64,000 bases of DNA from Herbaspirillum frisingense GSF30. GTDB taxonomy: Bacteria > Pseudomonadota > Gammaproteobacteria > Burkholderiales > Burkholderiaceae_D. The position numbers were made by a program, and so were the translations under genes. The stretch lies in assembly GCF_000300975.2 (NCBI RefSeq), contig NZ_AEEC02000013.1, positions 62,001-126,000 on the forward strand, read 5' to 3'. The notes under the pieces were generated by a model. The model had not been told where the DNA came from. It was given only the letters and a program-made list of their open reading frames with translations, and did no database searches. This document shows positions 1 to 64,000 of the stretch, piece after piece; positions within the stretch are counted from its first letter, which is position 1; every line of letters begins with the position of its first letter.

Positions 1-817
1 CGCCTTCGATGACGCCGGTGTACATGGGGCTGCGATCCAGGCCGCCACGGATGATGTCGTGGGTACGGCTGTTGGTATGGGTGATCCAGCACGGCATCTG
101 GCGCGGATGCATGGCGGCGTTGCCCATGACGGAGAACACCGGTACCGGATCGAGATCGCCTGGTTGTTCTTCCAGGATGGCCAGGTTGATGCTGCGGCCA
201 TCGATACGCGGCGGCGTGCCGGTTTTCAAACGGCCTTGCGGCAGCTTCAATTCCTTCAATCGGGCGGAAAGCGAGACGGCTGGCGGATCACCGGCACGGC
301 CGCCGGAATAATTGTTCAGTCCTACGTGGATTTTCCCGTCCAGGAAGGTACCCGCGGTCAATACCACTGCATGGCCCGCGAAGCGGATACCGGCCTGGGT
401 CACAGCGCCGACGACGCGGTCACCTTCCAGCATCAGGTCATCCACTGCCTGCTGGAACAGCCACAGGTTGGGCTGGTTCTCCAGACGGGAGCGGATCGCT
501 GCCTTGTACAGGATGCGGTCAGCCTGGGCGCGGGTAGCGCGCACGGCCGGCCCTTTGGAGGAGTTCAGGATGCGGAACTGGATGCCCGCCTCGTCGGTGG
601 CAATGGCCATCGCCCCACCCATGGCATCGACTTCCTTGACCAGGTGACCCTTGCCGATCCCGCCAATGGAGGGATTGCAGGACATCTGGCCCAGCGTCTC
701 GATGTTGTGCGTCAAGAGCAGGGTTTTCTGGCCCATGCGGGCTGCGGCCAGTGCAGCTTCGGTGCCGGCGTGACCGCCGCCAACGACAATGACGTCAAAT
801 TGTGTGGGGAATAGCAT
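1..817 (-). CDS. mnmG: MnmG (GidA), tRNA uridine-5-carboxymethylaminomethyl modification enzyme, N-terminal part
   Basis: FAD-dependent subunit of the MnmEG complex that modifies wobble U34 in certain tRNAs. Only the first 272 residues are inside the window; the gene runs off the left edge. The protein begins [18 protein letters not shown], a Rossmann FAD-binding loop, and continues with the family motif [20 protein letters not shown] near residue 50. The ATG at 817 is chosen because the FAD fold starts right after it. In many bacteria mnmG heads an rsmG-parA-parB cluster beside the origin; the parS sites just upstream here fit that, but those genes are outside the window. Confidence 0.95.
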
Positions 818-989
818 GATGCGGGCCTCGTGGTGAGGTGAGAACAGAGGCGAGATTATAAGACCTTTTATCCGGAGGGGTCGGCAGGCAGGTCCCTGGC
901 TGTTGGTTTACCGCACTTCCCTGCCCTGTCTAACGCTATCGGCGATGACTTCCGATAGGTATAGCTGATCAATGAAACAGCATCGCTAC

Positions 990-1005
990 TGTTTCACGTG
1001 GAACA
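990..1005. promoter_or_regulatory. parS: parS-like centromere site (one mismatch)
   Basis: TGTTTCACGTGGAACA differs by one base from the universal chromosomal parS palindrome TGTTTCACGTGAAACA. It lies between mnmG and the TSUP gene and is a probable ParB loading site for chromosome segregation. Confidence 0.8.
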
Positions 1006-1047
1006 TCGGGAGGATGTCTTTGTGCTTGGATGAAATTCAACGAGCAA

Positions 1048-1072
1048 ATAAAAACGGAGCCATCGGCTCCGT
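1048..1072 (-). terminator. Rho-independent terminator of the TSUP gene
   Basis: On the minus strand an 8-bp perfect stem ACGGAGCC/GGCTCCGT with a 3-nt loop (1054-1072) is followed by TTTTATT. It lies about 50 bp past the TSUP stop codon. Confidence 0.8.
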
Positions 1073-1091
1073 CTTCAACTTCATTCACGCT

Positions 1092-1107
1092 GTTTCACGT
1101 GAAACAT
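1092..1107. promoter_or_regulatory. parS: parS centromere site (perfect)
   Basis: TGTTTCACGTGAAACA is an exact copy of the parS consensus bound by ParB (Spo0J) in most bacteria. It sits between the stop codon of the leftward TSUP gene and its terminator, so it is transcribed as part of the 3' untranslated region. It lies about 11 kb from the proposed origin. Confidence 0.92.
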
Positions 1108-1119
1108 CAAACATGCTTT

Positions 1120-1881
1120 CTAGCGAAGAAACGCGTCGTACCCGGACTTCAGGATCAACGCTCCGACCACGATCAGGAACAACTTGCGCACAAAGACGCT
1201 GCCATGCTTCATCGCCAGTCGGGTGCCAACCAGCGAGCCACCGATATTGAATATTGCCATCAGCAGACCCAATTGCCAGATCACATGGCCGCTATACCCG
1301 AACCAGCACAAGGCTGCGAGATTGGTCGCGATGTTGACGAACTTGGAGACCGCCGATGCCGACAGGAAGTCATAGCTGAACACTCGTACGAACAGGAAGA
1401 CCAGGAAGCTCCCCGTACCCGGGCCGAACACACCGTCGTAGAAACCGACCGCACCACCGATCAGGGCGGCGTAGATCATTTCCCTGCTCCCACTCAACGT
1501 GGGCGCATGGGTCGTACCGAAATCCTTCTTCTTCAGCGTGTACAGCGCCACCGCGATCAATACAAAGGGCAAGGCCTTGCGGATCAGATCCGTCGGGATA
1601 TGCGTCACCACGTACGCACCGAAGAAGGAAAAGGCAAACGCCGCCATGGCCGCCGGTGTCACGGTGCTCCAACGTACTGCCACCTTGCGCGCAAAATTGA
1701 TGGCGGCAGCACTGGTACCCATGACGCCGGCCACTTTGTTGGTACCCAGCAGCGTGGCCGGTGCGGTATTGGGAAAGACCGAGAACAAGGTCGGCACCAG
1801 CACCAGCCCTCCCCCGCCCACCACCGCATCGATCAGACCGGCAACGAACGCAGCGCCGCACAGGATGACGTAATCAAGCAT
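1120..1881 (-). CDS. TSUP family (TauE/SafE, DUF81) membrane permease
   Basis: A 253-residue integral membrane protein of the TSUP family, whose members export sulfite, sulfoacetate or other organic anions. The start, MLDYVILCGAAFVAGLIDAV followed by a GGGG loop, is typical: the first membrane helix ends in a glycine-rich re-entrant segment. A second related half follows (residues about 135-250), giving roughly eight hydrophobic segments. It is a single-gene unit with its own terminator. The substrate cannot be told from sequence. The family call is firm; the function is generic. Confidence 0.85.
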   Translation of the reverse strand: MLDYVILCGAAFVAGLIDAVVGGGGLVLVPTLFSVFPNTAPATLLGTNKVAGVMGTSAAAINFARKVAVRWSTVTPAAMAAFAFSFFGAYVVTHIPTDLIRKALPFVLIAVALYTLKKKDFGTTHAPTLSGSREMIYAALIGGAVGFYDGVFGPGTGSFLVFLFVRVFSYDFLSASAVSKFVNIATNLAALCWFGYSGHVIWQLGLLMAIFNIGGSLVGTRLAMKHGSVFVRKLFLIVVGALILKSGYDAFLR

Positions 1882-2269
1882 GCCTCACCTCCATGACGAA
1901 ACGGACCGGACCGGCATAAGGTGATGTGGACAAGGGGAAGATGGGACCGATAGCAGTGACGCAAGGCTGTGCATAAGATAAGACGCGGATTGGTGATCTG
2001 GATAATCGGAGAACGGGAGCACGGGAACGGCAGACACGTGACGCCGAGCGCCCTCCGACCGGCCCACATTCTACCGCCCCGGCTCCGTCGGCATCAGCAA
2101 CAGATGCGGCCAGCATATTGCTGTTCCGGAACATGAACGATCTGTTATGCCTGGCAGCACGACGAAAAGCCTGTGGACAAAAAATTACCGCCGGGAAATC
2201 ACCTGATCGGTGACTTGCCGGCGGCAAGCGGATCATCCTGTGGGTGACCCGCGCTCTGTCGAAGATGGG
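1882..2269. other. Intergenic region, no gene seen
   Basis: This 388-bp stretch between livM and the TSUP gene has no convincing coding sequence on either strand. It must hold the TSUP promoter, but I see no clear -35/-10 pair. It holds two one-mismatch DnaA-like boxes, TGTGGACAA at 1925-1933 and 2172-2180. Confidence 0.5.
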
Positions 2270-3250
2270 CTAGTGCGAGCTCTTGGCCTGCCCTTTCCCG
2301 ATCAGCGCCTGGATTTCCCCGACGATGCCCTTGCGGAAGGCCAGCACGCAGACGATGAAGATGAAGCCGGTCACGATGGTCACCGAGTCACCCAGCGTGT
2401 TGAACCAGTCGATACTGGTGGCATTGGCCAGCCAGCTGCCGATGTCACCAAGCTTGTTCTCCAACATGATGATGATGACCGCGCCGACGATGGGACCAAG
2501 GATGGTGCCCAGGCCGCCCACCAGAGTCATCAGCACCACCAGGCCGGACATGCTCCAGTGCACGTCGGTCAGGGTCTCGAAGCCCAGCACCAGCGTCTTG
2601 GTGGCACCGGCCAGGCCCGCCAGACCAGCCGACAGCACGAAGGCCAGCAGCTTGTAGCGCGCCACGTCATAGCCCAGCGAGATGGCGCGGGGCTCGTTCT
2701 CCTTGATCGCCTTCAACACCTGCCCGAAGGGCGAATGGATGGTGCGCACGATCAGGGCAAAGCCCGCCACCGCGATGGCCAGCACCACGTAGTACAGGGT
2801 CATGTCGCTTTCCAGGCTCAGGAAGCCCAGCAGCTTGCCACGCGGCACGCCCTGCAAGCCATCCTCGCCACCGGTGAACGGCATCTGCAAGGCCACGAAG
2901 AAGAGCATCTGCGCCAGTGCCAGGGTGATCATGGTGAAGTAGATGCCTTGCCGGCGGATCGCCAGCAAACCCATCACCAGGCCGATCAGGGCGCCCACCA
3001 GGGTGCCAATGATCAAACCCAGCTCGGTTGGCAGTCCCCATACCTTCAGCGCCTGGCCGCACATGTAGCCGGCCCAGCCGAAGAAGGCGGCGTGACCGAA
3101 GGACAGCAGGCCGGTGTAGCCGATCAGCAGGTTGAAGGCGCAGGCGAAGAGCGCGAAGCACAGCATCTTCATCAGGAACACCGGATAGATACCGAACGGT
3201 GCAGCCAACAACAATATTAGTAAAACAGCAATTCCGATTTTCTTGTTCAT
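2270..3250 (-). CDS. livM: Branched-chain amino-acid-type ABC transporter permease LivM
   Basis: Inner-membrane permease of a HAAT-class ABC importer, 326 residues. It has the family block LLIGYTGLLSFGHAAFFGWA near residues 42-60 and multiple hydrophobic segments. It pairs with LivH to form the channel. It is the last gene of the leftward livG-livF-binding protein-livH-livM operon, starting 12 bp after livH stops. HAAT importers carry branched-chain amino acids, urea, amides and other small organic compounds, so the name gives the family and not the substrate. Confidence 0.92.
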   Translation of the reverse strand: MNKKIGIAVLLILLLAAPFGIYPVFLMKMLCFALFACAFNLLIGYTGLLSFGHAAFFGWAGYMCGQALKVWGLPTELGLIIGTLVGALIGLVMGLLAIRRQGIYFTMITLALAQMLFFVALQMPFTGGEDGLQGVPRGKLLGFLSLESDMTLYYVVLAIAVAGFALIVRTIHSPFGQVLKAIKENEPRAISLGYDVARYKLLAFVLSAGLAGLAGATKTLVLGFETLTDVHWSMSGLVVLMTLVGGLGTILGPIVGAVIIIMLENKLGDIGSWLANATSIDWFNTLGDSVTIVTGFIFIVCVLAFRKGIVGEIQALIGKGQAKSSH

Positions 3251-3262
3251 GCCGGTCTCCGA

Positions 3263-4147
3263 TTATTTCTCTTTGCCGAACAGGCCGGCCGGACGGACCA
3301 TCAGGACGATGGCCATGATGATGAAGACCACGGTGGCCGACAGCTCGGGGTAGAACACCCGGGTCAGGCCCTCGACCAGACCGAGCATCAGCCCGGTCAG
3401 GATGGAGCCGAGGATGGAGCCCATGCCCCCGATGACCACCACCGCAAACACCGTGATGATGAGGTTGGAGCCCATCAGCGGCGAGACCTGGATCACCGGT
3501 GCGGCCAGCACGCCGGCGAAAGCAGCCAATGCCACGCCGAAGCCGTAGGTCAGGGTCACCATCAGCGGCACGTTGATGCCGAAGGCTTCCACCAGCTTGG
3601 GGTTCTCGGTACCGGCGCGCAGGTAGGCACCCAGGCGGGTCTTTTCGATCACGAACCAGGTGGCGAAACAGACGATCAGCGAAGCCACCACGACCCAGGC
3701 GCGGTAGTTCGGCAGCACCATGAAGCCGAGGTTGGTGGCGCCCTGCAGCAGGTCAGGCACCGAATACGGCTGGCCGGAGACGCCATAGATGGAGCGGAAG
3801 ATGCCCTCGATCATCAGCGTGATACCGAAGGTCAGCAGCAGCCCGTAGAGGTGGTCCAGCTTGTAGAGCCAGCGCAGCATGGTCTTCTCGATGACGATGC
3901 CGAATGCGCCCACCAGAATCGGTGCCACGATGAGCATGACCCAGTAGTTCAGGCCGAGATAGGACAGGCCCATCCACGCCAGGAAAGCGCCCAGCATGTA
4001 CAGGGTGCCGTGCGCGAAGTTGATCACGTTGAGCAAGCCGAAGATCACCGCCAGGCCCAGCGAGAGCATGGCGTAGAAGGAGCCGTTGACCAGTCCCAGC
4101 AGGAGCTGGCTCAACAGGGCTTGCAGGGGTATGCCGAATAGTTCCAT
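3263..4147 (-). CDS. livH: Branched-chain amino-acid-type ABC transporter permease LivH
   Basis: The second channel subunit of the importer, 294 residues from the ATG at 4147. It begins MELFGIPLQALLSQLLLGLV, as usual for LivH, followed by NGSFYAMLSLGLAVIFGLLN and INFAHG. The frame stays open upstream to 4183, adding 12 residues unlike the family, so the inner ATG is preferred although the ribosome site before it is weak. It sits between the binding protein gene and livM. Confidence 0.92.
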   Translation of the reverse strand: MELFGIPLQALLSQLLLGLVNGSFYAMLSLGLAVIFGLLNVINFAHGTLYMLGAFLAWMGLSYLGLNYWVMLIVAPILVGAFGIVIEKTMLRWLYKLDHLYGLLLTFGITLMIEGIFRSIYGVSGQPYSVPDLLQGATNLGFMVLPNYRAWVVVASLIVCFATWFVIEKTRLGAYLRAGTENPKLVEAFGINVPLMVTLTYGFGVALAAFAGVLAAPVIQVSPLMGSNLIITVFAVVVIGGMGSILGSILTGLMLGLVEGLTRVFYPELSATVVFIIMAIVLMVRPAGLFGKEK

Positions 4148-4296
4148 AAAAACCCGTTCATCCAGATGGGTGAAAATCACCATCGCCCGGCGCTTTACAG
4201 CAAAAATCTGCCATCCCCGCGTGAACAGAAATGACAGATTTTGCTGGGCTGTGCGATGGCCTTACTGCTTGTTGCGCGCTGCTCGGTGCGTCCTGC

Positions 4297-5511
4297 TTAC
4301 TTCCAGGCCGCGCACTTGGATTCAGCCTTGGTAGTCCAGGCCTGCTCGGCAGGAATGGTCTGCACCAGCTTGTAGTAGTCCCACGGATACTTCGATTCCG
4401 ACTGGGCCTTGACCTGGTACAGGTACATGTCGTGCATCACGCGGCCGTCGGCGCGCAGGTAGCCGTTCTTCTGGTACATGTCATTGAACTTGGCCTTGCG
4501 CAGGGCAGCCATGACCTTGTCCGAATCGTCGGTACCGATTTCCTTGACCACCTTCAGGTATTGCAGGGCGGCCGAGTAGTCGGCGGCTTGCAGGGACGAC
4601 GGCATTTTCTTGCGCACGGCGAAGTAGCGCTTGGCAAAGGCACGAGTCTCTTCGTTGGCATCCCAGTACCAGCTATCGGTCAGGTACAGGCCTTCGGTGT
4701 TCTTCAGGGTCAGCGAGTGCACGTCGTTGATGAACACCAGCAGACCGGCCAGCTTGGCGGTCTTGGTGATGCCGAACTCGTTGGCAGCCTTCACCGAGTT
4801 GATGAAGTCGCCACCGGCGTTGGCCAGGCCGATGATCTGGGCCTTGGAGCTCTGTGCTTGCAGCAGGAAGGAGGAGAAGTCGGACGCGCCCAGCGGGTGC
4901 TTGACCGAACCCACCACGGTACCGCCGGATGCCTTCACGACGTTGGCCGTGTCGGATTCCAGGGAGTGGCCGAAGGCGTAGTCAGCGGTCAGGAAGAACC
5001 AGCTCTTGCCGCCCTGCTTCACCACTGCCGAACCGGTACCCTTGGCCAGGGCCACGGTGTCGTAGGCGTAGTGCACGGTATAGGGCGAGCACTCTTCATT
5101 GGTCAGACGGGCCGAACCGGCGCCGATCTGCATGTAGACCTTCTTCTTCTCGGCCGCTACCTTGGCGCTGGCCAGGGCGGTACCGGAGTTGGTGCCGCCG
5201 ATGAGCATGTCCACGCCCTGCTGGTCGAACCATTCACGGGCCTTGCTGGCGGCCACGTCAGCCTTGTTCTGGTGGTCGGCCACGACCAGTTCGATCTTCT
5301 TGCCGTTGATGGCGCCGCCCATGTCGGCGATCGCCATCTTGATGGCTTCTGCGCCACCCTGGCCGTCGATGTCCGAATACACGCCCGAAATATCGGTGAT
5401 GAAACCGATCTTGATCACGTCGCCCGAAATCTGGGCCGAAGCCGATGCCGTCGCGAATGCTGCCGCTGCTGCGGTGATCGCCAGTGCCATTGCCTTAAGT
5501 TTCATATTCAT
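4297..5511 (-). CDS. Periplasmic substrate-binding protein of the HAAT-type ABC importer
   Basis: A type I periplasmic binding protein (Peripla_BP_6/LivK family), 404 residues. A clear Sec signal peptide (residues 1-26, MNMKLKAMALAITAAAAAFA, then a TASASA cleavage region) precedes a mature start of QISGDVIKIGFITDISGVYS. It delivers ligand to LivHM. The start has a good AGAGGAG ribosome site. It lies between livF and livH. The protein resembles binders annotated for amides, urea or alcohol-derived compounds as much as leucine binders, so the ligand is unknown. Adjacent dehydrogenase genes suggest an oxidisable substrate. Confidence 0.9.
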   Translation of the reverse strand: MNMKLKAMALAITAAAAAFATASASAQISGDVIKIGFITDISGVYSDIDGQGGAEAIKMAIADMGGAINGKKIELVVADHQNKADVAASKAREWFDQQGVDMLIGGTNSGTALASAKVAAEKKKVYMQIGAGSARLTNEECSPYTVHYAYDTVALAKGTGSAVVKQGGKSWFFLTADYAFGHSLESDTANVVKASGGTVVGSVKHPLGASDFSSFLLQAQSSKAQIIGLANAGGDFINSVKAANEFGITKTAKLAGLLVFINDVHSLTLKNTEGLYLTDSWYWDANEETRAFAKRYFAVRKKMPSSLQAADYSAALQYLKVVKEIGTDDSDKVMAALRKAKFNDMYQKNGYLRADGRVMHDMYLYQVKAQSESKYPWDYYKLVQTIPAEQAWTTKAESKCAAWK

Positions 5512-5694
5512 CTCCTCTGTTATGAAGCCCGCGTGTCATAGTGAAGCGAGACAACTTGGTGGAACGGGGAAAGGATCGCTCACCCCGCTGACGTACTTGT
5601 TTGGCAGTACTTCTTGTTCTGGTGATGCAGGTGCTACGGAAAAATCAGGAAGGCGGCGCAGCCGTGGCGCCGCTCACGCGAGCGTGGATCGGGA

Positions 5695-6450
5695 TCAGAC
5701 GCCCAGCAGCTCGTTCAGGGTCTGCATCTTCGCTTCCAGCTGCGAGGAGGCGAAGGACTCGACGATCTGGCCATGTTCCATGACATAGAAGCGATCGGCC
5801 AGGGGCGCGGCGAAGCGGAAGTTCTGCTCGACCATCACGATGGTGTAGCCCTTGGCCTTCAGGGTCGTGATCATGCGCGCCAGTGCCTGCACGATGACCG
5901 GTGCCAGGCCTTCGGAAATCTCGTCGAGCAGCAGCAGGCGGGCGCCGGTGCGAAGGATGCGGGCCACCGCCAGCATCTGCTGTTCGCCACCGGACAGACG
6001 CGTGCCCTGGCTGTTGCGGCGTTCCTTCAGGTTGGGGAACATGTCGTAGATCTCTTCGATCGACATGCCCTTCTCGGTCTTGGAGACGAAGGGCGGCAGC
6101 ATCAGGTTTTCCTCGGCGGAGAGCGAGGAAAAGATGCCGCGTTCTTCCGGGCAGTAACCGACGCCGTGGTGGGCGATCTTGTGGGTGGCCAGGTTGATGG
6201 TTTCCTGGCCGTTGATCTTGATCGATCCCTTGCGGGTACCGACCAGGCCCATGATGGAACGCAGCGTGGTGGTGCGGCCGGCGCCGTTGCGTCCCAGCAG
6301 CGTGACCACTTCACCCTGGTGCACGTTCAGGTCGACGTTGTGCAGGATGTGCGATTCGCCGTACCAGGATTGCAGGTCACTGATCTGCAGTACCAGCGGC
6401 GCGTTGGAAGACGAGGTGCTGGTGGTGACATTCATGGTGGCGGTGCTCAT
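5695..6450 (-). CDS. livF: ABC transporter ATP-binding protein LivF, with Arg in the Walker A motif
   Basis: One of the two cytoplasmic ATPases of the importer, 251 residues, with the signature LSGGEQQMLAVARILRTG and Walker B LLLLDE. The Walker A motif reads GRNGAGRTTT: residue 59, which should be the catalytic lysine, is arginine (codon CGC at 6276-6274). The rest of the protein is intact, so this looks like a real feature and not decay. About 20 residues of Ser/Thr-rich N-terminal extension precede the domain. Its ATG overlaps the livG stop (TGATG), so the two are probably translationally coupled. Confidence 0.92.
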   Translation of the reverse strand: MSTATMNVTTSTSSSNAPLVLQISDLQSWYGESHILHNVDLNVHQGEVVTLLGRNGAGRTTTLRSIMGLVGTRKGSIKINGQETINLATHKIAHHGVGYCPEERGIFSSLSAEENLMLPPFVSKTEKGMSIEEIYDMFPNLKERRNSQGTRLSGGEQQMLAVARILRTGARLLLLDEISEGLAPVIVQALARMITTLKAKGYTIVMVEQNFRFAAPLADRFYVMEHGQIVESFASSQLEAKMQTLNELLGV

Positions 6451-7220
6451 CAGTGCGCTCCCTGCAGTTCGACCGAGGTGCTGCCCATGTAGGCTTCCAT
6501 CACCTGCGGATTGCGCGAAACTTCTTCATAGCTGCCTTCGGCCAGCAGCGCGCCACGTTGCAGCACGCTGATGCGGTCGCAGATGCCGGAGATCACGCTC
6601 ATGTTGTGCTCCACCATGAGGATGGTGCGACCGGCCGAGACCTTCTTGATCAGTGCCGTGACGCGGTCCACGTCTTCGTGGCCCATGCCCTGGGTGGGCT
6701 CGTCGAGCAACATCAGTTCCGGTTCCATGGCCAGGGTGGTGGCGATCTCCAGCGCGCGCTTGCGGCCGTAGGGCAGGTCCACCGTGGTGGTGTGGGCGAA
6801 ACCGGTGAGGTCCACTTCTTCCAGCAGCTGCATGGCACGCTCGTCGAGCTGCTTCAGGCTCTCGCCGTTCTTCCAGAAATGGAAGGAGGTACCGAGCTTG
6901 CGCTGCAGGCCGATGCGCACGTTCTCCAGCACGCTCATGTGCGGGAAGACGGCCGAAATCTGGAAGGAACGGATGATGCCCTGGCGCGCGATCTGCGCCG
7001 GTGCATCCATGGTGATGTCTTTGCCGTTGAACAGGATCTGGCCCGAGGTCGGTACCAGGAACTTGGTCAGCAGGTTGAAACAGGTGGTCTTGCCGGCGCC
7101 ATTGGGGCCGATCAATGCATGAATATGGCCGCGCTCAATTTGCAGGTTGACCGCGCTCACTGCCGTGAAACCCTTGAATTCCTTCGTCAGGTTTCGTGTC
7201 TCCAGAATGACGTCTGTCAT
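6450..7220 (-). CDS. livG: ABC transporter ATP-binding protein LivG
   Basis: The partner ATPase of LivF, 256 residues from the ATG at 7220, which has an AAGAGA ribosome site 5' of it. The frame stays open to 7382, but the extra 54 residues lack family similarity. Walker A is normal (GPNGAGKTTCFNLLT). The LivG-type dividing segment DLPYGRKRALEIATTLAMEP replaces the usual LSGGQ, as in all LivG proteins. The C-terminus has the usual ASGxxxxxGxPxEV-like end (AEGSYEEVSRNPQVMEAYMG). It is the first gene of the transporter operon, behind the promoter at 7362-7390. Confidence 0.93.
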   Translation of the reverse strand: MTDVILETRNLTKEFKGFTAVSAVNLQIERGHIHALIGPNGAGKTTCFNLLTKFLVPTSGQILFNGKDITMDAPAQIARQGIIRSFQISAVFPHMSVLENVRIGLQRKLGTSFHFWKNGESLKQLDERAMQLLEEVDLTGFAHTTTVDLPYGRKRALEIATTLAMEPELMLLDEPTQGMGHEDVDRVTALIKKVSAGRTILMVEHNMSVISGICDRISVLQRGALLAEGSYEEVSRNPQVMEAYMGSTSVELQGAH

Positions 7221-7361
7221 GGTCTCTTCTTTCCCTTTGATGCCCGCGCCGGTTGATCCGGTCGTCAAGGCCTGCCTGCTGCGGTTGGCCGGCATCTTGT
7301 GGATGCAGGCGCCGCCGTTTTCTACCTGGCGAATCGAGAAGCTCGTTTTAATATTTGGCGC

Positions 7362-7390
7362 ATAGTAGCCGGTTCGTACCATTCATACAA
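7362..7390 (-). promoter_or_regulatory. Putative sigma-70 promoter of the liv operon
   Basis: On the minus strand TTGTAT (7390-7385) and TACTAT (7367-7362) are separated by 17 bp. Transcription would start near 7355 and read into livG, so the transporter genes can be expressed separately from the dehydrogenase genes upstream. Confidence 0.55.
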
Positions 7391-7433
7391 TACGTATAAA
7401 CACCGTATCCGCCAGCGGCTGAGAATACCCCGT

Positions 7434-9053
7434 TTACGCCCGGGAAAGCAGGCTGGAAGCGACTTTCTCGGCAATCATGACGGTCGGCGAATTGGTATTG
7501 CCGGAGGTGATGGAGGGCATCACGGAGGCATCGGCCACGCTCAGTCCCGACACCCCGCGCACGCGGCAATGCGCGTCCACGACGGCGGCGGCATCGTCGC
7601 TGCGCCCCATGCGGCAGGTGCCGACCGGATGGAAGATGGTGGTGCCCACGTCACCGGCGGCGCGGCGCAGATCCTCTTCGCTCTGGTACTGCACGCCAGG
7701 CTTGTACTCCTCGGGCCGATAGCGTGCCAGGGCGGGAGAGGCGGCGATGCGCCGGGTCAGGCGCAGGGCGTCGGCGGCGACCTTCAGGTCTTCTTCGGTG
7801 GACAGATAGTTGGTGGTGATGCGCGGCGCCAGCGCATGATCGGTGGAGGCCAGGCGCACGTGACCGCGCGAGGTCGGACGCAGGTTGCACACGCTGGCCG
7901 TGAAGGCCGGGAAGGCATGCAGCGGATCGCCGAATTTTTCCAGCGACAGCGGCTGCACGTGGTACTGCAGATTGGCGCTGGCCTGCTGCGCATCGGACCT
8001 GGCAAAGGCGCCCAGCTGCGAAGGCGCCATCGACATCGGGCCACTTTGCATCAACAGGTATTCCAGTCCGATCTTCATCTTTCCGAAGAGGGTCGAGGCC
8101 ATGGCATTGAGGGTCCTGGTGCCGTTGACCTTGAACACCATGCGCATCTGCAGGTGATCCTGCAAATTCTCGCCCACGCCGGGCAAGGCGTGGATCACCG
8201 GGATCTGGTGCTGCTGCAACAGCGCAGGCGCACCGATGCCCGACATCTGCAGGATATGCGGCGAGCCGATGGCGCCGGCGCACAGGATGGTCTCCTTGGC
8301 CTCGGCCAGCCACTCGCTGCCACCACCGGTGAATTCGACGCCGGTGCAGACCGGTCCGTTGGCGCCCTGCTCCATGCGCAGCTTCCTGACGTGCGAGCCG
8401 GTCATGATGGTCAGGCTGCCATCCTTCATAGCGGGCCGCAGGAAGGCCTTGGAAGCGTTCCAGCGCACGCCGCGCTTCTGGTTGACGTCGAAGTAGCCAC
8501 AGCCCTCGTTGTCGCCCCGGTTGAAGTCATCGAGCTTGGGGATACCGTTCTCGGCGGCGGCGTCGCGGAAGGCATCCAGGATGTCCCAGCGCAGGCGCTG
8601 CTTCTCCACCCGCCACTCGCCCCCGGCGCCGTGGAATTCGCTCTCGCCCAGGTGGTAGTCCTCGCTCTTGCGGAACCAGGGCAGCACCTGGTTCCAGCGC
8701 CAGCTGTCGTCGCCGGTGACGTCCGCCCAGTGCTCGTAGTCACGCGCCTGACCGCGCATGTAGATCATGCCGTTGATGGAAGAACAGCCGCCCAGCACCT
8801 TGCCACGCGGGTAGATCAGGCTGCGCCCGTTCAGGCCGGGATCGGCCTCGGTACGGAACATCCAGTCGGTGCGCGGATTGTTGATGCAGTAGAGATAGCC
8901 CACCGGAATATGGATCCAGATGTAATCGTCCTTGGCGCCCGCTTCGATCAGCAGCACCTTCTTGCCGGTCTTCCTGGACAGCCGGTTGGCCATGACGCAG
9001 CCGGCTGTCCCGGCGCCGATGATGATGTAGTCGTATTGCCCTGCCGATTGCAT
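7434..9053 (-). CDS. GMC family FAD-dependent alcohol dehydrogenase/oxidoreductase
   Basis: A glucose-methanol-choline family flavoenzyme, 539 residues, oxidising an alcohol to an aldehyde. It starts with the FAD fold YDYIIIGAGTAGCVMANRLS, has the GMC signature PRGKVLGGCSSINGMIYMRG near residue 90, and the catalytic His block GTTIFHPVGTCRMG near residue 475. It resembles choline dehydrogenase-like enzymes, but the alcohol is not known. The neighbouring aldehyde dehydrogenase upstream would take the product, and the liv-type importer downstream may bring in the substrate. No signal peptide is visible, so it is expected in the cytoplasm or at the inner membrane face. Confidence 0.9.
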   Translation of the reverse strand: MQSAGQYDYIIIGAGTAGCVMANRLSRKTGKKVLLIEAGAKDDYIWIHIPVGYLYCINNPRTDWMFRTEADPGLNGRSLIYPRGKVLGGCSSINGMIYMRGQARDYEHWADVTGDDSWRWNQVLPWFRKSEDYHLGESEFHGAGGEWRVEKQRLRWDILDAFRDAAAENGIPKLDDFNRGDNEGCGYFDVNQKRGVRWNASKAFLRPAMKDGSLTIMTGSHVRKLRMEQGANGPVCTGVEFTGGGSEWLAEAKETILCAGAIGSPHILQMSGIGAPALLQQHQIPVIHALPGVGENLQDHLQMRMVFKVNGTRTLNAMASTLFGKMKIGLEYLLMQSGPMSMAPSQLGAFARSDAQQASANLQYHVQPLSLEKFGDPLHAFPAFTASVCNLRPTSRGHVRLASTDHALAPRITTNYLSTEEDLKVAADALRLTRRIAASPALARYRPEEYKPGVQYQSEEDLRRAAGDVGTTIFHPVGTCRMGRSDDAAAVVDAHCRVRGVSGLSVADASVMPSITSGNTNSPTVMIAEKVASSLLSRA

Positions 9054-9097
9054 GTTGTCTCCGCTATGTTCTTGTTCTTGCCGTTGAGTTGCTTCGG

Positions 9098-9190
9098 CCG
9101 TTCAGCCTGAGTAGTCGCGTAGCGACGTATCGAAGGTGCGTCTACGGAGAATCTTCGATACGCGCCTGCGGCGCTACTCAGTCCGAACGG
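9098..9190. repeat. Paired inverted repeat (REP/BIME-like)
   Basis: Between the two dehydrogenase genes, arms starting CCGTTCAGCCTGAGTAG and ending CTACTCAGTCCGAACGG enclose inner arms CGTATCGAAG and CTTCGATACG. The whole is an imperfect palindrome of about 93 bp. Elements of this style (CTTCGATAC...CTACTCAG...GAACGG) are scattered in many betaproteobacterial genomes. It could form a stem in the mRNA and lower transcription or stability between the genes. Confidence 0.7.
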
Positions 9191-9210
9191 TCGGTATTGT
9201 CTCGTCGGCC

Positions 9211-10722
9211 TTACTTGGCCACCGGCATGGTGAACTCCGCCCCCTTGCCGATCGTCGCCGACCAGCGCTGCATGATGGACTTGTAGCGCGTATAGAAGCG
9301 GATGCCCTCCTCGCCATAGGCATGGGTATCGCCAAAGAGCGACCGCTTCCAGCCGCCGAAGGAATGCCAGGCCATCGGCACCGGGATGGGCACGTTGATG
9401 CCCACCATGCCGACCTGGATGCGGCGCGAGAACTCGTGCGCCGTATTGCCATCGGCGGTGAACAGCGACACACCGTTGCCATATTCGTGGGCGTTGATCA
9501 GCTGCACGGCCGAGGCGAAGTCCGGCACCCGCACCACGCACAGCACGGGGCCGAAGATTTCTTCCTGGTAGATCTTCATGTCGGTGCCGACGTTGTCGAA
9601 GAGCGTACCGCCGATGAAGAAACCTTCTTCATGGCCCGGCACCTTCAGGCCGCGGCCATCGACCAGCAGCTTGGCGCCGGCATCCACACCGCTCTGGATA
9701 TAGCCTTCTACCTTGGCCTTGTGGGCCGCGGTCACCAGCGGGCCCATCTCGGCATCGTCTTCCATGCCGTTCTTGACCTTCAAGGCCTTCACGCGCGGGA
9801 TCAGGGCGTCCACCAGCTTGTCGGCCACGCTGCCCACGGCCACCGCCACCGAGATCGCCATGCAGCGCTCGCCAGCCGAGCCATAGGCCGCGCCGATGAG
9901 CGCATCCACAGCCTGCTCCAGGTTGGCGTCAGGCATGACCACCAGGTGGTTCTTGGCGCCGCCCAGGGCCTGCGCGCGCAGCGGGAAGGTGCCGGCGCGT
10001 TCGGTGGCCTTGCGATAGATGTATTCGGCAATCGGGGTGGAACCGACGAAGGAGACCGCCTGCACCTCAGGATGCTCCAGCAGCGCATCCACCGCCACCT
10101 TGTCACCCTGCACCACGTTGAAGACGCCATCGGGCAGGCCGGCGCGCTTGAACAGTTCAGCCAGCATCAGCGAAGGTGAAGGATCACGCTCGGAGGGCTT
10201 GAGCACGAAGCTGTTGCCGGTGGCGATCGCAATCGGCGCCATCCACAGCGGCACCATCACCGGGAAGTTGAATGGCGTGATGCCGGCCGTCACGCCCAGC
10301 GGCTGGCGCAGGTTCCAGTTGTCGATACCGCCGCCGATGTTGTCGGTGAACTGGGTCTTGAGCAATTGCGGGATACCGGTGGCGAATTCGACGATTTCCA
10401 GGCCACGCGTCACCTCCCCTTTCGCATCCGAGAACACCTTGCCATGTTCCAGCGTGATGGCGCGGGCCAGGGCATCGTGGTTCTGCTCGATCAACTCCTT
10501 GAACTTGAACAGCACACGGGCGCGCTTCAGGGGCGCGGTCTCGGCCCAGGCCGGTGCGGCGGCACTGGCAGCGGCCACTGCAGCGTTGACTTCGGCCACC
10601 GATGCCAGCGACACCTTGGCTGCGACGGCGCCGGTAGCCGGATTGAAGACATCCTGGCTGCGACCGCTTTCCGAACGCGAAAGCTGGCCATTGATGAAGT
10701 GGTCGATGTGCGGGAGGCTCAT
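9211..10722 (-). CDS. mmsA: CoA-acylating methylmalonate-semialdehyde dehydrogenase (MmsA type)
   Basis: An aldehyde dehydrogenase superfamily enzyme, 503 residues from the ATG at 10722, which is preceded by AAGGAAAA. It begins [20 protein letters not shown], as MmsA proteins do. The catalytic Cys287 lies in [11 protein letters not shown]. MmsA enzymes turn methylmalonate or malonate semialdehyde into propionyl-CoA or acetyl-CoA. The next gene makes an aldehyde from an alcohol, so the pair would carry an alcohol through a semialdehyde to an acyl-CoA. It is the first gene of the leftward block and faces a divergent LysR gene. Confidence 0.88.
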
Positions 10723-10868
10723 AAGTTTTCCTTTGGTGTTGTCGATGTCGGGTGAAGGTGCCGTCTCCTGCGCCTTCCTGCGATGCGTCGACCAGGTCGG
10801 GGTCGGCATGGAACAGCAAGAATAGTCCTCGCCCGAGCCCGCATCCAATGAGGAATTATCAAGAGCAA

Positions 10869-10885
10869 TATAAAGGATGCTTATA
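10869..10885. promoter_or_regulatory. Candidate LysR-type operator
   Basis: TATAA-N7-TTATA forms an AT-rich interrupted palindrome between the divergent mmsA and LysR genes, in the expected place for a LysR-type binding site. The same area holds an outer repeat ATAAAG/CTTTAT (10871-10896). Confidence 0.4.
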
Positions 10886-10953
10886 ATCCGTCTTTATTGT
10901 TCACATACTACCCACACGATTCCCACAAGCTATTCACCAGGATATCCACGGCC

Positions 10954-10962
10954 TTATCCACA
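10954..10962 (-). promoter_or_regulatory. DnaA box (perfect)
   Basis: TTATCCACA, an exact consensus box, lies 44 bp before the LysR gene. It is the leftmost perfect box of the origin region, about 1.2 kb from module A. Confidence 0.75.
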
Positions 10963-11005
10963 AGTGTGGCAAGCCAGGATAGACCTGTGATCGCTGGAGA
11001 TGATG

Positions 11006-11890
11006 ATGGATTTGACGCAATTACGCGCATTTATCTCGGTTGCCCATGAAGGCAACCTGACCCGGGCCGCTGAAAAGCTGCATCTGACCCAACCCGCTGT
11101 CAGTCTGCAGATCAAGGGGCTGCAGGAAAGCCTGGGCCTGCAATTGTTCAATCGCAGTGCATCCGGCATGGTCTTGACGGTGGAAGGCAATACCTTGCTG
11201 CCGCTGGCCGAGCGCATCCTGGCCGATGTCCAGGAATTGCGTCGCCATGCCAGCGGACTGCGCTCCAGTGACAATGTCCTGACCGGAACACTGGCCATCG
11301 GCACCATCCTCGATCCGGAATTCATCCGTCTCGGTGCTTTCCTGAAGTTGCTGGTCGAACATCATCCGCGTCTGTCGACCCAGCTATCGCATCACATGTC
11401 GGGATCGGTCCTCAACGAAGTGCGGGCCGGCCATCTGGACGTCGGTTATTTCCTGGGCGATCCCGGCAAGGGCTTCCACGCCATGACGCTGACCTCCTTC
11501 ACCTACAACGTCATCGCCCCGGCGGGATGGAAGAACCGGGTCTCGGGCAAAAGCTGGAAGGAACTGGCACGCCTGCCCTGGATCTGGACTCCGGCAGAAT
11601 CAGCACATCATCGCCTATTAAGCCGTATCTTCGCGCAGAATCAATCAAAACCGCACACGGTTGCACTGGTGGACCAGGAGTCATCGATGCTGGACCTGGT
11701 CAAGTCCGGTGTCGGGCTGTCCCTGGCGCGCGAGTCGATTGCCTTGAACCAGGCACAGGCGCATGGCCTGGTCATCGCGGATGCAGTCGAGTTGTCCACT
11801 GACTTGAGTTTTATTTCATTAGAAAAAAGACAACACGAAGATGCCATCAAGGCAGTGTTTCAACTATTACAAGAAGTCTGGCAAGCCTGA
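11006..11890 (+). CDS. LysR family transcriptional regulator
   Basis: A 294-residue LysR-type regulator with the N-terminal winged helix MDLTQLRAFISVAHEGNLTR followed by AAEKLHLTQPAVSLQIKGLQ, and a C-terminal effector-binding domain. Three ATG codons lie in a row (11000, 11003, 11006). The GGAG at 10996 sits best for the third. It is divergent from the mmsA-GMC-liv block, the usual layout for a LysR regulator and its target, so it probably senses the imported compound or a derivative. The C-terminal third is less GC-rich. Confidence 0.88.
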   Translation: MDLTQLRAFISVAHEGNLTRAAEKLHLTQPAVSLQIKGLQESLGLQLFNRSASGMVLTVEGNTLLPLAERILADVQELRRHASGLRSSDNVLTGTLAIGTILDPEFIRLGAFLKLLVEHHPRLSTQLSHHMSGSVLNEVRAGHLDVGYFLGDPGKGFHAMTLTSFTYNVIAPAGWKNRVSGKSWKELARLPWIWTPAESAHHRLLSRIFAQNQSKPHTVALVDQESSMLDLVKSGVGLSLARESIALNQAQAHGLVIADAVELSTDLSFISLEKRQHEDAIKAVFQLLQEVWQA

Positions 11891-12356
11891 TGAATTGAAA
11901 TATCGACCAGACAGCGGCGTTGCCGATACTAATGATGTATCTGTATGGCAACAAACTGATTGATCTCACCGTTTTCCTGCCGAACCTAAAGGGCTGTCGT
12001 GCCGCTATATGCCTTTGCCAAGGGCTTTTTGCCTGGTTTTGGTGTTTGAAAGCCAAGTTTTTGGAAAGATGTCCACCGCGTGCGCTCTTCTGCTCTTTTA
12101 ATTTAGATGTGGATATATATAAGTAGTAGTAGTAGTTAACGTCGCCAAAAACTGTGGATAACTCGGTTTACACGAAAAAAATCAAGCATTTAGCTTTCTG
12201 ATAAACGCTTGGTAAGCTTATGCACATCAAAGGCACAGATTCTGGACAAAAAATCGGAGGTGGATAAATTATCCAGATATACCCAAAGCGCCCAGCAGAT
12301 ATGCAAAGACTTATCCACAGACGCCTTCAAACCCTGGCCAAACCGACAAGACCGAG
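11891..12356. other. Intergenic region holding origin module A
   Basis: 466 bp without a convincing gene. The left half becomes AT-rich (ATTTAGATGTGGATATATAT ending near 12120). The right half is the first cluster of DnaA boxes, described separately. Confidence 0.7.
12108..12319. repeat. Origin module A (DnaA-trio plus box cluster)
   Basis: In order: TGTGGATAT (12108), AT-rich TATATATAA, four TAG trios (12124-12135), TTAACGTC, perfect box TGTGGATAA (12153-12161), CTCGGTTTAC, GATAAAC at 12200, weak box GGTGGATAA (12259), inverted weak box TTATCCAGA (12269), and inverted perfect box TTATCCACA (12311-12319). The trio-spacer-box order is the known basal unwinding layout. It shares order and spacing with module B. 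Confidence 0.85.
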
Positions 12357-12662
12357 ATGACAGAAGCCAAACGCTACCGGGTTGTCCTGCAGCCCTCGGG
12401 TTTGCAATTTGAACAAGTACCGCATCTTTCCTTGTTGCAATCGGGACTAGCCGCCGGCATCCGCATGCCCAATTCCTGCCGCAATGGCAGCTGCCGGACC
12501 TGCATGTGCAAACTGTCCACAGGCGAAATCGCCTACCAGATCGAGTGGCCCGGGCTGACCCGGGAGGAAAAGGACGAGGGCTGGCTACTACCCTGTGTCG
12601 CCGAGGCCCGCAGTGACCTGGTGTTGCATGTGCCGGATGCGGTTTCGCTGCGCGGCGACTGA
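12357..12662 (+). CDS. Plant-type [2Fe-2S] ferredoxin
   Basis: A 101-residue electron carrier. The cluster-binding cysteines are visible in NSCRNGSCRTCMCKL (C-x4-C-x2-C, residues about 41-49) with the fourth in WLLPCVAEA near residue 81. The protein begins MTEAKRYRVVLQPSG, a beta-grasp start. It stands alone between the two origin modules, so it is in a highly unusual place for an electron-transfer gene. Its start codon is 37 bp past the last box of module A, and its promoter must overlap DnaA sites. Confidence 0.85.
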   Translation: MTEAKRYRVVLQPSGLQFEQVPHLSLLQSGLAAGIRMPNSCRNGSCRTCMCKLSTGEIAYQIEWPGLTREEKDEGWLLPCVAEARSDLVLHVPDAVSLRGD

Positions 12663-12987
12663 TTTATCCACCGCCGATTTCTGCGAACGGCGGCAATTGG
12701 CTTTTTTCACCCTGGCTTGTGGATAAAAAACCTTCCCAGGCATCCCATTTGCCCACAGGCGGCGCGATCTGCCTGCGGTGACCTGCCCCCTGCATTGAAT
12801 TTGGACGCTGTCCGTGGCGCGGCTCTGACGGCCCGTGCCTGGCAGAGAGCGATATCACGGCCTTTTTCAGCCGTGTGTGATTCCCCTATCTGCCAAACCA
12901 AAGTGCGTGGGTCCTGCCCTGCTGGCAGAGGGGGGGCGCTGCGAAAGCTCGCGCACCTAGACTTTATATCTAAGCTGTTTATAAGAT

Positions 12988-13184
12988 TAGTAGTGATGGT
13001 TAACGTCACCGGTTTACTGTGGATAACTTGGTTTACTGGCGAAAAATCAATCGATTGCGCTCGGGATAAACACAAGGGCAAACTCTGTATGAGCCGATTA
13101 CCAATCTTGGATAAAAATTCAGCTTTGGATAACTTTTCGAGTTTTCCCCAATCGATGAAAAAGTTATTCAGAACTTTATCCACA
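12988..13184. repeat. Origin module B (second DnaA-trio plus box cluster)
   Basis: TAGTAGTGATGG (12988-12999), TTAACGTC, perfect box TGTGGATAA (13018-13026), CTTGGTTTAC, GATAAAC at 13065, weak boxes CTTGGATAA (13106) and TTTGGATAA (13124), and inverted perfect box TTATCCACA (13176-13184). From the first perfect box the offsets of the GATAAAC element (47), weak box (106) and inverted box (158) equal those in module A. AT-rich TTTATATCTAAG lies just upstream (12963-12974). Confidence 0.85.
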
Positions 13185-13369
13185 GGCGAATCGAATTTGG
13201 GGGAATGACGGGCTTGGAAACGGCAAAAGTGACGAAGTGGGTGAAATCAGTCATTTGGTCACCGATTTCGGTCTTTGACGGGGTAGTGACAGGGGTAAAG
13301 CGGGGGAATTTGTCTTGTAATGGCAACGACCCCCGAGGCGGTCAATTCCACTGTTGCGAAAAACGTGGC

Positions 13370-13412
13370 TAAAACGAGGCGGGGACAGGAAAGTTATCCC
13401 CTGCCCCCGCCG
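13370..13412 (-). terminator. Probable terminator of the AsmA gene
   Basis: On the minus strand a GC-rich stem GGCGGGG/CCCCGCC with an interrupted middle is followed by TCGTTTTAG. It begins about 30 bp past the AsmA stop. Confidence 0.5.
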
Positions 13413-13438
13413 ATAAAACAACAGTATTTTCGTGCTGC

Positions 13439-15487
13439 CTATTTTTTAGGCGCCACCTTGTCGGAGGCACTCTTGCCTGGTGGCGGCGCCTGCGGCGCCT
13501 TCTTCACTTCTTCGAGCAGGTGATCGCAGTCGGCCTTCTGGTCGCCGTCCACATTGATCAGGGGCAGGATGGCCGTCACCGGTGCCAGCAGGCCCAGCGC
13601 TACCGCGCCACCCGCCCGCAAGGCCAGCACCCCTTTGTTCACGCCTACGTCCGGATCCTTGAAGCTGCCCTTCACGTACAACGGCGAACGTAGCGAGATG
13701 ATGCGCAGGCCCTTGCTGCGTGGATGCACGTTCAGGTTCAGCAATTCGCGCTTCATGTCGATGTCGCCGTCCACCACGATCAGGGCGTCTTCGGTGTCCA
13801 GCAACAAGGTCTTCACCTGCATCACGCCGTCCTGCACCGGCAGGTCACCGGCCAGGCAGTTCAGCTTCACCTCCTTGTCCCCGAACAGTTTGCTGATGAC
13901 CACGTTGCCCACATTGAGCCCGGCGGCCTCCAGCAGGAACTTGCTGATCGCACCCTTGTTGACCAGGGTCTTCACCTCGCCGTTGGCCGAGCCCAGCATG
14001 GCTGCGACCGAATTGCCGGTGGCCGACAGCCTGGCGTCGCCGTTGATCTCGCCGAAGCTGGTGCGCGAGGCATCGAGCTGGGGATACAGCTTCTGGATCT
14101 TCAGGTTGCGGGCGGCCAGTTTCAGCTCCGATTTCATCTGAGCCGCCTGGCCGTCAAGCCGGATGGTGGAGCGCAGATTGCCGCCGGCCATGCCGAAGTT
14201 GAGCGGGTCCAGGCTCAAGACCTTGTCCTTCAGGATGAGGTGGGCCTGCAGGTCGGTGATCGGCAAGTCCTTCTGCCGGATGATGCGCTTGCCGGTGAAC
14301 CGCACATCGGCATCCAGCGCGCCCCAGGCCTCGGTGCTGAAGGTCTTCACCGGCAGCACCTTGTTGCCCGGCTGGCGTTCCTCCGCGCCACGCTGCGCCT
14401 TCTCGGCGTTGGAGTCGGCGCCGATCAGCGGTGCCAGGTCATCGAAGCGCAGCACATTGGAGGTCAGCGCCCCCGTCAGTTGCGGACGCGCGCCCCCGGT
14501 GACGTAATCCAGGCTGCCGTTGAGATCGCTGTCCCCTACCTTGCCGCTGAAGTCCTGGTAATGCCACTGACTGCCACTCTCGCCGATCTTGCCCAGCAGA
14601 TGACCTTCGGTGGCGAAGGGCGGCGTTTCAGGCAACAGGATGCCGGTCAGCGGATACAGGTTGCCCATGCTGGCCCCGGCCACCGACAGGCGCAGGTCCA
14701 GCGCAGCCAGTTCGGCCGGTTTGGTGAGCGTCCCCTGGATACCGATGCTGGTCTTGCCCACCTTGACCTGGGCCTGCAGCGGATACGGCTGCTGCTGGTC
14801 CTGCAGCGAGAGCACCCCGCCGGCCTTGCCCTGCCCGCTCACCGGGGCGCCGTTGAAGGTGCCGCCGAGCTTCCAGCCCAGTCCGTAGAGCTTCTCCTTG
14901 TCCGGGTCCAGGGTGTCGATATCGGCCTTGATATTGATCTTTTGCACAGCATCGTCCAGCGCCAGCTTGCCCTGGCTGAGACTGATGCGGCCCAGGCTGA
15001 GCTGCCAGGCCGAGGGAGCGCTGTTGTTGCTGGCAAACGTCCAGTTGTTCACAGCCTGACGGTTGCGCAGCAAGGAAACCGAGGGCGCCTGTACCTCCAG
15101 CGACGGCAGGGAAATCCTATGCACAAGCAGCGGCAGCGGATTGAGGGTGAAGCTGACCAGGCGCACGGTGGCCATCTGGCCAGCGCTGCTGAAGGTGGGG
15201 GGATTGCCGACCCGGATATCCTCCGCCTGCAGCCGGGGCCACGGCACCCAGCGCGCCCAGAAGCCCGGTGGCGCCGCACCTGGGGTGGCGTCCGTGCCAG
15301 CGCGCTGCCAGTGCAGGGAGAGATTGCCGTCGATGGCGAACTCGCGCCCGATCGCGGTCGAGACGCGTTCGTTGATCCAGGGTTTTGCCCGGTTCCAGTC
15401 GAAGGTGAGGATGAAAATGACCGCGGCGGCGATCAGGATGAGCAGACTGGCAAGCAGCCAGAGCAGGATGTTGGTCAGGCGCGACAT
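13439..15487 (-). CDS. AsmA family protein
   Basis: A 682-residue protein anchored by one N-terminal membrane helix (residues about 7-29, ILLWLLASLLILIAAAVIFI) with a long periplasmic part. AsmA-type proteins belong to the repeating beta-groove (TamB/VPS13-like) group, linked to envelope lipid transport and outer membrane homeostasis. The AsmA_2-like C-terminal region holds GEINGDARLSATGNSVAAML and LLDTEDALIVVDGDIDMKRE. The last 30 residues are Pro/Lys-rich. It is a single gene, transcribed toward the origin. Confidence 0.85.
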   Translation of the reverse strand: MSRLTNILLWLLASLLILIAAAVIFILTFDWNRAKPWINERVSTAIGREFAIDGNLSLHWQRAGTDATPGAAPPGFWARWVPWPRLQAEDIRVGNPPTFSSAGQMATVRLVSFTLNPLPLLVHRISLPSLEVQAPSVSLLRNRQAVNNWTFASNNSAPSAWQLSLGRISLSQGKLALDDAVQKINIKADIDTLDPDKEKLYGLGWKLGGTFNGAPVSGQGKAGGVLSLQDQQQPYPLQAQVKVGKTSIGIQGTLTKPAELAALDLRLSVAGASMGNLYPLTGILLPETPPFATEGHLLGKIGESGSQWHYQDFSGKVGDSDLNGSLDYVTGGARPQLTGALTSNVLRFDDLAPLIGADSNAEKAQRGAEERQPGNKVLPVKTFSTEAWGALDADVRFTGKRIIRQKDLPITDLQAHLILKDKVLSLDPLNFGMAGGNLRSTIRLDGQAAQMKSELKLAARNLKIQKLYPQLDASRTSFGEINGDARLSATGNSVAAMLGSANGEVKTLVNKGAISKFLLEAAGLNVGNVVISKLFGDKEVKLNCLAGDLPVQDGVMQVKTLLLDTEDALIVVDGDIDMKRELLNLNVHPRSKGLRIISLRSPLYVKGSFKDPDVGVNKGVLALRAGGAVALGLLAPVTAILPLINVDGDQKADCDHLLEEVKKAPQAPPPGKSASDKVAPKK

Positions 15488-15618
15488 CGCTTCGGCGTCC
15501 CCTATGGAGGGTTATCAACATGCGCCAACGCCCGCCGACAGCGGCTTTCCCGCGCGCCAGTCTCCATGGCGCCTGTGGATAGATCAGACCGGGAAAGCCG
15601 TTTGCTGCCAGCGCCGCA

Positions 15619-16578
15619 TCAGCGCTTCATGTTGATACGACCGAATTCGTCATGTGTTGTTGCAGACAAGTGAGCTCGCAGCCACTTATGGGCCGGATTA
15701 CGGGCGTCGCGTTCATGCCACAACATATCCACATGCTCTTCCGGCGTCTGGAAGGGCAGCTCCTTCACCACCAGCACCTCGGCCATGCCGGTGGCGGCCA
15801 CCAGGTGGCGCGGCAGCACGGTGATGAGCTCCGAACTGGCCACGATGCGACCGGCCGTGAAGAACTGGTTCACCGTCAGCAGGATCTTGCGCTCCCGGTT
15901 CATGCCGGCCAGCACGTCGTCGATCACCGCGTGCGGCTTGCCCGACAGGCTCACCAGCAGGTGGTCGGCGCTGCAATAGCTGTCCAGCGTCAGCGGTTGG
16001 CCGGCCAGCGGGTGGTTCTTGTGCATCACGCAGACATATTGCCCGGTGTAGAGCCGGGCATGGCTGATCTGGCTCTTGGCCATGCCCTGGCCATCGGCCA
16101 GCTGTGCAGTCACGCCGGGGAAAAAGCCCACGGCCAGGTCGATATCCCCGCGCAACAGCATGGCACGCGGGTCACGCGTGGTCAGCGGCATCATCCGGAT
16201 CTTGATGCGGGGGGCGTCGCGCATGATGGTGCGCACCAGCGAGGGCAGCCACAGCGCGGCCGTGGCATCCACCATGGCCATGCGGAAGGTGTTCTGGGCG
16301 CGCGAGATATCGAAGCTTTCCGGCGCGATCACCGCTTCCAGCTCCGACAGCGCCCGGCGCACGGTGGGCCACAGTTCCTCGGCGCGGGGCGTGGGCTTGA
16401 CGCCATGGGCGGTGCGGATCACCAGATCGTCATTGAGCGTGTCGCGCAGCCGGCGTAGCGCATTGGAGACAGCCGGCTGGGTCATGGCCAGCAAGTTGGC
16501 CGCACGCGTCAGATTCTGCTCGGTCATGACGGCGTCGAATACGCGCAACAGGTTCAGGTCCAGGGTGAGAAAGCTCAT
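15619..16578 (-). CDS. LysR family transcriptional regulator (NodD/SyrM-like)
   Basis: A 319-residue LysR regulator starting MSFLTLDLNLLRVFDAVMTE followed by the helix-turn-helix TRAANLLAMTQPAVSNALRR. The DLNLLRVFDAV start is typical of the NodD/LeuO-like branch. Its target is not evident: the neighbours are the AsmA gene downstream and small-protein unit 1, divergent upstream. The shared intergenic space (16579-16755) holds the small gene's promoter. Confidence 0.87.
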   Translation of the reverse strand: MSFLTLDLNLLRVFDAVMTEQNLTRAANLLAMTQPAVSNALRRLRDTLNDDLVIRTAHGVKPTPRAEELWPTVRRALSELEAVIAPESFDISRAQNTFRMAMVDATAALWLPSLVRTIMRDAPRIKIRMMPLTTRDPRAMLLRGDIDLAVGFFPGVTAQLADGQGMAKSQISHARLYTGQYVCVMHKNHPLAGQPLTLDSYCSADHLLVSLSGKPHAVIDDVLAGMNRERKILLTVNQFFTAGRIVASSELITVLPRHLVAATGMAEVLVVKELPFQTPEEHVDMLWHERDARNPAHKWLRAHLSATTHDEFGRINMKR

Positions 16579-16650
16579 GGGGCGGGCCTTTGCGGCAGGA
16601 AGGAAGTCGTGGGGGCGGCAGATGAGCGCGGGTGATCGCCGGCCAAAATA

Positions 16651-16731
16651 TTATTCACAGATTATATAACTGATATCCGAAATGGAAAGTGGTCAAACAA
16701 ATGTGAGTTCTCTACACTGCAATGCAACATA
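16651..16731 (+). promoter_or_regulatory. Conserved promoter block of small-protein unit 1
   Basis: TGGTCA (16690-16695) and TACACT (16713-16718) with a 17-bp spacer. The block from TATTCACA through CTGATAT (16670) to GCAATGCAACA aligns without gaps with 17441-17520. The matching stretch is about 80 bp long, so the upstream site CTGATAT is probably a regulator's site as well. Confidence 0.65.
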
Positions 16732-16755
16732 ACACACAACGTCAAGGATCGAATC

Positions 16756-16989
16756 ATGGCAACCATCGCACAAAGCACCAACAGCACCTTCAAGAGCAAG
16801 TTCGCCGCCGTCATGCGCAACATCTTCATCCACTTCGTCAAGGCCCATGAGCTGCAAGCCGTTGCTCTGGTCGCCGCCGAACAGGATCGCGCATCGGGCA
16901 CCCGCCAGCTGAACCGCATGGCCGACAAGTTCGAAGCCACCCAGCCGAACCTGGCTGCTGAACTGCGCTTCATCGCTTCGCGCGGTTAA
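16756..16989 (+). CDS. Small protein with RxLNRMA...QPNxAAELR C-terminal motif (unit 1)
   Basis: A 77-residue basic protein of unknown function, preceded by AAGGA. Its C-terminal 28 residues (RQLNRMADKFEATQPNLAAE then LRFIASRG) match the C-terminus of the protein at 17580-17897. The N-terminal half (KSKFAAVMRNIFIHFVKAHE) could be an amphipathic helix. The gene has its own conserved promoter, and a conserved 3' element with terminator follows about 170 bp later. I do not recognise a named family. Confidence 0.75.
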   Translation: MATIAQSTNSTFKSKFAAVMRNIFIHFVKAHELQAVALVAAEQDRASGTRQLNRMADKFEATQPNLAAELRFIASRG

Positions 16990-17440
16990 TCGAAGGTTTC
17001 TGCTTCACCAGATTCAGGTTTTACCCGTCGCGCATGACACTTGCGTGACGCTGGCATCAGGTCCTGGAGACCGGTGCCGGTATCAAGGATTTCGGTAGTT
17101 CCGGCGCGTACGGCGCTTATGTTGACGCTGATTCGATCAACGCGTCAGGACACCGATCCGTTGTCTCCTCCTCCCTCTTTAGGAAGGATTAACCCCGTAG
17201 GCCATGCCTGCGGGGTTTTTTTTCGTGCATTGCGAACAGGCTGTTCACTATCCGCGACGACTTCCGTTCGAGATATTCACAGGCCCTTCGCGCTCAGTCA
17301 AACGGCGTTGCAAATTTGCCGCATAGTGGTCAGACAAGCCATCGCCATCTTGCCAGCCGGCTAATGTAAAAAATGCAATGAAGGCCAGCCATCAAGGGTT
17401 TGCGGGAGATTGTCCGGTGCTTGCTGGTCGCTGAAGACCT
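16990..17440. other. 3' region of unit 1 and spacer
   Basis: No gene is supported. It contains a long 3' untranslated part, the conserved C/U-rich element (17162-17197) with a terminator, and about 220 bp of unremarkable spacer before the second promoter block. Confidence 0.6.
17162..17222 (+). terminator. Conserved CUCCUCCUCCC element with Rho-independent terminator (unit 1)
   Basis: A 36-nt block (17162-17197) beginning TGTCTCCTCCTCCCTC runs into a 12-bp stem AACCCCGTAGGC/GCCTGCGGGGTT, followed by eight Ts. The same block follows unit 2 with a single base change. The C/U-rich part is complementary to Shine-Dalgarno sequences. Confidence 0.8.
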
Positions 17441-17520
17441 ATATTCACAAACCCTATATCTGATATGAGAACTCTAAAGTAGTCATACAGGAGGCCAAAC
17501 TGCATACTGCGACGCAACAA
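17441..17520 (+). promoter_or_regulatory. Conserved promoter block of small-protein unit 2
   Basis: TAGTCA (17480-17485) and CATACT (17503-17508) with a 17-bp spacer. CTGATAT lies at 17460-17466, at the same distance from the -35 as in unit 1. The downstream sequence GCGACGCAACA also matches. Confidence 0.65.
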
Positions 17521-17579
17521 CAGTGAACTTGAACGCCGCGCAGTCGTGTCGCGGCCTGATTATCAGAGGTAGAAATATC

Positions 17580-17897
17580 ATGTCCTTCCTGAACCTGGCC
17601 TTTCCTGCTGAAGCAGCCCTGCCCTTCGCGCAATCCCTGATGGGCATGCTGGTGGCGTATATCCGCCCGGCACTGGGTCTGGGCGCACTGGTCACGCTGG
17701 TCATGGTGTTCAAGCCGCTGATCCTGGGTCTGGCGCAAGCCGCCGTCCTGCTGGTCAAGCCCCGCAAGTCGCTGGAGCAACGCATCCTGGCGCACAAGTT
17801 CAGCGGCAAGCGCATGCTCAACCGCATGGCCAACGAATACAGCATGACCCAACCGAATTTTGCAGCCGAGCTGCGCAACATGGCCGCGCGCGACTGA
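17580..17897 (+). CDS. Small membrane protein with RxLNRMA...QPNxAAELR C-terminal motif (unit 2)
   Basis: A 105-residue protein from the ATG at 17580, which follows AGAGGT at a good distance. The frame is open from 17523 with GTG, but that adds residues lacking support. Two hydrophobic stretches (about residues 12-35 and 37-58, rich in Leu/Ala/Val) suggest membrane insertion. The C-terminus (RMLNRMANEYSMTQPNFAAE then LRNMAARD) is shared with unit 1. The two proteins differ in the N-terminal half, so one motif has been joined to two different anchors. Function unknown. Confidence 0.75.
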   Translation: MSFLNLAFPAEAALPFAQSLMGMLVAYIRPALGLGALVTLVMVFKPLILGLAQAAVLLVKPRKSLEQRILAHKFSGKRMLNRMANEYSMTQPNFAAELRNMAARD

Positions 17898-17969
17898 AGT
17901 CCGGTCCCCGCATGTGGTGCGACCTCTGATCCGTCTTCTGGTCGTTTTGTAGTTTTGTAGTACGTACTG

Positions 17970-18032
17970 TGTCTCCTCCTCCCTCTTTAGGAAGGATTAG
18001 CCCCGCCAGCGCAAGCTCGCGGGGCTTTTTTT
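17970..18032 (+). terminator. Conserved CUCCUCCUCCC element with Rho-independent terminator (unit 2)
   Basis: The 36-nt block at 17970-18005 repeats the unit 1 element with one difference. It is followed by a stem AGCCCCGC/GCGGGGCT and seven Ts. The T tract merges into a perfect DnaA box. Confidence 0.8.
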
Positions 18033-18039
18033 ATCCACA
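18031..18039 (-). promoter_or_regulatory. DnaA box (perfect)
   Basis: TTATCCACA directly at the end of the unit 2 terminator, upstream of the amidotransferase gene. Confidence 0.65.
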
Positions 18040-18112
18040 GCCCGGACCCGGGCCGGCGGCAACGTGATAACTTGTTCACCCGCCAACCTTCACAGCGTTT
18101 CTGCAACACATC

Positions 18113-18880
18113 ATGTGCCAGCTCCTCGGGATGAACTGCAATACCCCCACCGACATCGTCTTCAGCTTCACCGGCTTTGCCACCCGGGGCGGCCTGACCG
18201 ACCACCACCGCGATGGCTGGGGCATTGCCTTCTTCGAGGGCTCGGGCGTGCGCACCTTCGTCGACCACCAGGCGGCCGTCGATTCCCCGGTGGCCGAACT
18301 GATCAAGCGCTACCCGATCAAGTCGCAGCACGTGATTGCCCACATCCGCAAGGCCACCCAGGGCCGTGTCACACTGGCCAACTGCCACCCCTTCGTGCGC
18401 GAACTGTGGGGGCGCTACTGGGTATTTGCCCACAACGGCGACCTGAAGAACTTCACGCCCGAGCTCGATGGCCCCTACCGCCCGGTCGGCACCACCGACA
18501 GCGAACTGGCCTTCTGCTACATCCTGCAGGAAATGCGCAAGCGCTTCGGCGACACCCTGCCTCTGCTGGCCGACCTGCGCGCGGCCCTGCGCGAGATCGT
18601 CGACGGCATCGCCAGCCACGGCACCTTCAACATGCTGCTTTCGGACGGCTCGGCGCTGTTTACCCACTGCTCCACCCATCTCTATTACATCGTCCGCCAG
18701 CACCCCTTCACCACCGCCAAGCTGTCCGACGACGACCTCTCGGTCGACTTTGCCCAGGTCACCACCACCAATGACCGGGTTGCCGTGATCGTGACCCAGC
18801 CCTTGACCGACAATGAAGTCTGGACCGCTTTCCAGGCCGGTGAAATGAAGGTCTTTGTCGACGGCAACGTGGTCGACTGA
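18113..18880 (+). CDS. Class II glutamine amidotransferase (YafJ-like)
   Basis: A 255-residue Ntn-type amidotransferase. The start MCQLLGMNCNTPTD exposes Cys2 as the nucleophile after Met removal. GGLTDHHRDGWGIAFFEG and AHIRKATQGRVTLANCHPFV are the GATase_4 motifs, and FAHNGDLKNF is the Gln-binding stretch. Proteins of this type liberate ammonia from glutamine, but the YafJ group's partner and product are not settled. It is a stand-alone gene 362 bp upstream of dnaA with a hairpin after it. Confidence 0.85.
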   Translation: MCQLLGMNCNTPTDIVFSFTGFATRGGLTDHHRDGWGIAFFEGSGVRTFVDHQAAVDSPVAELIKRYPIKSQHVIAHIRKATQGRVTLANCHPFVRELWGRYWVFAHNGDLKNFTPELDGPYRPVGTTDSELAFCYILQEMRKRFGDTLPLLADLRAALREIVDGIASHGTFNMLLSDGSALFTHCSTHLYYIVRQHPFTTAKLSDDDLSVDFAQVTTTNDRVAVIVTQPLTDNEVWTAFQAGEMKVFVDGNVVD

Positions 18881-18961
18881 GCAAGCCGACTGCCCACCAC
18901 AGTCACCTGTCCACAGCCAAATCCGCCGCCAAAATCCACTTTTGCACAGGCTGTTACAAAA

Positions 18962-18990
18962 AAGGCGGGCAGATTGCCCGCCTTGTCTTA
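18962..18990 (+). terminator. Probable terminator of the amidotransferase gene
   Basis: AAGGCGGGCA-GAT-TGCCCGCCTT, a perfect 10-bp stem, with a weak U-rich tail (GTCTTA). Six As precede it, so it could work better in the minus direction. It is followed at once by a DnaA box. Confidence 0.5.
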
Positions 18991-18996
18991 TCCACA
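18988..18996 (-). promoter_or_regulatory. DnaA box (perfect), dnaA upstream region
   Basis: TTATCCACA, 247 bp before the dnaA start. A one-mismatch box TGTGGATAG (19075-19083) and a perfect box (19117) lie closer to dnaA. Confidence 0.75.
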
Positions 18997-19116
18997 GATC
19001 ATGACTCTGTCCCCCTAACACCGCCCGCTCACGGGCTTTCCGGTGTCAGGGTGACGATGCGCTGCTGCGCAGCCTGTGGATAGTTCAGATTTTTCAGGGA
19101 TTTTTGCCGGTCGACC

Positions 19117-19147
19117 TGTGGATAACTTGGGTTTACCGGAGTAAAAT
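19117..19147 (+). promoter_or_regulatory. DnaA box overlapping the putative dnaA promoter
   Basis: TGTGGATAACTTGGGTTTAC begins with a perfect box (19117-19125). A TAAAAT -10 lies at 19142-19147, and a poor -35 (TGGATA, 19119-19124) 17 bp before it would fall inside the box. DnaA binding there would repress its own gene, as known in other bacteria. The box and its right flank match the first box of both origin modules. Confidence 0.5.
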
Positions 19148-19242
19148 GCGTCCCTCGTTTCGCGCCCGGACGACTTCGTCCATCCAGGCCCGTCCTCCGG
19201 ACGCGGCAGGCGGGCGCCGCACTTATCCGATAAGAAAGCTTC

Positions 19243-20643
19243 ATGGAAAACTTCTGGCAGGCTTGCTCCCATAAACTCGAGCAGGAGCTGACCCCTCAGC
19301 AATACAGCGCCTGGATCAAGCCGCTGGTGCCGCTCGACTTCGAGGATGGGCTCTTGCGCATCGCCGCGCCCAATCGCTTCAAGCTGGACTGGGTCAAGAC
19401 CCAGTTCGCCAACCGCATCACCGCACTGGCCTGCGAATACTGGGACGCACCGACCGAAGTCCAGTTCGTGCTGGACCCGCGCGGCAACCAGGGCCGGCGC
19501 CCGGCCGCCAGCCCGCAAGCGGCCGGCGGCGGTGCCAACGGCCTGGGTTTGCCCAACCACGAACAGTTGCACCTGGATCCCGAACCGGCCCAGCCCGTGC
19601 GGGCGGTGGCGCCGCGTCAGGAGCAGTCGCGCATCAACCCGGTCCTGACCTTCGATAACCTGGTCACCGGTAAGGCCAACCAGCTGGCCCGCGCGGCCGC
19701 CACCCAGGTCGCCAACAACCCCGGTACCTCGTACAACCCGCTGTTCCTGTATGGCGGCGTGGGTCTGGGTAAGACCCACATCATCCACGCCATCGGCAAC
19801 CAGGTGCTTGTGGATAACCCGGGCGCCAAGATCCGCTACATCCACGCCGAACAGTACGTGCGCGACGTGGTCACGGCCTACCAGCGCAAGGGTTTCGACG
19901 ACTTCAAGCGCTATTACCACTCGCTGGACCTGCTGCTGATCGACGATATCCAGTTCTTTGGCGGCAAGAGCCGCACCCAGGAAGAATTCTTCTACGCCTT
20001 CGAAGCCCTGATCGCGGCCAAGAAGCAGATCATCATCACCAGTGATACCTATCCCAAGGAAATCAGCGGCATGGATGACCGCCTGATCTCCCGCTTCGAC
20101 TCCGGCCTGACGGTGGCCATCGAGCCGCCCGAGCTGGAGATGCGCGTGGCCATCCTGATGAAGAAGGCCGCCGCCGAGGACGTGGTGTTGTCCGATGACG
20201 TCGCCTTCTTCGTCGCCAAGCACCTGCGCTCCAACGTGCGCGAGCTGGAAGGCGCGTTGCGCAAGATCCTGGCCTACTCGCGCTTCCACGGCAAGGACAT
20301 CACCATCGATGTCGTCAAGGAAGCCCTTAAGGATCTGCTGTCGGTGCAGAACCGCCAGATCTCGGTGGAAAACATCCAGAAGACGGTGGCCGACTTCTTC
20401 AACATCAAGGTCGCCGACATGTATTCCAAGAAGCGTCCGGCCAACATCGCCCGCCCGCGCCAGATCGCCATGTACCTAGCCAAGGAGCTGACCCAGAAGA
20501 GCCTGCCGGAGATCGGCGACCTCTTCGGCGGCCGCGACCACACCACGGTGTTGCACGCGGTCCGCAAGATCGCCGCCGACCGCGCCAAGAGCCCGGAATG
20601 CAACCACGAGCTGCACGTGCTGGAGCAAACCCTCAAGGGTTGA
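19243..20643 (+). CDS. dnaA: Chromosomal replication initiator protein DnaA
   Basis: A 466-residue AAA+ initiator. Domain I starts [21 protein letters not shown] Pro/Gly-rich linker (about residues 85-125) is domain II. Domain III has Walker [10 protein letters not shown] and Walker [11 protein letters not shown]. Domain IV ends with the DnaA-box helix-turn-helix [15 protein letters not shown]. It binds the boxes listed here and opens oriC. The ATG at 19243 is the family start. A strong terminator follows, so dnaN is not simply read through. Confidence 0.98.
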
Positions 20644-20666
20644 TCCTGGCTGCCACCGGCAGCGCC

Positions 20667-20675
20667 TGTGGATAA
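20667..20675 (+). promoter_or_regulatory. DnaA box (perfect) after dnaA
   Basis: TGTGGATAA, 24 bp past the dnaA stop codon and just before its terminator. Confidence 0.7.
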
Positions 20676-20681
20676 GATGAC

Positions 20682-20718
20682 AATGCCGCCCGCGTCCGCG
20701 CCGGCGGCATTTTCTTTT
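20682..20718 (+). terminator. Rho-independent terminator of dnaA
   Basis: Stem AATGCCGCC/GGCGGCATT (9 bp) around a 12-nt GC-rich loop, followed by TTTCTTTT. Confidence 0.8.
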
Positions 20719-20757
20719 CCACAACGAAACTTCCAGGTTCCCCTCGTCGCGCAAGCC

Positions 20758-20766
20758 TGTGGATAA
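20758..20766 (+). promoter_or_regulatory. DnaA box (perfect) in the dnaA-dnaN spacer
   Basis: TGTGGATAA, the rightmost perfect box of the region. It sits between the dnaA terminator and the candidate dnaN promoter, so dnaN may also respond to DnaA. Confidence 0.7.
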
Positions 20767-20892
20767 ATCAACTGCTCCGCATGCGACGCTTCCTCTGCCC
20801 GGGGAGCGGGAATTTTCCCTCCCCAACCACCGGATTTTTGATGCCCAGGCGCCCACCCTCCCCCCTGGCGGACTACTCCGAAGAGGGGATGA

Positions 20893-20902
20893 TTGGTACA
20901 AT
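20893..20902 (+). promoter_or_regulatory. Candidate extended -10 promoter for dnaN
   Basis: TTGGTACAAT: TG-N-TACAAT is an extended -10 element, with no good -35. It would give a long leader of about 375 nt before dnaN. Confidence 0.35.
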
Positions 20903-21283
20903 GGAAGGCGTTATTTCGCAGGCGGACGCAAGGGCCGGCCACGGAGCAGGAAATCCGCGGGATAGCACGGAAACTTCGAATAAATACCCGGAAACACCCG
21001 GCAAAAGTATTCAAATGTTCCAAACGTATAGCCAAGTGTTTCTGGCTGCCCGCCATTGTCTTACCTACCTGGACAATCGCGGGTCGCTGTATCACCAGCT
21101 TTGCGGGAACGGATTCCGGACCGGTCGCTTACCGGTCATGCCACATGCAGGAGCGTTGCATATTCAGGCAGGTTGCAGTGCAGACAGCGTTTTTCACCAG
21201 AGGAGGAACACGCGCAAGATGGGCATGACGCAAAGCCGGCCGACGGCATCCTTTAAACCATTACTAGCAAGGACAAACTGACT

Positions 21284-22390
21284 ATGCAATTGGTTAAAAC
21301 CCAACGAGACACGCTCCTGCGTCCTCTGCAGATCGTGAGTGGTATTGTCGAGCGTCGGCACACATTGCCGATTCTGGCCAATATCCTCATCCGCAAGGAC
21401 GGCGAGAAGGTCTCTTTCCTGTCCACCGACATCGAAGTGCAGATCACCACGCACGCCGACGTCGGCTCCGGCGATGAAACGACCGCCACCACCGTGGCCG
21501 CCCGCAAGCTGCTCGACATCCTGCGCGCCCTGCCCGACTCCGGCGAAGTCGCCATCTCCCTGTCCAACAAGCGCCTGACCGTGCAATCGGGCAAGTCCCG
21601 CTTCGCGCTGCAGACGCTGGCCGCCGAGGAATTCCCGACGGTGGCCCAGGCCGAGCACTACAACGCCCAGGTCAACCTGCCACAGAAGACCCTGAAGCAC
21701 CTGTTCAACATGGTCCACTTCGCCATGGCCCAGCAGGATATCCGTTACTACCTCAACGGCCTGCTGCTGGTGGTCGAAGGCAAGAACGTGATCGCGGTCG
21801 CCACCGACGGCCACCGCCTGGCCTTCTGCCAGGTCGAGACCGAGCAGGACTTCCCGCGCCAGGAAGTGATCATCCCGCGCAAGACCATCATCGAACTGCA
21901 GCGTCTGCTCGACGACAGCGACGATGAAGTCCAGCTGCAGATCGCCAACAACCAGGTCAAGCTGACCTTCGCTGACATCGAACTTATCTCCAAGCTGGTC
22001 GAAGGCAAGTTCCCCGACTACACCCGCGTGGTGCCCAAGGGCTACAAGAACAGCTTCACCATCAGCCGCGACCAGCTGCTGCGCTCGCTGCAACGCGCCG
22101 CCATCATGACCAGCGACAAGTTCAAGGGCGTGCGCTGGGTGATCGCCCCCGGCAGCCTGAAGATCAGCTCCACCAACGCCGACCAGGAAGAAGCGGTCGA
22201 AGAACTGGAAATCGACTACGGCGGCGACACCGTCGACATCGGTTTCAACGTCAGCTACCTGCTCGACGTGCTCAACAACCTGAAGAACGACTACGTCAAC
22301 ATCGCCCTGGGCGATGCCAATTCCTCGGCCCTGATCACCATCCCCGAGAACGCCGACTTCAAGTACGTCGTCATGCCGATGCGGATCTGA
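21284..22390 (+). CDS. dnaN: DNA polymerase III beta subunit (sliding clamp)
   Basis: A 368-residue clamp that encircles DNA and tethers polymerase III. It begins MQLVKTQRDTLLRPLQIVSG and ends with the usual clamp tail DFKYVVMPMRI. RRHTLPILANILI and LPQKTLKHLFNMVHFAMAQQ, with a following RYYLNGLLL, are family signatures. The three repeated clamp domains span the whole length. It lies between dnaA and gyrB in the classic order, though separated from dnaA by 640 bp. A perfect hairpin terminator follows. Confidence 0.98.
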   Translation: MQLVKTQRDTLLRPLQIVSGIVERRHTLPILANILIRKDGEKVSFLSTDIEVQITTHADVGSGDETTATTVAARKLLDILRALPDSGEVAISLSNKRLTVQSGKSRFALQTLAAEEFPTVAQAEHYNAQVNLPQKTLKHLFNMVHFAMAQQDIRYYLNGLLLVVEGKNVIAVATDGHRLAFCQVETEQDFPRQEVIIPRKTIIELQRLLDDSDDEVQLQIANNQVKLTFADIELISKLVEGKFPDYTRVVPKGYKNSFTISRDQLLRSLQRAAIMTSDKFKGVRWVIAPGSLKISSTNADQEEAVEELEIDYGGDTVDIGFNVSYLLDVLNNLKNDYVNIALGDANSSALITIPENADFKYVVMPMRI

Positions 22391-22409
22391 GCAACACCGC
22401 TCCACGCGC

Positions 22410-22446
22410 CCGAGGGGCCGTCCCAGACGGCCCCTCGGTTGCTTTT
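22410..22446 (+). terminator. Rho-independent terminator of dnaN
   Basis: A perfect 13-bp stem CCGAGGGGCCGTC/GACGGCCCCTCGG with a 3-nt loop, then TTGCTTTT. Confidence 0.88.
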
Positions 22447-22507
22447 AAGAATTCCAAGAATCCTCCGACGAATTCCGTTTTTTGCAGTCCCCTAGTCGTT
22501 TGGCTAG

Positions 22508-25024
<2,517 letters not shown>

Positions 25025-25055
25025 TGTCGTCAGTAGATAGCTACATAATCTGAGA

Positions 25056-25096
25056 AAAAGAGGGCCCATATATGAGAAATATATGGGCCCTCTTTT
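25056..25096. terminator. Bidirectional terminator between gyrB and the SNF2 gene
   Basis: A perfect 18-bp stem AAAAGAGGGCCCATATAT with a 5-nt loop and the matching arm ending TTTT on both strands. It can end both gyrB (rightward) and the island operon (leftward), and marks the left border of the accessory region. Confidence 0.9.
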
Positions 25097-25166
25097 CTTA
25101 ATTCCGATGCCTCATGGACAAATTACGCGATTCCTTACGTAACGGATCAAGAGATCGTATTCCAGT

Positions 25167-26963
25167 TTAACTATCCTGGGGAAGGGCGCTTAGCAGTGCG
25201 AGAGTCTCGTCTAGCATGGTGGTACGTATCAGAGGCCGATCAACAATATCACCCAGCAATGATTGCGCCGACTGTTCTTTGCGCAAGAGACGTTGATATT
25301 CGACTTCCTCAATAGAGTTTTCACATATAAGTACGATGTACTCAACAGGGCGTTGCTGTCCACGTCTATGTATTCGATCTAAACTCTGTAGATAGTGTGC
25401 GGCTTGATTGGACATCGACTCATAGATCGCAAAGCGAGCGCTATGTAGAGTAAGGCCAGCACCTGCAGCAGCAGGGTTTGCAATAAACAATTTCGTATTT
25501 GGATCTTGTTGAAACCGTGACACAGCAGACTGTCTATCTTCGACAGATGATACAGCTCCATCGTAGCGAACAGCCCCATACCTTTCATATCGTTTCATCA
25601 GGAGGTCAATAGTTCGCGTGTAAAACGACCAAAGTACGACCTTCTCATTCTGGACGACGATTAATCGCTCAAGAATATCGTCCAATGCCTGCACCTTAGC
25701 TGGGGTGGCATCATAACGTTCTGTTGCTGCCGCCGGATTCGAGCATATCTGAAGAAGCATCGAGCGCTGGCTAAGGAAGTTAGTAATGGTTCGCTTAAAC
25801 TCTATGTCGGATGTCGCTTGGATTTGCTGCACTAAGGCCGCTAGCGCAGCTCGATAGAGTTCTGCCTGCTTGGCCTCCATTTTTACAAGGACTTGCTGAA
25901 AAGACTTCGTTGGCAAGCCAGGTAAAACATCTGCTTTTAAATTTCGTAGATAAAGACCACGTGTCTCGATGGTGGTTTGAACGATAGGAAGCGCAGCTTC
26001 CCGATCATCTGGGATATCTATGCCATTAAATGCAAGACCAAAATCAACGAAGCTGATTTGCTGCACAAGATCAATCGGAGAGTTTGGTGCAGGCGTGCCA
26101 CACAGAACGTAGGCTCGACCGCACCATTCTCGGAGACGACGTAACGTAAGAGTACGGCGAGCATCGGCTGACTTGATAAAGAATGACTCGTCTACAACGA
26201 TAATGGCTCGACCTTCAAATGATCTTAGAAATGCCTCCAGTTCTCGCTCAAGAGAGACTGCCGTCTCGAAGTTTGTAATTACTACATCAGGCCTCTGATT
26301 TAACGTTTCAGCCTTCTTTCTCACGCTACCTTCGGCCACCGATACACGGTACGTATCATCCATAAATCGGTGCAAGTCCTTGGGCCATTCTCCGACCATA
26401 CTTTTTGGAGCAACGATGAGCATGAAATCTACTTCGTTTCGATGTACTAATTCATCGTAGGTATAAATCATGCTCACGGTTTTTCCTGCCCCCTGCTCAT
26501 CAAACAAGCAAAGACCTGGTCCCGTAGCAAGAGTCATTGCCGCCACATTCTTCAATTGATGTTCGTCCAAGACTTCAAATCGACCATCGTCGTTTAAAAG
26601 TCGAGCGACGATACTTCTGTCACCGTCGCGCACGGCAGCCACTTGGGAAACTAGGGCCTCATATTTTTGCTTTAGCTTGTACCTATTTTTTATGTACTGC
26701 TTTGCATCTCCGGACCACTTGAAGGCGCTACTTTTAAACTTCCAAAGTTTTTCAGCGGCGGGGAGCGATAGCGCCACGCCTTGCGCAGTTCTCCGAATAT
26801 CTTCATCAGGAAAGATCCGTTTTAACGTCGTCAGAAAAAAATGCGGATCGACATGACGGTAAGGCACAAGATAAAGAGAACTGAGATCGGCGGCCCGAAC
26901 CACATCCGCAATAACTGCGCCCTCCAATATAGTTGGTTGCATTTTTTTGATTGCGCTATCCAT
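25167..26963 (-). CDS. SNF2-family DNA helicase/translocase
   Basis: A 598-residue superfamily 2 ATPase from the ATG at 26963, 4 bp after the stop of the ParB-domain gene. Motif I is DEQGAGKTVSMIY (Lys about 161), motif II DESFFIKSADARRTLTLRRL (where SNF2 proteins more often have DE[AS]H), and motif VI LQSLDRIHRRGQQRPVEYIV (the SNF2 hallmark RIHRxGQ). The first 130 residues resemble no domain I can name. SNF2 ATPases without nuclease domains move along or remodel DNA-protein complexes. The gene is AT-rich against its host and last in the island operon. Confidence 0.88.
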   Translation of the reverse strand: MDSAIKKMQPTILEGAVIADVVRAADLSSLYLVPYRHVDPHFFLTTLKRIFPDEDIRRTAQGVALSLPAAEKLWKFKSSAFKWSGDAKQYIKNRYKLKQKYEALVSQVAAVRDGDRSIVARLLNDDGRFEVLDEHQLKNVAAMTLATGPGLCLFDEQGAGKTVSMIYTYDELVHRNEVDFMLIVAPKSMVGEWPKDLHRFMDDTYRVSVAEGSVRKKAETLNQRPDVVITNFETAVSLERELEAFLRSFEGRAIIVVDESFFIKSADARRTLTLRRLREWCGRAYVLCGTPAPNSPIDLVQQISFVDFGLAFNGIDIPDDREAALPIVQTTIETRGLYLRNLKADVLPGLPTKSFQQVLVKMEAKQAELYRAALAALVQQIQATSDIEFKRTITNFLSQRSMLLQICSNPAAATERYDATPAKVQALDDILERLIVVQNEKVVLWSFYTRTIDLLMKRYERYGAVRYDGAVSSVEDRQSAVSRFQQDPNTKLFIANPAAAGAGLTLHSARFAIYESMSNQAAHYLQSLDRIHRRGQQRPVEYIVLICENSIEEVEYQRLLRKEQSAQSLLGDIVDRPLIRTTMLDETLALLSALPQDS

Positions 26964-26967
26964 AGAT

Positions 26968-28500
26968 TTATTGATAGGTGCTATCTGTGGAACTATTGCG
27001 ATCCATGATATCCGTAACAAACTTTAGGGCATCGTGCAGATCTTTAACATTCGCTGGACTAATTTGGTTGGGATCTTGAAAGATACCAACAGGGAGCTCG
27101 AGTAGCCATTTCACGAACACCTCAATGCGAGCGTTTTTTCCTATTTGCCGTTGTTCGGCCTGTTTGGCTTTTCCCAGTGCGATCGCGCGATCTACATTGT
27201 CCTGGATCTCTTCTCTTTTCTCGACGCTTGTTATTTCAATCTCTGCCTGCTCATGAAGCGCATCAATAGCGACCTGGTTGTCCATGATGTAAATGAGGTC
27301 ACGAATTTGGCGCCAATTTTTGAATTTCCCGGCATACAGAAGTTCGAATACGAGATGCTTGAAAGTTGGGTTTCGTCCCAGCTCATATCCTAATTTTCCG
27401 GAAGAAACGCCTTTTGTAAGCTCATCAAAGTACTGGAAGTATTGAGCCGCCTTATGCTTGACTTCGTACTTGTCACGTCGTTTTTCAATGATGTGATAAT
27501 CCTCGAATTCGGTCGCGCTAGTGACCATTCGGATGTAGCGTGTGACGACGGAGACATCAGATCCGAGCGCAAATTTTTTAGAGATATCACGCCGAATTTG
27601 TAGCTGACGACTTGATCCAGCTGTTGGGTCAAGAGCCAAAGCAGATTCCCATTCCAGATGAACCTTTCTCGCCTTCACGTATTCAGGCCACTCCTGTTTG
27701 TGATCATTTTCAAAATTTAAAGAAACAATGATTGCTTGTTCGTCATCTTCGTCTGAATGCTCGGTGAGCCTCCAAACTAAAATATATTCGACGCGCTTTT
27801 TCTGCTCGATTGTGAATTCATCACTGGTGAGAATGTAGTAGCAGGCAGCCAAGCGCCGATTTCCATCCAAAAGTCTGCCGTTGAAAGAAAGAATTGGATA
27901 TTTTCGGAGGCCATTCGCCGCGATACTTCTGGCCAATGCGGGAATGCCGAATTGATCTTCCTCCGTAACGCCATCGAGCTTCAAATGGCAGAACATGATG
28001 TCAAGAAGCTCTTGCGGAGAAGGTTTACGGCCATATTTTTTGGCGAACTGCTGAAGATGAATCTCGATACGCTCGTTCGAATCCCAAAGATCAATATCTT
28101 TAGTTCTTACAAAGCCTTCCGTCAGCGCTACTTCGCGCATATGGAATGTGGGAGTGGGTTTGACAGGATGTGGAGATATTCCCTTGTGTTCCACCATTTC
28201 AATCGGATTATTACCTACTTGTAGATCTCTGGAATTCAACTCGCGCACCTTAATCAATTCATCGGCCAATGATGAAAGTTGCTCTACAACCTGAGACTTA
28301 TGGTCGCCAGAATCCAGCTTGCGTTGAATCGCATTAATAACCTTGTCAATGAGCTTGCGTATTTCTACCGAGTTAAGCAATTCGCTATCTTCTTCTTGGA
28401 AAATCAAGTCGATTTCCGTTCCAACGTCTGCTGAAATCTCATGCGCCCGTTCGATTAAACGAGTGAATTCACGATTCAGTTCTTCAGTAATCTTTTCCAT
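26968..28500 (-). CDS. ParB/Srx-fold domain protein
   Basis: A 510-residue protein. Residues 183-220 (FGIPALARSIAANGLRKYPI then LSFNGRLLDGNRRLAAC) form a ParB-type domain with the DGNRR box, a fold that can bind CTP/ATP or act as a nuclease in other families. The first 90 residues look helical and charged. The middle has a possible helix-turn-helix (SSRQLQIRRDISKKFALGSD) and the C-terminus is helical and Lys/Glu-rich. It is not a chromosomal ParB: order, size and context differ. The gene starts 23 bp after the sigma-like gene ends and is followed at once by SNF2. Confidence 0.8.
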   Translation of the reverse strand: MEKITEELNREFTRLIERAHEISADVGTEIDLIFQEEDSELLNSVEIRKLIDKVINAIQRKLDSGDHKSQVVEQLSSLADELIKVRELNSRDLQVGNNPIEMVEHKGISPHPVKPTPTFHMREVALTEGFVRTKDIDLWDSNERIEIHLQQFAKKYGRKPSPQELLDIMFCHLKLDGVTEEDQFGIPALARSIAANGLRKYPILSFNGRLLDGNRRLAACYYILTSDEFTIEQKKRVEYILVWRLTEHSDEDDEQAIIVSLNFENDHKQEWPEYVKARKVHLEWESALALDPTAGSSRQLQIRRDISKKFALGSDVSVVTRYIRMVTSATEFEDYHIIEKRRDKYEVKHKAAQYFQYFDELTKGVSSGKLGYELGRNPTFKHLVFELLYAGKFKNWRQIRDLIYIMDNQVAIDALHEQAEIEITSVEKREEIQDNVDRAIALGKAKQAEQRQIGKNARIEVFVKWLLELPVGIFQDPNQISPANVKDLHDALKFVTDIMDRNSSTDSTYQ

Positions 28501-28523
28501 TTTTCTTTTCCCTATCGTATTGG

Positions 28524-29183
28524 TTATAGTGAATCATCTTCGTCAGCAACCTGATATTGCTCAAAGTGATATCCCGCAGCTTCTGCAAGTTTGGTGAGTC
28601 GTTCAATTGCACGATTTTTCAATCGTCGAACTGTGTCTTCTTTCAAGTCGGTTATTTCAGCTATCTGGCGATCTGTGATGTCAGGTATTCCTTTCTCGAT
28701 AGCATCTAAGAGGACGTCCATTACCCGACGGATGTTTTCCTGCCCTATTTGAGGTAGGAGTTGGCGCGCTTGTGCTAACGCTCTCTGCCTCAATGTATCC
28801 CTCATATGATTTTCAACCTGTGATTTCGAGCTTGAAGGTGCTTCTATTCTCTCCTCAGCTCCAGGCAGAAATGGGAGTGGCTTATCTGCCGCAAGATCGC
28901 TTGCGAGATTCTTTGTTGCTTTAAGAAGATATGAATGCAACGAATTAATGTTGCGCCCTTGGCGTAAAGCCTCAAATGCACCAGAAACGGCTTCCGCTAG
29001 ACAGTCATCAACTTCTTCGGAGGATAAGGCTCCAAAATATTGCTTTCGGACAAAATGTGCCAATTTGTCCATGAGAGAACTTTCGAAGAGGTGTTTAACC
29101 ATTCCAGCGGCATTGCCCGCTCGGCCAGCTTCTTTTGCGAGTCTTTGTTCCGCATCGATTTTTTCTTTATCTGCTAGCGCCAT
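28524..29183 (-). CDS. Sigma-70-like (ECF-type) protein
   Basis: A 219-residue protein. Residues about 50-110 (VRKQYFGALSSEEVDDCLAE through SLHSYLLKATKNLASDLAAD) resemble sigma region 2. Residues 167-200 (DITDRQIAEITDLKEDTVRR then LKNRAIERL) form a region 4-type helix-turn-helix. The linker is long and the C-terminus acidic. It may be a true alternative sigma factor or a sigma-derived DNA-binding subunit. It precedes the ParB-domain and SNF2 genes in one operon, which is unusual company for a sigma factor. Confidence 0.7.
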   Translation of the reverse strand: MALADKEKIDAEQRLAKEAGRAGNAAGMVKHLFESSLMDKLAHFVRKQYFGALSSEEVDDCLAEAVSGAFEALRQGRNINSLHSYLLKATKNLASDLAADKPLPFLPGAEERIEAPSSSKSQVENHMRDTLRQRALAQARQLLPQIGQENIRRVMDVLLDAIEKGIPDITDRQIAEITDLKEDTVRRLKNRAIERLTKLAEAAGYHFEQYQVADEDDSL

Positions 29184-29219
29184 CCTCTTTCCTTTTGAGC
29201 ATTTCTTGTGCTCCCTATC

Positions 29220-29375
29220 CTAGAGTCTCTGGCTGGGACAGGCATTACTCTCGACGGCTTCTTTGCAGGAGCTCGTCTTAGCCCGCGATCTTTTAGTGGT
29301 ACGGTATTTCGGTATCCAGTCCGTACAGGAGAGTCTGCATTTGGGACAGGATATGGGTGCTAAATCCATGGTCAT
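29220..29375 (-). CDS. Small cysteine-containing protein (possible zinc-binding)
   Basis: A 51-residue frame from the ATG at 29375, which has AGGAAA in front. The frame could begin with GTG at 29423, but without a ribosome site. It starts MTMDLAPISCPKCRLSCTDW and has further Cys residues (SSCKEAV, NACPSQ). The CPKC pair suggests half a zinc ribbon. It lies between the methyltransferase terminator and the sigma-like gene (36 bp away) and would be the first gene of that operon. It could also be a decayed remnant. Confidence 0.45.
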   Translation of the reverse strand: MTMDLAPISCPKCRLSCTDWIPKYRTTKRSRAKTSSCKEAVESNACPSQRL

Positions 29376-29431
29376 CTGAAATTTCCTATCTGGCAATCTA
29401 TGCAACTTTGTTTTCTGACACACAAGTACAA

Positions 29432-29468
29432 ATAAAAACGCCAGGCATCAATGCCTGGGGCGTTTTTG
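29432..29468 (-). terminator. Rho-independent terminator of the methyltransferase gene
   Basis: On the minus strand CCAGGCAT-TG-ATGCCTGG inside outer arms AAAAACG/CGTTTTT, followed by ATTTG. It separates the methyltransferase pair from the sigma-ParB-SNF2 operon. Confidence 0.8.
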
Positions 29469-29511
29469 TTTATCTTGACTAAATGTTAAGCGCTACAAGA
29501 AAAGCGATGAA

Positions 29512-30822
29512 TCATGCTGCCTTGGTGACTTGAGTTGTCGCAGAGTATTGCGTGGAGTCAGAGCGTTTTTTGAGACGCGACTGATCCCATTCAGTAGAGT
29601 TCTCATTTCCATTCTTTTTCCGCATCGAAGGTGGATTAAGCATGGTGACGGGTCTAGAAGCCATCCGCCTGACAAGGTCTTCATTGTGCGTTTCTACAGT
29701 ACCTAGTTGCGCAAGCCCATTTCTACGATTCCATGCATCAAGGATGGCCATCCCTAACGCTTGACCTAAACCGGTAGGTACGGCATTGCCAATCTGACGG
29801 TATTGGCTAGATATAGATCCAGAAAACTTCCAATCATCAGGGAATTGCTGAATTCGCGCATATTCTCGAACGCTCAAGGGGCGCAATTCGGTAGGGTGGC
29901 ATAGCATCGTAGCCTTGGCGTTGGGTGTCGTAGGCAGTGCTGGGCTAGGCTTGTCCCAGCTTAATCTGCGGAAGAAACCGCTGCGCCCTCCCCATGAGTG
30001 ATACGCACCGCCCAATGCTTCCTTTTGATCTGCTTCCGGAAGATCTCGCCAGTTGCCACCTTCTGGGATCATCTTTAGATATTTCTCTTGCGATGCAATT
30101 AACTTGGCTCCGGGTGAATCGATTTCGCTAAATCGCCCGATTGCACTTCTCAAGCTAGCCCATTTCTTCTGATGCTTCTTTGGATGCTCAGCATGAGTTG
30201 GCTTCGGTAAAGTAATGCGCTTTCCGTCGCGAGAACCGATAAAAATTATTCTCTCTCTTGACTGGGGCGTGCCGAAGTCGGCCGCATTCAATACGTCAAA
30301 GGCGGTGTAGTAATTTAGACGTCTGAGTTCGGTCACGATCACTCTGAAAGCAGATCCCAGTTCTTCTTCCGCTTCCAGCGGCGGGAAGCCTGGCCCTCTC
30401 TCGTTAAGAGGACGGTGCTTTATCGCGGCCGAAAGCATCCCCTTCACGTTCTCCATAAGGAAGAACTTGGGCCGCGTTTCCTCCACCACTCGCATGAAAT
30501 GGCGGAACAGGCCGCCTCTAGGGTCACCGAGGGATCGACGAGCTCCTGCAGTGCTAAAAGATTGGCAGCTTGGTCCGCCGGAAACCACAAAGGCTCCGCC
30601 AGCTTTTAGTCCGGCCTTCTTGAGCATCTCGGCGGTAGAAACGTCTTCAATTTTGCTTTTGATGACCGGAAGGCTTGGTCTATTAGCTTTAATTGTAGCG
30701 ACCGCCTGTTCATCGCATTCAACAGCAAGTACAACCTCGAATCCAGCAGCTTCTAGGCCAAGATCGAGCCCCATTGCGCCAGAAAATAAAGATATGACGG
30801 GTATCTTCTTTGGCATCTTCAT
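29512..30822 (-). CDS. DNA cytosine-C5 methyltransferase (Dcm family)
   Basis: A 436-residue enzyme transferring a methyl group from SAM to C5 of cytosine in a DNA target. Motif I is PVISLFSGAMGLDLGLEAAG. Motif IV is VSGGPSCQSFS with catalytic Cys86 (Ser replaces the second Pro of PPCQ). Motif VI is MENVKGM, motif VIII around RERIIFIGSR, and motifs IX-X include YARIQQFPDDW and YRQIGNAVPTGLGQALG. The target-recognition part lies about residues 230-320. A C-terminal tail of about 80 residues is polar. No restriction endonuclease gene is adjacent. The start overlaps the zinc-ribbon stop (ATGA) and has AAAGGAAC before it. Confidence 0.93.
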   Translation of the reverse strand: MKMPKKIPVISLFSGAMGLDLGLEAAGFEVVLAVECDEQAVATIKANRPSLPVIKSKIEDVSTAEMLKKAGLKAGGAFVVSGGPSCQSFSTAGARRSLGDPRGGLFRHFMRVVEETRPKFFLMENVKGMLSAAIKHRPLNERGPGFPPLEAEEELGSAFRVIVTELRRLNYYTAFDVLNAADFGTPQSRERIIFIGSRDGKRITLPKPTHAEHPKKHQKKWASLRSAIGRFSEIDSPGAKLIASQEKYLKMIPEGGNWRDLPEADQKEALGGAYHSWGGRSGFFRRLSWDKPSPALPTTPNAKATMLCHPTELRPLSVREYARIQQFPDDWKFSGSISSQYRQIGNAVPTGLGQALGMAILDAWNRRNGLAQLGTVETHNEDLVRRMASRPVTMLNPPSMRKKNGNENSTEWDQSRLKKRSDSTQYSATTQVTKAA

Positions 30823-31001
30823 TGTTCCTTTGACGACTTTGTTTCCTGATTCTTACTGTCTCTACGTCGAGGAGTATCCCAATATGGACTTTTGCAATGA
30901 GGGCAAACCTTCGGCAACGTGGACGAGCGACGAACCCAGGTATGTTCGCATCGGCAGCAGCGTAGGCCAGGTAAAAGCACTTCAAAAGGATTCGCGGGCA
31001 T
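30819..31001 (-). CDS. Small zinc-ribbon protein
   Basis: A 60-residue protein from the ATG at 31001, with a possible TTG start at 31016. The ribbon is LRCCRCEHTWVRRSSTLPKV then CPHCKSPYWDTPRR: two CxxC knuckles 18 residues apart, a pattern common in small phage- and defence-associated proteins. It overlaps the methyltransferase start by 4 nt, so the two are translated together. Its role is unknown; it may bind nucleic acid or serve as a methyltransferase accessory. Confidence 0.72.
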   Translation of the reverse strand: MPANPFEVLLPGLRCCRCEHTWVRRSSTLPKVCPHCKSPYWDTPRRRDSKNQETKSSKEQ

Positions 31002-31030
31002 AGGTGTAGGTGGCAAAGCAATTTTCTGAC

Positions 31031-31060
31031 ACTATAACCGCGAAAATAAAATATTACCAA
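31031..31060 (-). promoter_or_regulatory. Putative promoter of the zinc-ribbon/methyltransferase genes
   Basis: On the minus strand TTGGTA (31060-31055) and TATAGT (31036-31031) with an 18-bp spacer, giving a short leader of about 23 nt. Confidence 0.5.
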
Positions 31061-31457
31061 ACATCAAATTTAAATATATTCTCTTAATTATAATAAATAA
31101 AAAATATTGTTTTAAACATGTGTTTATTAAAATATTTTTATTGATATATAAATATAAATATATACCTATTAGGAAGTGTTTGCGATCTCTACAGCCGCTA
31201 GGTCTGCAAACCTTTAATCGGAAAGTCCAGAGCCGCGGCCTTTGAACAGCGAGCAAATGGACGAGCGGTTTAGATCTCTGGTTCGAGACATATCAGCTTC
31301 CGATAGACCTAAAAGGATATGAATGGGACTTCGGCAACGCCTCACCTAAATTGCTGAAAGAACAATCGTCATTCAGATCTAAGAACTCTGTTCATCCCAG
31401 CTCGTGCATCGTTGAGAGCATGATGTTCTTCAAGTTTATTCTGACCTGCTTATCGCC
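31061..31457. other. AT-rich island leader and gene debris
   Basis: 31061-31180 is extremely AT-rich (runs such as TAATTATAATAAATAAAAAA) and clearly foreign to the host composition. 31190-31457 has no intact gene. A short fragment with an exonuclease-like tail is described separately, and a rightward frame ending near 31461 (GYEWDFGNASPKLLKEQ) has no known relative I can name. Confidence 0.6.
31369..31443 (-). pseudogene. Fragment resembling the C-terminus of a 3'-5' exonuclease
   Basis: A 24-residue frame ending in a stop reads QNKLEEHHALNDARAGMNRV then LRSE. HHALNDA is the pattern of the last conserved motif (HxAxxD) of DnaQ-like exonucleases. No upstream part of such a gene is left, so this would be a decayed remnant. 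The stretch is short and the call tentative. Confidence 0.3.
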
Positions 31458-31910
31458 CTAGTCCGACCAGCGGCCGCACAGCAGCTCTTCCGTCCTGCGC
31501 TCGACCTGCCTGCCCACTATTTCGGCACCTGGCCGCTGGTCTTCCAGGCCCATGGTGTGGGCGACGCCAGCCACTTCTTCCCGGGCGATCGCGCGGGCCT
31601 GTTCCTGCACGACCTCAGTGAGAGGGCGGCGCGGAACCAGAGCGTACACCAGCTCGCAGTCCAGCCCGTCGGCAAGCTTGCGAAGTTGCCCGAGCGTGAT
31701 GCGCTCGTCGGCCTCGGATTGTTCGGACTTGTGCAGGGTCGGTCCGGAAATGCCAAGCCGCTGCGCCTGTTGGCGTTGGGTACGACCTAATGCTTCGCGG
31801 ATAAGCTTCAGCCATCCTCGAGGCGGGACCTGGCGTTTGGCCAGATCCGCGTACGCGGATAGCTTGGCTTGCAACTGCTCAAGGCGAAGCTGGTTCAGTT
31901 CAGGTGACAT
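31458..31910 (-). CDS. Mobile mystery protein A (XRE-type DNA-binding protein)
   Basis: A 150-residue protein from the ATG at 31910, beginning MSPELNQLRLEQLQAKLSAY. The helix-turn-helix is WLKLIREALGRTQRQQAQRL then GISGPTLHKSEQSEADERIT (residues 33-72), followed by LRKLADGLDCELVYALVPRR. This is the mobile mystery protein A pattern, normally paired with mobile mystery protein B, a Fic-domain protein, directly downstream. Here no Fic gene follows, so the regulator is an orphan. GC content is nearer the host than the methyltransferase block, implying separate acquisition. Confidence 0.8.
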   Translation of the reverse strand: MSPELNQLRLEQLQAKLSAYADLAKRQVPPRGWLKLIREALGRTQRQQAQRLGISGPTLHKSEQSEADERITLGQLRKLADGLDCELVYALVPRRPLTEVVQEQARAIAREEVAGVAHTMGLEDQRPGAEIVGRQVERRTEELLCGRWSD

Positions 31911-31963
31911 TGCTAGCCTATAAGCTACTGAGATGACCATTAATGATAGCTGATAGGCTAGCA
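31911..31963. promoter_or_regulatory. Long inverted-repeat operator of mobile mystery protein A
   Basis: TGCTAGCCTATAAGCTA (31911-31927) and TAGCTGATAGGCTAGCA (31947-31963) are 17-bp arms with one mismatch, 19 bp apart. They begin directly next to the start codon, so binding by the protein would block its own promoter. Confidence 0.7.
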
Positions 31964-32300
31964 AGTGGAAATTTTATGCTTCCGTTTAAGGCAGCTAAAA
32001 CTGTAGATTTGCTTCCGTTTGATGAAGCAATTGTCTGGCCGTGGAGACCACATCGGGCCTGTACCTTCCCCGCTGATGGCTAGAAACAAGAATCCGGTCT
32101 GAGCAGGGCAAATCAGCCCCCTTCTCTTCACACAAAATCTCACATCCTCACGCAAAACACCAATTACATCGCCGATTTCCCACCCATTGCGCACAGCTGT
32201 GCCATCCCGCCACACCCCACCCCCTCCCCGCCCCACAAAATCTTGCACATCCCCTGATGCTTGCATACCATCGAATCTCACTTCGATCACACCGCCCTGT
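31964..32300. other. Intergenic region at the right edge of the island
   Basis: 337 bp without a supported gene. TGCTTCCGTTT occurs twice (31978 and 32011 areas). A 35-codon rightward frame from 31976 is too short to support. The last 100 bp return to host-like GC. Confidence 0.5.
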
Positions 32301-33227
32301 ATGAGTAACATCAAGACGAGCGCCCGAACAGTTGCCGCAGTCTTGCTCGTCCTGGTGATGGGTGCGTTCTGCGCCAATATTGCCCGCGCCCAATCCAACG
32401 CCAGCCCCGACCCCGCCCATCACGTCATCGAGATCAAGCTGGCCGATCTCAACGATGACAACCCCCTCATCGATTACCGCAAGGCCGTCCTCGAACTGGC
32501 GATGCGGGCGACCGGCAAGCGCTTCTCCATCAAGGGTTGCCAGGTGGCCGATGTGGCCACCTCCGACCAGCGCTTCGTCCAGCTGATCCAGGCCGGCCAG
32601 TACTGCAACCTGATGACCACCTCCGCCGGCAGTTCCATGACCCGCGGGCTGGAAGGCATTCCCTTTCCGATCTACCTCGGCGGCGGAGGCTACCGTGTGC
32701 TGATGGCCAATACCGCCAGCCTGCAGCGCGCCCGGGATATCCGTACCCTCGACGACCTGCGCAGGTTCCGCATCGGCTCCGGTATCGGCTGGACCGACAC
32801 CCACATCATGCAGGCCAATGGCCTGGACGTCGTGCAGGGCAACTATCTCAATCTCTTCGAGATGCTCAAGGCCAGGCGCTTCGACTTCTATAACCGCTCG
32901 GTCTTCGAAGCGGGCGGCGAGCTGGAGACCTACGACCGCGACCACCAGCTGGCCATCGTGCCGGACCTGGTGCTGTACTACCCGGTGGACCTGTTCTTCT
33001 ACACCACGCCGGGGCGCGACGATATCCGCGACGCCCTGCTCGACGGCCTGCGCAAGATCCACCGCAGCGGCGAGCTGGCCGAGCTGATCCGGCAGCATCG
33101 CTCCACGCGCCAGGCGCGCCAGTTGCTGAAGTCGACCCACCCGCGCGTCATCGTCCTCAACAATGATCGCCTCACGCCCCTGGAGCGCAAGGCCATCGAG
33201 ACCTATCGCCTGGACTGGTTCAAATAA
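32301..33227 (+). CDS. Periplasmic solute-binding-like protein
   Basis: A 308-residue protein from the ATG at 32301. The signal peptide (TVAAVLLVLVMGAFCANIAR then AQ) directs export. The mature part is a type II binding-protein fold (family 3-like): GIPFPIYLGGGGYRVLMANT, then TLDDLRRFRIGSGIGWTDTH, a typical ligand-lobe crossover. It lacks transporter partners. The next gene, 35 bp downstream, is a membrane c-di-GMP protein with a periplasmic domain, so this protein may be its sensory partner and not part of a transporter. Confidence 0.75.
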   Translation: MSNIKTSARTVAAVLLVLVMGAFCANIARAQSNASPDPAHHVIEIKLADLNDDNPLIDYRKAVLELAMRATGKRFSIKGCQVADVATSDQRFVQLIQAGQYCNLMTTSAGSSMTRGLEGIPFPIYLGGGGYRVLMANTASLQRARDIRTLDDLRRFRIGSGIGWTDTHIMQANGLDVVQGNYLNLFEMLKARRFDFYNRSVFEAGGELETYDRDHQLAIVPDLVLYYPVDLFFYTTPGRDDIRDALLDGLRKIHRSGELAELIRQHRSTRQARQLLKSTHPRVIVLNNDRLTPLERKAIETYRLDWFK

Positions 33228-33262
33228 GCGGGCTTCGCCCTCGTCACGTTCTCTGCACGACC

Positions 33263-35599
33263 ATGAATAAGAAACTCAATAGCCTCGGCGTCTATATCGC
33301 CATTGCCATGCTGGTGGCGCTGTGCCTGCCGGTGGTGCTGGCGCTGACCGTGCTCAACGGCGTGCGCGAAAAGCAGATCGGTATCGAGATGCAGGCACTG
33401 GTCAACGAAAAGGCGCAGACCATGCAGCACAGCCTGGTGCTGCCGGTGTGGAGCCTGGACAAGTCCGACATCAACGCCGTGCTGCAAGGGGCCATGCTCG
33501 ATCCGCAGGTGGTGTCGGCCGAGATCACCGATCCCGATGAAAAGATCATCGCCCGCGTGGAAGACGGGCAGCGGCGCCTGGGCAATATCATCTCGCGCAG
33601 CGTGCCTTTGGTAATGCAGCAGAACCATCAAAACGTGAGCCTGGGCAGCCTGCAGCTGATCGTGTCGGACTACCAGCTGCAACGCAAGCTGGCCGCTGAC
33701 AAGAGCTTCCACACCCTGGTGCTGCTGGCGCAGGCGGTGGCTTCGCTGATCATCATCGGGCTGCTGGTCTATCGTCGCATCCTCCGGCCCATCGGCATGC
33801 TGACTACAGCCACCGAGCGCATCGAGCGCGGCAGCTTCGATGAACGCATCGCCATCCCGCAGCAGGATGAAATCGGTCAGCTGGCGCGCCATATGGAATC
33901 GATGCAAAGCAGCCTGAAGGCGCTCTTCGATGAACAGGCGGCCATTCTCGGTAACATCCCGGCGGGGGTGCTGTTCGTGCGCGACGGCAGCATCGTTTTC
34001 GTCAACGAGGCCGCCCAGGTCCTGCTCGGCAGTGCGGACAGGAATCTCGTCGGCCAGCCCGCCGAAGAAGTCTTTGTCGAACCAGCCCAGCAGGCGGCCT
34101 ACGTGGCGCAGGCGGTGGCCCGTTCCAGTGGGGCGGCCGGCGAGATCGTGCTGTTGCGCCGGGGTGATGGCGGCAGCTTCCCGGCGGAGTTGCATACCTC
34201 GCTGATCGATCCGGCGCGGCCGGCGGACCAGATCTGGGTGGTCATCGATGTCAGTGCACGGCTGGATGCGGAGAACCGTATCGACCGCCTGGCCTTCTAT
34301 GACCCGGTCACCCAGCTGCCCAACAAGACGCTCTTCATGGACCGCCTGCGACGCGGTCTGGCGCGACGTCGCAGCAACGGTACGGCCGGGGCGGTCTTTG
34401 TGATGGAGATCAGTCGGGCCGATCTCTCCTATGGCGGCGCCAGTTCGGAGGAGATCGAGCAGTTGCTGGTCGAATGTGCGCGCCGCTTCTCCGGGTGTGT
34501 CACGCCCGAGCAGACCGTGGCACGCCTGGAGGGCGCGAAGTTCGCGCTGGGCAGCGAGATCCGGACCCAGGACCTGGCCGAATGCCTCCGCTTCTGCGAG
34601 GCGCTGGCCCATCGCATCATCGCCACCTTCACCGATCCCCATGCCCTCGCCGCTGCGCGCTTCCCTTGCGCGGTCAACCTGGGTATCAATATCGTCCATG
34701 ACGATCATCACGGCGCGGCCGAACTGCTGATGCAGGCCGAGCTGGCGATGGTGCAGTCGCGCCTGGCCGGCCGCAATACCTTCCGCTTCTTCGACCCTGC
34801 GATGCAGGCGCTGGCCAACCAGCGCAGCCTGCTGGAAGCCGAACTGCGCCAGGCGGTCGCGCAGCGCCAGTTCATCGTGTATTACCAGCCGCAGGTGACC
34901 TATGAGGGTGAAGTGGTCGGGGCCGAGGCCTTGCTGCGCTGGAAGCATCCGGAAAAGGGCGTCGTCGCGCCGGGCGGCTTTATCTCGGTGGCCGAAGACA
35001 TGGGCCTGATGGAGCAGATCGGTCAGCAGGCATTGCATGCCATCTGTGCCGATCTGCAGGCCTGGCAGCGCCGGGGGCTGGCGCATGAGCTGGTGGTGGC
35101 GGTGAATGTGTCGGCGCAGGAATTCAAGGTGGACAATTTCGTGGGCCGCTTCCGCGAGATCATTGGCAAGTATCGCCTCCACAGCCATGCACTGAAGGTG
35201 GAGCTGACCGAAAGCATGATGGTGGACCAGGTCGAAGACGTGATCGCCAAGATGCAGATGCTGAGGTCCAGCGATATCTCGATCTCGCTGGATGATTTCG
35301 GGACCGGTTACTCGTCGTTGTCCTATCTGGGGCGCTTCCCCATCGACCAGATCAAGATCGACCAGAGCTTCGTGCGTGAAATGGAGAAGGATGCGGCCAT
35401 GGCCAGCATCGTGCGCAGCATCATCATGCTGGGCCAGAGCCTGAACCTGTCCATCATCGCCGAAGGGGTGGAGACGCAGCAGCAGCGCGACCTGCTGCAT
35501 GCGCAAGGCTGTTCGCTGTACCAGGGCTACTGGTACGGCAAGCCCATGCCGGGCGAGCAATTCGTCGAACTGCTGACGACGCCGGATCGCTTCCGCTGA
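33263..35599 (+). CDS. Membrane c-di-GMP phosphodiesterase with degenerate GGDEF and EAL domains
   Basis: 778 residues. An N-terminal membrane helix (about 10-31), a periplasmic sensor (to about 150), a second helix (LVLLAQAVASLIIIGLLVYR), HAMP, a PAS domain (about 215-325) and then GGDEF and EAL. The GGDEF site is lost: the place reads RLEGAKFALGSE (about 423), so no cyclase activity is expected. The EAL domain looks active: AEALLRW with Glu555, KVELTESMM, DDFGTGYSSLSYL, KIDQSFV and EGVET. It should hydrolyse c-di-GMP under control of the periplasmic signal, perhaps through the preceding binding protein. Confidence 0.9.
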   Translation: MNKKLNSLGVYIAIAMLVALCLPVVLALTVLNGVREKQIGIEMQALVNEKAQTMQHSLVLPVWSLDKSDINAVLQGAMLDPQVVSAEITDPDEKIIARVEDGQRRLGNIISRSVPLVMQQNHQNVSLGSLQLIVSDYQLQRKLAADKSFHTLVLLAQAVASLIIIGLLVYRRILRPIGMLTTATERIERGSFDERIAIPQQDEIGQLARHMESMQSSLKALFDEQAAILGNIPAGVLFVRDGSIVFVNEAAQVLLGSADRNLVGQPAEEVFVEPAQQAAYVAQAVARSSGAAGEIVLLRRGDGGSFPAELHTSLIDPARPADQIWVVIDVSARLDAENRIDRLAFYDPVTQLPNKTLFMDRLRRGLARRRSNGTAGAVFVMEISRADLSYGGASSEEIEQLLVECARRFSGCVTPEQTVARLEGAKFALGSEIRTQDLAECLRFCEALAHRIIATFTDPHALAAARFPCAVNLGINIVHDDHHGAAELLMQAELAMVQSRLAGRNTFRFFDPAMQALANQRSLLEAELRQAVAQRQFIVYYQPQVTYEGEVVGAEALLRWKHPEKGVVAPGGFISVAEDMGLMEQIGQQALHAICADLQAWQRRGLAHELVVAVNVSAQEFKVDNFVGRFREIIGKYRLHSHALKVELTESMMVDQVEDVIAKMQMLRSSDISISLDDFGTGYSSLSYLGRFPIDQIKIDQSFVREMEKDAAMASIVRSIIMLGQSLNLSIIAEGVETQQQRDLLHAQGCSLYQGYWYGKPMPGEQFVELLTTPDRFR

Positions 35600-35626
35600 T
35601 CCGCCTGGCAGGGCTGCCGCTGGACA

Positions 35627-38600
35627 TCAGCGCCGGGCAGTCCGATAGCCAGGCAACCACTTCATCCAGCGCGGGCTGCGCGTCGTTGCGCCCGGGCGCT
35701 CAGCTTCGCCCTCCTGGACCTCCTCGTCCCCCTCGTCCTCCCTATGCGTCATCCGATACAGCAGCGGCAACACCAGCAGCGTCAACGCGGTGGAGGACAG
35801 GATGCCGCCGATCACCACCGTAGCCAGCGGGCGCTGTACCTCGGCACCGGTGCCGGTGGCCAGTGCCATCGGCACGAAGCCCAGTGATGCCACCAGCGCC
35901 GTCATCAGCACCGGGCGCAGGCGTGTCATGGCACCTTCGTGGATGGCTGCATCCAGGCTGCGACCTTCCTCGCGCAGGCTGCGGATGAAGGAGATCATCA
36001 CCAGCCCGTTGAGCACCGCCACGCCCGACAGCGCGATGAAGCCCACCGCTGCCGAGATCGACATCGGAATGCCGCGTGCGGCCAGCGCCAGGATGCCGCC
36101 GGTCAGCGCGAAGGGAATGCCGGTGAAGACCAGCAAGCCATCCTTGACGTTGTTGAACATCGCAAACAACAGCACGAACACCATCAGCAGCGCCACCGGG
36201 ATGACGATCTGCAGGCGTTGCGTGGCCGATTGCAGGTTCTCGAACTGGCCGCCCCAGGTGGTCCAGTAACCGGTGGGGATGCGTACCTCTGCCTGCAGTG
36301 CCTGTTCCGCATCGGCCACGAAGGAACCCAGATCGCGGCCTCGTACGTTGGCGCTGACCACGATGCGGCGCTTGCCGTCTTCGCGGCTGACCTGGTTGGG
36401 ACCGGGGGCGATGTTGAGCGTCGCCACCTCGGCCAGCGGGACATAGCTGATGCGGCTGGCGCCCTCCTGCAGCGGCAGCGCGATGGGCAGGCGGCGCAGG
36501 GCGTCCAGATCGGCGCGGGCGGCCTCGGGCAGGCGCACCACGATGGCGAAGCGGCGGTCGCCCTGGAACAGCGTGCCGGCCTGGGTGCCGCCGATGGCGG
36601 TGGCGATCGTGTCCTGCAGGTCGGACACGTTCAGGCCATAGCGCGCCAGTTTCTGACGGTCGATGTCCACGCTCAGCATCGGCAGGCCGGTGGTCTGCTC
36701 CACCTTCACTTCGGTGGCGCCGCGGGTCTTCTGCAGCACGGCGGCGACCTTGGCGGCGGTGTCGTTGAGCACGGCCATGTCGTCGCCGAAGATCTTGACC
36801 GCGACATCGCTGCGCACGCCCGAGATCAGTTCGTTGAAGCGCAGCTGGATGGGTTGCGAGAACTCGTAGCTGTTGCCGGGGATGCCGGCTACTGCCTGCT
36901 GGATCGCCTCGCGCAGTTGTGCATGCGTCTTGCGTGGCTGTGGCCATTGCGACTCCGGCTTCAACATGATGTAGCCGTCGGAGATATTGGGCGGCATCGG
37001 GTCCGACGCCACCTCGGCGGTGCCGGTGCGGGCGAAGACGCGTTCGATCTCGGGGAATTGCCGCATCAGCGTCTTCTCGATCTGCTGCTGCATCTCCAGC
37101 GATTGCGACAGGCTGGTGCCGGGGATGCGCAAGGCCTGGATTGCCATGTCACCTTCGTTCAGGCTGGGCACGAACTCGGTCCCCAGGCGCGTGGCCAGCA
37201 CCGCGCACACCACGATCAGCGCACCGGCAAAACTGAGCACCACCGGCTTGTTGTCCATGACGCGTACCAGCAGCGGCGCATAGAGCCGCTTGGCCCATTG
37301 CATCAGGATGTTCTCCTTCTCCGAGACGCGTTCGCCGATGAACAGCGCAATGGCCGCCGGGATGAAGGTCACCGACAGGATCATCGCGCCCAGCAGTGCC
37401 GCCACCACGGTGAAGGCCATGGGCGTGAACATCTTGCCTTCCACCCCGGTCAGCGCAAACATGGGCAGGTACACGATCATGATGATCAGTTGCCCGAACA
37501 GCAGCGGCCGGCGCGCCTCGCGGGCGGCGGCGAAGACCTCATGGAAGCGCTCGCTGCGCGTGAGCGGGCGGCCGTGGTGCTGCTGCGCATGGGCCAGGCG
37601 GCGTACGCAGTTTTCCACGATCACCACCGCGCCATCGATGATGATGCCGAAGTCCAACGCACCCAGGCTCAGCAGGTTGGCGCTGACCTTGTTGGAGACC
37701 ATGCCGGTGAAGGTGAACAGCATGGCCAGTGGAATCACCATGGCCGTGATGATGGCGGCGCGGATGTTGCCGAGGAAGACGAACAGCACCGCAATCACCA
37801 GCAGCGCGCCTTCGATCAGGTTTTTCTTGACCGTGGCGATGGCCTTGTCCACCAGCACGGTGCGGTCATAGACGGTGATGGCCTCGACCCCGGCTGGCAG
37901 GTTGCGGTTGATCTCGCGCAGCTTCTTGTCCACCGCCTGCGAGACCGTGCGGCTGTTCTCGCCGATCAGCATGAAGACCGTGCCCAGGACCACTTCGCGC
38001 CCGTTCTCGGTGGCCGCACCGGTACGCAGTTCACGTCCCATGCCGACCTCGGCCACATCACGGATGCGGATGGGCACGCCGCGCACATTGGCCAGGATGA
38101 TATTGCCGATGTCTTCCAGCGAGGCCACCTGGCCCGGTGCGCGGATCAGGTATTGCTCGCCGCGCCGTTCGATGTAGCCGGCGCCGACATTGCTGTTGTT
38201 CTTTTCCAGGGCCTTGATGATGCTCTCCATGGTCATGCCATAGGAGGCCAGGCGTTCGGCCGAGGGGGCGACGTGGTATTCGCGGGCGTAGCCGCCGATG
38301 GTGTTGATCTCGGTCACCCCCGGCACCAGCCGCAGCTGCGGCTTGATGACCCAGTCCTGAATCTCGCGCAGGTCGGCTGCGCCATAGGGTGTGCCATCGG
38401 GTTTGCGGGCGTCCTCGCGGGCTTCCACGGTCCACAGGTAGATTTCACCGAGGCCGGTGGAGATCGGCCCCATGGCCGGATCGATGCCAGCGGGTAGTTG
38501 GCTCCTGGCCTGCTGGATGCGCTCGTTGACCAGTTGCCGCGCAAAGTAGATGTCGGTGCCGTCCTTGAAGATGACCGTTACCTGCGACAGGCCGTAGCGC

Positions 38601-38857
38601 GACAGCGAGCGCACCTGTTCCAGTTGCGGCAGGCCCGACATGGCGGTCTCGATGGGGTAGCTGATGCGCTGCTCGGTTTCCAGCGGTGAATAGCCGGGGG
38701 CGGCGGTGTTGATCTGCACCTGCACGTTGGTAATGTCGGGCACGGCGTCGATGGGCAGCTTCTGGTAGTTGTAGACCCCATAGGCCGCCATGCCCAGCAC
38801 CGCCAGCAGGACCAGCCATCGATGCTCGATGGCGAAGCGAATGATGCGTTCAAACAT
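35627..38857 (-). CDS. czcA: CzcA-type heavy-metal RND efflux pump
   Basis: A 1076-residue inner-membrane proton/metal antiporter of the HME-RND group. It has the usual start MFERIIRFAIEHRWLVLLAV and twelve membrane helices. The TM4 block LDFGIIIDGAVVIVEN carries the Asp-Asp-Glu set typical of Zn/Co/Cd pumps (CzcA), unlike copper/silver CusA. It works with CzcB and CzcC across both membranes. A C-terminal charged tail (EDEGDEEVQEGEAERPG) is extra. It is last in the czcICBA order and ends 28 bp from the convergent EAL gene. Confidence 0.95.
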   Translation of the reverse strand: MFERIIRFAIEHRWLVLLAVLGMAAYGVYNYQKLPIDAVPDITNVQVQINTAAPGYSPLETEQRISYPIETAMSGLPQLEQVRSLSRYGLSQVTVIFKDGTDIYFARQLVNERIQQARSQLPAGIDPAMGPISTGLGEIYLWTVEAREDARKPDGTPYGAADLREIQDWVIKPQLRLVPGVTEINTIGGYAREYHVAPSAERLASYGMTMESIIKALEKNNSNVGAGYIERRGEQYLIRAPGQVASLEDIGNIILANVRGVPIRIRDVAEVGMGRELRTGAATENGREVVLGTVFMLIGENSRTVSQAVDKKLREINRNLPAGVEAITVYDRTVLVDKAIATVKKNLIEGALLVIAVLFVFLGNIRAAIITAMVIPLAMLFTFTGMVSNKVSANLLSLGALDFGIIIDGAVVIVENCVRRLAHAQQHHGRPLTRSERFHEVFAAAREARRPLLFGQLIIMIVYLPMFALTGVEGKMFTPMAFTVVAALLGAMILSVTFIPAAIALFIGERVSEKENILMQWAKRLYAPLLVRVMDNKPVVLSFAGALIVVCAVLATRLGTEFVPSLNEGDMAIQALRIPGTSLSQSLEMQQQIEKTLMRQFPEIERVFARTGTAEVASDPMPPNISDGYIMLKPESQWPQPRKTHAQLREAIQQAVAGIPGNSYEFSQPIQLRFNELISGVRSDVAVKIFGDDMAVLNDTAAKVAAVLQKTRGATEVKVEQTTGLPMLSVDIDRQKLARYGLNVSDLQDTIATAIGGTQAGTLFQGDRRFAIVVRLPEAARADLDALRRLPIALPLQEGASRISYVPLAEVATLNIAPGPNQVSREDGKRRIVVSANVRGRDLGSFVADAEQALQAEVRIPTGYWTTWGGQFENLQSATQRLQIVIPVALLMVFVLLFAMFNNVKDGLLVFTGIPFALTGGILALAARGIPMSISAAVGFIALSGVAVLNGLVMISFIRSLREEGRSLDAAIHEGAMTRLRPVLMTALVASLGFVPMALATGTGAEVQRPLATVVIGGILSSTALTLLVLPLLYRMTHREDEGDEEVQEGEAERPGATTRSPRWMKWLPGYRTARR

Positions 38858-38912
38858 GATCGTCGTCTTTCAGAATGGTGGGAGTGGTGTGACGCGATGG
38901 TCGCGATCCGCG

Positions 38913-40193
38913 TCAGTGGCTATGCTCCGCCGCGCCCTTGCCCAGCTCGGCCTTGATGGCGAAGCTGCCGCTGGCGGCGTACTGCTGCCCGGCTTGCAGG
39001 CCGGAGAGGATTTCCACCGACTTGCCGTCACTGCGCCCGGTGCGCACTTCCTGCGCCTTGAAGCCATCGTCCACCCGCACGAAGACCACGCTCTTGTTGT
39101 CCACCGTCTGTATCGCTTCCGCATCCACGGCCAGTGCCACCTCGCTGGCCTCGGTCATCACATCGACGGTGACGAACAGGCCCGGACGCCAGCTCTCTTG
39201 CGGATTGGGCAAGACCACATGGGCCTTGGCGGTGCGGGTTTGCTCCCCGATCAGGGCGCCGACATAGGAGATGCGGCCGGTAGCGTTCGCCTCGAAGGCG
39301 GTGGCGCGCACCGCGGCGGCGCTGCCCACGCGGACCTTCTGCAAGTCCTTGGGCGAGACGATGATCTCGGCCCATACGCTGGAGAGGTCGGCGATGATGA
39401 AGGCGTTGGCATCTTCGCGCACGGCCTCGCCCAGGCCCAGGTGCTTCTCGACCACGGTGCCGTCGAAGGGGGCGCGGATCTCGTGCCGGTTGAGGGCGCC
39501 GCTACCCGTTCCGGTGACGCCGATGGCGCGCAGCTTCTGGCGTGCATTGCGCACAGCGACCTCGGCTTCCTGCAGGGAGAGTTGCGCCTGCTGGTAATCC
39601 TGTTCGGCCGAGATCTTCTGTTCCCACAACTGTTTCTCGCGTTGCCAGGTGCTGCGTGCCAGGCTCAGGCGCTGTTCGGCGTTGAGCAGTTCGGAGCGCT
39701 GCTCGGAGACGGCGCTGCTGCTGATGACGGCCAGTACCTGGCCCTTGCGCACCTTCTGGCCCAGCGTGGCCGAGACCGATTCGACCACGCCGGCGACCTG
39801 CGGCACCACATGCGCGGTGCGGTCTTCGTTGAAGCGAATCTCGCCCGGCAGCTGTAGCCCGCTTTCGATGCGCGTTGCGCCGACCTGCTTCAGGGTGATG
39901 GCGGCGGCAGTGATCTGTTCCTGGCTGAGGGCGACCTTGCCTTCTTGCTCTCCATGTCCTTCCTTGTCCTCGTCGTGGTCTTGATGGGCTCCGTGGTCGT
40001 CATGGGCTGGCTTGCCGTCGGACCCGTTTTTTTCCTGATGGTCATCCTCCTTGTGGGCGCCCTCTTCCTGATGCGTAGAGGTGGCTTCGGTGCCGCCCTG
40101 GCCCTTCATCAGGGTCCATCCGCACAGCAGCGCGGTAATGGCGATGATCGCGGCGATGGCGAGTTTCTGTTTGCTGGTCATGGTGGTTCTCAT
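38913..40193 (-). CDS. czcB: CzcB-type membrane fusion protein with His-rich segment
   Basis: A 426-residue periplasmic adaptor joining CzcA to CzcC. One N-terminal membrane anchor (residues 9-26) is followed by a His/Asp/Glu-rich segment at about residues 40-85 (HEDDH, HDDHGAHQDHDEDKEGHGE), fit to bind divalent metal. Then come the barrel-sandwich and helical hairpin domains (GEIRFNEDRTAHVVPQVAGV, QRSELLNAEQRLSLARSTWQ). The start overlaps the czcC stop by 4 nt (ATGA). Confidence 0.93.
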   Translation of the reverse strand: MRTTMTSKQKLAIAAIIAITALLCGWTLMKGQGGTEATSTHQEEGAHKEDDHQEKNGSDGKPAHDDHGAHQDHDEDKEGHGEQEGKVALSQEQITAAAITLKQVGATRIESGLQLPGEIRFNEDRTAHVVPQVAGVVESVSATLGQKVRKGQVLAVISSSAVSEQRSELLNAEQRLSLARSTWQREKQLWEQKISAEQDYQQAQLSLQEAEVAVRNARQKLRAIGVTGTGSGALNRHEIRAPFDGTVVEKHLGLGEAVREDANAFIIADLSSVWAEIIVSPKDLQKVRVGSAAAVRATAFEANATGRISYVGALIGEQTRTAKAHVVLPNPQESWRPGLFVTVDVMTEASEVALAVDAEAIQTVDNKSVVFVRVDDGFKAQEVRTGRSDGKSVEILSGLQAGQQYAASGSFAIKAELGKGAAEHSH

Positions 40194-41461
40194 TGCAGGT
40201 TGAGGGGGGCGTCGCCGGCCAGGCGATCCAGTTCGGCGGCGGCCTGGAAGGCGGTCGACAGGGCTTTCCAGTACTGCGCCCTGGCCTGGAAGTAGGTGCG
40301 CTGCGCGTCGAGCACGTCGAGGAAGCCGAACTTGCCCAGCGTGAAGCCGGTGCGGGCGGCCAGATAGGCGCTCTGTGCGCCGGGGACGATGTCCTGGCGC
40401 AATGCCAGTGCTTCGGCCCGTGCATTGCGCAGGCGCTCGTAGGATTGCGCGGCGTCGTTCTGCATCTGCAGTTCGACCAGGGCCAGTTCGTCACGCGCCT
40501 TGTCGGTGCGCTTGATGGCTTCCAGTTCATTGCCGCGATTGCTGTCCAATACCGGGATGGGCAGCGAGAAGCCGACCACCCACATGTTGCGTGCGGCCTC
40601 TTCGTCGCGCTTGTTGCCCAGCGAGAGCGTCAGGTCGGGAACGCGCTTGCTGCTTTCGATGCGTGCCAGCGCGGCGCGCCGTTCCACCTCCAGTCGCGCC
40701 AGCTGCACCGCCGGTCCCTTGCCCACGCGTGCGGTGAGGTCGGCGATGGCCGGCAGTGGCGGCAGGGTCTCAAGCGCGGTATCGGCCAGCACGAAGTCGG
40801 CCTGCCGGGCGTTCCACAGGCTGGCTAGCTGGCCGCGCGCGAGAGTGGCGTCACTCTCGGCCTGCTGGCGTTCCAGTTGGGCCGTGGAGAGCGCCAGTTG
40901 TGCCTTGGTCTGTTCTACCGGCGAGACCTTGCCGGCCTGCACGCGCCGCGCAGTCATATCGGCAGCGGTCTGCGCCAGCTGCACCAGTTCGGCCGCCAGG
41001 CGCTGGCGCTCACCGGCCAGCAAGGCCTCGTGATAGGCGCTGGTGACGCGGCTGCGCATTTGCTGGCGCAGGCTGGCGTATTCCAGCCTGGCCATGTCCA
41101 GCTGGCGCTGCGCCGCATCGATGCGGGCGCTGCGCTTGCCACCCAGTTCGATGGGCTGGTTGATCTGGTAGGTGGTGGTGCGGCTGGCCTTGCGGGTGTC
41201 TTCCATCAGCGCGGAAAACTCCGGATTGGGGCGCGCGCCGGCTTGCATCAGGCTGCCTTCGACCGCTTCGATTTCCAGGCGGGCGGCCGACAAGGCCTTG
41301 TTGTGGGCGGCCGCCAGGTCCAGTGCGGCGGCCAGGGTGAGGACGGGCGCCGCGTCGGTGGATGGTGCCGAAAACGGGACAGCAACGGGCGGCGTGGCCT
41401 GGGCCACGGCCAGGGTCGGCGCGAGCAGGGCAAGCGCCAGCATGGGGATATGCCGGTACAT
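40190..41461 (-). CDS. czcC: CzcC-type outer membrane efflux protein
   Basis: A 423-residue TolC-like outer membrane factor. A signal peptide (MYRHIPMLALALLAPTLAVA) is followed by two repeated helical halves, with NPEFSALMEDTRKASRTTTY then QINQPIELGGKRSARIDAAQ the family block. It forms the exit duct of the CzcCBA pump. It lies 66 bp after czcI and overlaps czcB. Confidence 0.92.
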   Translation of the reverse strand: MYRHIPMLALALLAPTLAVAQATPPVAVPFSAPSTDAAPVLTLAAALDLAAAHNKALSAARLEIEAVEGSLMQAGARPNPEFSALMEDTRKASRTTTYQINQPIELGGKRSARIDAAQRQLDMARLEYASLRQQMRSRVTSAYHEALLAGERQRLAAELVQLAQTAADMTARRVQAGKVSPVEQTKAQLALSTAQLERQQAESDATLARGQLASLWNARQADFVLADTALETLPPLPAIADLTARVGKGPAVQLARLEVERRAALARIESSKRVPDLTLSLGNKRDEEAARNMWVVGFSLPIPVLDSNRGNELEAIKRTDKARDELALVELQMQNDAAQSYERLRNARAEALALRQDIVPGAQSAYLAARTGFTLGKFGFLDVLDAQRTYFQARAQYWKALSTAFQAAAELDRLAGDAPLNLQ

Positions 41462-41527
41462 CGAATTCTCCAGTGGTGAAAAGGGGAATCCGGCGAGTGC
41501 AGAAAGAAGGGAAGCGTGCTCGCCAGG

Positions 41528-41905
41528 CTAGGCGGCGAGCGGCCAGTTGGGCTTGTCTGGCCCGTCGGCGATGTGGGAGTTGGGATGGGGCGCGATGGTG
41601 CTGAAAACGTCAAGCGTGGTGCAGGTCTGTTCAGCCATCGGCGCGCCCTGCCATTGCATGGATTTCATGCAGGACAGCTGGCAGACCGCGCAGGCCGCAT
41701 CGGCGTCGCCACCCTGCCCCGCGTTGCCACGGCCGTCGGGGGAGGCTTCGTCGCCGGCTGGTGCAGCAACGTGTTCATGGTGGCCGGGATGGTTGGTGGG
41801 TGCGGCACCGTGGCTTTCCTTTTCCGGCTGGCAATAGCTGGCCACTGCAGCCCACGAGAGCTGCAACGGCAACAACAAGGCCAGGAAAAGAATCAATGCA
41901 CGCAT
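41528..41905 (-). CDS. czcI: CzcI-like cation efflux accessory protein
   Basis: A 125-residue exported protein from the ATG at 41905; the frame stays open upstream to 41983 without support. The signal peptide MRALILFLALLLPLQLSWAA then VASYCQPEKESHG is the CzcI pattern. The mature part has metal-binding style clusters (HPGHHEH) and CAVCQLSCM. In czc systems CzcI sits just ahead of czcC and influences metal induction. It is first in the leftward czcICBA operon. Confidence 0.8.
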   Translation of the reverse strand: MRALILFLALLLPLQLSWAAVASYCQPEKESHGAAPTNHPGHHEHVAAPAGDEASPDGRGNAGQGGDADAACAVCQLSCMKSMQWQGAPMAEQTCTTLDVFSTIAPHPNSHIADGPDKPNWPLAA

Positions 41906-42019
41906 GAAGAAGACGTGGGTTTGGCTACCGGCCCGGGACAGGCAGGTAGCCACGATGGGGGCTGTCACCGCAGTCACGGCCACAGCCGCCGTTACCGCTG
42001 CGGTAACGACCGGCGCCGA

Positions 42020-42310
42020 TTATGCCCCGTTGTAGAGCGAGGAGTCAAAGGCCTGGTTCTGGGTGCTGCTGTCCTGCAGGGAGGGCTTGGCGCCGGCGGT
42101 CTGCATCGGCTGGCCGAGTTCGGCCGCCTTCAGTTCGGCGACCACGTCGGCGCGGGTCTTGGTGCCTTGGTATTGCACCACCGGATAGTTGTTGCGGGCC
42201 GACAGGTTGGCCTGGTCGCGGGCTGCTTCGGTGGGGACGGTGGACTGGGCGAAGGCCGACAGGGAGAAAGCGCTGACCAGGGTGCCGATGACGAGATGCG
42301 AGATTTTCAT
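42020..42310 (-). CDS. DUF4148 small exported protein
   Basis: A 96-residue periplasmic protein from the ATG at 42310, preceded by AAAGGAG. The signal peptide MKISHLVIGTLVSAFSLSAF then AQ is clear, and KTRADVVAELKAAELG is the DUF4148 core. Such small proteins are common in Burkholderiales near stress or metal genes, with unknown function. It is divergent from the response-regulator gene and shares the metal-box operator region with it. Confidence 0.82.
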   Translation of the reverse strand: MKISHLVIGTLVSAFSLSAFAQSTVPTEAARDQANLSARNNYPVVQYQGTKTRADVVAELKAAELGQPMQTAGAKPSLQDSSTQNQAFDSSLYNGA

Positions 42311-42470
42311 GATGAAGCTCCTTTGAGAAGTGGTTCCACAAGGCCCAGTTCGATGCCCGCCCGGATGGGTGGCGTGCATCGGCCAGGGCCGACGCGATGA
42401 CCAGTGGTGTGTCTGGCGTATCGTTGGAATGGATTCTAAGGAGCCGGTCCGCTCAGAAAGATTGCCCAGT

Positions 42471-42488
42471 CATTACAGATTTGTAATG
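42471..42488. promoter_or_regulatory. Heavy-metal response-regulator box
   Basis: CATTACA-GATT-TGTAATG, a perfect 7-4-7 inverted repeat, lies between the divergent DUF4148 and czcR-type genes. It is very like the sites bound by CopR/CusR/CzcR regulators, so the regulator probably controls both genes from here. Confidence 0.75.
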
Positions 42489-42541
42489 AATGCCCGACGG
42501 GGCTAGTTCACAATATCGGCTTATCCGTCAGGAATCCGATC

Positions 42542-43213
42542 ATGCATATCTTGTTGGTGGAAGACGAGCCCAAATCCGGCGACTATCTGCAGCGCGGGCT
42601 GACCGAGTCCGGCTTTGTCGTGGACTGGGTGCAGACCGGCGTGGATGGCCTGCACCATGCGCGCACGCTGGACTACAAGCTGATCATCCTGGATGTGATG
42701 CTGCCTGGCATGAACGGCTGGGATATCCTGCGCGAACTGCGGCGCAGCCACGATACACCGGTCCTGTTCCTGACCGCGCGCGACGAGGTGGAAGACCGCG
42801 TCAAGGGCCTGGAACTGGGCGCCGACGATTATCTGGTCAAGCCCTTTGCCTTCACCGAACTGCTGGCGCGGGTGCGCACCCTGCTGCGCCGTGGCCCCAG
42901 CCGCGAGGCCGATGTCATTGATTACGACGATGTCGTGGTCGATGTGGTCAGGCGCAAGGTGACGCGGGCCGGCCAGCGCATCGACCTCACCGCCAAGGAA
43001 TTTGCGCTGCTGCACATGCTGATCCGGCGGCCGGGCGAAGTGTTGTCGCGCCCGCAGATCGCCTCCCAGGTGTGGGACATGAATTTCGACAGCGATACCA
43101 ATGTGGTCGACGTTGCCGTGCGCCGCCTGCGTGCCAAGCTCGATGACGGTTTCGACAAGAAGCTGCTGCATACCGTCTGGGGCATGGGCTACGTCTTCGA
43201 GGCGCGCCAGTGA
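42542..43213 (+). CDS. czcR: Heavy-metal response regulator (CzcR/CusR type)
   Basis: A 223-residue OmpR-family regulator. The receiver domain [20 protein letters not shown] has the phospho-acceptor Asp near residue 51 ([15 protein letters not shown]) and Lys near 100 (DYLVKPFAF). The C-terminal winged helix has [20 protein letters not shown] and [20 protein letters not shown]. It is coupled to the kinase gene (TGA within GTGA). It probably senses metal via the kinase and activates the neighbouring czc genes. Confidence 0.9.
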
Positions 43214-44628
43214 GCCAGCGCGCACCGGCCTCGATGAGCCTGCGGCTGGTGGTGCTGTTCGGGCTGCTGGCCTTGCTCATTTTCACGGCGGTGGGCAGCT
43301 ATCTCTCGCATTCGCTGCATGTGCAGCTGGAGCGGCGCGACGATGAGGAACTGGCCGGCAAGTGCCGCTCCATCAATCATCTGGTCGAACATGCGGCGTC
43401 GCTGGACGACATCCTGGCGCGCCGTCATCTGGTACTCGATACCCTCTCCGGTCACGATCAGCTGCTGGTGCGCATCGCCCGTGCCGACGGCAGTACGCTC
43501 ATGGAAAGCCACGACCCGTCCAGCGGCACGCCGGGTCTGGACCTCTCGCGCATCGACCTGCGCACCTGGGACAGTATCCAGTCGCTGCACATCGGCGATC
43601 TGCGCGCCCGCTATATCGCCAGCAAGCCCGTCACCCTCTCGGGGGAACAGGCCGTGGTGCTGGTGGTGCGCACCGCCTCGGACCGCATGCAGTTGCTGGC
43701 CGACTATCGTTCCGACGTATGGTGGGCGGCCAGCATCGGGACGGTCCTGGCGACCTTGCTTGGATTTTTCCTGGTGCGCAGCGGCTTGCGGCCCTTGCGC
43801 ATGATGGCCCTGCAGACGCGCGCCATTTCCGCCAATCGTCTTGATACCCGGCTCGATCTGCAGGCCGCGCCGCGTGAACTGCACGAGATCGTGCAATCCT
43901 TCAATGAGATGCTGGACCGGCTGCATCGCAGCTTCCAGCAACTGAGCCAGTTTTCGGCCGATCTGGCGCACGACCTGCGTACGCCATTGAACAACCTGAT
44001 GGTGCAGACCCAGGTGGCGTTGGGCAAACCTCGCGGAATCGATGAATACCAGGCCCTGCTCAGTTCCAATATCGAGGAGTACGAGCGTCTGTCGCGGATG
44101 ATGGAGAGCATGCTGTTCCTGGCCCGTGCCGAGAACGCCCATGTGGTGCTGCAGATTCAGGACCTCGATGTGGCGCAGGAATTGAATCGCATCGCCGAGT
44201 ATTTCGAGGGCATCGCCGAAGACGCCCAGGTGGGCATCGCGGTCATCGGCAACGGGCGCATCCAGGCCGACGTGATGTTGCTGCGGCGCGCCGTCGGCAA
44301 TCTGGTGGCCAATGCCATCCGCTTTACGCCGGCGCAGGGCAGCATCACGATCGCAGCCAGCACCGTCGATGGCGCCACCGTCATTGCGGTATCCAACCCC
44401 GGCCCGGGCATCCAGGCCGACCTGCTGGAGCGCATCTTCGATCGCTTCTATCGGGCCGATCCCTCACGCAGCAGCGCCAGTGGCTCCAGCGGGCTGGGAC
44501 TGGCGATCGTGCGGTCGATCATGGTGTTGCATGGTGGCCAGGCGGGCGTGAGCAGCATGCCGGGCCGTGAGACGGTGTTCACCCTGCGCTTTCCCATGGC
44601 GCAGGCAGGTTCGTCAGGTAAGGCCTGA
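43210..44628 (+). CDS. czcS: Heavy-metal sensor histidine kinase (CzcS/CusS type)
   Basis: A 472-residue membrane kinase starting with GTG at 43210 and overlapping the regulator stop. One membrane helix at about residues 11-35 and another at about 172-192 flank a periplasmic sensor. HAMP follows, then the His box [20 protein letters not shown] and the ATPase with [11 protein letters not shown] (N box) and [15 protein letters not shown] (G box). It phosphorylates the response regulator on metal binding. The 3' end overlaps nothing functional, as the next gene is a leftward XRE frame. Confidence 0.9.
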
Positions 44629-44657
44629 AGGCCAGGGGCATCGGCCGGACCGGGGTC

Positions 44658-44917
44658 TCAGCGGGAATCCTCGCTGGGCAGCGCCAGCAGGGTATGCCGC
44701 ATGAGATCGGGCAATTCCATCTCCAGGGCGATGGCGGGGCTTCCATGTTGTCCACGGAGATATTGCGATCTCCGCGTTCAACCTCGCTCAGGTAGGTGCG
44801 ACTGATGTCAGCGCGGAATGCCAGTTCTTCTTGTGACATCTCTTTAAGCCGGCGAACTCTGCGAACGTTTTGTCCGAAGATGATGCGGGCGCTTGGTGGA
44901 GTCTCTGTATTTTTCAT
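44658..44917 (-). pseudogene. XRE-type transcriptional regulator with an apparent frameshift
   Basis: The N-terminal 58 residues are a clean helix-turn-helix: IIFGQNVRRVRRLKEMSQEE, LAFRADISRTYLSEVERGDR, NISVDNMEA. After NMEA the frame changes. The other frame continues AIALEMELPDLMRHTLLALP then SEDSR and stop (44660-44658), which is a normal end for an 86-residue regulator. One base appears to be missing near 44742. Either the gene is broken or the base is a sequencing error. If unbroken reading is forced, a 112-residue product ends at 44579 with an abnormal tail. Confidence 0.7.
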
Positions 44918-45178
44918 GTGCGCAAGGATCGGGCGGCTAGGGGTGACGGTCGATTAGCTACAATTACAAACGCACAAACTATCCGTGACAAACACTTATA
45001 CCTGCGAATCTCTCGCGGAATAATCGAAAAATAACGAGATTGTTATCGTAGTTTGGTTGAGTATTTCTTCGAAAAAGCTCTAGTTTTTCTTCGAAATAAT
45101 CAGAACTTTCGCTGTTGATTGTTGCTCTTTGTCTCATCCCGCGAGCAAAAGGACCTTCATCACACGCACTGCATCGAC

Positions 45179-46456
45179 ATGGACAAATCACAAGCCTTGC
45201 GTCGCGCCAAACGATTGGCCCTGATCTGCCTGCTGGCGGCGATGACGCTGTTCGTCGGCGCGTCGCTGGCGCCGCCTTCGCCGTGGAGCGGCCTGCTGCG
45301 GGCCATGGCCGAAGCGGCGATGGTGGGCGCGCTGGCCGACTGGTTTGCGGTGAGCGCCTTGTTCCGCCATCTGCCACTGCCCTGGTTGTCGCGGCACACC
45401 GCTATCATCCCGCGCAACAAGGATCGCATCGCCGACAACCTGGCGGTGTTCGTCGAAGAGAAATTCCTGAGCCCGCAATCGCTCGCTGCGCTGGTGCGTC
45501 GGCACGATCCGGCGCAGCGCTTGTCGGCCTGGATGGCCGCACCCGAGAATGCCGCCCGCCTGGGCAGCTACATGGCGCAGGCGGTCGGTGCCGTGCTCAC
45601 GCTCACCGACGACCGTCGCATCCAGGCCTTCGTGCGCGACGCCTTGCATGCGGCATTGGGCAAGCTGGACCTGTCGCGCTCGCTGGCGACCATCCTCGAT
45701 ACCCTTACCCTGGACGGCCGTCACCAGCAGTTGCTGGACCGTGCCATCGTGGCACTGGCCGAACTGCTCAATCGCGAAGAGACCCGCGCCTTCATCGCCG
45801 AACGCATGGTGGAATGGTTGCAGCGCGAATATCCCAAGATCGAAAAGCTGCTGCCATCCAACTGGATCGGCGAGAAATCCGCCACCACCCTGGCCGATAT
45901 CCTGGACAAACTGCTGAGCGGCATCGCCGAGGACCCGCAACACTCGCTGCGCCAGGCCTTCGACCGCCAGTTGGCAGGCTTCATCGAGCGTCTGAAGCAG
46001 GACCCCGCCCTGCGCGAGCGTGCCGAGCAGATCAAGCGCGAGGTCCTGCAAGGCGAGGCCGTGAACGCCTATGTCGGCAGTCTCTGGGAGAGCTTGCGCA
46101 CCTGGCTACGGCAAGACCTGGAACGACCCGATTCGGCCCTGCAAGCGCAGGCTGCTGCCGCCACGCAGTGGATAGGTCGCGCCCTGCAGGAGGACGCGGC
46201 TTTGCGCGCCTCCCTCAACGATCACCTGGAGCGGGCCATGGCCAGCCTCAGCCCGGAGGTAGCGCAACTGCTCACGCGCCACATCAGCGACACCATCAAG
46301 CAATGGGACAGCGCCGAGCTGTCGCGCCAGATCGAACTGAACATCGGGCGCGACCTGCAGTACATCCGCATCAACGGCACGCTGGTGGGGGGATTGATCG
46401 GCGCCCTGCTGTTCGGCCTGTCATGGTTGATGCAATGGGCCGCACACGGGCCATGA
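45179..46456 (+). CDS. DUF445 family membrane protein (YjiN-like)
   Basis: A 425-residue protein from the ATG at 45179; an upstream in-frame start at 45119 is not favoured. Helices at the N-terminus (LALICLLAAMTLFVGASLAP) and the C-terminus (INGTLVGGLIGALLFGLSWL) frame a long helical middle part. EAAMVGALADWFAVSALFRH and IPRNKDRIADNLAVFVEEKF are the DUF445 motifs. Function is unknown in the family. It stands alone and is convergent with the CoA synthetase gene. Confidence 0.85.
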   Translation: MDKSQALRRAKRLALICLLAAMTLFVGASLAPPSPWSGLLRAMAEAAMVGALADWFAVSALFRHLPLPWLSRHTAIIPRNKDRIADNLAVFVEEKFLSPQSLAALVRRHDPAQRLSAWMAAPENAARLGSYMAQAVGAVLTLTDDRRIQAFVRDALHAALGKLDLSRSLATILDTLTLDGRHQQLLDRAIVALAELLNREETRAFIAERMVEWLQREYPKIEKLLPSNWIGEKSATTLADILDKLLSGIAEDPQHSLRQAFDRQLAGFIERLKQDPALRERAEQIKREVLQGEAVNAYVGSLWESLRTWLRQDLERPDSALQAQAAAATQWIGRALQEDAALRASLNDHLERAMASLSPEVAQLLTRHISDTIKQWDSAELSRQIELNIGRDLQYIRINGTLVGGLIGALLFGLSWLMQWAAHGP

Positions 46457-46478
46457 CGCCTGGGCAGGGTGAACCGGA

Positions 46479-48128
46479 CTACTGATCCATCTCCTTGAGG
46501 GTCTTGCGCATGATCTTGCCGGTGGCCGTGGTGGGCAGCGCATCGACGAAGGCGATCACGCGCGGATATTCATGGGCTGCCAATTGTGCCCGCACATGCT
46601 GCTGCAGCTCGGCCACCAGTGCCTGGCCCGGTGCATGGCCCTCCTTGAGCACCACGAAGGCTTTCACCACCTCGGTCCGCAATGCATCCTTGGTGCCCAC
46701 CACCGCCGCGATGCGCACCGCCGGATGGCGCATGATGCACTCCTCGATCGGCGCCGGCCCGATGCGATAACCGGCGCTGGTGATGACATCGTCATTGCGG
46801 CCCAGGTAACGGATATAGCCCTGTTCATCCATGTTGCCCAGATCCCCCGTGAGGAGGAAGTCGCCGGTGAATTTCTCCTGTGTGGCCTCTTCGTTGCGCC
46901 AGTAGCGCAGGAACATCACCGGGTCCGGCGCACGGATGGCGATGTTGCCGACGGCACCGCGCGCCACGATCCGGCCATCCTCGTCGACGATCTGCACATC
47001 GTGGCCAGGCACGGCGCGGCCCATGCTGCCCGAAGCACTGGGATAGAGCTTCGACGAGGATGAGACCACCAGATTGCATTCGGTCTGGCCATAGAATTCG
47101 TTGATGGTGATGCCCAGTGCTTCGCGTCCCCAGGCGATCAGGTCATCACCCAGTGTCTCGCCGCCGCTGGCCACGCTGCGCAGCGAGAAATTCCACTGTT
47201 CCCGGGGTGAGGGTGTCCCGCGCAGCATCTTCAGGGCGGTCGGCGGGAAGAACACATTGCGGATGTCATGCCGCGCCAGCAGGCCGAACACGGCCTCGGC
47301 ATCGAACTTCTCCAGGCGCCGCGCCACCACCGCCACACCGTGATACAGCGACGGCAGCAAGACGTCCAGCAGCCCTCCGATCCAGGCCCAGTCGGCCGGC
47401 GTCCAGAAGCGGTCGCCAGGCTGCGGGAAACTGTCGTGCGAGACCTCCACCCCCGGCAGATGCCCCAGCAGCACGCGATGTGCATGCAGCGCTCCCTTGG
47501 CCTTGCCGGTGGTGCCGGAGGTATAGATGATCATGGCCGGATCGTCGGCCCGTGTTGCCAACGCCTGCGGCAGCGGTGCCGCCGCGCGCAGGCGATCCCA
47601 GAAGTCGGTGGTCTGCGGCAGTACGATATCGGACTGCTCCACACAGAACACCACCTTCAGCGCCGGCAGTTCGCCGGCCAGGTGGACCTTGTCCATGCCG
47701 CTGCTGTCGGTCACCAGCGCCGCCGCTTCGCTGTTCTGCAGCCGATAGGCGATGGCCTCCGGCCCGAACAGGTAGAACAGCGGCACCGTGATCGCCCCCA
47801 GCTTGTAGGCGGCGATATGGGTGATCACCGTCTCGATGCGTTGTGACAGGTAGATACCGATGCGGTCCCCGCGCCCGATGCCGGCCTCCGCCAGCACCTG
47901 GGCAAACTGGTCGCTCAGGGTCTTGAGCTGGTCGTAGCTCCAGGTGGTGACGCTGCCGTCGGCCTCCTCGCTGATGATGGCGGGACGGCCACTGCCATCG
48001 GCCCAGCGGTCGCAGGTGGCGATGCCGATGTTGAAGAATTCGGGGATCTGCCATTGGTACGGCGCCGCTTCCTCGTGGCGGTAGTGCGTGCCATTGATCA
48101 CGGTGCGTGGCGGGATGGTGGGATTCAC
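46479..48128 (-). CDS. AMP-forming acyl-CoA synthetase
   Basis: 549 residues from the GTG at 48128, which follows AAGGAG at 8 nt; the open frame to 48296 is rejected as a start. It is an ANL-superfamily enzyme activating a carboxylic acid to its acyl-CoA through acyl-AMP. Motifs: MIIYTSGTTGKAKGALHAHR (P-loop), NEFYGQTECNLV, YLGRNDDVITSAGYRIGPAP and the C-terminal Lys in PTTATGKIMRKTLKEMDQ. It resembles medium-chain acyl-CoA or acetyl-CoA synthetases, but the acid is unknown. Confidence 0.88.
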   Translation of the reverse strand: MNPTIPPRTVINGTHYRHEEAAPYQWQIPEFFNIGIATCDRWADGSGRPAIISEEADGSVTTWSYDQLKTLSDQFAQVLAEAGIGRGDRIGIYLSQRIETVITHIAAYKLGAITVPLFYLFGPEAIAYRLQNSEAAALVTDSSGMDKVHLAGELPALKVVFCVEQSDIVLPQTTDFWDRLRAAAPLPQALATRADDPAMIIYTSGTTGKAKGALHAHRVLLGHLPGVEVSHDSFPQPGDRFWTPADWAWIGGLLDVLLPSLYHGVAVVARRLEKFDAEAVFGLLARHDIRNVFFPPTALKMLRGTPSPREQWNFSLRSVASGGETLGDDLIAWGREALGITINEFYGQTECNLVVSSSSKLYPSASGSMGRAVPGHDVQIVDEDGRIVARGAVGNIAIRAPDPVMFLRYWRNEEATQEKFTGDFLLTGDLGNMDEQGYIRYLGRNDDVITSAGYRIGPAPIEECIMRHPAVRIAAVVGTKDALRTEVVKAFVVLKEGHAPGQALVAELQQHVRAQLAAHEYPRVIAFVDALPTTATGKIMRKTLKEMDQ

Positions 48129-48487
48129 TTCTGGTCTCCTTCGGGTGTCGGGGCCGTACGGTCCCGGGTGGTCCGGTGGGCGCTGCCTACGCGGGCGCGC
48201 CTCTGATTTGTGGGTCAGGCCGGTATGAGCCTGTCTTTCACCGCCTTGGCCTTGTCGCAGCATGCGGGACTGCGTGCAGGCCGTCCATTGCTGCATGCAT
48301 GTGCGGCAATGCGTGTTATCGAATTCTAACGAAAATACCCTTCAACAGTCTTCCTCGCCGCGAAGCTTGCGTATGCCGCCGCTAGCATAACCGCCTCAAT
48401 CGCATTGCGTCCTACCCCATTCCATCTATAGCTCTGCCGTCCTGCATGCCCCCGGCACCCAGGCGGATTCGCATCGAGGACCCTGGC
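48129..48487. other. Intergenic region upstream of vgrG
   Basis: 359 bp between divergent genes. I see no clear promoter, small gene or repeat beyond short palindromes (TGCATGCATG near 48290). It marks the border of the type VI module. Confidence 0.4.
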
Positions 48488-51274
48488 ATGGTTTTCCGCT
48501 CTCTGAAGGAGTCGCTTACGGGCTACTCCGACATCGCACGCAGTATCCATTTGCGGCTGATGCAGCCGCCACCCGCCGAACCCGGGCCGGCTTCCGCGCC
48601 GCGCCTGGACGAGCTCCTGCTGGTGACCCACGTCTCAGGCCATGAGGCCGTCTGCGGTGCATTCGAATACCGTCTGCACTGCATCTCCGCCCAGGCCGAT
48701 CTGCCGCTCAAGGACTTTATCGCGCTGCCCGCCGAGATCCGCTTCGTGACCGATCGTGGCCAATTGCGCCGGGTGTCCGGCCTGATTGCCGAGGCCAGTG
48801 CCGGTGAAGTCGAGGACGGCCTCGCCAGCTATCGGCTGATCCTGCGTGATGCCCTGGCGCTGATGGGCCAGCGGAGCAATACGCGGGTCTTCCTGCATGC
48901 CAATGAGCTTGATGTCACGCAGGTGTTGCTCTCCGAGTGGCGCACCGTCAATCCCGTGCTCACGTCCTGCTTCGACGTCGACTGGAGCCTGCTGGCCGAA
49001 GGCTATCCCTTGCGCGAATTCACCATGCAGCACAACGAGTCCGATGGCGACTTCCTGCGCCGGCTCTGGAAGCGGCGCGGCATAGGCTGGTTCATCCGCC
49101 CGGGCGAGCCGGCACCCGAGGACCGCACAGGCCGGCCGACCCACACCCTGGTGTTATTCAACGATGCCTTCCAGTTGCCGGCCAACGCCGCCGGCACGGT
49201 GCGCTATCACCGAGATCATGCGCCCGGCGAACAGGACAGCATCACGCACTGGAGCGCGATGAGAACCCTGCGGCCCGGCAGCGTCAATCGCTATGGCTGG
49301 GACCACGCCAAGGGCGGCCCCATGCACAGCCGGGAAACGACCCGGGCGGACCAGGGCATCCTCGGCAGCCGCTTCGCCGCCAGTGTGGATGACTACCGGA
49401 TCGATGCCCCGCGTACCGGCAACGACGCGGAAGACTATCGCCAGCTTGGCAAATTGCGCATGCAGCGCCACGCATACGAATCCAAATCCTTCCAGGCCCG
49501 CTCCACTGTGCGCGCACTGCGCGTGGGCGAGTGGATCACCGTCGAAGATCATCCGGAGCTGGACAGGCATCCCGCCCACGAGCGGGAATTCATTATCACC
49601 AGCCTCGACGTCGAGGCCGAGAACAACCTGCCGCATAGCCTGGCGACCAAGGTGAAGGCCTTGTCGCTTCGAAACCGATGGGAAATAGGCGACGAGGATG
49701 GACACCAGGGCGTTGAAAGCGCGAATCAAGGTGCGCCCACCCGGACGTTCCGCTACCGCAACCATTTTTCCTGCGTACGGCGCGGCACCCCGGTGGTACC
49801 GGCCTTCGATCCGCAACAGGATGTGCCAACGCCCCGCCTGCAGAACGCGCACGTGGTCGGTCCCCCCAACGAGGCGGTGTTCTGCGACGCGCTTGGCCGG
49901 GTCAAGATCCGGTTTCCCGGTACCCGCATCGAGGATCATCACCACGCCAATGGCGCCGGTGCCAGCGACAGCGGGCGCGACTCGGCCTGGGTGCGCGTGG
50001 CCAGTACCTGGGCCGGCAACCAGTGGGGCGCGATCAGTCTGCCGCGGGTGGGCGAGGAAGTCATCGTCGATTTCCTCGGCGGTGATCCCGACAAGCCCAT
50101 CATCATCGGTCGCGTACACGGCGCCACCTCCCTGCCGCCCAGCTTCAGCGACATCGGCGCCCTACCGGCCAACCGCTTCCTCGCCGGCATCAAAAGCAAG
50201 GAAGTCCGAGGCCACCGCTACAACCAGCTACGGCTGGACGACACGCCGCGCGAAATCAGCGCGCAGCTCGCCTCCCAGCATGGCTACAGCGAACTGAACC
50301 TGGGCTGGCTCACCCATCCCCGCGACCAGGGTTTTGGGACCGCGCGGGGTGAAGGCGCGGAGTTGCGCACCGACCAGTCACTGGCCCTGCGCGGTGGACA
50401 AGGCGTACTGATCAGCGCCGCCGCACGCCCGGCCGCCAGTGGAGGGCAACTCGACAGGCAGGAGTTGCTCGGTCTCATGACGGCGCTGCAGGACGTCCAG
50501 CAGCAACTGGCTTCCCTGGCACAGACCCACCGCGCCGGCGACACTGAGGCCCGCGCCCTGAGCACATTGCGTGAACGCCTCGAACGCTGGGAAGCCGGCA
50601 GCAACACCGACAAGGAAGGCAGCGGCGGTGGGCGCCCCATGGTCGCCATGACCGCGCCCGCCGGCGTCGCCATCAGCAGCGAAGACAGTATCGCCATCGG
50701 CGCACAGACCCAGATCGACATGATCAGCGTGGGCAACACCCAGCTTTCAGTGGGCAAGAAGCTGCTGGCCCGCGTGGCCGAAAGCATCAGCCTGTTCGCC
50801 CATCGGTTGGGGATCAAGCTGGTCGCCGCCAGCGGCAAGCTGGAACTGCAGACGGACGCCGACAACATCGAAGCCACCTCTGCCAAACGCATCGTTCTCA
50901 CCGCCGCAGAAGAAATCGTGCTGCAGGCACCGCGCCTGCGCTTCGTTGCACAGGGCGCGCAGATTGATCTCGGCGGCGGCGCGATCACCCAGCAGAGCAG
51001 CGGCGACCACGTCATCCGCTCGGCCGATTTCCATCACCTGGGCGGTGCAGACGCGCACGTTCCCGAGGTCACCCTGCCGGTCAGCAATGTGCCGACTGAC
51101 GAGCGCTTCATATTGGCCCGCCGCGGCAGCGGGCGACCCCATGCGCACCAGCGCTACCGCATCGAACTTGATGATGGCAGCGCCATGGAAGGCATCACCG
51201 ACGAGCAGGGCCGCACCGAGCTGAGCCAGGACATGGCCTTGCGCATCGCCCGGCTGCATCTACTGAAGGAGTAG
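48488..51274 (+). CDS. vgrG: Type VI secretion tip protein VgrG
   Basis: 928 residues from the ATG at 48488, preceded by GAGGA; another ATG at 48446 is possible. VgrG trimers cap the T6SS needle and carry effectors. The gp27-like N-terminal region has EYRLHCISAQADLPLKDFIA and YPLREFTMQHNESDGDFLRR. The gp5-like OB region has RYRNHFSCVRRGTPVVPAFD and VRVASTWAGNQWGAISLPRV then GEEVIVDFLGGDPDKPIIIG. The C-terminal DUF2345 domain (QGVLISAAARP through the helical QDVQQQLASLAQ and TQIDMISVGNTQL) is typical of effector-carrying VgrGs. A lipase-like effector gene follows in 3 bp. Confidence 0.93.
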   Translation: MVFRSLKESLTGYSDIARSIHLRLMQPPPAEPGPASAPRLDELLLVTHVSGHEAVCGAFEYRLHCISAQADLPLKDFIALPAEIRFVTDRGQLRRVSGLIAEASAGEVEDGLASYRLILRDALALMGQRSNTRVFLHANELDVTQVLLSEWRTVNPVLTSCFDVDWSLLAEGYPLREFTMQHNESDGDFLRRLWKRRGIGWFIRPGEPAPEDRTGRPTHTLVLFNDAFQLPANAAGTVRYHRDHAPGEQDSITHWSAMRTLRPGSVNRYGWDHAKGGPMHSRETTRADQGILGSRFAASVDDYRIDAPRTGNDAEDYRQLGKLRMQRHAYESKSFQARSTVRALRVGEWITVEDHPELDRHPAHEREFIITSLDVEAENNLPHSLATKVKALSLRNRWEIGDEDGHQGVESANQGAPTRTFRYRNHFSCVRRGTPVVPAFDPQQDVPTPRLQNAHVVGPPNEAVFCDALGRVKIRFPGTRIEDHHHANGAGASDSGRDSAWVRVASTWAGNQWGAISLPRVGEEVIVDFLGGDPDKPIIIGRVHGATSLPPSFSDIGALPANRFLAGIKSKEVRGHRYNQLRLDDTPREISAQLASQHGYSELNLGWLTHPRDQGFGTARGEGAELRTDQSLALRGGQGVLISAAARPAASGGQLDRQELLGLMTALQDVQQQLASLAQTHRAGDTEARALSTLRERLERWEAGSNTDKEGSGGGRPMVAMTAPAGVAISSEDSIAIGAQTQIDMISVGNTQLSVGKKLLARVAESISLFAHRLGIKLVAASGKLELQTDADNIEATSAKRIVLTAAEEIVLQAPRLRFVAQGAQIDLGGGAITQQSSGDHVIRSADFHHLGGADAHVPEVTLPVSNVPTDERFILARRGSGRPHAHQRYRIELDDGSAMEGITDEQGRTELSQDMALRIARLHLLKE

Positions 51275-51277
51275 GCA

Positions 51278-53023
51278 ATGAATCAGACAGTGAAGCAGGC
51301 AAACAACCCGGAACCCACCCGCCTGGTCGGCACCAGCTGGGACGATCAGGGCAACGATGTGGCGCAGTCGGTCCTGACCGGCAAGAGCATGAAGGTGCGC
51401 GCCCTGTGCCTCACCTCGCCGGATGCGGTGCTGCCCATCGTCTTCGTGCCGGGGATCATGGGGACGCGGCTCAAGGTCAAGGGCCGTGATAAAGGGGCGG
51501 CATGGTTTCCGCCGGAAGGTAAATGGGACGGCATCGCCCTTCTGCTTGGGCATACAAGACGCACCGCAGCAGACCGGCAGCGGCTACTTAATCCCAACAA
51601 TACCGAGGTCGATGATGAAGGCCCCGCCTACCCTGATGACATAAGCAAAACTTTGTTATCGTTTGCGCCGGGCAAGACCGACGCCGAGCGCGTCCGATGG
51701 CGGGGCTGGGGACAGCTACATGGCGATAGCTATGAAAAGATCCTGGATTTTTTGGAAAAGAGCATGGCGCTCATTTTTGACCCGGCCAGCCAAGGCAAGA
51801 AGCTCACCTCGCAGTGGCAGGAACTGGTGATGAATCGTCAGGATGCCGGGAAGCTGGGCGCGCAGAAGCCCTTCGTTGTGTTGAAGGAGCAGCAGCTCCG
51901 CGACGCGGCCGAATTACTTTATCCAGTACATGCGGTGGGTTACAACTGGTTGCAGAGTAACAAGGTCTCGGCGAAGCGACTGGCTACAGAGATCGAGCGC
52001 ATTACCGCCTATTACCGTAGTAAGAGGAAGTCTTGCGAGCAAGTGATCCTGGTCACGCACAGTATGGGCGGTCTGGTCGCCCGCGCCTGTGTACAGCTAC
52101 CAGAAATGCAGGAGCGCATCCTTGGTGTAGTGCATGGAGTTATGCCGGCCTTGGGAGCACCGGCCACCTACAAGCGCATACGCGCTGGCTTCGAAGGGGC
52201 GGCACAGGTGATCCTCGGTCGCAATGGCGCTGAGTGTACCGCCGTAATGGCGAACGCCGCAGGGCCACTGGAACTGCTTCCTACCAATCAATACCGGACC
52301 TGGGCCAACGGCGTAGAGCGGCATTGGCTACGGGTCAGCTATATCAGTATGGGGCAGCGTGGGTTCCCTGAAGAGATGGAGAGCTTTTTGGGTGAAGGCG
52401 ATCCTTACGCGAACATCTATCTCAACAATACGACTGATTGGTGGAAACTGGTGAGGGAGGATTTGATTGATCCGGTGGGCAGGGAGGTTCAGGCGAGAGC
52501 TAAGTCCGATGGCAAGCGGACGGCTACAGGTGGCCCCGACAACGCGGACTTTGATAAGTATGTAAAAAATATGAAGATAGCGATGGAGCTCCACCAGATG
52601 ATCGCCGATAAGTATCACCCGACGACTTACGCTTATTACGCTGCTGATCCTCAGAAGCCATCGTGGAATGAAGTGACGTGGAAAAGTCCATTACCTGTAC
52701 CAAGCACTCCAAGATCAGCCGTACTGAAACTCGATGATCTAAACGGAACGGTAGAACTCGCCATCGCGGGAAAGCATCGAGCGCGCTTCAGTATTCAGGA
52801 TGGGACTGGTCCAGGAGACGGCACGGTACCTGCCGAGTCGGGCGCGGCACCTAAGCCGCATGCAATTCAGATCTTCAGGCACGAAGGAAAATCGAAATCG
52901 CATGATAGTTACGAACATCAACATTCATATAACGCCCCAATTGCACAGGCAGTAACTCTGTATTCCATTGTCAGCATTGTTTCCTCGTCTCCATGGGTGA
53001 GGCGCCAATCGGCGAAGACATGA
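51278..53023 (+). CDS. Putative T6SS alpha/beta-hydrolase (lipase-type) effector
   Basis: A 581-residue protein with an alpha/beta-hydrolase core: VLPIVFVPGIMGTRLKVKG (oxyanion side) near residue 52 and the nucleophile elbow VILVTHSMGGLVARACVQL with Ser262. HSMGG is the lipase box form seen in LCAT/PGAP1-like and Tle effectors. GDGTVPAESGA near residue 510 probably supplies the catalytic Asp, and HQHSYN near 548 a His. It likely attacks membrane phospholipids of rival cells. It lies between VgrG and two immunity-like genes, overlapping the first by 4 nt. The exact Tle family is not decided. Confidence 0.78.
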   Translation: MNQTVKQANNPEPTRLVGTSWDDQGNDVAQSVLTGKSMKVRALCLTSPDAVLPIVFVPGIMGTRLKVKGRDKGAAWFPPEGKWDGIALLLGHTRRTAADRQRLLNPNNTEVDDEGPAYPDDISKTLLSFAPGKTDAERVRWRGWGQLHGDSYEKILDFLEKSMALIFDPASQGKKLTSQWQELVMNRQDAGKLGAQKPFVVLKEQQLRDAAELLYPVHAVGYNWLQSNKVSAKRLATEIERITAYYRSKRKSCEQVILVTHSMGGLVARACVQLPEMQERILGVVHGVMPALGAPATYKRIRAGFEGAAQVILGRNGAECTAVMANAAGPLELLPTNQYRTWANGVERHWLRVSYISMGQRGFPEEMESFLGEGDPYANIYLNNTTDWWKLVREDLIDPVGREVQARAKSDGKRTATGGPDNADFDKYVKNMKIAMELHQMIADKYHPTTYAYYAADPQKPSWNEVTWKSPLPVPSTPRSAVLKLDDLNGTVELAIAGKHRARFSIQDGTGPGDGTVPAESGAAPKPHAIQIFRHEGKSKSHDSYEHQHSYNAPIAQAVTLYSIVSIVSSSPWVRRQSAKT

Positions 53024-54411
53024 AACGACGATACCTTGTCCATCTCGTATTTTATTCTTCGCTATTGTTTGCAACACGTGGCGATAACGACAGCGCTGAC
53101 CGGCGTTCCAATTATATGAACATGCAAGCTAACTTCACTTCCCCGGCCGTATCAACATTCTGCGTAGGTCGATTTCTTATCGATGTACCACTGGGATCCG
53201 CCCTTAGCGGTGGTAACTTCAATTACGACTATCTTCAGATTGAACGCCCTGTTGGGAAGTCGTTTGAGGAGTTTCAGCGCGAACTAAGCCAAAAGGAAAT
53301 CAACCTCAAGGCGGAGAAGCACGAGCAGGATCCGAGCCTGCTGCGCGAATTGCGGACGCCGAGTATGGAGTCTCGTGTTTTTTCTTTCTGGGAATTTCCT
53401 ACGGCAGCAGGTTTGATTGAAGTTGAGGGGTATCGCTGGATCGATGGAACACAATATCTGTTCAAGGCGCAAGCTGGGACCAGCCCGCCTGTCGAGGGAA
53501 CGATGAGTCGGGAAGAGCTTGTTCTCGGCAAGATGGAGAAGGCCCTCACGCATCTTCGGCCGCGCCTCGAAACGGAAATCCCTGCGGAACCCGGCTACTG
53601 TTTTGAAGGAGGTTTTATTGCTAGCGCCGAGTGGGAGGCCGAAGAAGCAGGTATCGATATCGATATTGCAGATCATCCCGACGCATTCGTTTCAGTTTGG
53701 TTCTATCCCTTAGCCATGAGCAAACATGACCTCCCGCTACTGGAGCGCATGGATGGAGTTCTGCAATCGCTCGGTCGCCTCGCCACATCAGTGCGGGTCC
53801 TGCGCAGCGGTAATCGCCAAGTCGGCCCCTATCGTGGCCAGGAACATCTGGCGACGGCACCGAACAGTGGTGGCATGCGCGGCCACAGCTTCATCTGGGA
53901 GACCGAAGGTGAAGGTACCCTCGATACGCCAGCACTCAAGATCGAACTCACTACCGGTCATCGAGACAGGGATGGCAACCCGCAAAAGACAAAATTGACG
54001 GATGAGCAAGCTATGAAGCTCTGGGACGAAGTTCTCAACAGCTTCCGCGTGCGTCCGACCACGGACCCGCAGAAAACCAGCCAGAACAATCCTCCATCCT
54101 CCCCCTTGCGTCCTCTCGGCGAGCTCGCCGGGACCGGTAGCATCTGCCCGCAGAATGGCTGGTGGCGATGCGTTGACACGGGCAATGTTGCGGGCGGTCG
54201 TCGGCGCTTCTTCAAGGCTGGGGAGACGATGCCCTCCGTTGTCCTGCTGGGTCCGCCGAACCTGTGGCAGGCATTGCGCAAGAAGCCACCGACATATGAA
54301 ACAAAGACCGTATGGGCCCTGGTCGATTATGAAGAAGGGGCCGACGTCACCAGTTCTGAAAGCGGCTCCGCTGGTGAAAATGCAGATACGCAAGGCAGGA
54401 GCAAGTCGTGA
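53020..54411 (+). CDS. Tli4-like immunity protein 1, with C-terminal extension
   Basis: 463 residues from the ATG at 53020 (ATGA overlap with the effector). An N-terminal hydrophobic stretch (YLVHLVFYSSLLFATRG) suggests export to the periplasm, where such immunity proteins work. The core VSTFCVGRFLIDVPLGSALS through WETEGEGTLDTPALKIELTT matches the Tli4 immunity type. Unlike its paralogue it has a C-terminal extension (ICPQNGWWRCVDTGNVAGGR then RRFFKAGETMPSVVLLGPP) resembling small zinc- or Trp-rich domains seen in T6SS immunity proteins. It should neutralise the lipase made by the gene before it. Confidence 0.75.
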   Translation: MKRRYLVHLVFYSSLLFATRGDNDSADRRSNYMNMQANFTSPAVSTFCVGRFLIDVPLGSALSGGNFNYDYLQIERPVGKSFEEFQRELSQKEINLKAEKHEQDPSLLRELRTPSMESRVFSFWEFPTAAGLIEVEGYRWIDGTQYLFKAQAGTSPPVEGTMSREELVLGKMEKALTHLRPRLETEIPAEPGYCFEGGFIASAEWEAEEAGIDIDIADHPDAFVSVWFYPLAMSKHDLPLLERMDGVLQSLGRLATSVRVLRSGNRQVGPYRGQEHLATAPNSGGMRGHSFIWETEGEGTLDTPALKIELTTGHRDRDGNPQKTKLTDEQAMKLWDEVLNSFRVRPTTDPQKTSQNNPPSSPLRPLGELAGTGSICPQNGWWRCVDTGNVAGGRRRFFKAGETMPSVVLLGPPNLWQALRKKPPTYETKTVWALVDYEEGADVTSSESGSAGENADTQGRSKS

Positions 54412-55544
54412 TGCGCCGCGCACTCTCTTGGTTGATCTTCTCACTAGCGGTGTCGGTCGTGACCACCTGCGCTGCTGATAGTGGTGACCAGCGATCAGAA
54501 CTGATAAACGACCGTCCAGCTCCTTCTGTGTCCACTTTCTGCGTAGGGCGATTTCTTATCGACGTACCCCAGGGATCTAGGCTTAGTGGAGCAGACTACA
54601 AGTACGATTACCTGCAGATCGAGCGTCCTGAGCCGAAGTCGTTCGAGGACTTTCATCGCGAATTCAATCAAAAGGAAGCACGGCTAAAAGCGGAAAAGCA
54701 CGAGAAGGACCCAAGCCTCTTGCGCATATCAAGGACGCCGACAGCAGACTCTCGTGTTTTAAGTTTCTGGAAATTCGATATGTCGGCAGGTCTCATCGAA
54801 GTCGAAGGATACCGTTGGATTGATGGCACACAGTATGTGTTGAAAGCGCGAGCAGGAACCAGCCCGCCGGTCGAGGGAACCATAAGCCGAGAAGAGCTGA
54901 TCCTCGGTAAGATGGAAAAGGCTCTTTCACATCTTCGTCCGCGTCTCGACACTGAAATTCCTGCAGAACCCGGCTACTGCTTTGAGGGCGGCTTTATCGC
55001 CAGCCCGGAGTGGGAGCTGGAAGAGGCCGGAATCGATATCGACATCGCCGGTCATCCCGATGCGTTTGTCTCCGTCTGGTTTTACCCTCTACACATGAGC
55101 AGGCACGACCGTCCACTGCTGGAACGCATGGGCGGAGTGCTGCAATTTTTGGGTCGCCTGGCCACGTCGGTACGGGTTTTGCGCAGCGGCAATCGACAAG
55201 TCGGCCCCTACCGTGGCCAGGAGCATCTGGCAACGGCGCCGAACAGCGGCGGCATGCGCGGTCACAGCTTCATCTGGGAAACCGAAGGCGAAGGTACCCT
55301 GGACACGCCAGCACTCAAGATCGAACTCACCACCGGTCACCGCGACAAAGACCGCAATCCGCAAAAGACAAAACTAACGGATGAGCAAGCCATGAAGCTC
55401 TGGGACGAAGTTCTCAACAGCTTCCGCGTACGCCCCACCGCAAGCCCCGAAAAGCTGCTTCACCGCGATCCCCCTGCCGGGATGCCCCAGCCTGCCGAGA
55501 CTCCACAATCCGGCGTTGCCCACCCCGCCGGGTCCGCCTCCTGA
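54411..55544 (+). CDS. Tli4-like immunity protein 2 (tandem paralogue)
   Basis: 377 residues from the ATG at 54411, whose A is the last base of the preceding stop. A signal-like N-terminus (LSWLIFSLAVSVVTTCA) is followed by the same core: VSTFCVGRFLIDVPQGSRLS, GLIEVEGYRWIDGTQYVLKA, EEAGIDIDIAGHPDAFVSVW. It lacks the C-terminal extension of copy 1. The stretch from about 55200 to 55430 is almost the same in DNA as the matching stretch of copy 1, so a recent duplication or gene conversion is likely. Confidence 0.75.
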   Translation: MRRALSWLIFSLAVSVVTTCAADSGDQRSELINDRPAPSVSTFCVGRFLIDVPQGSRLSGADYKYDYLQIERPEPKSFEDFHREFNQKEARLKAEKHEKDPSLLRISRTPTADSRVLSFWKFDMSAGLIEVEGYRWIDGTQYVLKARAGTSPPVEGTISREELILGKMEKALSHLRPRLDTEIPAEPGYCFEGGFIASPEWELEEAGIDIDIAGHPDAFVSVWFYPLHMSRHDRPLLERMGGVLQFLGRLATSVRVLRSGNRQVGPYRGQEHLATAPNSGGMRGHSFIWETEGEGTLDTPALKIELTTGHRDKDRNPQKTKLTDEQAMKLWDEVLNSFRVRPTASPEKLLHRDPPAGMPQPAETPQSGVAHPAGSAS

Positions 55545-55580
55545 TCACTCTCTCCAATCCCTGCCCGAAAGGAAATCCCC

Positions 55581-55847
55581 ATGCCCAAGATCATTCGTCT
55601 CGGTGACGCCACCTCCCACGGTGGCAAGGTCACCAGCGTCAGCGCCTCACACTTCAAGGTCAATGGCATTGCCGTGGCCCGTGTAGGCGACCCTTGCAGT
55701 TGCCCGCAGAAGGGCCACGAGAATTGCACCATCGTCGAAGGCCATGCCCATCACAAGATCAATGGCGTCGCCGTCGCCTACGAGGGCCACAAGACCAGTT
55801 GCGGCGCGACCCTGATTGCCAGTGCCAACAACTTCAGCGCTCAATAG
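55581..55847 (+). CDS. PAAR-domain protein (T6SS spike tip)
   Basis: An 88-residue protein that sharpens the VgrG spike. The start MPKIIRLGDATSHGGKVTSV is the PAAR beginning. VARVGDPCSCPQKGHENCTI and VAYEGHKTSCGATLIAS hold the conserved Gly/Cys/His repeats and the likely zinc ligands (His13, His75, Cys79 region). AAAGGAAAT precedes it. It closes the vgrG-effector-immunity block and ends 9 bp from the convergent chemotaxis gene. Confidence 0.92.
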   Translation: MPKIIRLGDATSHGGKVTSVSASHFKVNGIAVARVGDPCSCPQKGHENCTIVEGHAHHKINGVAVAYEGHKTSCGATLIASANNFSAQ

Positions 55848-55856
55848 CGGATCGAC

Positions 55857-57461
55857 CTACGCATAGGCCAGCCGACCCCTCGTCGGCAACTCCAGCACCG
55901 CCAATCCCGGCGTCCCTCCTTCCAGCCTGAACACCGACACCAGCCGCGCCAGTTGCGCGGCCTGGTCCTGCAGCGACTGCGCCGCCGCAGCGGCTTGCTC
56001 TACCAGCGCTGCATTCTGCTGGGTCACCTGGTCCATCTGCACGATGGCCAGGTTCACCTGTTCGATGCCGGCGCTCTGTTCCTGCCCGGCTGAGCTGATC
56101 TCGTTGACCACGGCACCCACCCGCTGCACGCTTTGCACCACCTCCTGCATGGTCAGTCCGGCCTGCTCCACCAGCTTGCTGCCATCGCTGACCCGCTGTA
56201 CCGAGTCGGCGATGAGGCCCTTGATCTCGTGGGCCGCCGTGGCCGAGCGTTGCGCCAGCGCACGCACCTCCGAGGCCACCACCGCAAAGCCGCGGCCCTG
56301 CTCGCCGGCGCGGGCCGCTTCCACCGCTGCGTTCAGGGCGAGGATGTTGGTCTGGAAGGCGATGCCATCGATGACACCGATGATGTCCACGATCTTCCTG
56401 GAAGAATCGTCGATGGCTCCCATGGTCTTTACCACCTGGCTGACCACCTCCCCTCCCTGGCGCGCGATGTCCGAGGCCGAGCCCGCAAGTTGATCGGCCT
56501 GGCCGGCGTGGCTGGCGTTTTGCCGGACGGTGGCGGTGAGCTGCTCCATCGATGAGGCAGTCTCCTCCAGCGAAGCTGCCTGCTCCTCGGTGCGGGAAGA
56601 CAAGTCCAGGTTGCCTCGCGCAATCTCGCTGCTGGCCGTGGCGATGGTATCGGTGGAGACGCGCACCTGGCTCACGATCTCCAGCAGCCGGTCATTCATC
56701 TTCTTCAAGGCACGCAGGAGCATGCTGGTCTCATCGCGCCCATGGGCGTCGATGGCCGAGGTCAGGTCGCCGGCCGCCACGGTCTCGGCCACGCGCACAG
56801 CGCGGTCCAGGGGCCGGGTGATGCTGCGCGTGATCATCCAGGCGATGGCGGTGGCGGCCGCCAGACCGACGACGGCCAGCGTCAGCAGCAGCGCGCGCGC
56901 TTGCTGGTAGTTGTCCTCGACTTCGTCGCCCGCCCTTTTCATCATGTCGTGCTGCAGCTTGATGAGGGCGTCGGCGGCGCTCATGGTGGCGCTCTGTACC
57001 GGGCGCACTTCGTCGATGAGCACATCGATGGCACCCTCCTTGCCACCCTGCTGCACCATGGTCAGGACCTTGTCGCGTTTTTCCATGTAGGCCGTCTGGG
57101 CGCTGAGCAGCTTGCCCAGGGCGGCACGGCTGTCGGCGTCGGTAAGCAGGCGGTCCAGTTGCGCCAGGTCCTCGCGCACGGCCTTGTCGGCCCCGGTGAT
57201 GCGGTCGTACTCGCTCTTGATCTGTGCCTCCTTCTTGAGCAGCACGATGTTGCGTACCGAGCGCGCCACCAGGTTGAGCTGGTCGACAATGTCGCCGGCA
57301 ACCACGGTCTTGGGATACTTGTCGTGGATCACGTCCTTCATCTGGCCATTCAGCTGAGCCAGACGCACGATGCCGCTGGCGGCCATGGCCAGCATCAGTA
57401 CCATCAGCAGGCCGAAGCCCAACCACAGACGCACACGGATGGTGACGTTGGAAAGTTGCAT
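55857..57461 (-). CDS. Methyl-accepting chemotaxis protein
   Basis: A 534-residue receptor. A membrane helix at about residues 10-31, a four-helix-bundle periplasmic sensor (4[25 protein letters not shown] then [20 protein letters not shown]), a second helix at about 190-210, HAMP ([20 protein letters not shown]) and the cytoplasmic signalling hairpin with [20 protein letters not shown] then [20 protein letters not shown]. The C-terminus lacks a CheR-tethering NWETF-like end. It should feed ligand signals to CheA/CheW. The ligand is unknown. It is a single gene. Confidence 0.92.
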
Positions 57462-57703
57462 GGAATTCCCCCTGTTATCGTTTCATTGTCGGTAGGCAAG
57501 CAGGCTGGGCGACGTAACCGGAAAGCAAGGCGCGGGCAGCAGTCCGGTTGTGCCCTGCCTCTTCCAGCATAGAAGACGATGCAGTTGAAACCAAGCACGG
57601 CCTTGTTGCGGGCGGGCGCCGACAGGCCGAAGACTCAGGCGTCCCGACGCAACTCGGCGGGGAGAGAATGTGAAGGTGGAACGGGGACCGGGCGTGGGAT
57701 CGC

Positions 57704-58342
57704 TCAGTCGCCCAGGTCGATGGTCCCGGCCAGGCGGATGGCCGTCGGGGTTTCGTACATCGCCACCACCCAGGCCTGCTGGGCATCATCGGCATGCGCA
57801 TCGAGCGTGGCGGCGACGAAGTTGATCGAGGCCCGGTCGAGGCTGGCATAGGGGTCGTCCAGCAGCGTGAGCGTGGCGTGGGCGGCAAAGGCGGCCGCCA
57901 GGTAGACCTTGCGCTTGCTGCCGGTGGAGAGCATGAAGAGCTTCTTTTCCAGATGGGGCGTCAGCGACAGGCCCTCGGTCAGGGCCGGCAGCAGGCTATG
58001 GTCGAAGCGCGGAAACCGCGCGGCCATCGCCGCGAATACCTCCGCCGGCAACATCTGGTCGTAGGCCTCGGTACGCGGGTCGATGAAGAAGACCTGACGT
58101 CGATAGGCTTCGCCATCGCTGTCCAGGCGCATGCCGTCCAGTTCCAGAACCCCGTCGCGTGCCGGCATGAAGCCGCCCAGCAGGTTCAGCAGCGTGGTCT
58201 TGCCGCGCCCATCGCCGCCACGCACCAGCGTCACGCCGGAGGTGATGCGGGCCGAGAAGTCCTGGAACAGATCCAGACCGGGATAGGAAAAATTGAGGCG
58301 GGAAGCCAGCAGCAGGGCAGCACGATCAGCAGCTTGGGTCAT
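57704..58342 (-). CDS. Small ABC transporter ATP-binding protein
   Basis: 212 residues from the ATG at 58342; the longer frame to 58681 overlaps the next gene and is rejected. Walker A reads RGGDGRGKTTLLNLLGG, the signature LSTGSKRKVYLAAAFAAHA (LSxGxK instead of LSGGQ), and Walker B TLLDDPYASLD. It is short like CcmA- or bacteriocin-type exporter ATPases. No large permease is near. The adjacent 86-residue membrane protein is the only candidate partner and is probably too small. The role is unknown. Confidence 0.72.
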   Translation of the reverse strand: MTQAADRAALLLASRLNFSYPGLDLFQDFSARITSGVTLVRGGDGRGKTTLLNLLGGFMPARDGVLELDGMRLDSDGEAYRRQVFFIDPRTEAYDQMLPAEVFAAMAARFPRFDHSLLPALTEGLSLTPHLEKKLFMLSTGSKRKVYLAAAFAAHATLTLLDDPYASLDRASINFVAATLDAHADDAQQAWVVAMYETPTAIRLAGTIDLGD

Positions 58343-58365
58343 CGGATGGATTGGGTGAGGCCGTT

Positions 58366-58626
58366 TCAACGGCGTTGGCGACGGGCGGCTTGTCGTTCTG
58401 CTTCCTGGGCGGCGCGTTTCTCCTTGCGGGCATCGGCCAGCATCGCCAGTGCCAGCGCCAGTGGCGGATACAGGAGGATCAGGCCGCTCCAGTCGTGATC
58501 GGACAGAAACATCAGGGCCGCAATGCAGAGGTCGACGGCCATCAGCAACATCAGTGGCCAGCCCACGGGCGCACCAAGGAAGGTCTTCTGTCGCTTGTTC
58601 TTGAAATACAGGGCCATGCCGTTCAC
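58366..58626 (-). CDS. Small two-helix membrane protein
   Basis: 86 residues, or 83 from an inner ATG at 58617 (MALYFKNKRQKTFLG). Two hydrophobic helices at about residues 22-40 and 46-64 are followed by a strongly basic Arg/Ala tail. It is 23 bp before the small ABC ATPase and in the same operon. Hypothetical. Confidence 0.65.
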   Translation of the reverse strand: MNGMALYFKNKRQKTFLGAPVGWPLMLLMAVDLCIAALMFLSDHDWSGLILLYPPLALALAMLADARKEKRAAQEAERQAARRQRR

Positions 58627-58786
58627 CGTGCCGTGTTGTTCGCCGCGTGGCCGCCGCGCCGCGCCGGATGGGCGCTATCACTGGCCGGGATCATGTTGGC
58701 GATGGGTTGTCTCCTGCCCGCGATTATAGAAGATGTGAAGGATCAGGGGGCATGCGGCGGCAGATGTTCCCCGCAAGAAAACCTGC

Positions 58787-59251
58787 TTACATCGGCTTGT
58801 TGACCATCAACCAATACACCACGAGCAGTCCGCCGAAAGCGGGAAAGCCGAGCACAGTCCAGATTTTTTCCAAGCGCCAAAAGCGCGCCGGCAACTCAGT
58901 GCCCTGCCTAGCGGCGATCTGCGCCATGTCGCGCATCCGCAATTGCAGCCAGACGACCGGTAGCCAGCAGGCGCCAGCCAGGGCGTAGAGCGCAAGTGAC
59001 CAGATGATCCAGGGCGAATGCAAGGGATAACCCGCCAGGTGGATCATCCAGAAGCCCGACAGGGGCTGCACGATCACCGACGGCGTCGTGAACCACCAGT
59101 CGGCGCGTGCGACCCAGCGCGTGACCACGGCAATGGCCTGCACGTTGTGGCTGCGATTGACGAAGAACATGTAGAAGGCGGTGCCGAAGCCGGTCCCAAA
59201 CATGAACGTGGCCGAGATGATGTGTACCCACTTGATGGTGAGGTAGGTCAT
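58787..59251 (-). CDS. DUF2269 family membrane protein
   Basis: 154 residues from the ATG at 59251, preceded by AAAGGAATTTCC. Four membrane helices with the DUF2269 pattern KWVHIISATFMFGTGFGTAF, WFTTPSVIVQPLSGFWM and RFWRLEKIWTVLGFPAFGGL. Function is unknown. It starts 11 bp after the SDR-DoxX gene ends, so the two form an operon under the GbsR/MarR regulator. Confidence 0.82.
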   Translation of the reverse strand: MTYLTIKWVHIISATFMFGTGFGTAFYMFFVNRSHNVQAIAVVTRWVARADWWFTTPSVIVQPLSGFWMIHLAGYPLHSPWIIWSLALYALAGACWLPVVWLQLRMRDMAQIAARQGTELPARFWRLEKIWTVLGFPAFGGLLVVYWLMVNKPM

Positions 59252-59262
59252 GGAAATTCCTT

Positions 59263-60555
59263 TCAACGTAGGCGCCACATGACGCAAAAGAGAAGCAGCA
59301 AAGGCAGGTTCTTCGAGAGCGGCCCGAATGGGTGAGCCCAGAATTGCGGCAGAAAGACCGTCATCAGCAGCGTGTAACCCGCGACCAGGCCTATCTGCAC
59401 CGGCCACAGCACGCCATGCCAGCGACGGGCACGGACCAGTCCTGTCAACAGGGCCGTACCGAGCGCGGCATCGGTGAGGCTGGCGGTGGCCAGCACGAAC
59501 TCATGCAGCCTGGGCGGGATGGCGCATGCTGACAGCCAGGCATGGCTTTGTTCGTGTGGCCAGGCGAACCATGAGACATACGCGGTATATAGCCATAGCC
59601 AGGCGATGATCACGGTCAAGGCCGGATAGGCCCAGCCGGCGATGGCCGCTGGCCGGAGGGAGGGGGTGGCGAAACCGGCGGGATCACGTGGCGAACGGCC
59701 CAGAATCTGGCACATCATGCTGTTATCCGGACAGAGGCGACCGTCCTGGCTGGCCGCCAGCATGGTCAGCGGCTCCGGGGCGAGCATCGGCAGTCGCAGC
59801 CAGGCGCTGACGTGCGCGATCGGTTGCGCCAGGGCAAACGGCAAGTGGCCCAGCCAGGCAGGCGGCGCTCCCATGGCCTGACGCAGAAGGCTGATGTACT
59901 GCGCCAGGGTCATCTTGCGCGGGCCGGCGACGTCGATGCGGCGTGGCCAGGTCTCTCCGGCCAGCCGCATGCGCACGAGGGCCACGATCAGCGCCGCCAG
60001 GTCGTCCACGGAGATGGGTTGCACCGGCACGTTCGCGCCAGGGAGCAGCACGAGGGGCAGTGTGGCCAGTCCCAGGAACAGCTTGCTGCTGGCGCCCTGG
60101 GGACTGAAGACCAGCGAGGGGCGCAGGATGGTACAGGCGATATCCTGTGCGGCCAGCCACTCTTCTCCCCTTCCTTTGCTGGCCCAATATGCAGTAGGTA
60201 CGGTGCTGGCACTGCCCAGCGCGGAGAGATGGATCAGTGCGCAATGCCGCTTCCTGCATGCCGCGCTGAGGGCTTGCAGCATGGTGCAATGGAGTATCTC
60301 GAAGTCCCCGCTTCGCTTTTCGGCGATGATGCCGACGCAGTTGACGACGAGCTCGACCCCCTCCAGCATGGCCTCCCACTGGGCGGTGGTCGGTAATTGG
60401 GTGACGTCCACGCCGATCCATGGCGCGGTGCTTGCGGCGACCTCCTGTTCCGGCTGTCGACGACTGGCGCCGATGACCTCATGACCCTCTGCCAGCAATG
60501 CCTGTAGCGTGCACGCGCCGATGGCGCCCGTGGCGCCCAGAACCAGAATCCTCAT
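59263..60555 (-). CDS. SDR-fold NAD(P)-binding protein fused to a DoxX-like membrane domain
   Basis: 430 residues. The N-terminal 290 form an atypical SDR/NmrA-like Rossmann domain: MRILVLGATGAIGACTLQAL, LIHLSALGS, YWASKGRGEEWLAAQDIACT then ILRPSLVF. The last 130 residues have four hydrophobic helices (VIIAWLWLYTAYVSWFAWPH, ALGTALLTGLV, VQIGLVAGYTLLMTVF), the DoxX-like type. The fusion puts a nucleotide-binding domain on the membrane. The operator ATTTCTGT-N4-ACAGAAAT lies 28 bp upstream of the start. Substrate unknown. Confidence 0.85.
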   Translation of the reverse strand: MRILVLGATGAIGACTLQALLAEGHEVIGASRRQPEQEVAASTAPWIGVDVTQLPTTAQWEAMLEGVELVVNCVGIIAEKRSGDFEILHCTMLQALSAACRKRHCALIHLSALGSASTVPTAYWASKGRGEEWLAAQDIACTILRPSLVFSPQGASSKLFLGLATLPLVLLPGANVPVQPISVDDLAALIVALVRMRLAGETWPRRIDVAGPRKMTLAQYISLLRQAMGAPPAWLGHLPFALAQPIAHVSAWLRLPMLAPEPLTMLAASQDGRLCPDNSMMCQILGRSPRDPAGFATPSLRPAAIAGWAYPALTVIIAWLWLYTAYVSWFAWPHEQSHAWLSACAIPPRLHEFVLATASLTDAALGTALLTGLVRARRWHGVLWPVQIGLVAGYTLLMTVFLPQFWAHPFGPLSKNLPLLLLFCVMWRLR

Positions 60556-60583
60556 CGTCGTTTCTCCGAAAGTTTTGTCATTT

Positions 60584-60603
60584 ATTTCTGTAAATACAGA
60601 AAT
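60584..60603. promoter_or_regulatory. GbsR/MarR operator copy 1
   Basis: ATTTCTGT-AAAT-ACAGAAAT, a perfect 8-4-8 palindrome, 28 bp before the SDR-DoxX gene. The same arms and spacing recur at 61211-61230. Confidence 0.82.
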
Positions 60604-60655
60604 AATTCTTTAAAAAAATGCGAGATCTTCCGGTAAGGAGATCTCGCTTGATCAT

Positions 60656-61198
60656 TCAGGTCTTGTCGTCGGTGCTCAGCAGTCGCGCCACCTTGCCGCC
60701 CATTTTCAGGAAGCGCTTGAGCGTGGCAGGCGGAAGATGCTTGTAGTCGTCGTAGGAAGCCGTCAGCATCTGCAGGAAGTTCAGCGCCTCATCCATGCGC
60801 CCCTGCGCGGCTTTGCTCAAACTTTTGTCATGCCTGGCTTCGGAAGCGCAGTCGCGCAATACCGTCAAGGTCGGGTCGATCTCGCGCCGCTTGCGCTCCT
60901 CCACAATGGCCCGAAAGATTTCCCAGACGTCTTGCAGCGCCACGAAATGATCACGCCGGTCGCCAGCGAGATGAACAATGCGCACCAGGCCCCAGCTTTG
61001 CAGCTCCTTGAGACTGTTACTGACGTTGGACCGTGCAACATTGAGCGTTTCAGTGATTTCTTCCGCGTGCATGGGCTGGTCGGCCAGGAACAGCAAGGCC
61101 TGGATTTGCGCGACGGTGCGATTGACGCCCCAGCGTGTCCCCATTTCTCCCCAGTGGAGAACGTATTTCTGTGCGGTTGGGCCAAGATCCATTGTCAT
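60656..61198 (-). CDS. GbsR/MarR family transcriptional regulator
   Basis: A 180-residue winged-helix regulator. VNRTVAQIQALLFLADQPMH, EEITETLNVARSNVSNSLKE and LQSWGLVRIVHLAGDRRDHF are the GbsR-type helices and wing. A matching palindrome sits 12 bp before its start and another before the next gene, so it probably represses both itself and the SDR-DoxX-DUF2269 operon. The inducing signal is unknown. Confidence 0.88.
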   Translation of the reverse strand: MTMDLGPTAQKYVLHWGEMGTRWGVNRTVAQIQALLFLADQPMHAEEITETLNVARSNVSNSLKELQSWGLVRIVHLAGDRRDHFVALQDVWEIFRAIVEERKRREIDPTLTVLRDCASEARHDKSLSKAAQGRMDEALNFLQMLTASYDDYKHLPPATLKRFLKMGGKVARLLSTDDKT

Positions 61199-61210
61199 TC
61201 CTCTTCCGTT

Positions 61211-61230
61211 ATTTCTGTCATTACAGAAAT
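61211..61230. promoter_or_regulatory. GbsR/MarR operator copy 2
   Basis: ATTTCTGT-CATT-ACAGAAAT, 12 bp before the regulator's start codon, implying autoregulation. Confidence 0.82.
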
Positions 61231-61308
61231 TTTAGATAGCACTGCCGTGGCCGTCAACCTGATTGCGGGTCTGTTAATGACAGACGGGGAGACGGCATGA
61301 CGGACCAG

Positions 61309-61344
61309 AAAAATAAAAAACGGCCCCGGCAAAGCCGGGACCGT
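61309..61344 (-). terminator. Rho-independent terminator of the MFS gene
   Basis: On the minus strand ACGGTCCCGGC-TTT-GCCGGGGCCGT, an 11-bp stem with one G-A type mismatch, followed by a T-rich tail. Confidence 0.85.
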
Positions 61345-61388
61345 CGTTGTTTCAGTCAATCTCAGGGAAAACAGATCGCGCTTAAGGC

Positions 61389-62630
61389 TCAGTGTGCCGT
61401 GGCCGCCCCCGGCCACATCCGCACCACCAGGGCCAGCAGGGCCGACAGGGTTGCCAGGGCGACTACCGCGATCCAGCCCCACTGGGCCAGCGCCAGGCTG
61501 CCCAGGGCGGCACCGGCGGCCATGCCGATGAACATGCCTACGAACAGCACGGCATTCAGACGGCTGCGGGCGCCCGGTTCGATGCTGTAGACGATGGTCT
61601 GGTGTGCCACCAGGGTAGCCTGCACGCCGAGGTCGAAGCCGATGGCGGCCAGGGCCAGCAAGACCAGTTGACCCTGGGTCGAGAACCACGGTGCCAGCGC
61701 CATCGAGGCGAAGGCCAGGGCAGCCAGTGTCACGCCCAGACGGGTCACCAGTTCCGGACCTTTCTTGTCGGAAATGCGGCCAGCCAGGGGAGCGGCCAGC
61801 GCACCGGCGGCACCGGCCAGGCCAAAGGCACCGGCAGCGGCGCTACCCAGGTGGAAGGGTGCGCCATGCAGCATCACCGCCAGGGTCGACCAGAAGGCCG
61901 AGAAACCGACCGACAGCAGGCCCTGGGCCAGGGCGGCACGACGCAGGGCGCCATGCTTGCTGACCAGCGTACCCAGCGAGCCCAGCAGCGCGCCATACGA
62001 CAGACGCGAAGTCGGGTGGAAGCGCGGCAGGCCACGCCACGCGGCCAGGCCGACCAGGGCGATGCTGGCCGAGGCGCCCACGAACATGGCGCGCCAGCCG
62101 AAGTGTTCAGCCACGAAGCCGCTGACCACCCGCGAGAGCAGGATGCCCAGCAGCAAGCCGGTCATGACGGTGCCGACGATGCGGCCGCGATGCTGTTCCG
62201 GTGCCAGGGTGGCGGCAGCCGGGACGATGTCCTGGGCCATGGTGGCGGTCAGGCCGATGGCCAGACTGGCCGCCAGCAGCGTGCCTACACCCGAGGCGGC
62301 GCCGGCCAGCAGCAACGCCACCGTCAGGATGGCGGCCTTGATCAGGATGATGCGGCGGCGGTCGTAGCGGTCGCCCAGCGGTGCCAGCAGCAGGATGCCC
62401 AGGGCATAGCCGAGCTGGGTCGACATCGGCACCATGCCCACTGCGCGCTCGGAGGCGCCGATGTCATCGGCCAGCACGCCCAGCATGGGCTGCGAATAGT
62501 AGAGGGAAGCCACGGCCAGGCCGGCGCCAGTGGCCAGCAGGCCAATCAGGGCCGCCGACAGGCCATTGGCATGCGCGGCTGGCTGGCCGGAAACCGGGGC
62601 AGCGGTATGCGTCTTTTGAATGCTGTTCAT
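61389..62630 (-). CDS. Major facilitator superfamily transporter
   Basis: 413 residues from the ATG at 62630, preceded by ACGGAGTT; the frame open to 62771 lacks support. Twelve hydrophobic helices, with the MFS loop 2-3 motif LAPLGDRYDRRRIILI and LAGRISDKKGPELV in the second half. It resembles drug/H+ or sugar efflux antiporters of the DHA1 group. The divergent LysR gene probably controls it. Substrate unknown. Confidence 0.87.
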   Translation of the reverse strand: MNSIQKTHTAAPVSGQPAAHANGLSAALIGLLATGAGLAVASLYYSQPMLGVLADDIGASERAVGMVPMSTQLGYALGILLLAPLGDRYDRRRIILIKAAILTVALLLAGAASGVGTLLAASLAIGLTATMAQDIVPAAATLAPEQHRGRIVGTVMTGLLLGILLSRVVSGFVAEHFGWRAMFVGASASIALVGLAAWRGLPRFHPTSRLSYGALLGSLGTLVSKHGALRRAALAQGLLSVGFSAFWSTLAVMLHGAPFHLGSAAAGAFGLAGAAGALAAPLAGRISDKKGPELVTRLGVTLAALAFASMALAPWFSTQGQLVLLALAAIGFDLGVQATLVAHQTIVYSIEPGARSRLNAVLFVGMFIGMAAGAALGSLALAQWGWIAVVALATLSALLALVVRMWPGAATAH

Positions 62631-62750
62631 GATGGAACTCCGTAGGGTTTGTCTTGCGGCCGGCCCGGGAAACCCCCTCTTTGCCAGCGTTGGAACGGAT
62701 TCTCCGCCTCCTGGCTCGCATCCGGTAGTAGCGCACGCGGCAGAATTGTT

Positions 62751-62765
62751 ATACGTTAGCCGTAT
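62751..62765. promoter_or_regulatory. Candidate operator between MFS and LysR genes
   Basis: ATACG-TTAGC-CGTAT, an interrupted palindrome overlapping the LysR start codon at 62764. A LysR-type autoregulatory site is plausible. Confidence 0.35.
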
Positions 62766-63753
62766 GAGCAAGCCTATCCCCCCCTCCCCTGGCGCGTCCG
62801 ATCAGCCCAATACGGCCAGCTTTTCCGCGGCCGGGCTGACCGACCGCATCGAGCTGATCCAGACTTTCGTACGCATCGTCGATGCCGGCAGCCTGTCGGC
62901 GGCGGCGGCCCAGCTGGCCACCACCCAGCCCACCATCAGTCGTCGCCTGCAGACCCTGGAGCGCTCGCTGGGCGTACGCCTGCTGCAGCGTTCCACCCAT
63001 GCGATGAAGATGACCGAGGATGGCGAACGCTGTTATGAACGGGCCAAGGAATTGCTGGCCGGGTGGGATGAGTTCGAGAACGAGTTGCGTGGCGCCCGGC
63101 AGCATGCCGAAGGGACCTTGCGGGTGGCCGTGCCGCACGCCTTCGGCCAGGAGCAGCTGATCGGCCCGCTGGCGCAGTTCATGCGCAACCATCCGCGCAT
63201 CACGGTGGAATGGCTGCTGCACGACCGTGCCGCCGATTTCATCAGCCAGGGGATAGACTGCGCGATCCAGGTCGGTGAGGTGGCTGACCCCTCGGTGGTG
63301 GCGATCCATCTGGCCGAGGTGCCGCGCATGACGGTGGTCGCCCCCACCCTTCTGCAGGGACGGGCATTGCCGCAGTCGCCGGCCGAGCTGGCGGACCTGC
63401 CATGGATCGCCATTCCCGCCTTCTACCGCCGCGAAGTGACGCTGACCCACGCCCACAGTGGGGAGCGCAGCCAGGTGGCGTTCCGGCCCCAGCTGGTCAC
63501 CGATAGCCTCTACGCCCTGCGCAATGCGGCCATCGCCGGCATGGGCGCGGCCGTAGGTTCATCCTGGGTACTGTCCGAGGATGTGGCCGCCGGTCGGCTG
63601 GTGCAATTGCTGCCGGAATGGGAGCCGGCACCCCTGCCGGTCTCGCTGTTGTACCCCTACGCCCGCTTCTACCCGGCGCGCCTGCGCCACTTCATCGATA
63701 CCATGAAGGAAGCCATGCCCGGTGTGGTCCACAAGGCCGTCGGCCGGACTTGA
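62764..63753 (+). CDS. LysR family transcriptional regulator
   Basis: 329 residues from the ATG at 62764; the frame open from 62620 has no ribosome site. The helix-turn-helix is DRIELIQTFVRIVDAGSLSA then AAAQLATTQPTISRRLQTLE, followed by an effector domain. It carries an N-terminal tail of about 28 residues (PIPPSPGASDQPNTAS). It is divergent from the MFS transporter, the typical arrangement for an efflux regulator. Confidence 0.88.
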   Translation: MSKPIPPSPGASDQPNTASFSAAGLTDRIELIQTFVRIVDAGSLSAAAAQLATTQPTISRRLQTLERSLGVRLLQRSTHAMKMTEDGERCYERAKELLAGWDEFENELRGARQHAEGTLRVAVPHAFGQEQLIGPLAQFMRNHPRITVEWLLHDRAADFISQGIDCAIQVGEVADPSVVAIHLAEVPRMTVVAPTLLQGRALPQSPAELADLPWIAIPAFYRREVTLTHAHSGERSQVAFRPQLVTDSLYALRNAAIAGMGAAVGSSWVLSEDVAAGRLVQLLPEWEPAPLPVSLLYPYARFYPARLRHFIDTMKEAMPGVVHKAVGRT

Positions 63754-63781
63754 CCGGTAGCCGCCCGGCGGTCGGCCGATG

Positions 63782-64000
<219 letters not shown>

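What the first reader, a model, noticed from the sequence alone, without database searches (positions are those of the whole stretch)
25167..31001. Candidate undescribed defence or epigenetic system: Zn-ribbon, 5mC methyltransferase, sigma-like, ParB-domain and SNF2 proteins
An AT-rich block of co-oriented genes next to gyrB links a Dcm-type methyltransferase and its overlapping zinc-ribbon gene with an operon of a small Cys protein, a sigma-70-like protein, a 510-residue protein with a ParB DGNRR box and a SNF2 translocase. Methyltransferase plus SNF2 recalls DISARM, and ParB-like domains occur in phosphorothioate-based systems (DndB, SspE), but the DISARM partners (DrmA/B/C) and Dnd/Ssp genes are absent. 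No nuclease is obvious except possibly the ParB-fold protein. A model: methylation marks self DNA while SNF2/ParB proteins act on unmarked DNA, with the sigma-like protein adjusting expression.
Basis: partly seen in the sequence, partly recalled or inferred. Interest (0 to 1): 0.85.

Follow-up and report, generated by a model that had tools for sequence, protein, structure and literature searches.

The report
Undescribed ParB–SNF2–methyltransferase restriction-like system
A block of bacterial genes that recurs in eight phyla pairs a DNA-marking enzyme with a ParB-type DNA-binding protein, a DNA motor and usually a DNA-cutting enzyme, so it is probably an undescribed bacterial immune system of the restriction–modification kind, although the copy in this window seems to lack the cutter.

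Summary
A low-GC island (about 25096-32123), inserted after gyrB, carries a zinc-ribbon ORF, a 5mC methyltransferase, a sigma-ECF-like protein, a ParB-fold protein and a short SNF2 ATPase. The 'small Cys protein' ORF is probably not a gene. The same block occurs at 17 further loci in eight phyla. Sigma-like, ParB and SNF2 genes are adjacent, in that order, at 18/18 loci. An orthologous methyltransferase is nearby at 15/18 and diverges in step with the rest. A small gene with an invariant PD...(E/D)xK motif follows SNF2 at 13/18. An endonuclease-III-type glycosylase, four times fused to the methyltransferase, or once a Vsr nuclease, accompanies the methyltransferase at 8 of those 15 loci; such enzymes repair deaminated 5mC. 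The ParB assignment, invisible to Pfam, is supported by a predicted structure. Rhizobial plasmids carry a related nuclease-SNF2-ParB module beside DndB, radical-SAM and GHKL genes. No named system fits, and text searches found no prior description. Best reading: a restriction-modification-type defence in which a ParB/sigma-like complex and SNF2 motor act on unmethylated DNA, usually with the small nuclease. The window copy lacks nuclease and repair genes: a nuclease-less variant or decayed. Function is inferred, not shown.

The parts
25096..32123 (.). Low-GC island inserted after gyrB; flanks match relatives of the same genus, the interior does not
   Evidence: composition; blastn against relatives: left match ends at 25095 and right match resumes at 32124 in G1132/L038; other species hold unrelated cargo at the same place
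25167..26963 (-). Short SNF2-family ATPase, about 598 aa (Walker A DEQGAGKT, DESF box)
   Evidence: Pfam SNF2-rel_dom and Helicase_C; 47-59% identity to 17 relatives; conservation
26968..28500 (-). ParB-fold protein, 510 aa: N-terminal helical bundle 1-99, ParB NTP-binding domain about 110-267 (DGNRR 212-216; SLNFExDxK 260-268), helix-turn-helix region about 270-445, C-terminal helix
   Evidence: AlphaFold2 model pLDDT 83.5; leading matches are ParB-family structures; 18-sequence alignment
28524..29183 (-). Sigma-70/ECF-like protein, 219 aa (regions 2 and 4)
   Evidence: all 17 members scanned match TIGR02937; PDB hits SigW, SigE, SigH
29222..29242 (-). Proximal copy of a direct repeat upstream of the sigma-like gene (reads CCTGTCCCAGCCAGAGACTCT)
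   Evidence: shared with L007; not significant in the window alone
29330..29350 (-). Distal copy of the same repeat (CCTGTCCCAAATGCAGACTCT)
29220..29423 (-).
   Evidence: no relative at the other loci; overlaps the repeats above
29441..29458 (.). Bidirectional terminator-like hairpin separating the methyltransferase unit from the sigma-ParB-SNF2 unit
   Evidence: sequence; the scan as a whole is not above shuffles
29512..30822 (-). C5-cytosine DNA methyltransferase, 436 aa (Cys86)
   Evidence: Pfam DNA_methylase 217 bits; 53-58% identity to 14 system methyltransferases across phyla
30819..31001 (-). Zinc-ribbon-like small protein whose end overlaps the methyltransferase start by 4 nt; some other loci have a small ORF in this slot (ribbon-helix-helix by Pfam in L020 only)

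Best explanation
This is a multi-gene restriction-modification-type defence system that has not been named. The methyltransferase marks cytosine at one fixed target on host DNA. Where present, an endonuclease-III-type glycosylase or Vsr repairs the T:G mismatches that arise when 5mC deaminates. The operon sigma-like - ParB-fold - SNF2 - (small PD-(D/E)XK-motif protein) acts on DNA that lacks the mark: the ParB-fold protein, probably with the sigma-like protein, binds DNA under control of a nucleotide (CTP or ATP), the SNF2 ATPase moves along or remodels the DNA, and the small nuclease cuts. Shown here: conserved gene order, co-divergence, folds and motifs, the repair partner, and recurrence of nuclease-SNF2-ParB with a different partner module in rhizobia. 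Inferred: nucleotide use, target recognition, cleavage and defence. In the window copy nuclease and repair genes are missing, so it either blocks DNA without cutting, borrows a nuclease, or is a decaying copy.
For: Same three-gene core in the same order at 18/18 loci in eight phyla, gaps from overlapping to 30 nt. Orthologous methyltransferase at 15/18, on either strand; identities co-vary with ParB (r=0.82) and SNF2 (r=0.84), 0/5000 permutations as high. Its target-recognition core (246-300) is as conserved as the catalytic motifs (65% versus 63-65%). Small gene with invariant PD...(E/D)xK at 13/18; model shows alpha-beta-beta-beta-alpha-beta order with D50 at strand 2 and E65/K67 on strand 3. 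Glycosylase separate or fused to the methyltransferase at 7 of 15 methyltransferase loci, relatives include endonuclease III, ROS1 and the G-T mismatch enzyme 1kea; Vsr instead at L016. ParB fold: leading matches are ParB, KorB, Noc, PadC. Related nuclease-SNF2-ParB module in rhizobial plasmids. The gyrB site carries Gabija-like, type I, type II and methyltransferase-plus-Vsr genes in sister species.
Against: No phage, plasmid or biochemical test. Window copy and four other loci lack the nuclease gene; whole-genome searches of these genomes found none, while genomes used as positive controls were recovered. Two loci (L009, L021) lack a methyltransferase of this clade near the core, and none is evident elsewhere in those genomes. 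Fold search did not confirm the nuclease. A sigma-like protein has no obvious role in restriction.
Confidence: 0.7

Rival explanations
1. The sigma-like, ParB and SNF2 proteins form a gene-silencing or maintenance complex of mobile islands (like KorB or other ParB-derived regulators), and the methyltransferase is part of an epigenetic switch, not of restriction.
For: ParB-family proteins such as KorB act as clamps in long-range silencing (PMC11790492, abstract); all copies of the sigma-like protein resemble ECF sigma factors; direct repeats upstream of the sigma-like gene exceed shuffles in several loci (L003, L018, L019, L021); five loci have no nuclease; integrase- or recombinase-like ORFs lie near some copies (read by eye).
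Against: A nuclease-motif gene follows SNF2 at 13/18 loci, usually overlapping it; a deamination-repair gene tied to the methyltransferase; co-divergence of methyltransferase and nuclease (r=0.92).
Confidence: 0.17
2. The window copy is a decayed remnant: nuclease and repair genes were lost when the island landed beside gyrB, and the remaining genes are selected only, if at all, for methylation. (This concerns the window copy only and is compatible with the best explanation for the family.)
For: Nearest relative L007 (55% ParB, 59% SNF2 identity) retains the nuclease and a glycosylase end; the island ends about 70 nt past the SNF2 stop; nuclease not found elsewhere in the genome.
Against: Four large ORFs intact with their conserved motifs; nuclease-less copies recur in Nitrospirillum, Iningainema, Pyrinomonadaceae and Neobacillus.
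Confidence: 0.4
3. Divergent member of a known system such as DISARM, Dnd/Ssp, Dpd, Zorya or BREX.
For: SNF2 shows family-level similarity to ZorD, DpdE and DrmD, and the methyltransferase to DrmMII and DruM.
Against: No PADLOC match for the ParB protein and none of note for the sigma-like protein; none of the partner genes that define those systems is in the island; generic ATPase and methyltransferase hits are expected for these large families.
Confidence: 0.04

Closest known systems
Rhizobial nuclease-SNF2-ParB-DndB-radical SAM-GHKL cluster (plasmid pCC511_1, L063; Roseomonas p2-AD3, L064)
   Same: Small PD-(D/E)XK-motif protein homologous to this family's (hhalign E=6.6e-5), SNF2 and ParB-fold protein as neighbours
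   Different: No C5 methyltransferase or sigma-like gene annotated in it; paired instead with DndB/DGQHR, radical SAM and GHKL ATPase genes; I found no published description
DISARM (class 2)
   Same: 5mC methyltransferase plus SNF2-type ATPase
   Different: DrmA, DrmB and DrmC absent; ParB and sigma-like proteins not part of DISARM
Type II restriction-modification with Vsr or Mig.Mth-type repair gene
   Same: C5 methyltransferase with a T:G mismatch repair companion and a nuclease gene
   Different: Adds a ParB-fold protein, SNF2 motor and sigma-like protein
Dnd/Ssp and GmrSD (DndB, SspE, DUF262)
   Same: ParB/Srx-superfamily protein in a DNA-modification-linked defence
   Different: Here a canonical ParB layout (N domain plus helix-turn-helix), no Dnd/Ssp genes
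ParB/Noc/KorB/VirB clamps
   Same: Fold, DGNRR box, helix-turn-helix region
   Different: No ParA or parS context seen; sits in an operon with SNF2 and nuclease; extra N-terminal helical domain

Membership tests
DISARM | DrmA and DrmB (and DrmC) genes | tested here: not met
   PADLOC scan of all seven island proteins: only generic DrmD/DrmMII-type hits
DISARM | methyltransferase plus SNF2 ATPase | tested here: met
Dnd / Ssp phosphorothioate systems | DndACDE or SspABCD modification genes | tested here: not met
   absent from the island by PADLOC and NCBIfam
Zorya / Dpd | ZorAB or DpdA partners with the SNF2 protein | tested here: not met
   no such gene in the island; NCBIfam ZorD 57.6 bits against a cut-off of 1500
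Type II restriction-modification | methyltransferase with adjacent cognate restriction endonuclease | tested here: not met
   no nuclease gene in the island or, for this family's nuclease, in the genome; a candidate nuclease gene is present at 13/18 loci
Type II restriction-modification | C5-cytosine methyltransferase with catalytic motifs | tested here: met
   Pfam PF00145 217 bits; Cys86 and ENV motifs conserved
ParB family | ParB N-domain fold with Box-II (GERR-type) motif followed by helix-turn-helix | tested here: met
   VIA-align Z 8-9.8 to ParB, KorB, Noc, PadC; pNOB8-like ParB aligned over residues 121-444; no Pfam hit
ParB family | CTP (or other NTP) binding and clamp formation | not testable with these tools
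   nucleotide preference of the fold cannot be predicted from sequence (PMC12704722)
ECF sigma factors | sigma regions 2 and 4 | tested here: met
   17/17 members match TIGR02937; SigW/SigE/SigH structures; the window member scores 40.6 bits, just under the 42.9 cut-off
ECF sigma factors | RNA polymerase binding and promoter use | not testable with these tools
   direct repeats upstream are only suggestive
PD-(D/E)XK nucleases (associated gene, not in window) | PD...(D/E)xK motif on the core fold | tested here: inconclusive
   motif conserved and topology fits, but fold search gave only weak, mixed matches

The most novel reading that the evidence does not exclude
A restriction system in which a ParB-family, nucleotide-gated DNA clamp, with a sigma-like partner, reads the methylation state of one fixed DNA site and loads an SNF2 motor and small nuclease onto foreign DNA. 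The nuclease-SNF2-ParB part is a portable module that bacteria also couple to a second, uncharacterised DndB/radical-SAM module.
Probability: 0.38. Interest if true: 0.9.

Novelty: new variant of a known kind. Interest (0 to 1): 0.74.

Why it matters
ParB proteins are known for chromosome segregation and silencing; a ParB clamp at the centre of a restriction system would be a new way of telling self from foreign DNA. The conserved methyltransferase recognition region across eight phyla predicts a single target site, which makes the idea directly testable. The related rhizobial cluster points to a possible further DNA modification. Nuclease-less copies raise the question whether a ParB-SNF2 complex can block DNA without cutting it.

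Tried and rejected
Single-sequence searches with the ParB protein found nothing in plasmids, phages, viral contigs or the other genomes of the class and order samples; only the SNF2 query led to relatives. Pfam, NCBIfam, PHROGs and PADLOC do not recognise the ParB protein. The small Cys ORF was tested as a remnant of the glycosylase C-terminus: score not significant. A shared upstream motif across all loci was sought by EM: 200 bits against 174-191 in shuffles, too weak to claim; shared k-mers were at or near shuffle level. Fold search for the nuclease was inconclusive. The methyltransferase near L021 was dropped as a system member because it sits beside an EcoO109I-type nuclease. The zinc-ribbon protein found no useful plasmid relatives. 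DrmA/B, Dnd, Zorya and Dpd were considered and not supported. Literature searches found no description; the library covers open-access papers only and PADLOC dates from 2023, so a later or paywalled description cannot be excluded.

Full report
What is in the window. Between gyrB (ending at 25024) and a GGDEF/EAL-type gene region lies a low-GC island (44-51% against 59-67%). blastn against the same genus puts its edges at about 25095/25096 and 32123/32124. Going along the minus strand it holds a zinc-ribbon-like ORF (30819-31001) whose end overlaps a C5 methyltransferase (29512-30822), a bidirectional hairpin (29441-29458), then a sigma-ECF-like gene (28524-29183), a 510-aa ParB-fold gene (26968-28500) and a short SNF2 gene (25167-26963). 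A mobile-mystery-A gene (31461-31964) lies near the far edge. In sister species the place after gyrB holds unrelated cargo, including Gabija-like, type I, type II and methyltransferase-plus-Vsr genes, so it is a defence-rich variable site.

The set is conserved. The ParB query alone found nothing, but the SNF2 protein found two viral-database contigs at 52-53% identity, and both carry the same operon. An alignment of the three ParB proteins then found 15 loci in species genomes: Burkholderiales, Alpha- and Gammaproteobacteria, Planctomycetota, Cyanobacteria, Actinobacteria, Chloroflexota, Acidobacteriota, Binatia and Neobacillus. With the window this gives 18 distinct loci (L005 equals L010). 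Profiles show sigma-like, ParB and SNF2 genes adjacent and in that order at 18/18, with gaps from overlapping to 30 nt (some large overlaps reflect extended ORF starts). A methyltransferase of one clade is nearby at 15/18, directly upstream or on the opposite strand. L007 is cut by its contig end. L009 and L021 lack it nearby, and no ortholog of that clade is evident elsewhere in their genomes.

A candidate nuclease and a repair enzyme. At 13/18 loci a small gene follows SNF2. Its alignment has an invariant PD, a conserved (E/D)xK and a helix-1 HE, the layout of PD-(D/E)XK nucleases. The predicted model has the expected element order with D50 and E65/K67 placed accordingly, but structure search was inconclusive. 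Next to the methyltransferase, seven of the 15 loci carry an endonuclease-III-type glycosylase, four times fused to it; a further remnant of such a gene starts the L007 contig. Its profile matches endonuclease III, the plant 5mC glycosylase ROS1 and the G-T mismatch enzyme 1kea. L016 has a Vsr nuclease instead. Non-homologous enzymes that both handle T:G mismatches in the same place indicate repair of deaminated 5mC; this last step is inference from established knowledge of Vsr and Mig.Mth.

Co-evolution. Pairwise identities of ParB, SNF2, sigma-like, methyltransferase and nuclease proteins correlate strongly across loci (r=0.63-0.92; at most 2 of 5000 permutations as high). The methyltransferase target-recognition core is as conserved as the catalytic motifs, which predicts one target site throughout.

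Folds. The 510-aa protein has no Pfam match, but its model (pLDDT 83.5) has ParB-family structures as its leading matches, Z 8-9.8, with the pNOB8-like ParB aligned over residues 121-444; both the NTP-binding domain and the helix-turn-helix region are covered. The conserved DGNRR and SLNFExDxK stretches correspond by position to the known ParB nucleotide motifs (my assignment). A recent survey shows that this fold can bind CTP, ATP or GTP, that the preference cannot be predicted, and that ParB-sigma70 fusions exist (PMC12704722); the passages I read there do not mention this operon. All 17 sigma-like proteins scanned match the ECF profile and the family profile matches sigma structures.

An independent relative. 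The closest SNF2 proteins outside the family lie on rhizobial plasmids, next to a small protein homologous to the nuclease gene (hhalign E=6.6e-5, PD...GEAK) and a ParB-fold protein (E=0.0018), followed by DndB, radical SAM and GHKL genes; the trio recurs in Rhizobium, Mesorhizobium and Roseomonas. So nuclease-SNF2-ParB appears to be a portable module that is paired with different partner genes.

The window copy. It has neither nuclease nor repair gene, and the genome holds no nuclease of this family. Four other genomes lack it too, while the positive controls were found. The nearest relative, L007, keeps it. The window copy is thus a nuclease-less variant or a decaying one; the intact ORFs and recurrence of nuclease-less copies mean that activity cannot be dismissed.

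Regulation. Direct repeats precede the sigma-like gene; they exceed shuffles in L003, L018, L019 and L021. The window pair is not significant alone but one copy matches L007 (28/34 nt). A common motif across loci was not established. The repeats overlap the proposed small Cys ORF, which has no homologue, so that ORF is probably not a gene.

Rarity. A profile search found one clear copy, the window's own, in 398 genomes of the phylum, with three weak or partial matches; class and order samples of 369 and 399 genomes gave only the window's own copy with the single sequence.

Verdict. Known systems were tested and their defining partners are absent. The most likely reading is an undescribed restriction-modification-type defence. 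What is shown is conservation, gene linkage, folds and motifs; what is inferred is the mechanism and the defence role. Confidence 0.7 in the general reading, lower for activity of this particular copy.

Noticed in passing
L063 4499-12764 (Rhizobium sophoriradicis pCC511_1); L064 6037-14283 (Roseomonas mucosa p2-AD3); L062 (Bradyrhizobium p187_1): Cluster of ParB-N, small PD-(D/E)XK-motif protein, SNF2, ParB-N, DndB/DGQHR, radical SAM and GHKL ATPase genes; may be a separate undescribed modification-linked system.
   Followed up: partly
window 25025-32187 and L038-L049: The place after gyrB is a hotspot in this genus: sister species carry Gabija-like, type I, type II and methyltransferase-plus-Vsr genes there.
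   Followed up: partly
window 31461-31964: Mobile mystery protein A (TIGR02612, 131 bits) without a partner gene B seen in the island; an 18-nt inverted repeat lies at its start (31910-31964).
   Followed up: no
window 29222-29242, 29330-29350; L003, L018, L019, L021 upstream of the sigma-like gene: Locus-specific direct repeats about 50-110 nt apart just upstream of the sigma-like gene; possible operator, promoter or loading site.
   Followed up: partly
L015 6978-9185, L017 7237-9207, L018 7087-9069, L019 13233-15311: Single ORFs fusing a C5 methyltransferase to an endonuclease-III-type glycosylase.
   Followed up: partly
L023 (G983:C200:21757-22368): Divergent partial relative of the ParB protein (66.8 bits over positions 111-312) on a short stretch with an ORF on the other strand that looks by eye like a type II restriction enzyme.
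   Followed up: no
window 25056-25096: Perfect 18-nt inverted repeat followed by T-rich sequence between gyrB and SNF2; shared with sister species, so it is probably the gyrB terminator.
   Followed up: partly
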